Assembly (NCBI RefSeq): GCF_019649055.1 | Contig: NW_026570238.1 | Coordinates: 1,488,001-1,552,000 of the forward strand | DNA length: 64,000 nt | Reading direction: 5' to 3' | Source: Paramacrobiotus metropolitanus | Taxonomy: Eukaryota; Tardigrada; Eutardigrada; Parachela; Macrobiotidae | In this document: in pieces, positions 1 to 64,000 of the stretch | How the letters are laid out: each line of letters begins with the position of its first letter | Position numbering within the stretch: the stretch's first letter is position 1 | Program-made: the position numbers and the translations under genes | Notes under the pieces: model-generated | Seen by the model: the letters and a program-made list of their open reading frames with translations, nothing else | What the model was told of the DNA's origin: nothing | The model's database searches: none

Positions 1-2290
1 ATAATTGCTGTAATCGTTCTATACCAGAAGGCGATATTTAATGTGTCTATTACGGTTTAACTCGTTTTCATTGGCAATCCAACTGAATTTGATCTCGCGG
101 TCCTGGACCAAAACGTTCACCGAATATTTGAAAAATCAGACACATTAGTTATAGGATGTTTTGTAGCTTCAGTATTTTGCAATGGTTACTAACAACGATT
201 TTAAATAAATTTATTTGTACTTTATGTATATGTATGTATTTGCATGACAGTACTATACTATAGTAATAGTGTAGTAATAGTACTATAGTAATAGTATACA
301 ATAGTACTGCCATGGTATATGGTATGTGCGTCGTGTTAAATTTTTATTATGAATTTTTTATTATTTATTTATGAGTATCTCAGTTAAATAAACTGGCCGC
401 AACAGCTTCTATTTTAGCCGTGTGTCCGACTGTCGGCTACGTAATACAGATGTTTAGTGCTTGCAATATTCTTACTTTAATATTTTTACTCTGGCTTTGC
501 CTAATTGTTCGGATCATGATCCGAACAATAACATGATCATGTTATATCTATATACAGAGTATTAGAAAATTGGTCTGTATTTTTGTGGCGTACTTTTGCC
601 TGAACCATGTTGTACAATATGCACTGCATTTTATTAATTGAGTAGGGCAACATGCGACGGCGCGGGCGAGTGTAGCATTGTTTAAGCAAGTTAAAGTCAC
701 AAGCTGTGTCGCAGTCTCTCCTTTACGTGATTTTGTCATGAATAGCCTTCACTTTCTTAATTGCGTTACAGCCGGTGAAAAAACCATCATAAAAGTTTCA
801 TGTCTGGAGCATATATGGCAGTAAACATAGAAATACTGCGGGCTTGATGATTTTTCTTGACCCTAAAAAGTATCACCTCATGAAATCCTGATGATGTTTA
901 TGTAAGAATCTGTGCGGAAGATGATGGTGGCGGGGCCGCCCGGCACAATCTAAATATGCGAGGCTCCCTTTCCTCATGATCACAAAAGATGGTCCAGAGT
1001 GGTTGATTAGAAAGAGGACTTGCAAGAAATGATCAATAAGTCTTTGACATATAGGAATATTTGACGAACTACACTGGTATGGGCTGAGCAAAGAAGTGCA
1101 AGCCGGAATCGAGCGGAGGACGTTGCCACACTTCTGTAACTAATGTAAAGCTAACTGGCTACCGAGGGATGTGCTGAAACCAAATCAACAGACACTTATA
1201 TGTTGCTTGAAAATTCTCAAGTATAAAGTGTGTACTGCTTCGTTTTAGACTAACCACAGACAAGACAGCTGTCTCTCACTTTCTGAAAGTTCGTTTTACA
1301 ATACATGAATCTTCGCACTATTAGTCTGACTTAGTGACTGAAAAGAATGATTAAAATGCCGTGGAATTTTATAGCCACAGTGAAACAGCCGAGCCGATGA
1401 TAACTTTGCCAGTGAAATCCCATCGAGTTTTACGCCGGTTATATCTATGGGATTACATCTTGTCCATCTTCCTCGGCGATAAAATCAATCCTAAAATTTT
1501 GGTGTGAAACGCTTATAACAGCACTTTCGTGTGAATATTGCATATGAGCCGGCACATGCAGTGAGGTAGTGTGGTGCATTTGTCTTGATACCGTTGTCAT
1601 TCTGGCTGATTGGTCATGAGCTACAATGGAATTTTAGCTGATTAATGAACAATTTTATGTACGTATGATACGAGATGTTCGGAAATTATCCCAAATTTTC
1701 GTTTTCTACTTGCCATTGCCTCACATCCGCATATATTTAAGTCAACAGCTATTCTTGCTTTTAAATACGAATTACTTACTTAAGTTTCTTTGGTGTGCGA
1801 GCTTTTCGTTTCCTCTCTGCATTTTTTTTTAAACATAAACATACGATACTTGGACCCTTGTTCCAAATTTTAACGATGCAATCGGTTTGGTTGCAGCGGG
1901 TGTAAAAAAACTTCGTTGCAAACGAACAAGACTGGATGGCTAAATTATGCACGGAATAAACTCCACGTACAACTATACGGTTGCTGTTGGTAAGTTTTTA
2001 CGGTCTGTATCGGCTGTTAATAATACTTATAGAAGTATAGATTTGAACGGATAAAATTACGCCAGAATGCAAAATTAAAATATCTAATTTTATGTTTAAT
2101 TTGAGTTAGGAGAAAGTGTGCCTTCGACGATGGGTCATTAATTTTACGAAACGGATCGGAAACGCTTAAAATAATTTGCCGGTTATCGAACGGAACAAAC
2201 TAACGTCGTGCTGATTGGCAAAGACATTTCAAATAGGATGTTATCTTAAGGATGCTGTCACGGAGACAGCAAACTTTGGACTGTGGATGG
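1..2290. other. Gene-poor stretch left of robo
   Basis: I see no convincing coding exon here. The short open frames on the minus strand (548-739 and 873-1091) have no recognisable domain and no paired splice sites. Local structure includes a simple run of CTATAGTAATAGTA-like units near 245-305 and two adjacent perfect palindromes at 504-545. The stretch may hold the promoter and 5' untranslated exons of the downstream Robo gene, but nothing in the sequence proves it. Confidence 0.5.
504..545. repeat. Two abutting perfect palindromes
   Basis: Positions 504-529 form a 26-base perfect inverted repeat with no spacer, centred on ATGAT. Positions 528-545 form a second, 18-base perfect palindrome centred on TGATCA. 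They share two bases. Either could extrude as a cruciform or bind a dimeric protein. No gene overlaps them. Confidence 0.85.
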
Positions 2291-2324
2291 ATGGTTTTTC
2301 TAGTAATAATACTCCCGCTTTACG
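2291..2324 (+). CDS. Candidate first coding exon (signal peptide) of robo
   Basis: An ATG at 2291 opens a short frame reading MVFLVIILPLY and ends after one base of the next codon at a GTAGGT donor. The exon therefore ends in phase 1, the phase needed to join the Ig1 exon at 4061; all later introns of the gene are also phase 1. The hydrophobic run would serve as the signal peptide that Robo proteins need and that is missing from the Ig1 exon. The intron would be about 1.7 kb. The call rests on phase, hydrophobicity and position only. Confidence 0.4.
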
Positions 2325-4060
2325 GTAGGTTTGTTCTCTAGAATCAGCATAAACACAGAAGCATACTATTACAGCAAAGTATAAACAAACAATTTCATTA
2401 AGTTTATTTGTACCCCATATTTTTCCTAATAATTTTCGCCTGTAGATTAGCAGTAATCTGCTTGTTCAAATTTTAGATTCTATGCTCATGCTTAGTAATC
2501 ATTTGAAACAGGACGTAACCTTTCTGTATAGAGGAAAAATGTCAAGATTTCATACACATACGATGTAACTAACAGTGGCGAAAAAACGGTACCAAACAGC
2601 TACGCCTTCCTTATAGTGTATCTGTAACTAAAGGGTAACCCTTAACAGTAGGCAGCTGTGAGCTGGCGCCTGTAATATTTAAAAACAAGCAGATTTTTAA
2701 TACCATAAACATAATTAGGCACTTGGCGACTCGTCTTTGAAAATTGTTCCGTACATCAGCATAAACACATCTGATAGGTTTTATACGTAAGATGCTTGAA
2801 CGATGCTGCAATACAAAAGTATGAAGGCTTAAGCGCAAGTTGCGTAAACGCTCCTCCAAACTACCCGTAGTTCAAAATACTATCCATATTTTCAGAATAC
2901 TATCCAATTTCCAAAATTTTATGCTTTTGCAGATTCCATAGTCCATACGATAAGAAAAATAATTTGTTTTTTATACTTCTGTTACTTTTGAGCTATGATC
3001 TCATTTTACCATTTCCTCAAAATGACCGGACCACGTGATTAAAACTTCTCGTGCAGTTATAAACTTACGACGTGTTACAAATCGAATGCATACAATAACA
3101 TATGCACAGACGAAGTTGCAAATGGCTACTGAAAACTAGAATGTGTATTTCACTTCTCGTCGATCGCAGTACGAGTTTCTAATTTCCAAATGGCATTCAC
3201 TCATCGCAAATGATACATGAAAGAGGTATAGCTACGTATATTTAAAACTCACAACCACTTAAAGTGTTCAATGAATTCTTTAAATATTTACAAACGGTTT
3301 ATATAGGTGAAACCAGCTGGGATAAGGATTGTGCGTTAGATGCAGAAGTCCGTTAAATCATGCATGCATGTCTCACGCAAAGGTGTATCGTGCGTTTCGT
3401 AAACAACTGCGTAATTTTAGAATTTGTGCTAATTCTGTTAGACAGTACTTGATCAAGAAAATATACAAACACAAACAATCAAAGGAACGCCAGGATATTA
3501 GACAAAATCGCGAAATGCAAATAGGAAACTATTAGAAAATGAGTTTTCTGCATCGAAGTTGCCAGTTATTCATTTCTCCCGAGTCGAATTGACAATTTTC
3601 GCTTAAAACTGTGAATCGTTCCGTACGGCTTACTGTTTTTTTTTGCTGTAATATGTATGTAAAATTTATATGATAACGAAATTCGACTGCCTGCTTTAGA
3701 AAGGATCCAGGTTAAAAAACCCATGCTAGGCTGTCACCCTAGCCGGAAACGGGCTATTTGCTCTGACGCGAACTAATTTAAAACAAAATTCTTTAGAAAT
3801 AAAATTTTACACTAATTCCAGTGACTGAGTGACAAGGTTTGTATGAATAGGTACACCGATTAAAATTCTGTGTGTACATGTAGTTTTATAAAACCTAACA
3901 TTTGCATTTATAATCGACATTAACGGTCACAGCTGTATGGCTGTACGCTTTGCAATATACTGGAATATAATTTACATCTTATTGCGGTTACTACTGTAGT
4001 AGCATTAGTGATCGATGGAAAGCAGACTATTTTTTGCAGTTGTTACGCACACTTCCGCAG
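2325..4060 (+). other. Putative first intron or 5' region of robo
   Basis: No coding exon is supported here. The 68-residue frame at 3329-3535 has no domain or splice context. Positions 3710-3770 hold three short adjacent hairpins; the middle one has a seven-base CTGTCAC loop like a tRNA-Asp anticodon loop, but no complete tRNA can be folded. Confidence 0.4.
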
Positions 4061-7000
4061 CAACTCATAGACCATCATTTGGGTCAATTGGCGGACGAGC
4101 ACCAAAAATCATTGAGCACCCAGCGGATGTGATCGTCCGTAAAAATGAGCCGGCCGTATTACAATGCAAAGCGGATGGACTGCCCGTTCCCCAGATTTCA
4201 TGGTATAAAGATCATGGGGAATTGATTAGCAGCTCCGCGTCCATTCCACTTTCCGCGGTATCAACATTCCTTAATCATAATCCCGATCAGGAGTTGGAAT
4301 TGCCCCGTATTACACAGCACTCAAATGGGGGCGCCTTACATTTCTCCCGCGTCATACACAATAAAAAGGGCAAATCGGACAGCGGTGTTTACTTTTGTTT
4401 AGCCCGAAATAAATTTGGAGAGGCACGGAGCAATAATGCCAGCTTACAAGTAGCGTGTAAGTTCCGTTTCTTTACTGGCTGCCGTTGTTTGGCAGTGGTA
4501 TCGTATTCCACATTATTTCGCGGCTGATCAATTGAACAGCATACAATAATACTGAAATGTAAACTATACGGCTTCCCCTCATCGCATGTGTACGAATATA
4601 TGTATCGATTTCACAGTTTTGCGTGATGAATTTCGCCGCTCACCCAACAGCAGTGTCCGAGTGGCAGCTGCTGATAACGCACTTCTTGAATGTCAACCCC
4701 CGAGAGGCATCCCGAAACCGAAGATCACGTGGAAACGCGATGGTGTAGAGTTAAAACTAACTGGTCGATTTGTTTTGATGGATGATGGCAATCTGCTGAT
4801 AACCGGAACAAAACTTTCCGACACAGGAAGCTATACATGCCTGGCTGAAAATGTAGCCGGCAGCCGAGAATCACCGCCGAGCGCGCTGGTTGTGTTCTCA
4901 CGCCCAGTGATCACTTTGCCTCCACAGGATGTCACAGGTAAAAGTGGAATCACTTATACCGTACGAGTCATCATGCGCGTTCACGAGGGACATAACATGT
5001 GTTTTTACCTTCGCACCATTCAGTGAAATAATTATCTACAAGATATACGTTATTAAATTTTATACACATTGGCCTTGCACTGGTGGCTCGAAAGAAAAAA
5101 CCAACAAGACGCACGCGGTGTGTCTTGCCCGTACAGCAGCTGGGGACTATTGATTGTTGTGTGATTGGTCACACCCGGGAAACCATTACATTCATCAGTA
5201 ATTACACTCCCGGAAATTATATTTGATCCAACTTTGTCAAGCTTAATTTGCAGTACTTCTCTTGACGTTACTGGTACAGGAATACCAGAATTCAGCTAGT
5301 ACATGTTTATCCCCTTATATACAAGTATGTACTGCTAGCACTGCATTGCACTAATCCGCTACCGGCTCGATTTAATGAGTTCTCGTACCATTTAAAACTG
5401 AAAAAAACTGCTGGCCACAGAGTTCCGGTTAGAAAAAAATTTCAAACTGCTGTCGGCAACTGATAAAATTAATTATAATAACTATAATTATAATTTTTTA
5501 CTGGTTATGCATTGTAAAATCCAAAATATGATGTGCTGCTTTCATACAATGTGAGAAGGTCACGTTTTTTTGTGTTAAATTTAGAATTACCGAAATTGCC
5601 ATTACCGGCATCACAATTAATCATTACATCTGGATGCGTTTTCCACTATTAATGTGGGCATTGCTCTTGTTGCAGCACTTGCGGAGCTGAACGTTGTCTT
5701 CGACTGCCAAGCCACCGGCGATCCCAAGCCAACGATAGCTTGGCGAAAGACGGACGGGAGATCAGTAACACAGGATACACGATTTGCAGTGGAGGAAGAC
5801 GGCGGATTACGTATCGAACATGTTAGTCCTTCCGATGAGGGCGCCTACGTGTGTCAAGCCGATAATCTGCACGGATCAGCGACAGCCACTGCCCACTTGA
5901 CAATCCATACACGTCCCACTTTCCTCTTCGCGCCCCGGGATCAGATCGTGTCGGTCAACTCCATGGTCAGCATGGAATGTGTGACCACAGGCAAGGCTAA
6001 CACGCAGCTGTTTAATAACATACACACTCACTTCCGGGATGTGTATTTGTAATTGTGATTCTATTGTGGCTAACATAATTCACAGGCAATCCACCACCGG
6101 CTGTCTTCTGGTCCAAAGAGGGCAGTCAAATCCTCATGTTTCCTGGTCAGCCGCACGGTCGATATGTTGTGCACACGGACGGAACACTGCTCATTGAGAA
6201 GGCGTCCATGGACGATACGGGTTATTACATCTGCTCCGCCCTCTCCGTAGCCGGTTCAGCGCTAGCACGCGGCCATGTGCAAATTATCCCGGCCGTTTCC
6301 GCTCCGCCACCGATCATTGTCACCGGCCCATCCAACCAGACATTAGCCGTTAATTCCATTGCCATTCTGCCGTGTCACGCCATGGGACCGCCGGTGCCGT
6401 CGGTGCACTGGCTAAAAGACGGTGTACTGTTGTTGCTTGCAAATAATCCCCGGATACAGCTATTAGATTCCGGTACACTGCAGTTATCTGATCTCCGCAT
6501 CACCGACTCCGGTATCTACACCTGTATTGCCTCATCGGAAAGTGGTGAGACAATGTGGTCGGCCGGATTAGTGGTGGAGGATCCCACCAATCCGCAGGTA
6601 ATGTTTCACCGTATGCCGGATACCGATCTGCCGGCAGCACCGTCACAGCCTTTCGTTCTCAATGTAACGGAAACCAGTATAGAAATAAGCTGGCGCAGCG
6701 GAAACAACGCAGCCGATCTCACCCATTCCGGCAGTCCGGCGCTGGTATATCGGATTGAGTATTTCTGCTTCGATCAGCCCTCCAGCTGGATTATTGTGAC
6801 GCAATCGGCGCTAACGAACCATTACGTTATTACGGGTCTAAAGCCGGATGCCTCGTATATATTCCTGGTGCGTGCCGTCAATCAATACGGAATATCGCCG
6901 CCCAGTAAAGTTTCCGAGCTGGTTAGAACGGAGGGCACTGCGCATCCGGTGCTTGATTATGAATTAGCCGAGGTTAAGGAACGACTGGGACATGATGTGG

Positions 7001-10000
7001 TGAAAATTGATGCGATTAAACCAGTTTCGGCCACCGCGGTTAATATTCATTGGACGATCCTCCGTGATGAGAAATACATTGCCGGATATTTAATTACCTA
7101 CCATGATGTGTCATCACCCCAGCACAACATGACATCAATCAGAATCAGCAAAGGCTCAGCGCCGCATTACACTCTATTTAATTTAAAGAAATTTACCACG
7201 TACGAAATCTCGTTAACCCCCTTCTACAAGGACATTATGGGCAAAGTCAGCAACTCCGTCACAACGATGACGCTCCAGGACGGTAAATGAACGCTGGCGT
7301 CGAGATGACAGAAAAATTTGTTAGCAGAAATGTAACATGGTAGTTAATGATAACAAAAACTTGTTTTGACAGTTCCCGATGAGCCTCCTCAAAACATACG
7401 AGTTCAGCTGGTCAACTTGACAGCTCTGCAAATCCACTGGACGCCACCTGTCGCGTCACTTAATGGAAAATTGGCGGGATATCGGATTTTTGTTATACCC
7501 ACCGGTGCGTCCACCACGTCAGTTCATGGCGGAAATAGCTCGTTTGTCATCAGTCAAGTGCGAAACATCAGTGTTGACCAAAGTGACGCGACCACGCAGG
7601 TCATTGGAAACTTAACAACCGGCATGCGTTACCGCATTACACTAGCGGCTAGAACGGACGCCGGCTTGGGAGTGCTAAGTAAACCCTTATACATCCGCAT
7701 GGGTAAGAACAAACCAAATTTTGATACCGTATTTAAGGGAATTAGTATAATAAAAATATATGTAGAAATTAAAACATACCGTAAAATTATTACAGTATAC
7801 GCGCAGCAAATACAGCACTTTATGCATTATAGCATGCCATGTTCTAATCACCGAAGTCTAATGATCAAATTCATTCTGTATACTTTCTGTTCTAACATAA
7901 TACTGTATAAGGCTTGATAGAAAATGGCACCGTTTGAAAATTGCCCAAATCCAGATTGACCGAAGCAACGTTTCGTTTTGTGATCAGTTTCGGTGGCGTT
8001 TGCTGACAATTAAACTTCTTCGATGGTTGATGAACACTTGCGCTAGCAATAATTTTTCAGAGCCAAATATTGCCGACACCGCCCATCTTCTGCAGCAACC
8101 ATGGTTTTTGGCAGTTCTCGGGGTTGTGATTTTGTTACTACTCATCACACTATTCTTTATGTTCATTTTGCGAAGAAAGGAAAAAGACGGTTATTATAAA
8201 ACATCAGAATATTCATCATCGCACGCTCCCAGTCTGCCTTTCCATCCTTGCGCCCATCTCATTACAACCGAGCACGGCACTCTTCTGCCGAATTCCATCG
8301 TTGGACTTGGAACTGGTCCAGGCTGCGCCAACTGCGGCAATGTCACATCCGCTCATCATAATCCTTGCTCAGAGAATTCAAGTTGGTTACGATCCGATAA
8401 CGAATGGACCAAATGCAAATTGCATCAGGGGATGTTTATGGCTAATGCGGCCGACAGTGCAGTGTATAAAGAGACCAATTCCCTCCTGCGAACCGGCAAA
8501 CGCACATGTCCGATACATGGTCATACGGTTGATTTGGGGCATGCCGAACGTCGACCGTCAATGGATAACAATGGGGTAGAAAAACTGGAAAGAGATGACA
8601 ATCGGCTGGTGTCCGGTAGTAGCGGTAGTGGAACCGAAACAGGTAACCACAGTACGTCGTCTAAAGCGCAGTCCTATCCGGAAACGGTCAGCGTGCATAG
8701 CCAGCGCTCCACTCCACAGAGCCAACGCTCCAATAAGCGTAATAATTCCGCGGCACATTTGCCCGTGATTCCCGTAAACTGGGCCGACCTCCTACCACCG
8801 CCTCCACAACATCCGCCGCCAGATCAATCACAAACTTCCTGCTTATTCACCAACGACTGCGACGATAACGATGATAACTTTACGGCATTAGATTACAAGT
8901 GCAATAAACATAAATACCGCGGCGATGTTTTCCGTACTACACCCTGCGAACACAACCATAATCTCCGGAGCGATTATCCCTTCGACGAAACCGGTGACTT
9001 GTTGAACAGGACTCGCCAAAGACCCGCTTCCGCATTGCGATCACCTGTGCAAGCTAGGAAGGTTCCACCGATCCAGGCCAGCCTGGACAGGGCATTGGTG
9101 TACGCACCACAGCGTTTAGGACACAGAGATACTCGTACCGCTTCCGTTTTCCGCCAGTTCATGCCGCATAGTCTGTCAAAGACAAGGAGTTTCGAATCGA
9201 GCATTGCCAACGAAGACACCGAGCTGGGTACGTCATTCACCTGTCACAACCCATATGTACAAGGGTCAAGCGTTTAATTTCGAATCGGCTGATATATAAG
9301 AAATGACTTCGTGCCGAGTACGCTTTTGTATCTGATGCCAAGAAAAGCTTAAAACTTGACTCCCATTTCTCGCCGTTTTTAGGAAACGGGAGCAGTGAAA
9401 ATGATCCAAACGATGTGGACTTTATCGACGATGGCGTGCACAGCGAGACCAGTCCGTGTCTCAGTTCCGAGGCATCTTTCTTCTTGGATACAGAAGTTTT
9501 CAGGAGAAGTCAACCGGGCACCGAATTGAGTCGACCAGTACGAGAGCCACCCAGACGGGGTAACGATGCCGAACCGCATTCAAGAGTCTCTAACACATAC
9601 CGCACCGGTGCGGTTGCTGTTACCGGAAATGGCACCCGACCGCCGAAACCTGTTTCGAGGGCGCGGGGAGTGTTGCAACATCAAGTGGATGCGGGCTGGC
9701 AACAACCACTATCAGTGCACCGCCAAGGCCCACCAAAAAAGCCGAAGAGTAAATCCACCTTACCAAAATCATGTTATACGAGCACATAGTATTTTGTACA
9801 CGTACGGTGTTGCAGGAACAACGCGCGGGTACCGCAGTGCGGCAAATTCGTCTTGCCCGAGACCCGAATTCTCTGTGATGACTCTCCCCGTGGAACGGGC
9901 AGAACGACGTGCACTCCGGGATCTAAAGGTCAAAGTGCATGCAGATGAGCGACCAAAAAAGATATCGGCAGTGCAGTTAGCAGCCAACGAAACAAAGATA

Positions 10001-10051
10001 GTCGATATGACCAGTCAAAACAATCATAAAATGCTTCCACTAAACATGTAA
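4061..10051 (+). CDS. robo: Roundabout-family axon guidance receptor (Robo)
   Basis: Single-pass receptor for the midline repellent Slit. Exons: 4061-4456 (or from 4040), 4617-4937, 5676-5990, 6086-7282, 7373-7702, 8061-9227, 9383-9748 and 9816-10051; all introns are phase 1, and with the candidate exon at 2291 the protein is about 1450 residues. Domain order is five Ig domains, three fibronectin III domains, a transmembrane helix (near LAVLGVVILLLLITLFFMF) and a long cytoplasmic tail, the exact Robo layout. Ig1 begins PKIIEHPADVIV with WYKD, and Ig5 carries VHWLKDGV. The tail has WADLLPPPPQHPPP, matching the Robo CC2 motif that binds Ena/VASP proteins; CC0, CC1 and CC3 were not clearly found. 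One 1197-base exon encodes Ig4, Ig5, FN1 and FN2 together. The intron at 5991-6085 starts with GC rather than GT. Confidence 0.93.
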
Positions 10052-10292
10052 AACGACAGTCTGTTCTAATTATTTCTAGTCATTAGTGTTTGTTTTAAAT
10101 TAGAGCTCTTGGTAACACAGCATTGTTAAAAAAGCTATTGTAATTCATTCTGCCGTCATAGTTTTATTGCTACTATACTGTGTGTGTGTGTTACTGAAAC
10201 TGATTGTATAGTTGGTGTGGTTTTTACGTTTTAATACTAACTACAAATAGAAACCACAGCGTATTGCTTGCCGCGCTTTTGTTTAACATGAA

Positions 10293-10302
10293 AATAAATA
10301 AA
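10293..10302 (+). promoter_or_regulatory. Overlapping polyadenylation signals of robo
   Basis: Two overlapping AATAAA hexamers lie about 240 bases after the robo stop codon and are the likely cleavage signal of its mRNA. Confidence 0.55.
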
Positions 10303-11679
10303 ATGTGATGATTTGCACTGTCAGAAAACTATATAGTGTAATTTATGTTACTCGTTATACAGGTGGAGTGAGAGTCAAATTGTGCAAAACAATGCTGTTA
10401 GTACAGCACCCGGATTAGAACTAAGTAATTATAGAGATAAAACAGCTCCGTACACATGCAGTAAAGATTCGAAATTTATATGCATCTGCATCGTAACGAG
10501 ATGAGGGTTTACATTTTGGGTATTGCAGTTGTACCATTGTATGTATTGTACGGTACCTTCAAGCCTTCACACAATATTAATTCGAGAGTCGGGACTCGGA
10601 TCCAGTGTTTTATTTAAATGCTTCGTTATCGATTTTGCGGCTGCAGGTACGAGTATATAAATATCACGATTTCACACCTGTTGCTTACAATTATGTACCT
10701 ACAGTACGTTGAATGAATACTTCTGTGGCAACTTTTAAATATTTGCTACTAGAGTAGTACGAAATACTCTCGATAATATTTTTACGAATTATTATCGAGA
10801 GTCTATTGTGCAATGCGTTATGGGTGTTTCCGATCAACGATGTCAGAAATTCATAATAACATCATGACATATTTCGAAGGAGGAGGACAAACTTCGAAAC
10901 ACACAAAGCAACCACAAAAGAACTTCAACATTTCTGGGAATTCCTTCCTGACAAAAACTTTGTTAAAGGTTGTGGTATTGACCACATACGCTGGCGCTAT
11001 TGCGTATGGTTGGACCACGGTGGGCTTGACTACCTTAGTTACAGGAAGTCTCTTGAAACGTACGAGTCGGCAACAACATCTTTTACTTTTTCAGACGCTG
11101 CCGTCGACCGCGCATAAAACTCGCCATCGTAAACAATTAAATATGCTAATTATTTTTTGTTGAACTGTTCTTCCAAAATATTCGTTCCGTATTATTTAGT
11201 TGTACTCGTAGTTACTGGTAGTAAGCGCTTGAAGTGTGCAGTACTCACCAGAAGTGCATGTTTGTGACACTCGTACTGAATGGTACGTCAGCGAAAAGTG
11301 TTCATATCGGCTGAGACTAGAGACTACCACACCTCGGTTTGCGATAGCATCCCTTGATCGAGCACATTTTTTTGCGAGCTGAATGGCAAATCGGACGTGT
11401 CATGCATGATAACGCTGTGACATGACCTAGATCGTGAAATTTGCAAGAGCCCGTTCTTCTGCCAGACATTAAACCCCGCTGTTAGAAAAACGATATTCGG
11501 AGTTATTCTTTTGGTAATGCATTTCCGCAACAGGTTCCAACAGATGGGACAATTCAACGATCTGTATCCATTCCTTGAGTCTTGTTAAGTTCTGGCAAAT
11601 CACCTGTGGAGAATTCTAAGCAACAAGCCAGCATATTATTCCCATTGCTGTCATTAGAATTCAGTTTGATAGTGACAGC
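10303..11679. other. Intergenic stretch between robo and the RRM-RING gene
   Basis: No supported gene. A 116-codon frame at 10813-11163 contains one hydrophobic stretch (VVVLTTYAGAIAYGWTTVGL), but frames this long are expected by chance in DNA of this composition. A 12-base perfect inverted repeat lies at 10766-10802. The right end should hold the promoter of the gene starting at 11680. Confidence 0.45.
10766..10802. repeat. 12-bp perfect hairpin
   Basis: ACTCTCGATAAT at 10766-10777 is matched by its exact reverse complement at 10791-10802, leaving a 13-base loop. There is no T-run or downstream gene that would make it a terminator. It could be a remnant of a mobile element or a protein-binding site. 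Confidence 0.75.
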
Positions 11680-13500
11680 ATGGCGCAATCGACGGACAGC
11701 TTTCGAGAGCGTATGAAGGACATATTTTTCCATAAAGATGAACTGGAAAATCATTTCCAGAATGCCCTGAACATGGCGGCCTCCAAGGAGGACTTGGTCA
11801 AGCTGAACGTCACAGTGGTATGCTGAGGTTCTTTTCGCAACTTCGTTGCTAATTGAAAGTTATTAATTATTATTCATAGTACATCAGCTTTTTGCATGAT
11901 GTTCATTACTTATTTTTGTTTGTAGTCAAAATTGGAGAGACTGCTTAACAGTGTGAAAGGGGACATAGACAAACGGTGAGTGGAAGCAGAGCAAGCTGTG
12001 TTTTGACGGGATAATTATTTTCTTTTACGTTTATCAGGATGGCTGGTTCGCAACAAAATGGCACTGCTGCAAATGCAGCTACCGGAGCTGCCAGCGTGCA
12101 GCCTACTGAGCAGGATAAACAGGCGAAGGCTCAGCCGAAGGTTGTTGCTCAGGTTCCATCAGCGAAGCCTTCGACATCCATGGGCGCCGTTGAACGAGCA
12201 AAGGAAGCGCAGGCGACAAGAGTTTTCAGCAATTCCGCTGCTCATTCGGATAATGGTTGGAGTACTTTCCGCAAAAATCCAAATATTCCGGATACTCAGT
12301 ACGTTTAATACCGTGTCTGGACGACTAACTTTACGTCTATCGTAGCGCTATTATGGTAGCGAAGATAATTAATGACTTATTACTTGATTAATATTGATAA
12401 ATTGTCCAGGCACATACAGGATTGCTGCGAATGCTTGGGCAATTTTGCGATCTTGTTGAATGAAAAATTCAAAATTTTGGTGAGTATTTTTTATTAACAA
12501 AATTACCTTTTCTAGGCGAATTTATGTGCAGAAAGTTAGCTTGAACAGTACGGAGGAATCATTGTACAAGTACTTTTCCGAGTATGGCAGAGTTTTGGAT
12601 GTGAAGCTGTTTATTTATCCGGATGCAAGAGCAAACTCAGCAGCAGTTGGCTTCGACAACCCATTAGTTGTGCAGAAGATTCTGACCCAAAAGTTGGTTA
12701 TTGATGGGTTCGAAACCTACGCCAGACCGTATTTTGTAAGTCCTTAGCTTTTGTTATCCTGCGGAAAATTTATTTTTGCACATTATTATACAGTCTAAAG
12801 AAGGAACTCCTAGGATGAAGACTATGATTCAGTTGAAGCAAAAGCGATATCAAATTTTCTGCGGAGGAATACCCGTGAGAGCAGCAGCGGATGATATAAA
12901 ACGGGCGTTAGAGAATTTCTGTATGTATGGAACGATCCGTGATGTAAGAATGGTATATCCTCGTGGAGCTAAGGATAGAACTGTGCACCGTGGATTTGCG
13001 TTTATCGATGTGGAAAACGATGAGGATGCGAAGTGGTTCATTTCCCAGGCGCAGCCAGTGTATATATTGGGCAAAGAGGTGAAGTGCTATGAATCAAAGT
13101 TAAAAGCCATGTTGGTTTTGGTTAGTTGTTTGAAGACTGTGAACAAGGAATGTGCGCATAGGTGGACTGTAAGCCAAATACCCGCCCATTACCGGAAGAT
13201 GATGATGCTTCCCTGTCCGGATCTATGGCCGACTTAACTGGATTAGAAGAGCTTAAAGATCTGAAGGCACCAGATAGTGCAAGGAAATCTCCTGTGAGTG
13301 AACCTTTGAAATCGGATAAAGCGAGTGGATCAGCTAACATGAAGACCGTGGCATGCATAGTCTGCAAGAAGAATCCACAGAATTGTGTGCTGTTGTGGTG
13401 TGGTCATACGGAGACGTGTATAGACTGTGGAGAAAAACTGAAGAACTGCCCTAGATTAGGATGTGGAGAGCCCGTGCAAAAGTGCACCAAATTGGAATAG
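11680..13500 (+). CDS. Tandem RRM protein with C-terminal RING finger
   Basis: Exons 11680-11817, 11926-11975, 12038-12298, 12516-12735, 12794-13120 and 13162-13500 join in frame to about 444 residues. The N-terminus is a charged, probably helical region of about 60 residues, then an Ala/Gln-rich linker. RRM1 starts RIYVQKVSLN and RRM2 has RNP2 IFCGGIPV and RNP1 RGFAFIDVE. The last exon ends in a C3HC4-like RING: CIVC, CGHTETC, CIDC, then CPRLGC, with two extra residues in the last cysteine pair compared with the usual CPxC. RRMs bind single-stranded RNA, and RINGs of this kind usually recruit E2 ubiquitin enzymes, so an RNA-directed E3 ligase is the natural inference. I do not recognise an orthologue. 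The last intron is only 41 bases. Confidence 0.8.
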
Positions 13501-14383
13501 ATTTGGGTCTATTGGACAGTGGCTGCGAACATTAGCTACTTGTTTTGTGGGACACAATTATTATATATGGCTTGTGGAAGAATACTTGAATTGGAACATG
13601 TGGTTGAAGAAGGATGATGCGTCCATCAAACAAATATACCGGAATACTATATAGTGAAGTATAAACGAGGAATTTTAGTTAGAATTGGATAGTCACTGAG
13701 CTGGACCTTTTCTATCATAGTTACGAGTATGTGTGCCAGTTCCGTGCGAGCTCTATTGATATGATTTACCGTTATTACCATACTTGATGCAAAATCTCAT
13801 AGCGTTTGCTTCTGTTGTTTTGTCGATTCTGTTGGTGTGCGACGATGCATTCGATCGATCTGGTTTGATAGTCGCCTCATTTCAGTTCATAATTGAACGT
13901 CCAGGTTTCACAACCTGTTTTGAGTCGTTTTCAAACTTAATCCAGGAAGATAATTTTGCAAGCTCGGACAACTGTAATTCATGTGCACGGTACTCACCTG
14001 GCTCTGTCATTTAAGTACGTGAGTTGATTAACTGATGTCTTGCTTGATTTATTTCTTGCTTACGTAGCTGAGTGGATGCCCCTCAAATCATTGCTTTTTT
14101 CGACAGTTTTGCTTCGGATGAATACTGCATTGTATTTGTTACTTGTCATTTGTCCCCTACAAATGCGCTTTGATATGCTAGTTCCGTGAGACCTTTCATA
14201 CAAGAGAATAATTCAATAAAATTCGCTTTGTGAAGAGAGACGATGAACTATTAAAGTTTTGTGTCGCTTCCATATAATTTTATGACTTCCAAAATATGAA
14301 TGAAAAAGACGGTGAAACTTCTGTACCAGACCTCCTCAGTCATTAATATTTTTTTCCTTAATTAAGTGTCCTGTGTACGGGTA
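13501..14383. other. Convergent 3' intergenic region
   Basis: This separates the 3' ends of the RRM-RING gene and the synthetase gene. A 76-codon plus-strand frame at 13784-14014 begins with a signal-peptide-like stretch (IAFASVVLSILLVCDDAF) and contains three cysteines later, but lacks supporting splice sites or homology. An AATAAA lies at 14215-14220. Confidence 0.4.
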
Positions 14384-16832
<2,449 letters not shown>

Positions 16833-19610
16833 ATGGCACGAGCTCGAAGCACTCGAGCCCAGCCGCGTCCAGACGCTCCGATTAAGTGCGTTCGAGTTCC
16901 TGCGGTGCAGAATGCCGCTAAGCCCCGAGCAGTTCTTCATGACTGGTATTTGAAAAAGCACACTGCTGCCTCTGTAGTCCAGTTAGTGGGAAGTTTTGAC
17001 GGACAGAATATCAGCATCCATTCCTTCACTGAACAGGTAAGCGTAAGATTTGCTGCATTTGCATTTCATATTAATTATGATATAGTAATTATCAGAATGA
17101 TAATTATTATGATGATTATCAGTCATTACGACGTTATCATTTATGTATAACTATAATACTGTATTCGCTGTAAGTAATAGTAAGTTCTTCAGTTTCACTT
17201 TTACGTAAGTGCTACTGCTGACCACCAAAAGCATTAATTGTTAACCAGTTAACCTTGTGATTTTTTGACTGACAGCTTGAAGCTTTGATTAACGAAGAAA
17301 CATTCAACTCAATCAAAATTATGCAGTACTCATACGCATAAGTGAAGTGTTTTTTAGTAATAATTAGGAATTATTTTAATTCCATCACGGCCGTAAAGAC
17401 ACCTGAATTTTGCTTCAGACACCACAAACTCGTTTATCTTATGCGTTTTTGCAGAAGTTCACGACTTCCGTCATTATCACCCGTGTTAGTGAAACGTTGG
17501 TCACTACCATTACTGGGTCCGCTTACGAGTTGCGCGGGAAAATCAACGCTGAAGCAATGCGGGCGAATGGATTCTCCGTTCAAGTCATCCGAGCTTTCGA
17601 AAACGGATTTCCATCTAACTGGGAAGATGTTATCCGACAGGATTTTGCCAAGACTAGGTCGGCCAAGAAGTTTGACTTTGGACAGGTATATAGTAATACT
17701 ATTTAAGTCGAGAAGCTTATATAGCACTGGTTCGTCCATCGGTGTGCGTCGGCTAAAAGCAATTCGTCGTTAAAGATTTACGAAATCTGGTTTCTTCAGA
17801 AAATCGACTTACTGGGCTCAGCGGCGAAGAAACATGCCCCGAAAAGGGAACTGGAGAGTTCATTTCAACCAGTTGCGACTGCTTCCGGTCGTCCCGTCAC
17901 CAAGCAGATTACCACAAAGAATCCGGGTAATCATTTATCCAATTCCAGCTCTCATCAATCTTGTACTGTAATGATCATCTTGAATGCGTTTTTAGCCGTG
18001 CGTAACACACCCTTCTCGGAGCGCCTACGTCCTCGCCCGCAAATCCCAGTCGTCAGCAATAAGGGAGTAATGACAAAAGTTGTTGTGCAAAAAGTTCCTG
18101 CTCAGAAAGGTATGGACACTGGCTTCGGATCGCGCGAATTTCTTCATTCTGTACTCGTACAGCAGCATTTACGGTGCAATTGTACCATACAAATGTTGCA
18201 CCGTACACAGGATTTTGCTTCGAATTGTTGTTGTTCTATACAGCGGTTGAGCGAAAGCCGACTGGGAAGCTCGCTGCGAAGTTTAGGAATGGTTTCGAAA
18301 AAGACCGAACAGTCATCGGAACAACAAATTGCTCTCATAAGTAAGGATCATATTGTGCTCTAGCGATAGATTTGTTGTTCGGTTTTCTATAATTCATATA
18401 TTTTGCTCTGTTGTTTGTTTGGTATCTGCTTCTTTGTACAGTACCACAGTTTCATATGTATATTTCAAATAGGTCATTATTTTGATATTGAGTACACAGT
18501 ACGCCGCACTCTTACTGGTTAGCAGTCATCATAGGATTAATATTGATATCGTACGAGTACTGTAGTCTGTATTTACTCGTTTATAGCAGGCGTTTTGTGG
18601 GTAACATTTTCGTATTTTTTGAGAATGTTTATGTTAAAGCTGCCTTTTTTCCACCAGAAATGCCGACATTGGACAGCTTACGACAGGCTGCATCTGGCTC
18701 TGATTCTGGGAATAAGCCGCACAGTGGTATCTAATTTACTTTTTATGCATCAATTACCTTAATGTCAAGTAATGCAAAAATATCTTATCATTCATAATTG
18801 GTAATGTTATTATCAGATTTAAACCACCTGCTTTTTTGTTTCTGACTCTTTTACAGATATATTTCTTATAAATTGTCGACCTAATCACGGGTCACGGATG
18901 GTGGGGTTATTTAATCGGGAGTATTGTTGAATAGGAAGCTTGGGGCCGGTTGAAGCCATGAACAAAGCCTTGGGAAGGAATTCTGTCATTAAACAAACTG
19001 AGTCACGCACTTTCGGGTGGGCCAAGCGGACTAAAGTGCCGATTGGAAAAGGTGGAAAAGGTATGTTTAGGTGGCAGCTATTAACGATGATTTCAGGTGT
19101 TACAGATTTTTTTTTGTTGATGCGAAAGGAAAAGACGTCAAGCGGCTGAATGGTGCCAAAGGAGTCGTTCTTAAAAAAGTGATAGAGAAACGCACCGTCA
19201 ACTGGTACAACAATGCGGTGGCTCAGACAGTTCGAGCCAAGTCGGAGGATGAGGTGCACAATCCTCTCTTCCCGGACAACGTGGAAGAGTCAAGCGCTGC
19301 ATTGCCTGTCGCTCAATGGCCCGAAGGTTTAGAAGGAGGGACCGCTTTCCGCGCCGTAATTTATAACGATTCAACGAAGACGTTTCGGATGTCGATGGCG
19401 GTTAGTCAGGTCGGTCAACAAGTGGCTGCTCTGCCATCAAATGCGCAAAAAGCCAGCGAGCGCCAGAACTTTTCGTCATTCTTGTACAATGAAAAGCAAC
19501 CTGATCGTGTCAAACGTCCGCTTGAAGAGCAGTGCCAGGATCGCGGTTTGAAGAGTGCTCGCAATGTGTTTGACGCTTTGCCGCAATTGCCGGAATCGGA
19601 TGAGTGTTAA
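16833..19610 (+). CDS. SANTA-domain centromere protein, KNL2/M18BP1-like
   Basis: KNL2/M18BP1 directs loading of the centromeric histone CENP-A. Likely exons are 16833-17036, 17455-17685, 17800-17926, 17996-18109, 18244-18340, 18658-18726, 18935-19060 and 19129-19610. The SANTA domain spans the first two exons: it opens LHDWYLKKH, continues TTITGSAYELRGKI and closes FENGFPSNWEDVI, the pattern that defines the family. The last exon contains a stretch around VNWYNNAVAQTVRAKSEDEV that resembles the third helix of a SANT/Myb domain, the usual partner of SANTA. The exon 4/5 boundary is uncertain: splicing at the obvious sites (18110-18243) shifts frame, whereas the frame stays open straight through 17996-18340 and then fits exon 6. 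Expected length is about 450-500 residues. Confidence 0.75.
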
Positions 19611-20631
19611 AAATTTGTCAGATGCGGAATTCTCAAATACAAAATCTCGTCTCAACTAACGATTCGGTTAAATAGAGTTGATAAAATTGGAATATCGCTT
19701 ATTTTACACCCGTTACATTCGCTTTATATTATTTTAAATTTGTTCATGCTGTGCACAGACAATGTTTTCTGTTTTTTCAATGATGCGCTGATTTGTATTT
19801 TGGATTCCTGGAATTTTATGTCCACTGATCGTTTTGCGCGGTACTGTTTTTTCGTAAACACATCTGGTTTTCTTATGTGCCAGGAGAGTGATTGGAGCTG
19901 GATTAATAAATACGCTCTTAAAAGTTGTTAAAAGATATTGAAACCCCGATCGTCCATAAAAATTAGCTCTATGGGTTCCGACTGGATCGATTCTTGGGAA
20001 ACTTCGGCAAATGTACAACATGAGACGGTTGTTCTAATTTGTCCGATTCCGAGTTTCTTCAGCGGCATTTAAATTATTTAGCATTACAACAAAGAACTAT
20101 TACATCTACTGGTATTTGGTAAAATAGAGAAATACAACATCAACGGGTAAGTATACCAACAACAACAAGTACTTCATTCTTTTTTTTGCTACTTCATTCT
20201 TTTTTAGGCCCCCTTGTGATGTGCAGGTCGGCTTGCCCTTTTTGCGGCGCCAAAATGTTGCCTTGTTGTCAGTTACGTAGCACTTTGTTTGATTGTTCTC
20301 GTGAAATTGTGAACTACATGTATTGACGATCTTCAATTGTACCAACCACAGGACAATAAAGGCTGAGACACAAGTATGTTATTATGCTAAAGTTCCTTTA
20401 ACGAGACAAACCAACTAAAATTTGATTGACTAAATTAATCTGAATTCTATAAATTACACGAGAAAATAAATAAACGATGATTCGCAAAAATATTCGATAT
20501 GACCGATGCTCGTTTGCTTAAATTGCTACCCGTAGGCACATGGATGATGCCATCATGATGGATGGATTGCATTTGCCGATACACTACTTACTACACAGTC
20601 ATAATATCAGTGCTATGACTATACTCGTGCA
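19611..20631. other. Intergenic stretch after the SANTA gene
   Basis: No supported gene. Short frames on both strands (for example 19734-20021 and 20106-20345) show no domain. The left end should contain the 3' untranslated region of the preceding gene. Confidence 0.45.
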
Positions 20632-21359
20632 ATCCTTTATAATAAAAGATTAAGAGGGGGCGTGATCAGTGTGTCTGTCAAATCCCCCAGAATCGCAGAG
20701 TGGATCAATATTCAACATTTACGGATCATTCGATAGCGCTGATTTCGTAGATGAGCCCGCAACTTTCGGATTTCAAAAAACAAACATCGTTTGAGAGAAA
20801 ACTGTAAAAAACCCTATCATACAAAGTCTACGGAACCCCAACACAACCAATCAGCGAAGACTTAAAGTAACTGCCTTGCTGCAGAGCTTGCGCGGGTTAT
20901 ATCGTGAAACAAAATTCGAAAAATTTTGTTTGTTTTGATGTATTTGGTCTGCAATGGCTTTAAGAAACATTATATTAACAGCGGTGGGTTTAAGGATCCT
21001 TTATAATAAAAGATTAAGAGGGGGCGTGATCAGTGTGTCTGTCAAATCCCCCAGAATCGCAGAGTGGATCAATATTCAACATTTACGGATCATTCGATAG
21101 CGCTGATTTCGTAGATGAGCCCGCAACTTTCGGATTTCAAAAAACAAACATCGTTTGAGAGAAAACTGTAAAAAACCCTATCATACAAAGTCTACGGAAC
21201 CCCAACACAACCAATCAGCGAAGACTTAAAGTAACTGCCTTGCTGCAGAGCTTGCGCGGGTTATATCGTGAAACAAAATTCGAAAAATTTTGTTTGTTTT
21301 GATGTATTTGGTCTGCAATGGCTTTAAGAAACATTATATTAACAGCGGTGGGTTTAAGG
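20632..21359. repeat. Perfect 364-bp tandem duplication
   Basis: Bases 20632-20995 are followed immediately by a copy at 20996-21359. I compared them line by line and found no difference. The unit begins ATCCTTTATAATAAAAGATT and ends GGTGGGTTTAAGG. It has no coding frame of note. Perfect identity means a very recent duplication, active homogenisation, or an assembly artefact. Confidence 0.9.
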
Positions 21360-21867
21360 ATAATAAAAATTTAGGCACAAGAAAGATTTAAGTTATTTTG
21401 ACAACCGAACGCACAAACGACCCAGGGAACTTAGGGAAGTGTCCCAAGTGAGAGCTGCATGCGTCGCGAATCTTGCTGGCAGCCTGGCAGTACCAATTAT
21501 CAAGTAGCTGCGGGATGACGGTGGCTGCTTGATACTTAGGTAAAAGGCAGTGTTTTGCGGTAGTTTTAACCTAATCATTTCTCTGTTGACACTGTTTCTT
21601 TAGTTTCGTATTATACCGATGAAAGACGGTATTTTTAAAATTAGTAATGAAAAACGGATATTTACAGAAGGCGAAACGGAGCTGCTGCGCGAGCGGAGCT
21701 CGCTAAGCAGGAGGAGCAGCAATCAAGTGAGACATCGTTTGGCAGTTTTTTTCTTACAGTTTATCAGCCAGCTCTGCAAGACTGCAACAATTGAACCTTT
21801 TATAGTTAGTTAAGTATTAAGTAGTTAGTTGGTGTGGGATTGCCACTTGCCGCTGGAAAAAAATCAC

Positions 21868-22330
21868 TTACCGTAATTATCGAATTTGCACCCCTGGGGT
21901 GCAAAAGTTCAAACGTCCTGGAGTAGGGGATCTTATTTCGGAGAGGAGGCGTTATTTCTGGGGTGGTACTATTTTTCAAACGGTATTTTTCAGAAGTGGA
22001 CGTTTATTTTCAAACAACTGCGCATTCTGTTCCATTGAAAATGAACGCAGTAGATACCGGTGTTTGCAGTTTCAGAACCTTACGAGCAGCATTCTGAAGC
22101 ATAGCACCGAATTATTTTTGTGACCGTTTACTGTTTATTAATTACATCATAGCAGTTATTATGAAGCAATTGGCCTTATATCTATCATTTCGTGGCGCTT
22201 AACATTTAATAACACCCCATGGGAGGCAGATTCGGGAGGAGCTATTTTTCAAACGGGTTATGGGAGGGGCTTACTTATTACGGATAGTGCCTTATTATGC
22301 GGGGAGGTGCAAATTCGATAATTACGGTAA
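21868..22330. mobile_element. MITE with 22-bp terminal inverted repeats, Tc1/mariner-like
   Basis: The left end at 21871-21892 (CCGTAATTATCG...) is the exact reverse complement of 22306-22327, and both ends are flanked by TA, the target duplication typical of the Tc1/mariner/pogo group. Including the flanks the match extends over 25 bases. The interior (about 415 bases) has repeated TTTTTCAAACGG motifs and a perfect inner palindrome at 21888-21902, but no transposase. It is therefore a non-autonomous element that would need a transposase from elsewhere. Confidence 0.8.
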
Positions 22331-22926
22331 TTCGGTAATAACTTAGTTTTTGTCAGCGAAGTTAACTGTATTAGCAAATGCGCTAATTTTTATTTTAACT
22401 GCATTTATCATCAGGCAGCAGTCGATTTCCTCTGCGCACTTTGCGCGGTGTCAGCCATACTACCGTAGAAGTATAGGTAATTTTACCAGTACACTTGCAA
22501 GTTGCAACACATAATCGAATTTAAAATATAGAATTTGTAATTATGATCCGTATTCTTCCTATTAGTACAGTATCTCAATCATAATTTGAGTCTTAGAGCA
22601 GCCTGTATATAACGTAAATTATTTGTAGCTGATTTGTTCCGCGCAGTTTGCGCGGGGTCTACTAGTAATATTATAAGGATCATGAGGTTCTACAGATCTG
22701 TCGTCGATTTACTTACATACGTAGTACGTACCTACTTCGTCAGAAGTATTTTTAAACTTTGTCTTTATCGTCGAACAGGTGACCAGAAAGTGGGATGAAT
22801 TTATTAAACTAAGCCGTTTTATACTCATGATATATCTCATCCATACAATATACAAAGTACATCTGTGTGCTTTTGATTTTCCGATTCTCATTTGTCACTT
22901 GTGTTCGGCAAACAGTTTGCCGCAAA

Positions 22927-24420
22927 CTCCTGACCAGACCTGGGCAGTTATAACTTAACTCATAACTTAACGCGAGTAATTTTCGAGTTATCGAGTTATA
23001 ACGTAACTCTGAAGCGTAACTCGCTAGAAAGAAAACTTAACTCTAACGTAACTCGAAAACAATTTAACGCAACGTAACTGTAGCGTAACTCTGTCGTTTC
23101 AAGTTACTAATAAAATCATTAGCTCAAAAGTATAGAAAATACGAGTATTAAAATGGAAATTATTTTCGACTTGGGTTGCACTGACTTTCGGTACTTCTAC
23201 TAGCAGGCACAAATAAAACAGTTCCAGCTGTTGTAGTACACGACGACCGCCATAGGCACTGGCCACCATGGTTTTTTATCGGTTTTATACTGACGTCTGT
23301 GCGATGTGCATTAATCGAATATTAGCGGCGTCCGCCAGTACACTGCATTCCAGTCGAGTCTTTCGGCTACGAAAAATATGTGTGTCAACTGTGCTGCGGA
23401 CTAGGTAGCCCCTGCAGGTTCGGTATTTTTCGAAAGCCGTTTTGTTTTGTAACTTTCGTTCAACCGTTTTGTAACTTTGTAACTTGTAACTTTCGTTTTG
23501 TAACTTTCGTTTTGTAAAACTTTCGTTTTGTAAAAACGTTTTGTAACTTTCGTTTTGTAAAAACGTTTTGTAACTTTCGTTTTGTAAAAACGTTTTGTAA
23601 CTTTCGTTCAACCTGTGCAGGCTATAGCATAAAAAAAAAGCAAAACAAAATCTTGAAGAGAGCAGAAAGTTTCCAAGTAAAAAGATTTCGAAGGAACGAG
23701 ATCTCAGATATTAATTGCTTTTCATAAACTGATTGCGCTTAGCATACAAGCTTATGGCAAACTGCCCCATAGAGGAGTATGCCAAACAGAAAAAGCGTAA
23801 TATCTCGTTTCTCCTTAAACTTTTATTTACAAACTTTCGATTTTCCACAATGAAGAACTTTTCTGCACTTTTTAGCTATAGTGTGAACAGACTGAATGTG
23901 ACTGAAGACTTTCTAGAGGGACGTATCACATACGTTTCAGTGCTATTTAAATAATGTAATACAGTAAACAACTTTCGGTTAAATATGCAAACAGTGAAGC
24001 GAAAAGCAATATTTTCAAATCTGACGCAGCACCCGTGGGTGAAATGCACTAACGAGAACTTCTTCATATCACCCGAGCGTGCATTTGCTTCTCAGTTCGC
24101 ACACTCACTTTAAAAAATACTAAAGAGCTTTCCTGGCATGTAGAGGGGCATATGCTGTACGGATGGGAATTTTAAGAATCAGCTATTTTGCAGAATTAAT
24201 TACGATCTGTGTTGCAAATCTGATAATAGTAATACCGGTAAGAGATTACTTGAAAATTATTGACAAAGTAAAGATTTTTTATTGTAGCGTAACTCGCGTT
24301 ATAACTCATAACTCCAGTTAATTTGAATAGCGTAACTCGTAGCGTAACTCGCGCGCTGCAGTTAACTCGCAACTCTAACTATGGGTCAAATTTCCATAAC
24401 TGCCCAGGTCTGCTCCTGAC
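22927..24420. mobile_element. Non-autonomous hAT transposon, 1478 bp, with target duplication
   Basis: The element runs from 22935 to 24412. Its 17-base terminal inverted repeats, CAGACCTGGGCAGTTAT at 22935-22951 and the reverse complement at 24396-24412, are perfect. The flanking 8-base sequence CTCCTGAC occurs at 22927-22934 and again at 24413-24420. An 8-base target duplication and ends starting CAG with a TGGGC core are hallmarks of the hAT superfamily. Subterminal regions are packed with GTAACTCG-like motifs, typical transposase-binding repeats of this group. No hAT transposase frame or BED finger is present, so the copy is non-autonomous. It sits 138 bases upstream of the BOLA1 start codon. 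Confidence 0.92.
23443..23611. repeat. 27-bp minisatellite inside the hAT element
   Basis: The sequence repeats a 27-base unit (CGTTTTGTAACTTT followed by CGTTTTGTAAAAA) about three times perfectly, with degenerate half-units to the left. Because 27 is a multiple of three, the minus strand is open and reads a 9-residue repeat ESYKTFLQN; this frame is most likely a by-product of the repeat rather than a gene. Confidence 0.85.
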
Positions 24421-24550
24421 GATATTTAACGACGCAGACTTGTATAAGTAATATCACACTTCGTAGACTGACGACATCACACAACTATCTAATTCCCACG
24501 ATTATCTTCTGTCTGCTCGTGTAAATTGCTGAACATTTGCAGATATTTTC

Positions 24551-24991
24551 ATGGTGTTCGCCTGCATTGCCCGTCCTGTATTGGGTTCGCTGGGTCGGAT
24601 TTCTCTCTCTAATTTGAGAATAAGTAGAATGTGTTCGCTAGCGGATACCAGTGGTGTGAACGTGGAGGAACTGTTGACTACGAAACTCCGGAGCCAGTTA
24701 TCTCCAGAATTCCTGCAAGTGATCAACGAGAGCTACATGCATAATGTGCCAAAAGGCGCTCAAAGCCATTTCAAAGTGATTGTGGTATCCGATCAGTTCA
24801 AAGGCCAGTCGCTTATCAATCGGCACAGATCCGTGCAAGATATTCTCAAAGAGGAAATCGCCAACTACATCCATGCCATCACCATAACTGCGAAAACGCC
24901 GGAAGAATGGGCTAAAACGGATGCGGCGACGCTGAAGAGCCCACCTTGCTTGGGAGGAATGAAAAGTGAAATGAAAAACTCTGGGAACTAG
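24551..24991 (+). CDS. BOLA1: BolA-like protein 1
   Basis: BOLA1 works with glutaredoxin 5 in mitochondrial iron-sulfur cluster and thiol redox handling. The single coding exon gives 146 residues. The core from NESYMHNVPKGAQSHFKVIV through RHRSVQDILKEEI follows the BolA fold, and the C-terminal SPPCLGG motif matches animal BOLA1 specifically, not BOLA2 or BOLA3. The first 30 residues are basic and hydrophobic with no acids until the core, consistent with import into mitochondria. An AG acceptor just before the ATG (24540) suggests an upstream untranslated exon. The hAT transposon lies directly upstream. Confidence 0.92.
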   Translation: MVFACIARPVLGSLGRISLSNLRISRMCSLADTSGVNVEELLTTKLRSQLSPEFLQVINESYMHNVPKGAQSHFKVIVVSDQFKGQSLINRHRSVQDILKEEIANYIHAITITAKTPEEWAKTDAATLKSPPCLGGMKSEMKNSGN

Positions 24992-25528
24992 TTTGTTTCG
25001 GGAGCTGTTCAGTTTTCGAGGTTGTTTGGAGCACCGCGTAATTACCCGATAATCGTGATTCAAGCAACTCGGACATTGGATTGTTTTGATGACAGTACTT
25101 TTATTACGTCTACTCGCACTTATCCGTTTTTTACTTATTTAAGTTGCGGCTAAATTGTAGATCCATTTACGCCACGACGCGTTCATTATCAGCAATTAGT
25201 AATTACGAATTCGCAATCTCCGATCATTCAATAAAATCGTTATGGAGATGGATTGCAGTTTGCTTGCTATTCATTCAGATATAGAATTTCACTTCACATA
25301 CAATCAGCAAAAACAAAATAAAATATACAAATCAAGGAAATAAAATTTGGAAAAATATATTAACAGTAGATCGTCAAGATTGGTCTGTCCGAGTACAAAT
25401 CACATTTGTAGGCACTTAAACATCAAAAGTAAAAAACGAGGCAATAAACCAGCATGTTGACAAAGAATCGATCACAAAAGTATTTGAGCGAAAATTTCAA
25501 AATAAATAAAAACTCTTCAAAACCAGTG
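24992..25528. other. Tail-to-tail region between BOLA1 and ZFYVE26
   Basis: Shared 3' region of two convergent genes. AATAAA at 25230-25235 is the probable BOLA1 polyadenylation signal. The A-rich stretch at 25310-25350 and 25495-25515 contains further AATAAA-like words. No gene is seen. Confidence 0.5.
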
Positions 25529-28500
25529 CTACGGTTTGCGCTTTTTGTTTGAGTCTAACCACCGACTGCAAATGTTTTGCACAGACATATCGCCATTCGT
25601 GCCAGCTTCGGTTCCCACGAACGCCACCAAATCGGCACGCTGCATCTGCACAGCCAGTAAGTAGGCTGACTTAAATTTCCGGGCTTTAGTTAACGCTTCC
25701 ACCTGAAAAACAAGGTGCTGGAGCAAAGCAGAGAAATCACATTTAATGATCTACCTTTTGTTCATCACTGGAGATCTGTTTGATAAATGCTTCCCATTCT
25801 TTGGTATTCGCTGTCAATGAATTCGCGTCACAATGTCCGATCATGCGAATCACCAGGGCGTCGTACTGAGTATCCCTAAGCATCTGCAACTTTCTCATCG
25901 TTAACAGGACACCCAGTACGCCTTTCAACCCTTCCCTTCCGGCTTGCGTCGCCACTTTCGTTAAGATTTCCTCGGCATTTAATGCTTGTGCTTCGATTAT
26001 ATTCAAAACATATTCGTCCACTTTAGGCGTGTTGTGAAACTCCACCAACATTCCGATGACATCAATTTTCGCTTGGAGATTTCCGAACAGCGTTGGTAGC
26101 GGTGATCCATTCGATCGTTTTTCGTCCACGCGGGACAACTTGCCTGCCAAGATTTTTGTCACGGACACTTGCAGCTGGATGGTTTTCAGGTATTTTCGCA
26201 CTTCCTCCAACGGCAAACTAAGACGCAGTTTGCTGACCGCTTCACCGTTAGTAGCTGAGGCAAAACGCTCCAGATACATGTTGACATGCTTCTGAGCATC
26301 TTCCAAAAAATGCAGACGATCAAAATATACTTGGTACGAATTTGCTGCGGAGGACGACTGGAAAAATTTTACGCATGTTGCTGCTGCTCGCAAATAATCC
26401 TACAAACGAAAAAAGACCACTGAAACGCTCTTGCAAAATTAATAATTATTCATCTAACAGTATGAGGAATAATTGCACATTACCTTCATAAACAACTGAA
26501 ACGATAGTAACACGTTCGTCATTCCTCGTTTCATTAGAATTTTACAAACTCCCGTCAGGTAATCCACCCATTTGCTTAACGTCGGATCCGACATAATAAT
26601 TTCATCCTCCAACGCGCTGAGATGACCCTTTCGTAAATTCGGCATTATGATGGTTTCGAAGAACGTTTCCACATTGACAGTCTGCAAAAGCGTAAGTATA
26701 AATGAAAATGCTGTTAGCAACTTAACTACAGTCTTCACTTCTACAATGCAATTATGCAGTAGTACCTCGCGCAAAGAATACTCCAGTGCTTTCTGAATTA
26801 ACCCTTTTTTGATGTAAAAGCGCAAAAGCGACGAATTCGTTCCATAAACTTCCTGATAATGCAGGCATTCCGTCATTCGCCGGCGGTTCTCGTTCTCCAA
26901 AACGGCTGGATCCACAGTCTCCGGCTGCAGAATGTCTCCACGGAGTACTAGATTAATTATACTATCCGCACCCAGTGTCCCTCGGCGGCGGGGCATCTTA
27001 GCCTCTTGGATGATTTCCATAATCTCTTCCAGAAACGCCGCCGATGGTGGATTTATCTGATTTTTGTCCACCGGGAGTTCAAGACATTTTGACAACTTGT
27101 CCTGAGCTTCGATAAATTTCCCGACTTTCAATAAACATCGACCCCAACTAAACCACACATTCGCAGCATCCAGCCCAGCTTTGGTGGAAATTTCGATAGC
27201 CAGAGCATACCGTTCCTGTTGAATCAGCTGATCGCGGACATTTCTGGAAATTAAAAACCTCAGTGCAATACAATTGTCAAGTGCAAGCAAAAAGCACCAA
27301 TACACACATAAAACTGCAACAGTTACGGCTCTCATGGTCAATACCGCTAAAATTGACGAAGTAACAATTTTCCTGGTCATGATGATCATCCAATAAAATT
27401 GTTAATATCAAGTAGATCCAGGCTGGATGTACTTGATATTACTTACCATGTACAGCAATACTTTTACGATAATCAAGCATAACATTAAATAGAGTAACAA
27501 AATAATTAAACCAAACGAGTCAGCAATTCAGTCTACCTGAGTGTCTTTAGGTCGGCCAGCTCTTGTACCGACGGGATCTTTGCTGCTCCAGCATCCAACA
27601 ACATTTCGACAACTTGCAGTTGATTTAGATAATTATCACAAACGTGCACCCAGTTCGCACTGTCCTTATCCTCATACAGAAAAATCTTCGCTTTGAAAAA
27701 CAACGTCCGCATGATATTCAGCAGCGTGGCATGCTCCAGTCCACAATCGCTATGCTTGCCCATCCATTCCGACAATTCATTCCCCATCTTTAACAGTTCT
27801 TTTCCAGCAATTAGCGGACTCGAATGCAATTTCAACAGCGCAATACAAAGCGCGGCATCGGGGGCCTCGACAAAAAAGAATTCACTGCGCACCGCATGGT
27901 TATTATCCTCATCCGTAGTTAATAACCACTGCTGCTGATCGGAAGCCCCATTTAGGCCGACTAAGCGTTCGCGAGGCTTCGGACTGAGTGTACGGGCCGG
28001 TGATTGTGTAGCTGTTGGCGAACGCACCCGCGAAATGAAATCGATCCCGTGAAACTTCGTCGAGCGCCCGCTCGAACTCAGGGAAATTGTTTGGTCGAAA
28101 CAATCATCACAAGCACGTACGGGATTATCCCCGTACAAATCCACGTGGATTGTCTGACCGGAACAAGTAGAGCACACGACACGACCACAGCGACGACAGT
28201 GATGCTTTCGGTTAAACTACAAACCAGCGTTAAAATTTTAATAACCGAGTTTTGAATGTACAGTTGGAAAACTGTAACAACTTACCAAAGTGAACTTTTC
28301 CCCGCAAACCGGACAGTTTTGTACGCTATCGTCTTCCACCCATTCGTGTTTCATGGGGGCCACAATTGGCATGATAAATTTCTTAGGGTTAACATCCACT
28401 GTCGATTCTCTTCTGCCACTCGCATCCAATCCCGACGCTATGCTACCGGACCGACTATGTTCACTGGGCGACGAGAAAACCTGTATTGCCTTCTTAGCAT

Positions 28501-31500
28501 AATCTACCAGCAACTGTTCAAACATTCTTTGGCTGAATACATCCCAAATTCCCGCAATTTTCACCACGTCAACCAAATAGTCCACTTTGTTCCACATAAT
28601 CAATTGCTCCAGTATCAGCAATGGTCGGCCGCTTAGGTGAAGAACGGCTTTACGGAGAAATTCCGGCAGTAGTCGCAGAATTAAATTCTCGATTTCTCTT
28701 TCCCGCAATCTGCCAACTTCGTACTCATCAAATCGACCAGAAAGAAGGGCAATATGGATAACCGGAAGACGGCCTTCGGCTGTTGTTATGCTGGCAAGCA
28801 GTTCTTCCATCTTCGTGAAGGTGCAATTTTTCAACATCGGTATCAGTAACTGTAATATAAACAGCAGACAACGACCGTTATTGTTACCGAAAACACGGTA
28901 ATCATTAAATTTTCTTGTTCTTGATTATGTTTGCTCAGGTTTAAATGTTTACAGCACCTGATAGGCTGCGAGTATTTGAGGCGGCTTGGAATCCAACATA
29001 TGCACCAAGCCTTTAATTTGGATGTCTTCTTTGAAAAGTTCCAACGACGGCATTTCACTTTGACTTAACCAGGCATTTAGCGCTTCCGTTTGATCCAAGC
29101 GTAGTACTGAAGCACTGAAAATCTTAAAATGATGCTCTATTCGGCTTTCCAAGTCTTTGAAGGCCATTTGCGTCATCACGTATTCCAGTGTCGAGTTAGA
29201 AAACACTTCCTTCCAGCCAACTTTGTCAAATGCGAAATTCCTGACAAGCTAGATGTTTCAAGAAAAAAACTGAATTAAACTCCACAAAATTAACCACTAC
29301 ATCACGGGTTTTTGTACTGTTAATGCACAGACTAACGGCGTACCATCTCCAAATTCTTTATTCGAATTTGCAACCCCACAACGGTGCTCCTCGGATCCTC
29401 CACCGATAACATGTCAAAGAAATCCACTAGCTGCCCAAGGGGCCAACTTTTCCACACCTGCAGAACAGTCCGCAGCCGCAACTCCACATCCCAAATTTGA
29501 CCACAAAGAGTCCACGGTTCCGTCGCCAAGTTTTTCTCAATCGCCACCGCTAGGACAACATTTCGTAACAATTTTCCTCCTAATGATCCGGCTAACTCCA
29601 AGCGGATCAAAGGAAATTCCATTATGGCTGACGGGTCCAAACCATGTCTCACCGCTTCCCATAAAGCCTCGCAAATAATGCTTAAGCTGTGCAATCTGTC
29701 ATGAAACGACAACAAACAGCTAACAGCATTACGGACAGACATGTTGGCGGGAAGGATGCTGTTTTTTGGCTCGAATGATAACATGCTAGCTAATCGAGAA
29801 TTAGCGTTGGATAAGTACGGCAGCAGTTCCGGCAAAGGAAAAGACGTCTCTTCCATGTCTGACAGAGATGGAGCATTCCCGGCGCTATCTTCTGCTTCAG
29901 AGCTGCGCACTTTAGCTGTAGAGAAAGCCGCATGTTTCCCATTTGGGGCGGATAAATCGCGATGAATTTTTCTTTCTCGACTAACCCGGCGGTTCGGCTC
30001 AATAACGAGCTGATCGAATATAATGTCTCCTATAACACAACCCCATGAACGTAGGCAAAATTAAAAATTTATCACACCGAATTTCACTATTCCACCTATT
30101 ATTTACTACGTACTACAAAACTAAAAACCATAATATGCCTAAACTAACAAGCTCCCCAGTGAAACTGTCCCATGTTATAAAATATAAATAAACGCTAAAA
30201 ATCAACGCACCTCTATCTCGGTCCCAATGCTCTTCCACTAAACGGTATAATTGATCGCTGGGATAGATTCGAAACATCCATCCCGGCAATTGAAAGATAT
30301 TGCGACCTGAGTCAAAAAATCCATTATTCTTTGTATATTCGGATATTGCCATGTTCGTCTGGGCTTTCAACATATCCGCATGCAGCACCTGGATGGTGAT
30401 AACATTTTCAGAATTAGCCATTAGGAATCCATTTTCTTTTCGACGAGGCAGCCGTAAGTTCTGCGACGAAAGTGGCTGTCGCAAAGGTGACAAAGCATCA
30501 TACAGATCTTGCAGACTGACAATACCATATTCTCCCAGATGATAGCGGTATTTCCAAAAATGCATACGGGTCACAATTTCGTTTGCCTGCCAAGATCGAA
30601 AACCACTGGCCTTTAAAGATTCGGAATGCAGAAGAGCGTGAATGAACAGAAGATTATAAACGTTCAAATAAAAGACTAGCCGTTCGTCGTCAGAAACAAT
30701 ATCACATTTGGCGTGCTGCAAAGCCTGGAGACCATTCAGCAGATCAGAGACCGACGTCAACAAGATTTTCTTGGGCGAGTAAGGCGACTCCTGTGCGTCC
30801 CTGAACAACTTCAGTAATCCCGTAAGGATACCCGCAACAAATTTATTGGGATCCGTCAACGAAACACTCCGTTCTGCGCAGCCGTCGTTCAAAAATACGA
30901 TTCCTTCGTTTGTCACGATCGATCTAGCACTGTCCAATTGTTTTGCCTAAAATAATTTGCGATGCAGCTTTATACATGTACTACACAAAAATTATAAAAA
31001 AAGCTTGATTCAACTTTTATTGCCGGTACTCAAAAATTTAAAGCAGTTCTTACCCGAGTCGACTGGCTGAGTAACATCCGTGGCAAATCAAGAGAAAGCG
31101 TCTTGATGAAATGTTCAATTTCATCCCTCGGAGACTGGTTCTGGAGCATTCCTCTTAAGCGGTAATATGGACTTTGATACATTAGACTAAAATTATCCCC
31201 TTCGGTGCTTAACTTCAAACACGTGGAATAATTTTTCGAAAATGTCTGCCATGCCATTAAATATGCCAGTCGAGAAACCGTCGGATCCGCTGCCTGACCG
31301 TTCAACATCGACAACAACCCAGAAGCGGGTACCGTCCCACGCAAGATTTTGATAATCTGTTTGATCAGCGGCACTCCATTTCCACCAGGTCTCGGTGGTT
31401 CATTAAGCAGTTGCTCCAGTCGGTCAATGCGCACCTGAATTTCGTGCCCCAATGCAGCAACACTTTGCATGGCTACAGGATTAAACGGCAGCGCTATCAA

Positions 31501-33868
31501 AAATGATAAACACTGATTTAAAGAGCACGCGGTCTCCATATTGGTTCGGACAAAATCCTCATACGGTTGAATTCGCATCGATTTTAAAAATTCATATCTC
31601 GGAAATTTTCCATCCAGGGAATTCAGAATGTCGGTTACATTCCTCACATTGGGCGAACTCCCTCTGGAAGCTGTCGCTAGTTGAATAATTGCACAATCGG
31701 ACGCGATTAACAGGTTTCGTTGCTGCTCGGTCATTTCACTTGCAGGGCATACGGGATGCGGTTCAGCCAGCTGAGCCGATGACTTTAGTTGTTTCCCACT
31801 CATTTTCTGGCCACTCGACGATAAAATGGTGTGAAATTCTTCGCCGAACTCTATCTCACCCTGCCAATCAGCATCCTCCAAGGTAAAAAGTTTCAAGACC
31901 TGATCGGCCAAATGAAAACTTCCTCCATGCAGGCAAATGCGCAGAAGCGACCCAGGGCCAGAGAGCATCTTCTCGATCACAGATGTATCGACGTGTTTCT
32001 TTAGTATGGACGAAACCCGACGCTTGCGTGGACGACGACGTTTACTCGAGCGTCGAGCTTCTAATTTACGAGTCAAGAAACTAGGCCGCATCAAATCATC
32101 GGTGTAGGCAAGATTAACGCTAAGTGGAACGTCTTTTGGATAAACAATTACTTCCAAACGCCATGATGCATCATTTAATCTCTGTTCCAGAGATGACAAG
32201 CGCCTTGATAATTCGTCATCCGGCACTGAAGTGTGCACAGAAAACGGAGCTGGTGAAGCGGAGGCGGTTTCTGATGAGCGGTGAGAATGCGTTGTAATCA
32301 CCACATTTTTTATGGTACTCAGGATTTTTTCGACAAGTTTATCACTACAGCAACAAAATCCATCGCGAACTTTTTTCACGGCCGACGACCAACTTTTTAC
32401 ACTTTCTGAATCCGTTTCCTCCGGTATAAAGCTCTCCTCCAGGAAATAATTTTCGTTCACGTCGCTGCTGCGAAGAAATAACAGCGAAAACAAATTCTCC
32501 AAGATCTCAACGCGATAAGTCAGTGGATATATGTTCTTCAGGCGATTTTCAACATCCATGGAATCCAAGCGTTCCGTATCATCCGTCGAGAGATCGAATT
32601 GCAAACTCAAACGCGAACTTCGCTTACTGGAATTCGACATTTTCCGTCGCGCTGCATCCTCAAATATCGCCATCATGACATCCATTAAAATACGATAACC
32701 ACTGAATGTAGCGATATCGCGCTGTCTGTTTATATCACTTTCCGACGGATTTTCGGGACAGGTGACGTTCTCATCCGTTGAAAAGCGAACCCTTTTGGAG
32801 GAGGTATCGCGTCGCCTTTGGAAGTGCTGTATCACAGGTAGAGAGCGTAAAAACGATTCATCCACACTATTTGGCGTACTGAAGTACAGGATGGTTGGCA
32901 ATACGGAAGCCTCTTCCAGATCCGGAAAGGCTTTGTTAAACAAATCGCCGAATTCGGTGTCCGTCAATGTCTGGAATCTGCCATTCCGCCGAAATGTCTC
33001 TTCCACTACTTTCAGTTGACAACTAAGTATCTGCGCACTGCCCAAAATGCGCTCCATGACCTAAAGATACACAATACATTGGGCGAAAAGCACTTTATGA
33101 TTACACAAATAACATAACTAAAGGCTTAAAAAGAAATTACATATTATTTATTTTCTAAACACTTATCGTACATTAATTTCACGATCGATACCATAAAGAT
33201 TTTCAGTCTCTACCACCTTTGTCGCTGATTTTGGACTCTTAATCATTTACTCAAACAGCGTAACTTTGAAAGTAAAAACATTATATGGGAGCCTTTTTAC
33301 ACTACCGGAATTCCAAAGAAAGGTGTAGCAGAAAGAATGGACTGCAATGTTGGCAATGCAATTTCCGGTGGATTGGAAGAAATTTCATCCCAGCACAGCA
33401 GCACCACAAGTGCTCCAAAATTTCGTATCCAATCGTTGCTCCGTAAGAAGCTGCTGACTTGTGCACCATCTTGCTCTTCCGATAATTTTTGGAATAAAAC
33501 CTGAAAACACGTTACGACTTTAAATGTCAAAAAACACTCAAATTATGTATGAATGCTACGCAATAGCAGACTTAAAGGAGAGTCAGAACAGATTCACCAG
33601 CATCTAATACCACTCTATATTTTTTGTGCTGCTTCTGTTTACAGCAGGCAGTCAGCAGCATTCAGAAAAGCACGAAGCATACCAGAAGGACTCGCAAAAA
33701 ATGCTTGCCATGAAGTACACACTGCTGGCCCAATCGGAGTTTGTGCTGGAATAACTCAATCAGCTGTGCAGGATCACCGAAGGAGTCCGAAGTAATTACA
33801 GTCTGCACAGCCGTCACGAGCTCTCCAGGATGACTGTACTTTCGCAGAGTATCAAATAAAACATCCAT
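25529..33868 (-). CDS. ZFYVE26: Spastizin, FYVE zinc finger protein 26
   Basis: Large PI3P-binding protein that acts with spatacsin and AP-5 in lysosome and autophagosome turnover; human loss causes spastic paraplegia SPG15. Exons in transcript order: 33683-33868, 33306-33500, 31054-33060, 30211-30946, 29344-30029, 28958-29248, 28286-28849, 27537-28216, 26766-27243, 26484-26681, 25755-26399 and 25529-25702, all in phase, giving about 2279 residues (human 2539). The FYVE finger spans the exon 7/8 junction: WVEDDSVQNCPVCGEKFTL then FNRKHHCRRCGRVVCSTC and a final ACDDC, with every zinc ligand and the basic PI3P loop kept. The region RDQLIQQERYALAIEISTK and the C-terminus KSAYLLAVQMQRADLVAFV align with the human protein. 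About 260 N-terminal residues seem to be missing, so the start at 33868 may be wrong or upstream exons exist. Confidence 0.93.
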
Positions 33869-34844
33869 TTTCCCAGAGTTACAGCAATCACGAAATGGTA
33901 TTCTGGATTCCCCATGCAGGACAATTACGTCGTCCACACCTCCATACACCAATTACGATACATACATACTATAAGTAAGCAGTTGGTGCAGTCCCTGGTA
34001 TTAGATCAATCCTGGGATATTGTCACTGTTGTGGCATGTGAACATAAACAGTTAAATCACGGCTTACTAAGTTTAGCTAAATCCTTGATGGGAGAATGAT
34101 CAGAAAGCAAATACCGTTCTCAAACTCGTAACTGCACGAATAACTAACAAGTAGCAACACCAAAACTATAAACAAACCAAATTCTAATTGCATGACTGTG
34201 GATACTCACAAACCAGTAGGAGCCACCGCCTTTGGCTAAACAGTTCAGAATTATGCTAGTGAGCTAGTCCAATGATCGAGCAAACATCAGAAAACAGTCA
34301 CCTCCGTACTCCACTGTTAACACGGACTAGCTAGGTGATCCAAACTAGGGACCACCTTAACAAAAGATTTCCATGCGGAAATAAATCCATTTGTGAATTG
34401 TGAATACTATTACTATTTTATTGTTATTAATTCCAACTACAATACTGTAATTTTTTATACTAACTGCTGTCGAAAAGTGCAACGAGAACTTTGAACAGGA
34501 AGAGTGGAAGACAGGCACAAATTTATATTTTTCTTTGAATTGACGAGAGCAGTTACAAGTTGTACCATAATTTTATAAGTACACGATTAACTGTATTGTC
34601 AGGGGAATGAAATAACGAGATTAATTGAAGAAAATATCACTGATACAATGATATATTTTGGTTGGGATCCTTACGGATTACAACAAGTAAGTAACTGCTT
34701 ATAAGTCATGCTGCGACTTCTTCTTTGAATGGAAACGACACTACTTGACTTCGACCGTAATCGGGCTCAGTTAAGCATGTTTTTGCACAAATAAGCAGAT
34801 AACAAAGCTAAAAGACACCAAACAAAAATACGTTGCACGTGTCG
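33869..34844. other. Gap between ZFYVE26 and the LOTUS gene
   Basis: The minus frame stays open from 33868 to about 33952 and could carry a further 5' exon of ZFYVE26. The rest shows no supported exon. Confidence 0.4.
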
Positions 34845-37618
34845 TTAATAAAACCGCAAAGCAAGCCTGGTAGAAATTATTAGCGGCTGTTTCTCGACTT
34901 CCGGTTCACTGTCACTGCCACAGCTGACATTGCTGCTGGTCTCAAATTCGCTGTCCACGCTGTGCATTTCACCCGATAAAGAACTCAGCCCGGGAGACAA
35001 GGATGCAGTTTCTTTGTACGGATCACAGGTACCGGCAGTACTCAAAATACCAGAATCATCCAGCTCTTCCTTATGCTTCGTATCGCGAATTGCCGCCAGT
35101 GTATCACGAAACTTTCCAATGCTGAACAATGCGCATTTCGTCTAAACAAACAACTCCAAAGAAATGAAGTATGTACAACCATTTTAAATTTTTTCGCAAA
35201 ACCTCCACGATCATTTATTTATTTATTTACTTACCTCTACCGGCAACGAAGTCGAAGCCATCAGATGCATTTTCCCATGGCGTAATGGCGGCATCGGTTC
35301 TAGTAGATCTTCCAGATAGCAGATCCCAAAATCAGCGGCACAAAACACCTTTTTGCATACAAACTGGTACAACAAAATAAAATTGCGGGCGTCGATGCGC
35401 TGAATTCCGCATGTCAGTTTGACATGCTTAAGAATACGCTGAAAGCGTTGCATCTGAGCTTCATGAGTCAAGGTAATCATGCGACTATTACCGATCCCCA
35501 AGATCTGTAAAGGTCAATAAATACCATTAAGAAAAACAGACAAATGAATCAGAATTATGCAGCTCATATAATACTGCTTTGTAAAAGTTCACCTGAATAT
35601 CGCTGGAGAACAGCAATAACAACTCGGCTAGCCGAGTACAACCGAAATCCGCCACACGACACATTTTTCCGTAATGGACGCGGTACGTCTGGACGAACTC
35701 GCCGAATGGGACAGTGGCTCGATGGTGCACCATTAACATGTCCAATACTTCACGGTGGAATTGATTTAAGTTTGGACTGAATGAATTTGCAACCGCTGCT
35801 AAAAATACCACTGATTAATAAAAAGCCACCTTTCGCGATACGCATGCACCACGATATGACATTGTGCCCATCCTTTTTGTGTGCAGCCATTAGTAATTTC
35901 GTACGGAGAATATAAATAAACTCACTGTAAGAAATTCAACTACGAAATTCTTCAGTTTCATGAATATGCAATGAGTACTGAGAATTTCATAAACTCTTGC
36001 CTGCATTCACGTGATCTAAAATCAACTGTCGACTGCGAAATGGTTGTTGGACAATGCTAACTCCCGGCACAGCAGTCAACAAGTGGTCCAGAAAAACGCC
36101 GTGCTCGTCGTCTTCCGGTAAGTGTCCAAACATGGCTTCGTAACACGGGATGAACCTGCATTACAAACTAAACATTTGTATGAAATGCATTAAGGTGGTA
36201 TCGCAGTTAATGTACATCAAAACACAAGCAAACTTCAAAGTACTGACGTGTTCAAATTCATGCAGTTGTCGTGGTAGTCCAGCAGCTGAAGAACCTGCGG
36301 TATAAAAACCCGCAGCGAAACCCGGTAACATGTCAACGATTTGGTTCCGCTGATCCGCGCAAGATAACCCCGCTGATTGCCGCAATCCTTGCTGCACTGA
36401 GCTAGCGGCAGTGTGTCAAGGCATCCCTAAACAATGACGAACAATCTACAGTTACTGCACGCGCGCTATAATAACGACAATCGAAATTAAAAACTTCAGA
36501 TCTCCACTTAGATTTTGTTCAATGACGCATCCACTGTCCTCAAGACACGAATGCCACGCCAGAATAAAATACTTGAAATGCTACTCACCTGACGAGCTAA
36601 ATTTGTCTGCCAAACCAATGAATACGGCAGTAGGCGAACCATCTGGATGTCACCAGCAGCAAAACGCTCCACAATATCCGGCATCTTCAACAGGTCAGAA
36701 ATTCCCATGGGTTGGTCGTACCTGCGCAAACATCAAACAAATCAAATCGATAAACATGTTACCGAAAACTAACATCTGTCTCTGCCATATTTTATTTTGA
36801 TAACCTCCATATTGCACGGGAACTGTGAAAAGTAGCCTAACTGCACATTCAACAACTGCCTTAAATACTTTTCTTCAAAAAGTCCAATTAGTTCCGCGAG
36901 CAACAGGTGGGAGCGCTTCTGCTCCTGAAAAATTCCAATAACCGCGCGCCTGCAAAAATGCTGAATAAGCAGACAAAATGTCAACTGTACTCGTATACAG
37001 ATTTAACCTATTGTGATTGTCGTGAAAAGGAGAGAAAAAATCTATCTTAAGTTCAAATGCAATTTACTTATTTTGTCTTTGCACAAACATAAACGAACTT
37101 GCCCATCGGAACAAATTCGCATTCGCAAATCTGCTTACTTGTACGCAAGAGGAACAGGAATTACTGGGCTGACTTCTGAGAATTCGATGCTTTTCCCATA
37201 AAACGTTGTCTTGTGGAAACGCTTGACAATGGCCCTCATGTCGGCATGATTCAATAACACAAGATGTCCGTAAATGTTGCCAAACAGATCAGCATCAACG
37301 GATAGGTGCATAATCTACAGTAAAAACAGTGGAGATAACCATCAGTTTCCTGGTGGCTGCATCACAACAACTGAGCCAATGTGACCTCACCAAAATATGT
37401 TCTTTGAACAAACGGAACAGTCCTCTTTGCAGCACAAACCGATTCACTTCGCGGTTCATCCGCAGAATATACAGATCGACGCCACGTTTCTTCTCCCAGG
37501 CAGGAGAATAAGGCAGCTGATGAGGCCGCGATGGCGCCTCTGGCTGATCCCATAATCCATCCTCTGCGTCCGCTGCGGGATTTCCTCGGGGCATAACAGC
37601 GCAATATAAACCATCCAT
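34845..37618 (-). CDS. RRM and LOTUS-repeat protein, MARF1-like
   Basis: Exons in order: 37391-37618, 37139-37314, 36842-36949, 36589-36721, 36248-36426, 36001-36155, 35593-35795 (or 35798), 35235-35504 and 34845-35141, giving about 582 residues. An N-terminal RRM-like fold (VDLYILRMN through FYGKSIEF) is followed by four LOTUS/OST-HTH repeats; the clearest are FIPCYEAMFGHLPEDDEHG with FLDHLLTAVPGVSIV, and FGEFVQTYRVHYGKMCRVAD with FGCTRLAELL. These match the array of MARF1, an oocyte RNA-silencing nuclease, whose LOTUS repeats bind RNA. The NYN nuclease domain that starts MARF1 was not found in or upstream of exon 1, so the protein may be an RNA-binding adaptor. The exon 6/7 intron starts with GC, and exon 7 has two AG acceptors three bases apart. 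The tail is Ser/Glu-rich. Confidence 0.8.
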
Positions 37619-38753
37619 TTTGGTTTTGTGATCAATTTTCCACAAACAGTTAAATTAAACTGGCAAAAATTACGTAAAAAAATTATTTTACCCTATAGTG
37701 TCACTCGAGTGAGTGGATAAAAGACATGATTTCGGAAAACTTATCGTTCCGCTTCCAGATTTTACATGCACTGACGACCTTGAAATTCCTCACCGGTTTT
37801 CAAGATCAGCAGGCACGGTGCAGGCAGAATGTAGGTGTGATTACCAGAAGTACTGTACGTCACATTTGCCGTACCTGGATGCACAAGCATCCTCTTCATC
37901 AAAGGGATGCTTATCTGCAAGCGAAATCTGATGTCGATAAAATTAATTAAGTACTAGTAATGTGCCGTCTACTGCGAATAATGTTATAGATATACTTACC
38001 GTATACGAGTACGAAAAAATTTCCACAACTTCCGCTAATGGCCGAGTGCAGCACTACAATCGTTGCGGCCAATGTCCTCACTGTTTTGCACACTATAAAT
38101 ACGCACGATGAGTTACATATGCGCAATACTAATGTACTTCAAGAAGTAGAACAGTAAATGAAATCATAAATGCAGATATTGCACGCATAATATGCGTGTA
38201 AAATTGTGGATATGATTGCTGGTATAAATAGATACTGTACCTGTACATCTACTGCTCTAGATAACGTTAAGCGTTAAGCCCAACACTTTCTCCCCGTACC
38301 GGTACTTTGCTTACAATTACGTTTACGAGCTAAGTACTGTACTGTAGCTGTTTTCCTCAAGAAACTTTCGTCGCGCACACGGAAAGTACAACGTACAACT
38401 GTATTACAGTACTTACACAAACTGTAGTCAATACGGCACAAAGTCGTTTTTTTACAATGAAATCACGATAAAAAAACTTCATACAACACAGGATAAGGGC
38501 AAAATAACAGTAAGTAATCTTCTCTCTTACAACTTTCAGCGTGTAAGCCATCAGGTAAGTCGGTAACCTATCAAATGCAATCTGCTAACGAGATTCCTTT
38601 TTACATCCAAATATTTCTTTCTAAAAAATCGAAGTCAGATGCCATGTAGCCATCACCTCTAATCGATAAATCACGACCAACAGAATTCATCAACAACCAC
38701 CGGTAAAACTTCCCCAACGTCTCACAGAGCATAAAAATATCAACGGAAAACCT
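37619..38753. other. Intergenic stretch between the LOTUS gene and CLEC16A
   Basis: No exon is supported and no NYN nuclease motif is visible on the minus strand. A small hairpin with 8-base arms AAGCATCC/GGATGCTT lies near 37886-37913. The left part should hold the LOTUS gene promoter. Confidence 0.4.
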
Positions 38754-41700
38754 TTACTGAGGTTCCACTCTTTCAATAAAACCAGACTGAGTTACGGTAT
38801 CTAAGCGAGTCATGGGAATACTTATTCCCGGAGCCGGTTTCCCTTCTCGACCGGATCTAGGCGCCGTTCGTTCCCGCGAAACCGATTTAGAAGATGTCTT
38901 CGGCACGGAACTGGTGACTTCTTGGGAATGTGATCTGGACGCTGCACTGGCTGGCGTATTAATCATAATGGGATGTCTCCGTGCCGTTCCACCGGGTTTC
39001 CCGGAATGCCTTACTTGCCCTGCATGAGCCTGGCGATGATGGGACGAAATTACAGTTTTCGGAGGGTCCTGAAATTATATGGATCACAAATCATTTCAAA
39101 TTTTGACGACTTTCGAGTATTACACTTGTATCGTTTTACGTAGTGCGCGTGAACGCAATTACAGTATGTTTTCGTAGTGGCTCCGGTCAATTAAATGACA
39201 CATGTACACTATCACAATCAATGAAAATTTGGTCTTTGTCCAATTGCAGTACAGCTCACGAGTCACGACATACCTTTTTTTCATCAGAATTATTGCTAGA
39301 CTGATGCCCAACATCTACAGCCATGTCCAAAAGCGTCGTAATAGCACCGAGCTTCAGCTCACGAATGCGTTCCTGATTCTTTTTTATTCGCGTGGAGGCC
39401 GCCAAAGCCCGAATTGAATCATCAAACATAATCCTGGAGAAATAAATAATTTTAACAACGAAAACATCGAATATGGCGTGTGTTTAAACCCGTAAAATTA
39501 AGTTGCCACTTGCCACCAATGTTATGTTCGCATTCGTATTCCTGCACATTAGGGGCCAAGAATGCAATCTGCTGCACTACTTTACCTAACGCAGGCTTCT
39601 AAATGCGGCTCCATGTTCCATGGGGCGTCATTAGGAGCCGCTTTGACGAGTTGTGGTATTTGCTGCTGAACTTGCAAAAAGATTGACTTGACCATGATCT
39701 TCGCATCAGTGCCAACAAGTGCGTTCACATCGTGATTCCTGTGATTTGTATTAAGGGCAAGTGCACAGCAGCAAACGATTCTTTCGCGCTGTTCCTTTTC
39801 CGTTAACATTTGTACATTCGGCAGTACAAACGTCTCCTTCACAACCGCAAATCCCACTCTCCGGCTATCGGGTTCCACAAACAGCATTTGCCATTGGTGA
39901 ATGATGAGGAATCGCTTCACCCATTTCTCCTCATCCGACGGACATAGCAATTGCTGGGGTGGCCGGTAAGTGGGCGCGGCGGATGTAGGCGACCTACTGG
40001 TCGGCTTACTGGCCAAGTGGGTGTGAAAGGGAATCATCTGGCATCCGATTATCGTATCACAGCTACTTATATCAACAACATCACCAACTTGCAGAGAACC
40101 CATAGGAACCGGCATTTCTGAATGAATTCCCAAGGAGCTATTACTAGACGAATTCTTCACATCTGGATCCGATTCCGCATTCGGCAGGGAAGACTGGGAG
40201 AGCGATTTTTGCATTTTACATAGTCGACGCAGGAGGAAGTGCAGTCTTAAATAAAATCGGCCTTCTTCATCAGCATTTAACGGCCAACGTTTACACAGAT
40301 CGGGGAAGCCCCTTTCCTCGTTGGAGTTTCTTGGTGTGCCAGTATTTCCAACGACAACTGAGTGCGTCTGTACAGTTGATGGTCGTGTTGGATTCGGACA
40401 AAAGGCAAAAATGGCCACGAATTCTCTCTCGAGGAAGCGATCAACCTGTATCGACTTCTGCTGCTGTTGTGCGTAAAATTCTAACTCCACGAGGTGTATG
40501 AACTGGTTATCGTTCTAAAATTAGAAAATTCTGATTAATATGTGTTTATACCTATAAGGTTTAATCATAAAAATACTTATGGCATACGCTTCGCAAAAGT
40601 GCGGCTATGTTAAACAGAAATGCTGCAAAGCGTCAATTAAGGCAATTTAAATAATATATCCGATAGCACAGTAGTTAGATTATCGCACCTAATGAAAGGC
40701 ACCGCACACTTCTCTTCGTATTATGTGAAAAACTTCTCTCGTGTTTCGGAAACGGTATCAAAACACATTAAACCATAGACAACCCGGTCAATTATCTTTG
40801 GCTAACTTACTTTACTAAACGGCTGCAAATATAAACATGTCTGTTCTTTGGCGTCCAAGAGAGTTGCCACATAGTGATCGTCCAAGCTGCCCATCGAATC
40901 AGTCTTGATAATGTTGTCCACCAGATTGCATGCCAATCGCATAACAATAGCCCGACACACAACGAATCCTTCCCGAAATCATTAAAGAAAGTCAACAACA
41001 CAGTCCAGCCATTCTGGATAATCAATTTTAAATATCGCTCAATAAATACCTGCACGGGGGATGTGGTGAATGAGCTGCATCGCAGCTTTCAGGAGATGAT
41101 GTTTTACGAAGTCTTCGACTTTGGCTGGAACAACACGACTTCGTGCTGCGCTCAACTGCTGCTGCAACGTGATGCAGAAAGAAAGGGCTAACAGCGGGAT
41201 TCGGTCGTCCTGCGGCAATGCCTCATCGTTATCGAACACTCTCAAGCAACGCAGGAGGGCGAGCAGTAAATCATCCGTCTGCACGGCCGGAAATATCAAT
41301 TCGAAATCCAAAACATTTATAATAGTCACATTGAGCAGCAGCAAGGAAGTCAGAAGGGAGGCACACAGTTCCTTGGAATCCAGTTCCGGGTCGGAAGCGG
41401 CCAGCTGGGCGACATTGTTACAGATTGGATTGACAACATACGGCAGAAGGTATCCTTCTCTGAAAGACTGCGTCAAGCATGACTTTAGCGGTTCCACATT
41501 CAAATCCATAAGATCGTTTATGTACTGCAGGTAGCTTTCATGATCACTATAAATATCCTTATACCGATCCGACCTGAAAATGAGGAAATGAATGAATACT
41601 AAACCGACGCAAAACCTCGTTTTCAATTTAAACGAAATGCATACTCACAGTATTGGATGGTAGAACAAAAAGTTAGCGCCCAATAACAAAAACGTATGTA

Positions 41701-43277
41701 TTAAACCTCTCTAGTCCGCTTAATTACCTTTTCTGGTGGTCCAGCCATGCGCTGATCATCTTTTGTCGAAGCAATGATAAATCGTCGACGTTTTCGCTGG
41801 TTGTATCACGGTGGGGAAGCAAATCTGGAAACCCATCCAAAAGACGCTGCGCTAAACAGGAGTGCATCTGTTCAGCCTGAGACTTCATAAGGGAACAAAG
41901 AAGAGTCATGAGTTTCGCGGGAATCGCCGGGTTTTCAACAAAACTCTTATCAGCTGCCTTTCGACTTTTAACCCTCAGGACGTTCAGTACTACCGTTCTT
42001 GCCGCGATTCGTACCTATTTGCGATTCAGGTAATCAGATTAAATTGAGCTGTTAGAATATTCTTCTATCACCACCAACCATAGATTCGGAATGCGTGAAC
42101 AGCGCCAGGGCTTTATCAAAGAGGGGAAAATCATTCTTGTCCACCGCTGTCAAATCCTCCATGTAGAAAAAATGGATAGTATCCGCGTTCAACTTGGCCG
42201 ATAAAATTTTCATAAGAGAAACATAGTGCGCTAGAATCTGCAAATTCACTTGCAGTTAACAACGAATTTTCAAGGCAATTAAGTTACTTATCACTTGCCT
42301 CATCATCAGTGAAATCATAAACACACTCAATAATCTGGTTAATAAAATTGTTGGACAGGAGAAAGTACAGCGACGTATCCTGGGAGATATTCTCAAACAA
42401 AATATGGAGCACTTGCATCACTTGGGTGCAGACGTGGTGAGCGGATTTAACGCTGAGCATGCCCACGCTTCGGCTGTCGTGGTCGCTGGCAGTATTGCGA
42501 GAAGTGAGTATTCCCCGTACTTTACTTGTAGTATTTATGATGGAAGGTGCTGGCGAATTATTGCGACTCCCTAGATCAAAATTAATATGATTATTAAAAA
42601 ATAACGTAATCTCACGAGCCATGTTTCTACATATCTTACCATTTTTACGGTATCATTCATCCACAACCAGACACACGAAAGAGAATGAAACTTAACAACA
42701 AAAGTTTTATCAAAGTATTATTTTGCTGCAGATACATTTTTGCCTTGTTGTTGCAGCTGCTGCATTAAAACAATTCGCCTCTTCAAAATTTACATTATCA
42801 GCACCCTCCGAGATTCCTTACCTTGTCCGTTCTGGTGGTCGGAAAACACTTCCGCACACTGTTGCAAGATGCAAACGAAGTACGCCAGCATGCGCTTCTC
42901 CAAGAATACTTCGAAAACGGAAGGATCATTTTTATCACCCCAAATGAGAATTTCCGATATACTCCGTAAAGCAGCTACAATCTCGGCTGAGTTCGTATCC
43001 GTTACTGAGGATTCGCCCGCTACTTGATTGTACAGGACCCTAAGCAATAAGGGACAAAAATTAATCAGTTAAATTCATGCCATGGATGCCTTTCAGCGTA
43101 CCGCAATCGTTCGGCGGAGAACTGAGAATCTCCCGTTGGTGATTCGCCTTTGCCACTGGGGCTGGATCGGTAAGCACTGATAATCTTCTCCGCTCGGCTG
43201 AGATCACCAGGGGACGCTCGTCCGGGAGACGAAGGCCTTTTCTCCTTGCTGCCAGACCACCAGCGCGGGTTAAACAT
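38754..43277 (-). CDS. CLEC16A: CLEC16A / Ema endosomal maturation protein
   Basis: Endolysosomal membrane-associated regulator of autophagy and mitophagy (Drosophila ema); despite its name it is not a lectin. Exons in order: 43102-43277, 42822-43039, 42299-42570, 42079-42237, 41728-42014, 41050-41573, 40811-40968, 39586-40514, 39274-39433 and 38754-39068, all in phase, giving about 1065 residues (human 1053). The FPL domain is unmistakable: SISEILIWGDKNDPSVFEVF, LHILFENISQDTSLYFLLSN and FTHSESM. A later block KRFLIIHQWQMLFVEPDSRR matches the conserved C-terminal half. A Ser/Asn-rich insert of about 45 residues splits the FPL domain between exons 2 and 3. The exon 3/4 intron begins GCAAGT. 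The start at 43277 sits in a GCCATG context. Confidence 0.93.
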
Positions 43278-45034
43278 GGCTGCAGGATACAGTAACCTAC
43301 TAGCGCCCAATATGGCCACAGACTGAAAGGAACCTAGAGCATCTTATCATCCCAGTGCATCAGAGCCTTCCAAGATGTTCGAAACCCATCTCATCCATCC
43401 ACATTCCATAACCATTCGAGAATTTCGAGCAACAAAACTTCAGGTTACAACAGGCAGTGCCACTTATAACCATATACACATTACTGATACTGGAAACATA
43501 TCATGTATGGCTTCACAGTTAGCAGTCTTTCAGAAAACAGTGATTTCCCACAAACAAATCAAAACAAACTGTGACAACGATCCAACAACTCCACCTCGAG
43601 ATGATAATATTGTAAGCGATCACTTGAAAATATCTTCTACAGATTCTTATTACGTATGCGCGCACCAGTATTGGAACAGAATTTCACTGCCACACTACGA
43701 GCAGAGGCTCCCAGGCTATCCACATAAGATAGCATTTATAGTTTGTACCGTATCAGGCTATCAGCTGTTCTCAGAGGCTCATCCATTTTTAATACAAATC
43801 TCATTAATTTTTCTGGGCAAAAAAACGAGAATTTGCTACTCAAAAAGAACCAGCAGTTCGTGCGTCGGAAATACTTTCTGTTGTGACTTATGATGCTGTT
43901 GAGTAAACTGACTGAAAAGTGAGAGTGAAATTCGTTAGTTTTTTAATTTTAATGGACTGCTTTAACCACGATTACGAAATGCGGATTTCTTAGGCCATGA
44001 ATTCATGAGCTGTGCTGCCAGCCTGCCGAATCAGTGGCAATCACGTGCCTGCGGTGTCAGTCGTTCTTATTATTAAGTAATCATAGCTCGCACTTCGCTT
44101 CGCGGTTTACAACGTTAGACTACTCTAGTGGCTATTTCCGCCAACCGGAAATACATGAAGTAGGTCCGTGGGCTCATCCGTCTAACCAAGTGTGGGCTCA
44201 TCCGTCTCTGTTTTGCTCTTTTATAAAAATTAACTTCATTTGGCGATGCTGAATGCTAATTAAAGATGTTTACATAAAATTATAAGTTAGGTAGAAGTAA
44301 TGTACGGAATTGCTGCAATTGTACATGCTTTGAGTTTCGTTTTTTTTTATTTTGTTTAGTTTAAGAGTATAATACGGTATCGTTTCAATACAAAATAAAT
44401 TATCATCTAAAGGCCAGTAATTAGGTAAATAGCAGCTGCACAGCTGCTACCCCTCTGTTCCATATGAGTATCTACACTACTTCATTGACTTTCCGAAAAC
44501 ATACTTATAACTTAACAGCAATGCATATGAAACATCGGTTGGTTATACTCTATCTCAAAAACAAAATTCCCTCACGGGTCAGCTTATCCGCTCCAAGAAT
44601 GTACCAAGAATGGATGCCGCATTCGTGATATAGATATGATGCCGGTGTACTTAAGTACTTGCACATGGCTTTTGAATGTCCCGCAATGCAACCGTATATA
44701 TGCGTATACGGTATATAGCATATATATGTCTCATAATTAAAGAAGCCGGTGTCCACTGGTTCCGCTGCAATATATCATTAATTTTTAAACTTCCTGAAAA
44801 TACCTATTTCCTTCATATGGTTTATACAAATAAGGTCACATTTATAATTTTTATCTTTGCGGGAAAATTTTCCTTGTGGTATCAACTATTTATACAAAGG
44901 CACTCGTAAAATACGAAACCACAATCAATCATTCCACAGCGAGCAATGTCAGCAGCATGGCATCGTGGTCACACCGATAGAACCGGGTCACCATGTTTAC
45001 ACACTTCGTTAGACATCCTATTTACAGAAAAAAG
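43278..45034. other. Intergenic stretch between CLEC16A and the GPCR gene
   Basis: The left part is probably the CLEC16A promoter. A 172-codon plus-strand frame at 43375-43893 is longer than most chance frames but shows no domain, no codon regularity I can judge and no splice partners. GTGGGCTCATCCGTCT occurs twice 25 bases apart near 44168-44210. No gene is supported. Confidence 0.4.
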
Positions 45035-46790
45035 TCAGTCAAAAAGCAGCTGCGCGGATTTCCCGCAATGACAACACAGCAGCGCTTTGAACGCTATCTG
45101 AAAATCGGGAAGCCGAAAAGAATAAATAATTGGATTCAGAACCGAGTGAAGAAAGAGAAAGAATGTGGCAATGGCTGCAGCGACTTCCAGATCATTGTTA
45201 TCTCCTTGGTAATTGTAATCCTTGTCGTTCCGCTTTTTCCAGTGCTGCAGTTGTAGCAAACTGCACACGGCAAATGGCGCGAAGCAGACCATCGTGGAAA
45301 CAGTCACCAGCAAAAATGTAATCACAGGTTTCGCATTTCGCGGTTGGTTGAAGAAGGCCGTTGGCAGGGAATCGCGTCGTGTCTTCTTCCAGGCCACGCG
45401 AAAAATTATAGTATAAGCGGTGCACAACACCAAGACTAACCCAACCATCATCCAGATCATTAATCGTGTATACCAGGGTGTCCAGACCTACAGTAATTAA
45501 AAATGGACGTGAAATATGTGCTTTGAGAGTGTCGCTTCTGTTTATTTTTGCTCGACGTAATTGCTTCATGAATCAAATTCATCTTTCAGTGCCGTCTTAC
45601 GCCCAGAAAAAAGAAAAAAAACTTACTAGTAAAAGCCATTAATTTTAACTAGCGGTACGTCAGTTAATGAATCACTCTACCACAGTAGCGACTGTGCTAA
45701 CCAAGGTATTACAGTAACTGCATTTTGCTTGACGCCATTGTTTTACATCTTATCGTTATACACCTTCCGAATACGATTAAACTAAAGGTGGTTAAGGATA
45801 AATTAATAAGACAACAATTAATTAATTAATTTCACTACCTAAGACAACACTATTTATTTGTAGTCCAACTTTATCGTACCATACCATATCCATACTTTAT
45901 CGTACCTTGACAAGATCACAATATGCCGATATTTTTCCATCAGTGGTAAGTTCGGGTTGATATTCATGCAGGCCTAAAAATGGTAGCAAGAAATAGCCAA
46001 AATTCGTGATCCAAATAGATATCGCGATGACGTGTATACGAAATGGAGAAATCCATAGGTTATACTTGTACGGGAATTTGACTGAAAACAGTATGTGTAC
46101 GGCCAGTCCAACCAGGAAGCACAAAGATGCTCCAATGCATAGTTCCGCCGTCCCGTAACGGCTTAAGCACATGTACGGAATATGAACATATTTTTTGAAG
46201 TCGTACTCGTCCAAGAATGTAAACACATGAAACGGAAGAGATAATCCCAGGAGCAGATCCGCTAACGCCAGATGAAACAGCCAATGATGCGGCAGTTTTT
46301 TACGAATTGTGCGGAATTTTATGAATGACGCAATAACTAAGAGATTACCAAAAAGAATGAAAAAGAACAGCACTGTAAACATAATCCCATAGAATTCCAC
46401 AACCGGTCTGTACCGCTCGAATTCTTCGGGAATCTTTCCGCGGGGTGATGCATTATACGAGGTATTAAAGCTGTCCGTCAGATTCCCAGAAGCAATGTTG
46501 AGTAGCTCCCATTCTTGGTTTGAATAATCCAAATCAGACGACGTGGTCAGCACGTTGTTATCCGCGTATTTGTATATCATTATGACCGCATCACGATTAG
46601 GCAGGGAAAAATTAAGTAAATTTGTTTTCGGTAATCGCAGGCCGTTTCGTTTTAACAAATGCTTGTAGTCACGTTCGAAAAATAAAATAAAATGTAACTT
46701 TGCACAGGAAGATAAATTATCACATCTTATCGCTCGATGATAGCCGGTTCTTGCATCGGTTATCAATGCAAACTGGCAGATATCGTGCAT
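45035..46790 (-). CDS. Rhodopsin-family G protein-coupled receptor, orphan
   Basis: Two exons, 45906-46790 and 45035-45487, join in phase 0 to 445 residues. After an N-terminal tail with N-glycosylation sites (NLT, NTS, NAS) come TM1 with the GN pair (LFGNLLVIASFIKF), TM2 LALADLLLGLSLPF, TM3 and TM4 on exon 1, and TM5-TM7 on exon 2. TM6 keeps the proline of CWxP (CFAPF) and TM7 keeps NPIIY, which fixes the class A assignment. The TM3 end reads LAVHILFSVKFPYKY, so the usual D/E-R-Y is replaced by H-I-L. The ligand cannot be inferred. Confidence 0.85.
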
Positions 46791-47658
46791 GATAAAATAT
46801 CAGTCACACGACAAAAACTTGCGTACGATATTTCGCGTTAGATTAGTTATAATCGTTTCCAGCCGGTCGCACGACAGGTTCCAGATAAAATAACAAACAA
46901 AAGTCTTCGGCAGCACAAGACGGGCAAATAATTGATTATCATAGCGCTAGTCTAATTCAAAATTCGTATACCGTATAAAATACATTTAACCATATGCTAT
47001 TAAATATTAATTATATCAACATCATGAAGTTCGTACAGACGTACACTAACCCGCATCACACCGGCCGATTTACGTATGTCGCGATTTCACAACAAATCAC
47101 GATTCTTACACGTTTTGGAATTTGCACAAGCAATCACCTTGAATCCAACGGAATGATAAGCCATGGACCTGACCATCGGCATCAGCCCCAACGGAACTGG
47201 GACAAAACGATTTCTTCTTGATGCATTAATAATTAATCAAAAGCCGCACATGCAATGTCGTAGTACAATACAGTTATGGCAAGTATTGCTGATGAGGTCA
47301 TCGTTTGCGGCAATATGTAAATGTCACCGCAACCGCAAAACTGGAAAATTGGATTAACCAGTTGTTGAAATCAGTAAGATGTTTGTAATCAATTAAAATA
47401 CTGATCCAAATAAATTCAGAATAAAGACCGCACTTAACTTTGACATTTTTCTAATTCAAGTCGCCGTGGCCACGCTGCTGATGCACATGGTATCGTGTGC
47501 TGCCGTTCATGCGGCGCCAAGAATAACGATCTAATTATAACTACTGTAACAAAACTTAAATACAGCATGAAAGTTAGTTATGGAAGTAGCCTAACTTGTT
47601 TTTGGCAGTGGTTGTGAATCCCGATACCGAACATGTCCACCCAAAATCAGGATCATTA
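46791..47658. other. Stretch between the GPCR gene and the 7TM fragment
   Basis: Mostly A/T-rich and without a supported gene. A short GC-rich patch at 47460-47525 on the plus strand can be read as a cysteine-rich segment (GIVCCRSCGAKNNDLI) reminiscent of a Yippee/CULT zinc ribbon half, or in another frame as a signal-peptide-like stretch. Neither reading extends into a complete gene. Confidence 0.35.
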
Positions 47659-48276
47659 CTACTGGAGTTTTCCGTTACTCTGGGCTGGGTTAACGCTAAG
47701 TTCACAGTGCGAGATCGATGACAATCGTACACTTGAAAGCGGGAAAAAGATGATTTTCCTCGTCAGTGACTTTTTGACAACCCAGTAATAAACGTCTTTG
47801 ACAGCTTTATTAATTGCTCGAAACCTTATCCTACGCTTCGTTAGCGCACACAGCCATGTAACCAAAAATGGTCTGTCGGAAGCGTCAAAACAATTCATAA
47901 TTCTGCTTATTATTACGCAGACACAAAAACATATACAATTTAAAATTATAAAATCCGAGTTTTCATGCAAAAGGTCCGCAAGAACAACGCCAACACATAA
48001 AAACAGATCTATTAACGCCGTAAGAAACAGAAAGCCCAAAACCAAATCCCGAAAGAGAGTGTTGGTCAAGAAACGAGCAAATCGAGTATTCATATTGATA
48101 TCACCCTTTCGCATCACGGGGTAACCCTGAGAAGACAGTCCGCTGTTCAGTATCCACAATTCACCGATAAGACCGCTGCAAAAAGTACGAGTCTGAAGCA
48201 CAATAATAAATACAAATGTAATAATTACCGATAAACAACATCTCAAGGATGCAGAAAAATATCGCACTAATATCAA
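47659..48276 (-). CDS. Putative multi-pass membrane protein, possible 7TM fragment
   Basis: A 205-codon open frame, longer than expected by chance. The first in-frame ATG is at 48114, giving 151 residues; alternatively an upstream exon splices in near 48170-48210, where pyrimidine-rich AG acceptors occur. Two or three hydrophobic helices are seen (FLFLTALIDLFLCVGVVLAD and FIILNCICFCVCVIISRI), followed by DASDRPFLVTW and a basic loop. The order resembles TM2, TM3 and the DRY region of a class A receptor, so it may be a truncated receptor or one with undetected exons. I do not recognise a family. Confidence 0.35.
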   Translation of the reverse strand: MILVRYFSASLRCCLSVIITFVFIIVLQTRTFCSGLIGELWILNSGLSSQGYPVMRKGDINMNTRFARFLTNTLFRDLVLGFLFLTALIDLFLCVGVVLADLLHENSDFIILNCICFCVCVIISRIMNCFDASDRPFLVTWLCALTKRRIRFRAINKAVKDVYYWVVKKSLTRKIIFFPLSSVRLSSISHCELSVNPAQSNGKLQ

Positions 48277-48500
48277 AGTAAGTATTCTCTACAGCAACAT
48301 ACTGCAACAATGCAGGCTAACAACACACGTAAATAATACATATTTTCTTGTGCCAGATATTATCAGAGGGGGTTTTTCGAGGCTTGTATTCCAATCTGTT
48401 ATCAGTGCGTACAATCCAAAATTCTTACTCACATCGTAACTCGCTTCAAAACAAACGTAAATCTGTAAACAAATCAAGAATGGAAAGCAAACGCATTACC

Positions 48501-49214
48501 TCATCTTCCACTAATCCCATGGGAATTTTGTGGATTCGCCGCGGGTGAACCATTGGAATTCCAGCGATACCGCAGAAATGTGGCAAAATGTTCGCAGTTG
48601 CTGGTAAAGACGGAATAAGCATACGGATTATTGACCAAACTGGAAACCAAATCGAAGATCTCTGGCCAACTGCGCTGCACGAAACGAGTCCCGTTGACAA
48701 AGTTATTCACCCGAAACTTGTCGCCTTCGGCCACCAGGAGAATATTATCCAACCTGACAAAATAGTGTCCCCGTTGTTCCTGGGTCGGTGGAGGCGACGG
48801 CAGCAGCATACGCTCCCCGAAAGCGACGAACATGGTCGCAGAGGACAGCAACTGACTGGCCGTGGCTGATTCACTGGCCAACACGGTGGATGCGGTACGG
48901 GATGCGCCCAGAGCGAACATGGAAGCCTGGAGGATATCGTGGCGTGTCACATGGGCCACCAGACCGTTGTCCATATACAGGCCCCAGTGATTGAACCACT
49001 GCCCTTGACGATGGAATTCCACGAGATCACCCTTGCGGAACCAGTGCTGATGTCGTGGCCATGTTGCAGTGGTAATCCAGGGAGTTCTGTCGGGATCGGG
49101 AGGATCGCTTAGAGGTGTTTCGTGGGATGTATCTTGGGTTTCTTCGGTTTCAGGAATGCCAGATGCTGTGGAATTACCGCGTAGAGGTTCTTCGACCGAA
49201 CGACTGGCCTGCAT
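48501..49214 (-). CDS. LRAT/H-rev107-like NlpC/P60-fold protein
   Basis: One exon of 237 residues. The LRAT-type domain opens FRKGDLVEFHRQGQWFNHWG and has the catalytic His in NHWGLYM, the second His in VAHVTRHD, and the nucleophile motif NCEHFATFLRY near the C-terminus. In this thiol acyltransferase/phospholipase fold the Cys of NCEHF takes an acyl group from phospholipid and passes it to an amine or alcohol, as in LRAT and the PLAAT enzymes. The N-terminal 60 residues are Ser/Thr/Pro/Glu-rich and probably disordered. No C-terminal membrane anchor like that of PLAAT3 is seen. It stops at TGA just before a GT site, so a longer spliced form is unlikely. Confidence 0.85.
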   Translation of the reverse strand: MQASRSVEEPLRGNSTASGIPETEETQDTSHETPLSDPPDPDRTPWITTATWPRHQHWFRKGDLVEFHRQGQWFNHWGLYMDNGLVAHVTRHDILQASMFALGASRTASTVLASESATASQLLSSATMFVAFGERMLLPSPPPTQEQRGHYFVRLDNILLVAEGDKFRVNNFVNGTRFVQRSWPEIFDLVSSLVNNPYAYSVFTSNCEHFATFLRYRWNSNGSPAANPQNSHGISGR

Positions 49215-49985
49215 AGTGAACGAAATCCGAATGAAACTTATGAAAGCAATTTGAAATTATCCGGTATTTTGACTTTGGCTGCGCAATGGTGTATATTATG
49301 TTAAAACGATTTTGCGCACATAAAAGAGGATTTATTCAGTTGAGGTTAAGAGATCAATGTAAATAAAATGTTTTGACAACCAAGGATTACTCCGAAAACA
49401 GGCCAAAAACATGTTTTTAATAAAACCACAACATTTGCCAGCTGACCGCGGAGCGTGATTCGGCTGCGTGACCACCACCACGAGACAGTACCGTTAGAAA
49501 ATTGTTTTGCTACCTTACCATCCTGATCCGACTGCTCTAGGCCATAGGATCATTCGTGACGGAAATTCGGATCCCGATCAGGTTTTTGTTAATTTGGCAG
49601 ATAAAAACAGCAGCTTTGCGTTTTAATAGGTTTTAGTTATAGATCCTATTGTTCTGTAAGTCAAACACAACAGCTAGAAATACAGCGACATAAATGCCCA
49701 TGAAATTCTTTTTGCTGAGTTGCAGATTTCGATTCAGGTCCGTTTGTTGTTATGTACCGGAAGGAAGACTAGATGACAAAATTATTAATGATGGTAGTGG
49801 TACACTGTTTTTAGCTGCACTAACACAAATAAATTAGCATTTTCAACAAACTGCCAATACTCCACATTGATTCTTCATGTTTAGAATTTAATTATTTGCA
49901 CTTCGCATTTGGCTCGACGTAAAATTCAAATACCGTTATTGTTAGGCAGCATGATGTGCTTTATGATAATATATCAGCTAAGTAG
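49215..49985. other. Intergenic stretch
   Basis: No supported gene. It should contain the promoter of the LRAT-like gene on its left and the 3' end of the secreted protein gene on its right. Confidence 0.45.
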
Positions 49986-50811
49986 TTAACTGGACGGACA
50001 ATTCCCAAGATGGGTAGAACACTTGAACGACGAATAAATGTTGTTGATAAAATCTTGATTAGCGCTTGTTGCATCTGCGCTGCATTTATTGCTGACTTCC
50101 GGCATGAAGCAGTTTTCGTACTTCTTCATATGACTGAAAAGAGAGTGCCGTTACTTGTCTGGTATTCCTTGCACTTTGTAATAACTACGTATACAACAAA
50201 TTACCAGCATAAATCCCGCATGGCGTTTTGCCGTTCTAAGAGCTTTCCTGGGTTGCTGGTATCCAAATCTGTGGGCACCGCAGATTTCATTCGGTCGCTG
50301 CACTGTTTGTGCTCTAGCTTCAGTTTGTGCGAACATTCAAAAATCAGTTCAGCTTTGTTAAATGCATCCGGCTTTTGACAAAACTTAAGGAATTCTACTG
50401 CGCCATCGGCCGCAACGTGGACATCGGTAAAGTTCCTTGCAACGCAGCGGGATGAAAAAGTCTTGAAACACTGAGCTGCCGGTTGCACAAGCCTGAAATT
50501 TTTCATCGGAACACAAAATTAGCACGTTAACGTTTTCCGCTTAACCTATCCTGGATTCCGATAACTTGTGCTTACTCGCAAAGCTGAGTGAACTGGGCCT
50601 GAGTTATCTTCCCGGTTGACTGGGCGGGAGTCAGGCGTTGAGCATCATCTGACAGCGCGAATGCTACAATCGGCAAGAAACACGTCAACAGGTTCACGGA
50701 GTCACATGGCGCCGGAGTGGCATCTTCCAAATCGGACCCGGAGATGTACGATGACTGCAGTAATACTAATAATACAGAGAAAATGATACAATACACCGAT
50801 AAGCAGTTCAT
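49986..50811 (-). CDS. Secreted cysteine-rich protein, T20D4.11/DUF19-like
   Basis: Three exons, 50576-50811, 50205-50492 and 49986-50133, join in phase 2 each time to about 223 residues. The N-terminus is a signal peptide (YCIIFSVLLVLLQSSYISG). The mature part has about a dozen cysteines in a spacing of single Cys separated by 10-25 residues, with helical stretches between (LLTCFLPIV, SHKLKLEHKQCSDRM, MKKYENCFMPEVSNKC). That pattern resembles the T20D4.11-like/DUF19 domain expanded in nematodes and other ecdysozoans, whose function is unknown. The last exon, only 148 bases, is supported by the frame, the acceptor TTTTCAG and four further cysteines. Confidence 0.65.
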
Positions 50812-52680
50812 GATTAAAAAAAGTAAATTTAATACATAGATACACAAGCAAGATTTCCAAAAATTTTGAACGTTGTGACGGTGACCTTTATATATTTCAT
50901 GTGAAACTAGCGTGAAATAATGGACGACGTCCTTAACGTGCAGCGCACATTATTTTATAGTACCCTCATGTAAAGGTTTGCGCATGTGAATCGTGAAGCT
51001 TGTGCTGATAATGATCTGGTTCAATTATCAAAAAAGGTTTTTATAGAAAAAGTCAATACCGGCAACTGCTGTATTTTACTAAAACAAACTTCCTGTGTGA
51101 ATGGTGCGATAAACTGAATAGCCTTTGAACCTAATTTATAGTTTTCAGGCGGTTTCGATTTCTATGTATGTACATATCGAAATCGAAAGTTCTAGTACTT
51201 TTGTTAGTACGTACACTACTTGATGCAGTCGTGAAGTTGCCTTGGGAAATTCTGAAGAAAACCAAAAGAATTCCTGAGAGTTTCTTATACCAGATAGCAC
51301 ATCCGATATTCGCAAAAAATTCTCTGTCAGCTTACGCTGTTATGAGTTGTCGAAATCGGATCATTCTAAAGTCCAGTGACCTACAGAAATTTCGTGCTCG
51401 TAAGCAGATTTATCAGTATACCTCAAAATACAGCTTCAACAACTTTTAATTTATTTTTAGTTCCCTTACTTAGACGTAATCACCAATCAAAGAGGCATAC
51501 GAATACGATATAAAAAAAACAAGGCAGCATGAATGCTATAAAATGTTAATACAATATCATCGCGCACTGTGAGGATGAAAACAGGGTACATCGTAGAAGT
51601 ACCTTAAAACCTTTGTATTTATAGTACAACGAGATTAGTTAATTTTGGACTGACTATTCTTTGATTGCTGCAGGTATTAATATTTCCTAACGCCAAATAA
51701 TCTACCGCACTAAAAATGCCTTTGCGGTGAACATAATTCAAAAGAGAAAAAACTGCGACAAATTTTTAGTGGTGCTTCGAGAAGTGAAAATATAATACAG
51801 TTTACGCTGTACTGATTGTATACTTACTAACTACGTACATATTTGCTACGCACGGTATAATCATAGCTGATTTTTTTAATTATTACACAGATTTTCTAAT
51901 AGCTGTATTATGTTTAACACGGACAATACTGTGTGGAAGTACAGATATGGGCACATACATAGGTAACGAGTATTTAATTTGCATTAATTTAGCTTGCGTA
52001 CAACAGAGTTTTACGCAAGCAAGTTCCCTTCTGCATTCGACAAACAAAATCTGCTGGTCTGGAATTATGTAGGCCTTATTCTTTCGAGACTCGAGCAAGC
52101 AGAAAAGAACTGGGGAAGAGACTTCAGCAGCAAACTGGCGAAGCACGCTCGCATGAATTTTTAAGACAGCGCTTGTCGATAGAGATTCAGCGGGGTAACG
52201 CGGCGTCAGTGCTTGGCACGATGGAAGGGCTGGATAAATTAAATGAGATTTTCTTGTTGTAGTATACATGTTTCTTTCTTTACTTTGCCCCCAAGTATGA
52301 TTTGACCAATAAAGCTACATATAGCAGAAAACAGGTTTTAATTGCGAAATTCCGCAAGGGTTGCAAGACATTCAGCAAAACCTGCACGTGTGTATAATGC
52401 AAGTACAGTAACATAATGCTATCACGGTGAGAAGCAGATGCTTTCCACAATTGCCAGAAGCACAAGACAAACAAGACCTTTTTGGATTTGCACCCCAGGC
52501 GTTAATCGTCATCCGATGAGCAAACTTGCTTCTTCAAAAACCTCTACCTCATTGCGCCGGAACAGTAGTTCCAAAAGTATTTATTCGGTGGTGCAACTGT
52601 GCAATAATTTCGCAAAAGGTTTAGCTTTTGAAAAATTCTGCTGCTTTCTGCACAGTTTAATTATAGGCCCATTTCCCAAG
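50812..52680. other. Intergenic stretch left of the GST gene
   Basis: No supported gene. A 10-base perfect inverted repeat TTTCGATTTC/GAAATCGAAA lies at 51153-51188. The plus frame at 51168-51449 and the minus frame at 51883-52269 show no domains. From 52438 the plus frame is open into the GST start and could add an N-terminal extension to it. Confidence 0.45.
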
Positions 52681-53663
52681 ATGGCTCACAAGGACTCTCA
52701 TTATAAATTAACATACTTTAATTTACGCGGCATAGCTGAACCCGTTCGGCAATTGTTTGCCTATGCCAATGTGCCGTATGAAGACGTTCGCTTAGATCGG
52801 GAAAACTGGGCGAACTCTTCGCAGAAACAAGAATCCCCGTTTCATCAGCTGCCCTTTCTGGAAGTGGATGGCCACACCATCGGACAAAGCAACGCTATTC
52901 TTCGCTTCGTTGGAAAGCGCCTGAATTTGGCAGGGAAGGACGAATTCGAACAGGCTCGAGTAGATGCTTTAGCAGACTATGCAACCGGTATAATTGACCG
53001 CTTAATTATGTCTGGTTAATTAAACGATTCTGGCACATTTTATAAAATATGTCATTAATATATATTTTTTGTCATCCCTTGAAATTATTCTTTCAGATAT
53101 GCGCTCTCCCTTAAGCGCGTGGTTTTTTGAGCAAGATGAAACCCGCAAAAAGGCAATGAAAGAGAAATACTTCAATGAAACTCTGCCGGGATTTCTTAAG
53201 ACTTACGAACAGCATTTAAAAAGCAATGGCGGACAGTTTTTTGTTGGCAGTGGACCCACATGGGCAGGTAAGAACACTTACACAGCGTTCTGCGGCGATC
53301 AGTTTAATTTGCTTTGTATTCACATGCATTATGCGTACGGAAAACTCTGACCAACTACTCTTAAAAAATGCGTACCATGTACAAAGATAAATATTACATT
53401 ATAATAACAGCACTGGCATTATACAAACTGGCGTACGCAAAAATGAAAGAGCACATAATTCATCTTTATATAAATATCATAGTATGTTATATTGAGAATG
53501 CGCTGCTCCAGATTTCGTTATTGCCCATGGAATGGGACAACTGCAAGTGGTGGAACCCAATGCCCTCAACGGCTACGAGCTCTTGAAAGCTCACGAGCAG
53601 CGAATCAATAATCTGCAAGGTGTTAAAGAATGGATCAGCAAACGCCCGAAAACTCCCATGTAA
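52681..53663 (+). CDS. Sigma-class glutathione S-transferase
   Basis: Conjugates glutathione to electrophiles or isomerises prostaglandin H2; sigma GSTs include the haematopoietic prostaglandin D synthase. Exons 52681-52987, 53097-53267 and 53512-53663 join in phase 1 to 209 residues, the standard length. The N-terminal thioredoxin fold has YKLTYFNLRGIAEPVRQLF with the catalytic Tyr, then QLPFLEVDGHTIGQSNAILR, where the SNAI Ser/Ala contacts glutathione. The helical domain follows, ending NNLQGVKEWISKRPKTPM. The frame is open upstream to an ATG at 52438, which would add 81 residues beginning MLSTIARSTRQTR; I chose 52681 because it gives the family length and follows an AAG context. Confidence 0.9.
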
Positions 53664-54304
53664 CCTTTGATCCTGCCAGTGCAAAAGAACCTGTCGCCCC
53701 AAATCCAATCGTACCGGACACGTTTCCGTGGACTGTGCTAGAACTTGACACTCGTAATTACATTTCATGCACACTGGGAAGGTTTAACAGCAGGTGTTCA
53801 ACCCGCTTGACTCGTAGCATTTACTTACTGTTTTGTCATTATTTTCTCGTGCTTACTGCAAAATAATCCGCGTATTCACTTATTAAAATTTGTAAACAAG
53901 AGCAGACATGAACAAATATATGCATTCTAGTAGGTATCTATAGTTCTGTAATTATAATAGTCACAATTGTTAATCACAGAAAAACTGCATGGCAAATGAT
54001 CTAAACGAAAAATTTTCTTTCCGGCAATGTTGTTACTATTTAATTTTGCGTGAATTATGTTCAAATTTGGTATACGTAAGCAGGCGTTAATCACAAAAAA
54101 GCTGTTAATTGTAACTTGAAAAAAGACATTAGTTATACCAGTATTAATGACAAGAATTAATGGTAACTGTATGGCTTAAATTGATGTTTGTCAATTTTTT
54201 TAAAATTGACAAATAAACTCATAACGTATCCGGAATCTGCGAAAATAAGTCCTAATTTCCTTGCATCCGATAGTCAGATAGAATGCCCAAAGTTGATATT
54301 TAAT
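53664..54304. other. Convergent 3' region between GST and the receptor gene
   Basis: A/T-rich with no supported exon; shared 3' flank of two genes that point toward each other. Confidence 0.5.
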
Positions 54305-56041
54305 TCAAAGCATTTTTATGATGTGCTCCATCCATTCTTTTGCATTACGGCTGTCTACAACGTCGTCCACGTCCTGTTTCTGGTCACGAACTTGATAAAT
54401 TACAATTAAATATGTAACCATCGCTCCACAAACCTACAAAATTGAGAAAACATGCAGTTTTTATTACATATTATTTTCCCAGGATGTATTCAATTGTATT
54501 GCTGCAGATACAGCTGGCCGGGTGAGTAAATGGAAAAATGAATTACTTGTTCAGCACACCATGAGTACTTTGGATCCAAAAATTGTTACAATTATATTAA
54601 CGTCCAAAAGATACCAAAGTTGCTAAAGTACTGAAAAAAACTGCATGCAAAACCGCGCGATACTTTTAACTTAACCTAACTTACCGCTGTAACATAACTG
54701 CGATTTGTTGGGATGGTGTGATAGACGGAAACCGCTGTGACCGACCGTCGGATGCGCTGTACAAAATCGCTGCACTCCTGGCGAATGCCCCGATCTTCAA
54801 GCGCACACGATATCGATCGCAGAGTTTTTATCGAAGAAATTGCCTAATTAAGCAGCATTAAAACGTTTTAACATTGCTTATTTTACTAACTGCGATTATA
54901 AACGCACCACCGTTTAAAGTCTACACAGTATAGAGAGTGCACTTGCCTGGTCATTTATCCATATAAAGGTGGTAATTCGCAGCATTATGCTGATTATACA
55001 AGCGCCGAACCAACCCCATGCAAGATTATGGATAATTTTTAGCATGTGTTCAATGTCAACCACTTCAACATCACTACTATCACGTTGCAAAGGGAACCGA
55101 AAGGCAATGGCAACACCGGCCAGAAATCCCATAAGGTCACGCACCATCAACAAGAATATGAATGACGAAAACACGTAGTTGAACTGTTCCAGCATTTCGC
55201 ACCACTGAAAATGCTCCAAGTTAAGCCTTCGCAGGGTTACGGCCACATTTCGTGGCGCATTTTTCGACGTCGAAGACATCACCAGAGATTTTAAGCCAAT
55301 CTGGACATTCTTGAAACCCCCACCGATGGCACCACTCAAAGAAACAATAAATATCTCGACAGCCAATACAGCCATTGTGCTGTAGAATAATCCGGAAAAG
55401 GAGGCTAGCATAAATATCCACTGCGGTATTCGTAGTCTTCCGTATATCACAACGGGAACATGGCTGAACCAAGTGTAATTATTCCCAAAATATGTATCAT
55501 TTGTGTTGCTAAAAGTCCACATATATCCAGCGGTGCAGAAGCTTATTAAGGAGAGGTTTAGAACAAAAACCACCAAAATGAACTTCCAACCTTGGAATAA
55601 AGATGTTTGGGAAATAAGCACACGCTCTGCTATAGCCAGCACTAGAGCGCTTATCTTGACATTTTTACTGGTAATCCATAAATCCAGAATGACGAATAAC
55701 GGCAATATAACTGACCACCATCGAAATAACAAAACAATTAAAGCAAAAAAATCAACAGCATACAATTTTGCAGAATAATGCTGAACAAAATATTGGCTGA
55801 AATCTATTGCAAGGTACAACGCAGCGCCGGCAAATACAGCAACAGTCCAGAAGCGCTTGATTAGTTCAAGGATTTTGGGTTTCTTCTTATACTGGTTTGA
55901 AATTAACTCTGAATCGCGTAACCTTAATGGAATCCCTAAAATATTCATCCATAGATAATAACCATAAGTAAGAATACATGGTTTTATAAACGGTGTTTGC
56001 TTGGAAAGGACACGTTTTTCAGGAATGTTCGAAAGGTCCAT
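54305..56041 (-). CDS. Gustatory receptor family (7TM chemoreceptor)
   Basis: Insect-type gustatory and gustatory-like receptors are inverted seven-helix ion channels unrelated to GPCRs. Exons 54947-56041, 54685-54843 and 54305-54433 join in phase 0 to 460 residues. Exon 1 supplies six hydrophobic helices (for example FFALIVLLFRWWSVILPLFV and VFSSFIFLLMVRDLMGF). Exon 3 carries the last helix with MVTYLIVIYQV, matching the family signature TYhhhhhQF. Exon 2 has the typical preceding segment ending SYVTA. The first intron begins GCAAGT. I start at the ATG at 56041; the open frame continues upstream without another ATG. The ligand is unknown. Confidence 0.75.
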
Positions 56042-56905
56042 TGTATCTAGATGAAACAAACAGGCCAATAATGCAATTTCGGAAACAAGGCGGACTGTCA
56101 CTTTTGTGCCATCTTACTCATTTTTACAAACCATTCCACTATACAAAGTACAATCTCTGATAAAAATCATACGGAGGTACGCTATCTTCGAACTACCAGT
56201 GGACTGTTTGCATTAGCGACATTGGCAAATAAAGTCTGTTTCACCTCTCATGTTCAAGTACGTCCTCAAACACAGTAAACATGCATTATTTTGAATGTAA
56301 ATGGCAGGAGTTTTGACAAATGGAACGGTAAGGACTCTGTTTCCACCACCTTTCGCTTTCACCTGTTCTTGTTTACATGGACAGGATAATGTCCTGCGTA
56401 CATACCGCTGTTTTTTCGTCTACTTCTATAGCTATGGTTTACTTGATTATATTTCCATATTAAGGTAATGACTCGGCTCTTTATTGCGGTGTTCCATTTG
56501 TGGAAATAATTCCTAGTCTGAAGTTGTCCAGCGTTGTGTGCACTGGACAAAGTGTAGATAACTTAACATACTGGCAACTTATCTATGCCAAAATCTATCA
56601 GTAATAACCTGCGAAAACGTTTCGTCGTAACTATCTCTGATAACCTTTCAAAATCACAAACAACTCTGCAGTACACACAGTACTAAATACACGAAACAGA
56701 GCCGGTTTCCCGAAAATATTATTTCTCTTACAGACGCAAATTCCAATTGCAATGAAATCCCACTACACTAACATAAAGTGTATGATATACCAACAATAAT
56801 TCCAGAATTCGCAGAAAGCCAAAAAATAAGAGCCAAACAGTTGACAAAGAGTAAAAATTTTAAAAAATCATATACAATCGCGATCGTAATCACACGTATC
56901 CGATC
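56042..56905. other. Intergenic stretch
   Basis: Holds the 5' flank of the receptor gene and the 3' flank of Prune. No exon or notable repeat is supported. Confidence 0.5.
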
Positions 56906-59900
56906 TCATTTCGGAAACTGTGCCTTTCCATACTGCTTCGGCACGCGCGACAAGCTCTCATCGTCTTCCATTTCAAAAACGCCAATTTCACTATCCTTCG
57001 GCTCATTAGGCTCCCGGGCATAATCACTCTCCTGTCTGCGTTTCAGATAGGTCATCTTGTTCTGCAAAATGCCCACATGCTGGGTGTCCAGATGCGCTCC
57101 TTCCTGCATCAGCACCGATTCATCCACAAAGGTATTGCTGGGCGTGAACGGCTCGCTCCTTCCTTTAATATTATCGTAATCAAACAGCCGCTCTCCCAGT
57201 GGACTATCCGACCGGTATCGCTTCTCCCCACTCGTGGGAAAATACAGCGGATTGCCTCCGGTCTGCATGCGTTGCACACGCTGCGTCACATGTCCAATCA
57301 CCGACTGCGTATCATGAACAAATCCCTCGCCCACGTAGCTATTGGGTGGAACACTAGTAGGATAACTGTCCAAATTGGACTCGTTCTCATCATCATCATC
57401 CTGTTCACCGTGGAACGGTGGCAGCATCACGCTGGCAGTGTCCAGCACAGATTGCAGCACCGGTAGAATCTGCTTTCTTGATGCTGTCACGTTGGTTTGG
57501 TTAAAGTAGCGGAAGGAGAGGTTCTTCGGGCGGAAGTTATCGTCAATAGCCTGGAGATGGAGCGTCGAGTTCCGACGACGCTCATGCAGCGCATTGACAA
57601 TCTAAATAATTTAAGTCAATAAAACGAGTACCAACATGATAAAGGGACAAAATCTACAGGCTCGATCTGATACAGCAGACGATGGCGTCGAATTTGCGAT
57701 ACAGCATTGACCGTCGTGTGACTGCTTCCGTACTTCGCACTATGCACCTCGCACTTACCCGATTAAGCAGCAAATGGTCTGGGACGTACAGCAAGATATC
57801 ACGCTGTAACTGCTCATCACACAAAATCGAAGTACCCAAAATCACCGCACCAACCAATTCTCGCTGATCGCAAAACTGTTCGATCTCCGTCTGAGCTGCC
57901 TCAGAAATACAACGTTCCTGAAAACAAAAGTAGACATAAGCATAAAGCTGTGCTGATATCATTAAGTAAGCAGTAACGATTGAACTTCAGTATCGAGAGA
58001 TTCACAGAATCATAGCATCAAAGTATGTGGTTGTATCTTACAGAGGAGAAAAATGTCGTTAATTAAAGGAAAATTTTCAACGAAAAACGCCTGCCATGTA
58101 CTCAAGAAGAAAACACGATGACTGCCGAACAGTTTTGCGGAGAATCAAAAATTCAGAGCAAGTATATTATACGCTTATTAAACCATACTGCATAACTGAG
58201 TAATTCATTTCGAACTACTGCACAGTGTACGAGTATAGTAACTGTTGGGCACACAATATGCACCATATAATCAGTATTGACCTTATGCAACTTGACTGAC
58301 CTTTATTAATGCAGGCAGAGAACAAATAGCCAATTTCATCTCTTCCTGTGTTTCCGTTGTGATGATTTTCATATCCTTCTGCAGTAACTGGGAAATGCTC
58401 AATTTCGCAATATCCGCTTTGGCATCCAACAGTCTCGATAGAATCTGCTGGGGCGGTTTAACAGCGGTAACTGGAATCATTTTCACTAATTCGTCAGCCA
58501 CACGGCGATCCTTCGCAGTAGCCTTGCGTGCTTCCGGTGAAAAATTGATAGTATCAAGTAAAATTGTTTCGTAGAGCAGGTAAGCAGTTGTAGCCGTCAG
58601 GGCACACGAGTCGGGATGATTGAGCAAACGTTCTGCCACCAAGGTAGCACATGAGCCAACAGGTTCAACTGTCAGGAGTGCGTCTCTGCGAGGCATCAAA
58701 TCATGCGTTAGATTAGGTTCGTTAGTCTCCGCTGTGTATGTAATACGTCACTAAATCACCTACTCGGGGTAATCCTGCCCCGGAACTAACGCTCGATGAT
58801 CAACAATTTCAGCAACAGTGGCTCGGGAATCGGCCAGTTTACCCACGGGAGTGGAATGATCAACGAGGATTAACTGCACTTTGGTCCAGTGTTTGGATTT
58901 GGAAATGGTAATTTGGTCCAAAAATATCAGCTGACTGCTATCAATGCCCTGCTCTTGTAGCGCGAAGACGACTTCGGTTTTCAGGATGTAATCCTGCTCG
59001 GGAGTATTAAGTACCGGAAGCACGAGACACTTAGCGTCGCTCGTCTAAAAGTTTACCGCATACAATATGAATGTCAGTGCATGCTAATTTGTCAAAATGG
59101 TCAGTCAACCTTGTGAACGTGAAATGCATACACCAGTGTTGATACCGCGGAATCCAAATCGCATGATTCGCTACCAACAACAATACGGACACCTTCCCAT
59201 AAATCCAGCCAGTTTTTCTGAGCCTGAAAAATATTTCACATTACATATTCCAAACATTCTTAGAAACACGAGCTGGGACTTCAATGGTGTAATGCTTCGA
59301 AAAGTGTTCGGCTTGCAATGCGGCGAACGCAGTGGCGACAATTAAGTTGACTATGTAACAATTTCACGAAGCACCGGCCTTATTATGTATGCCATCGCAG
59401 GCTGACCATCTGCATGCGAGATGCACGAGGTTCATTTGCTGTGGTACTTTTCGGCGTTACTTAATGGGTGGTCAAATTCCAAATTCCGTAACGAAGTTCT
59501 AGAAACTTTACAACAAAGTTCCACAAACCACTAGGTTAAATGTCACCACAGTCAACAAAAACGTATCGTCTCGATTCTTCAAATGTCATTTTGGACTGTT
59601 CTTTTATCCCATCTCAATCTGTTCAATCAAACAACCGACAAAGCGGTACTTGCCGGCAGTAAGTACTGCTAATATTAAGAAACTAAATTTTATTTCCGCA
59701 AATGAAATCGCGACAGGTACAGCAAATCCTGATTGTTATCGAACTCCCACTTTCGGAAACATAATTAATTTACCGTGCCCGAGTGCACCTCCAACTTACA
59801 AATACAGAAAGCTATTACTCATGTAAAAGCCCATTTTTTAAGGAGTGCAAATTTGGAAAGCATTTGTTGGTTTGCGTAAAGGTTCCCCGCATACGATAAA

Positions 59901-61161
59901 GAACGTTTAATACTCAATTACTCAAAGAATCAAACTACAAAAAGAAGAATCTACAAAAAGAAATAGTTCACAAGTAGACACACGATGCACAAAAACAGGC
60001 AGTATTGATAAAACTCGTATACACAGTATTGATGATATCGCATCATCCACCTGACTGAATGGTCTTTAATTATTACTCTAAAGGCCTCTTATTATAAACA
60101 CAAGTAAAAAGACTGATACGGTGATATGTATGTACAATTATATCAGTAACTCCCTTTATCACTGAACCAGTTATTAGAATGATTATCCAACACTACTAAT
60201 TCATACGATCACGCGATGGCGCGCGGCATTAAAAATTTACCGGAATCCGCGAACGAAAAATTGTTAACGGAAATTCGGAATATTTTACCATAGCCCCACA
60301 GCACACTGAGAAATAATATGGCTCGAGCAAATTTAATTTCTGTAAGTAAGTACATTTCTTCATTTTAACAAAGCAGAGAAAACCACCTGCAGTCTGCAGA
60401 GGCCACAGGAGCAATTAATTGCTTTATTCTAATCAGAACATCAATTAATTGCTTTATTCTACAGCGGCTCAATGCTAAGCAATCCTGCTTTTTTTTAAGG
60501 GTGATGAGTTCACATTAGGCCAAGGAAACCCAGAAGAATCGAAAAACTGACAAGTAAGCCGCCTGAGTGCGCTTTTAACCGGAATCGATTAAAGCGCTAT
60601 TTCCAACCATAATCGCAGTCACGGCACACGTGCCGATGTGACAGTTTCGTAACTTCCACGAACCACACCGACAATCAGCCGGCAATTACGCAATGCTCGT
60701 ACGGCAGCAGCCAATTTCCAGTGCGGTAGAAAAATTATTCCACACGCAAAACCGGACAAAACGTCTGTAATTTTAGGCTTTGCCAAAACTAACCGAGAAA
60801 CGCTAACGTAATCAAAACCGGAAATTAACATGCTTTCTCTAACAGCTCCTTCTTACAATTGTCATAAGCAAATTTCGAAACCCATAATCATAAATAAAAA
60901 ATCAAGCGAACAATAAGAAAAAACAGAAGAAATCGGGAGGGTACGCCGCCAGCGCACCCAGATTTACACATAACAAATTGTGTGTTACTACAAAATACGA
61001 ACTGAAACATCTAAAATTCTTCGTGGTATTCCGGTGTTGCCCGAATTCTTTAAAATGATACAGCAGTCCCAACTATTGGTTATTTAACTTACCACTTGCT
61101 CTTTCACTTTTTTCAGGTATTCAAGCAGTCCCATCCTCTTTCTTTGTTCGTCGGTATCCAT
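56906..61161 (-). CDS. PRUNE1: Prune, DHH/DHHA2-family phosphoesterase
   Basis: Prune hydrolyses short-chain polyphosphate and cyclic nucleotides and binds NM23 nucleoside diphosphate kinases. Exons in order: 61093-61161, 59110-59223, 58764-59044, 58301-58685, 57759-57917 and 56906-57601, giving 567 residues with all phases consistent; exon 1 is separated by a 1.87-kb intron. Visible motifs are SESCDLDSAVSTLVYAFH (metal site I), LPVLNTP, LILVDHSTPVG (motif III), EPVGSCATLVAERLL and ILLDTINF (motif IV), followed by the DHHA2 region. The human protein has VDHH at motif III, whereas this gene encodes Asp-His-Ser at 58853-58861. The tail beyond about residue 400 is acidic and Ser-rich with no clear domain. 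Confidence 0.9.
60412..60461. repeat. 20-bp direct repeat, 30-bp period, in Prune intron 1
   Basis: CAATTAATTGCTTTATTCTA occurs at 60412-60431 and again, unchanged, at 60442-60461. The inner AATT palindrome is part of the unit. It is a short intronic duplication with no visible function. Confidence 0.85.
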
Positions 61162-62300
61162 GGTGGTTAGTTGAAATGCTAATCGTAATAAATCTCAAAT
61201 GGAAATGTCTGCAGTGATTTCTAAATAAATTTTGCTCCCTGATTCGGAATGAAATATTGGTGTGGCTGGTGGCAGGTCCCAGGTCCCAAATCCCAAATAT
61301 CACAATCATCCAAATAAAAATTCGAACAATTCAACGATTCATTATAGAAACTAAATTTCCAAATCCCGACGCTGTAACACATTCAGTGCATCCGAAGTTT
61401 TTCTGCAGTACAGTAAGTATACTAATAATGCACGATTACGATTGTACTCGTAGGTTCTAGATTTCAAATAAGAGAAACCTTTTTCATTCCTAAAAACATG
61501 CATGAAACTGGAAGACAAAATACTACGTGTTTGTAATAAAATAGCTCAATCAAATCAGTACAGTACTGTATTAAGAATTTACAATAACTTCAAACTGGAT
61601 TTAACTGTAATAACGAGACACCACAAAGTGTACTGTATGTCTGTTGGCTGCACAGTACAGTACCGACTGCGAAGACCTGAAAGTATGTACATACAGCACG
61701 TACAGTGTACGGCATGTACGCTGCATGGTACTTTGGACCAGCGAAAGCGAAGTATGTACCGTATACTCATATCTATATTACGGTTAATCGTTCAACTTCA
61801 ACATTATAATTTATTTTTCTAATTTCACTGAATTCAGACATTCAGATCATTATAAAAAAAATGCCCGTATTATACCAATTACGAGACCGCAAGAGAACCA
61901 CAGCACAAAACTAGTATTATTAAAAATTTATGAACTTTTCGGAGATTTGAAGAAGCACAGGACATCTTTACGACAATGTTTTCTGAGAATCAACTCCCTT
62001 TAAACATCCTATAAAATGAAGATTTTTCTTACGTCCAAAAACTTTTACCGACAGAGAGCGGAAATGAGACCATAAAGCAACGCATCTCTTTTACTTCAAA
62101 AGTACCGGAAACATTGTTAGAAGTTATTATGTTTAACACTTGCACAGTAACTCTACTGTATACTGTATGTTACAATTAAAATCAAGCCATTAATTGTTAA
62201 ACAGCAACGCGCGATCTGATGATACCAAGCCATTCGGCATGCCAACGGCGCTCATCGCGAATGCAGCATCTAGAAAATCAAGAAACTAAGGTTTTCCTTT
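61162..62300. other. Intergenic stretch between the coiled-coil gene and Prune
   Basis: Upstream flank of Prune and 3' flank of the gene to the right. A 106-codon plus frame at 61502-61822 is rich in GTACAGTAC-like words and looks like low-complexity sequence rather than a gene. Confidence 0.45.
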
Positions 62301-64000
62301 TCACAAGGCTTTTTTCGCCTTAACAGATTTTGTTTTCTTTTCCGGAGTAATCTGAATGGTAAACGCCAACGACTTTTCAACCGGTGCCTGCAAACTGCAT
62401 ATAATTATTGTACTAGTACTTGTTTATGTTGATAGCAATGGTACGAATTGCACAATGCCAACCGTAAATTTTTCCGAACTGTTCTTTAAGTTCTTTTCCT
62501 TCGTTGTTGACACATTCACATGAAGAGCGTCCTGTATCTTCTTGAAGAAACCCTTATGTTTCTTTGGAACATCATCGTGTTTTTCGACTTTTTCCGAAAG
62601 AAAAGCGGCCTAAAAGTTCCATGGTAAGGTAAGCAGTCTTACCATTTGTACTATGTACAATACTAGTAGAGTGACACTAAACACTGCTAATAAGTATGCC
62701 TAATTGATATTCATTTTGTTTATTTTCAGACACACCGCCGCTACATTTTCGTCTTTGTTACGTTCCTCTCCAGCACCGGAAGTCGAAACATTTGGATCCT
62801 GACGCCAGGCTGACACTCGGGACTCCACAGGATAGGATGACTTCAGATGCGGCTTTTGTGCTCTGTTTCTGCGTTCTAGTTCTTCCATGCGCGAAGGTGT
62901 ATTGTCATTGTACCGAAACGAATCTACAAAGGAAATGATCACGATTTAGGGATGTGGCACAATAACCAGTTGGTGCGAGCGGATGCATACATGATACAGC
63001 GATTTGATCGAATTCTCTTGTCAGTATTCGGCAGACTCGACTGCGGAAACTGAGTTATACCAAACAAACAGTATTCGCTACACCTACTGTTTCGTTCCTG
63101 AATCGGTTTCGCACGAATTAATAGATTTAGACCAAGTTACCGAATTATTGTTTTAAGTCGCATGCAATGTAGTACGTACAAGATTCTGTTCGGCTCGAGA
63201 CTGAATTTTGTGAAGCTCGTCGAGATAAACGATGATCAAACGCCGTTTCTTCATCAAAACGACAAGAATCGGAATGAAGAGATGTAAGAGAGCCGGTCCT
63301 GGAAATCGAAACCCAAATTAACAAACGCAGACGGAGTGTAACGAAGCAAAGTAAGCCGCTACGAATCCCACCAACAACAGAAAATCGAAAAATTAAACGA
63401 AAATTAGGACATTTGTGGGCACTATGTACAATACAAATGCGTTACCATGTTTGGGCTTCCGGAACTCGGGAATAAGATTCGCTGGCTATCAGCTGCACGT
63501 CAGAAAAATTCTTGTCCGTGTGTAAATGCAGAATTGCGTTCTCTTTAACGCCAACAGCAACGAGTAAATGCTTACGCGTAGGTTAATAATTTAGCAGCGT
63601 CTGGGAACTCACCACAAGTAATAAAAGACCCAACGCTTTCTCGCTCTTTCTTTAATAATTCCACCTGTGCTGACCGATCGCTCAACTGGCGTCGTAGATC
63701 AGAGATAACCACCATCAATTCTGAGTTGTTGACCGCCGCGGCACGCAGCCGCCGGATTTCCGCATCCTGCGCCGACAGTATCCGTTCCACATCCTTTCCT
63801 CGATCCAGCGATTCCGTTCGTAAAATAGCCTTGCCCTTCTTTGGCTCCTTTGATAACATGCTGGGTTTGTCTTGCGGTTCAGTTTGCGACTGAACATTAT
63901 TGACCTGGCTGCGATCTTGCAACCGAGAAATCAGCGCCCGCAACTCGGCTAATTCAGAGTATAACTGGTCGTTTAGCTGCTGCAGACCAATGTTCTCTTT
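62301..64000 (-). CDS. Coiled-coil protein, C-terminal part only
   Basis: The gene runs off the right edge, so its N-terminus is missing. Exons 63613-64000 (partial), 62736-62923, 62463-62609 and 62301-62387 join in frame. The first visible exon is a heptad-rich coiled coil (QQLNDQLYSELAELRALISR, VVISDLRRQLSDRSAQVELL). The following exons are charged and basic, with KKHKGFFKKIQDAL and a Lys-rich end KKTKSVKAKKAL. The family cannot be named from this part; a cytoskeletal or centrosomal scaffold is possible. One donor is GTTGGC, an unusual form also seen as GTTGGT in CLEC16A. Confidence 0.6.

Follow-up and report, generated by a model that had tools for sequence, protein, structure and literature searches.

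What is the repetitive sequence that lies directly in front of a BOLA1-like gene in this tardigrade DNA, how did it arise, and does it bear on the gene? An earlier note on the window (the whole stretch of 64,000 nucleotides analysed here) had proposed a recently inserted hAT element. We conclude, with a probability of about 0.96, that it belongs to a family of hAT DNA transposons, as a non-autonomous copy that was internally deleted and then recomposed. Its features, in window coordinates, are as follows.

22927-22934 (no strand): left target site duplication, CTCCTGAC
22935-24412 (+, the transposase strand): non-autonomous hAT element, 1478 bp
22935-22951 (+): left terminal inverted repeat, CAGACCTGGGCAGTTAT
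22935-23282 (+): 5' part in common with a transposase-bearing 4443-bp copy (86%)
22956-23091 (+): left subterminal TAACTC/GTAACTC repeats
23361-24153 (-): degenerate copy of an unrelated inverted-repeat element of ~620 bp, ~69% identical, interrupted by the minisatellite
23465-23608 (no strand): minisatellite of 14- and 27-bp units in the element centre
24144-24257 (+): 38-residue remnant of a hAT transposase C-terminus (G000:C18:1512144-1512257)
24156-24412 (+): 3' part in common with the transposase-bearing copy (87%)
24289-24368 (+): right subterminal TAACTC/GTAACTC repeats, in the left-hand orientation
24396-24412 (-): right terminal inverted repeat
24413-24420 (no strand): right target site duplication, CTCCTGAC
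24551-24991 (+): BOLA1-like open reading frame of 146 aa, a neighbouring gene outside the element (Pfam BolA)

The boundaries of the element were sharply defined. The right 17-bp terminal repeat is the exact reverse complement of the left, and the 8-bp target site duplication is perfect on both sides, as the earlier note had stated. Across the whole window, ten pairs of perfect inverted 17-mers lie no more than 6 kb apart; the hAT element is the one pair of the ten with an exact flanking 8-bp duplication. The note's claim of dense subterminal repeats at both ends was likewise borne out, in the form of TAACTC-type direct repeats. On the + strand, the element holds 12 of the 21 TAACTC motifs in the window, seven of the ten GTAACTC motifs and five of the six occurrences of GTAACTCG. 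All subterminal repeats lie within ~190 bp of an element end and have the same orientation at both ends, except for two GAGTTA motifs near the left end. No long open reading frame was found inside the element, where the transposase remnant of 38 aa is the only coding trace, and an Rfam search of the window gave no matches.

A search of the 169.8-Mb genome for sister copies, which the earlier note had suggested as a check, recovered the exact 17-base end 121 times, against zero occurrences of a reversed-pattern control. A DNA search with the element returned at least 67 matching pieces. The lack of other copies, named in the note as a result that would speak against its reading, was thus not what we found. 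Among 28 copies examined from end to end, the shortest measured 208 bp and the longest 4443 bp; copies of 281 bp were frequent, and others formed a class of 1.1–1.8 kb. Perfect 8-bp duplications flank 23 of the 28, and nearly all of them differ from each other. When these 23 duplications were oriented with the element, T occupied position 2 in 22 and A occupied position 7 in 18, which matches nTnnnnAn, the target preference of Hermes (PMC10368747). A literature search for the end sequence CAGACCTGGGCA retrieved unrelated papers only. The copies constitute a new hAT family, of a known kind. At one locus (L022:396-4790), the hAT left end occurs twice in direct orientation, 4.2 kb apart, and a right end and duplication are present only for the first.

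Paralogous empty sites were found for three sister copies in total. For the 281-bp copy at C1 (L077), a paralogous repeat in L057 carries a single GACAGAAC, as read in the alignment. The left flank of the 1162-bp copy at C18:1380077 (L082) is a repeat with a 97% copy at C182, and C182 matches the joined flanks unbroken at 99%. For the 281-bp copy at C85 (L087), the joined flanks have contiguous matches of ~85–88% in many repeat copies. For the BOLA1 copy, no empty site was found in this genome. The only genome match of its right flank (24421-25450) is the flank itself; on the left, another repeat reaches to ~22677, and single-copy sequence begins there. One apparent empty site, a match in L022 across the joined flanks of that locus, was discarded because it proved to be the right end of the element.

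These data bear on whether the structure is a transposon at all, or instead an inverted repeat that is degenerate or due to chance, or else a piece of a segmental duplication. Nothing beyond the absent empty site at BOLA1 speaks for such a non-transposon origin, whereas copies elsewhere in the genome are flanked by 8-bp duplications that mostly differ from site to site, and sister copies have paralogous empty sites. We rejected a chance origin on the 121 ends against none in the control, on the site-specific duplications and on the uniqueness of the duplication-flanked pair in the window, and regard the probability of any such non-transposon origin as negligible.

The assignment of this transposon family to hAT draws on a 4443-bp copy at C210:20153-24595 (locus L021), whose ends are identical to those of the window element and whose duplication is GTTCCTTG/GTTCCTTG. 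This copy contains exon-like stretches with splice-like borders. Its last exon, L021:706-1089(-), encodes the hAT dimerisation domain Dimer_Tnp_hAT (PF05699, Pfam E 6.9e-13). A middle exon matched Hermes transposase structure chains at E ~4e-4 to 6.8e-4 and had no Pfam match, and the first exon shows, by eye, a zinc-finger-like Cys/His pattern, also with no Pfam match. These two exons bear, respectively, on the RNase-H-like catalytic core with its DDE residues and on the N-terminal BED zinc finger of hAT transposases. In the Pfam search, the exons other than the last gave no matches, so that only the C-terminal domain passed the cut-off. Because the reading frame of the last exon seems to change twice, the copy is probably defective. 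The earlier note had also proposed looking for an autonomous hAT copy; a transposase-bearing copy with the same ends does exist, but it is apparently frameshifted. A second transposase-bearing place, C135, encodes relatives at 84% and 79%. Within the transposase-bearing copy, an inverted pair around CTTGTCCGGTAATTTC / GAAATTACCGGACAAG (L021:3070-3270) is perhaps a nested small element.

The first 348 bp and the last 257 bp of the window copy match the L021 copy at 86–87%, and the 38-residue piece at 24144-24257 is 74% identical to the L021 transposase (E 5.4e-9). Since the terminal parts match and this remnant survives, sequence comparison indicates that the two copies are related by descent. 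Duplications of 8–9 bp are also made by some superfamilies other than hAT, such as Mutator-like, P and Merlin elements, and on that ground the element might be assigned to one of these. The hAT domain in a relative with the same ends, the match to Hermes, the remnant inside the window copy and the nTnnnnAn target pattern refute this assignment, to which we give a probability only just above that of a chance structure. The hAT identity given in the earlier note is upheld by the same evidence.

Between its hAT-derived ends, the window copy has a centre of sequence other than hAT. Located there is the degenerate copy, with its outer left end missing, of the separate ~620-bp element, which has inverted ends of ~32 bp (ATATGCCCCTTACCTATGCCCCGACAGCTTTT) and occurs alone elsewhere, at C96, C125, C119, C67, C47 and other places. 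Members of this inverted-repeat family at L063, L064, L066, L067 and L069 (e.g. L064:1499-2127) have a partly palindromic interior, and their target duplication is not cleanly defined at the loci read. The same centre as in the window copy is present in four other hAT copies (L023, L024, L025 and L027). Judging from their flanks, the composite was mobilised as a whole, because three of these four sisters have their own duplications; L023 has no matching one.

A plausible history of the non-autonomous hAT element can be proposed from these relationships. In an ancestral element encoding a hAT transposase, most of the coding part would have been lost, and the centre would have acquired the unrelated inverted-repeat element and the minisatellite. 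The resulting composite would have kept both ends, with the 17-bp inverted repeats and the subterminal repeats, and could then have been moved in trans by a transposase of the family cutting at these ends. An 8-bp staggered site, 130 bp ahead of the BOLA1 start codon, would have received the insertion and been duplicated as CTCCTGAC. We infer that the composite moved in trans and that the events followed this order.

The divergence between composite copies supports recent movement. The nearest sister, at C191, differs by 15 substitutions over 1449 aligned bases (K2P 1.0%), and the next, at C5, by 3.5%, which suggests recent activity; further composite sisters at C5 and C88 stand at ~19%. The earlier note had dated the insertion as recent from its undecayed ends. 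Recency stands, on the sister at 1.0% and the perfect duplication, but the intact ends cannot serve as the sole dating argument, because the 17-mer is exact at 121 places and is kept in copies that differ by ~19% overall.

The BolA reading frame starts with an ATG at 24551 (Pfam BolA E 1.3e-28), so that, as first reported, 138 bases separate the last base of the element from the start codon; 130 separate the second target duplication from that codon. This position is the one point in favour of the idea that the element was co-opted by BOLA1 as a source of promoter, enhancer or 5' UTR sequence. Against it, a TATA-like TATAAG, identified by eye as a possible core promoter, lies between element and gene at 24443-24448, and hence the BOLA1 core promoter could be entirely separate from the element. 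Moreover, the copy is young and its sequence is common to copies elsewhere. We therefore consider co-option unlikely, and find it somewhat more doubtful still that the young composite hAT element, with its inverted-repeat element and minisatellite, is now part of the BOLA1 regulatory region. The ordinary reading is that the insertion, although close to the promoter, is neutral, and neither supplies nor disrupts promoter sequence as the earlier note had thought it may. Further upstream, the adjoining repeat at 20632-22677 is an element of ~1.7 kb that is bounded by ATCCTTTATAATA / TATTATAAGGAT and is present elsewhere in at least ten copies of 93–99.7% identity. In its window copy, a 364-bp unit is perfectly duplicated in tandem (20632-21361); this unit is single in four of five copies compared.

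Tardigrade transposons are thinly curated (PMC11071193). The analysis yields a well-defined tardigrade hAT family, characterised by its ends, its target pattern, non-autonomous copies in several size classes and a transposase-bearing relative. Repeat annotation can make use of it, and it may offer a natural marker of recent mobility. The family leaves general understanding unchanged: the element is real, fairly young and ordinary.

Its 17-bp terminal inverted repeats fall within the range of ~10–25 bp given for hAT elements (PMC3942097). Like the Hermes, hobo and Ac group, the family combines 17-bp inverted ends and many short subterminal repeats with 8-bp duplications of the nTnnnnAn pattern, and a copy sharing these ends has coding sequence for the hAT dimerisation domain at the C-terminus, along with a Hermes-like exon. 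The subterminal motif is (G)TAACTC here and AAGT/AAGC in Hermes (PMC10368747), and, as a further difference, the window copy encodes no complete transposase of its own. Placement in the Ac group is based on the match to Hermes together with the target pattern, rather than on a tree. Close parallels are also found in hAT-derived MITEs such as Mar and BuT2-MITEs of Drosophila, and in maize Ds (PMC3517528, PMC3942097, PMC3260210). These, too, are non-autonomous: internal deletion or rearrangement has left them with the termini of a relative that encodes a transposase, and each is flanked by an 8-bp duplication of its own. Unlike these, the family described here includes a longer subfamily (1.1–1.5 kb) whose core consists of a minisatellite and a degenerate inverted-repeat element of unrelated origin.
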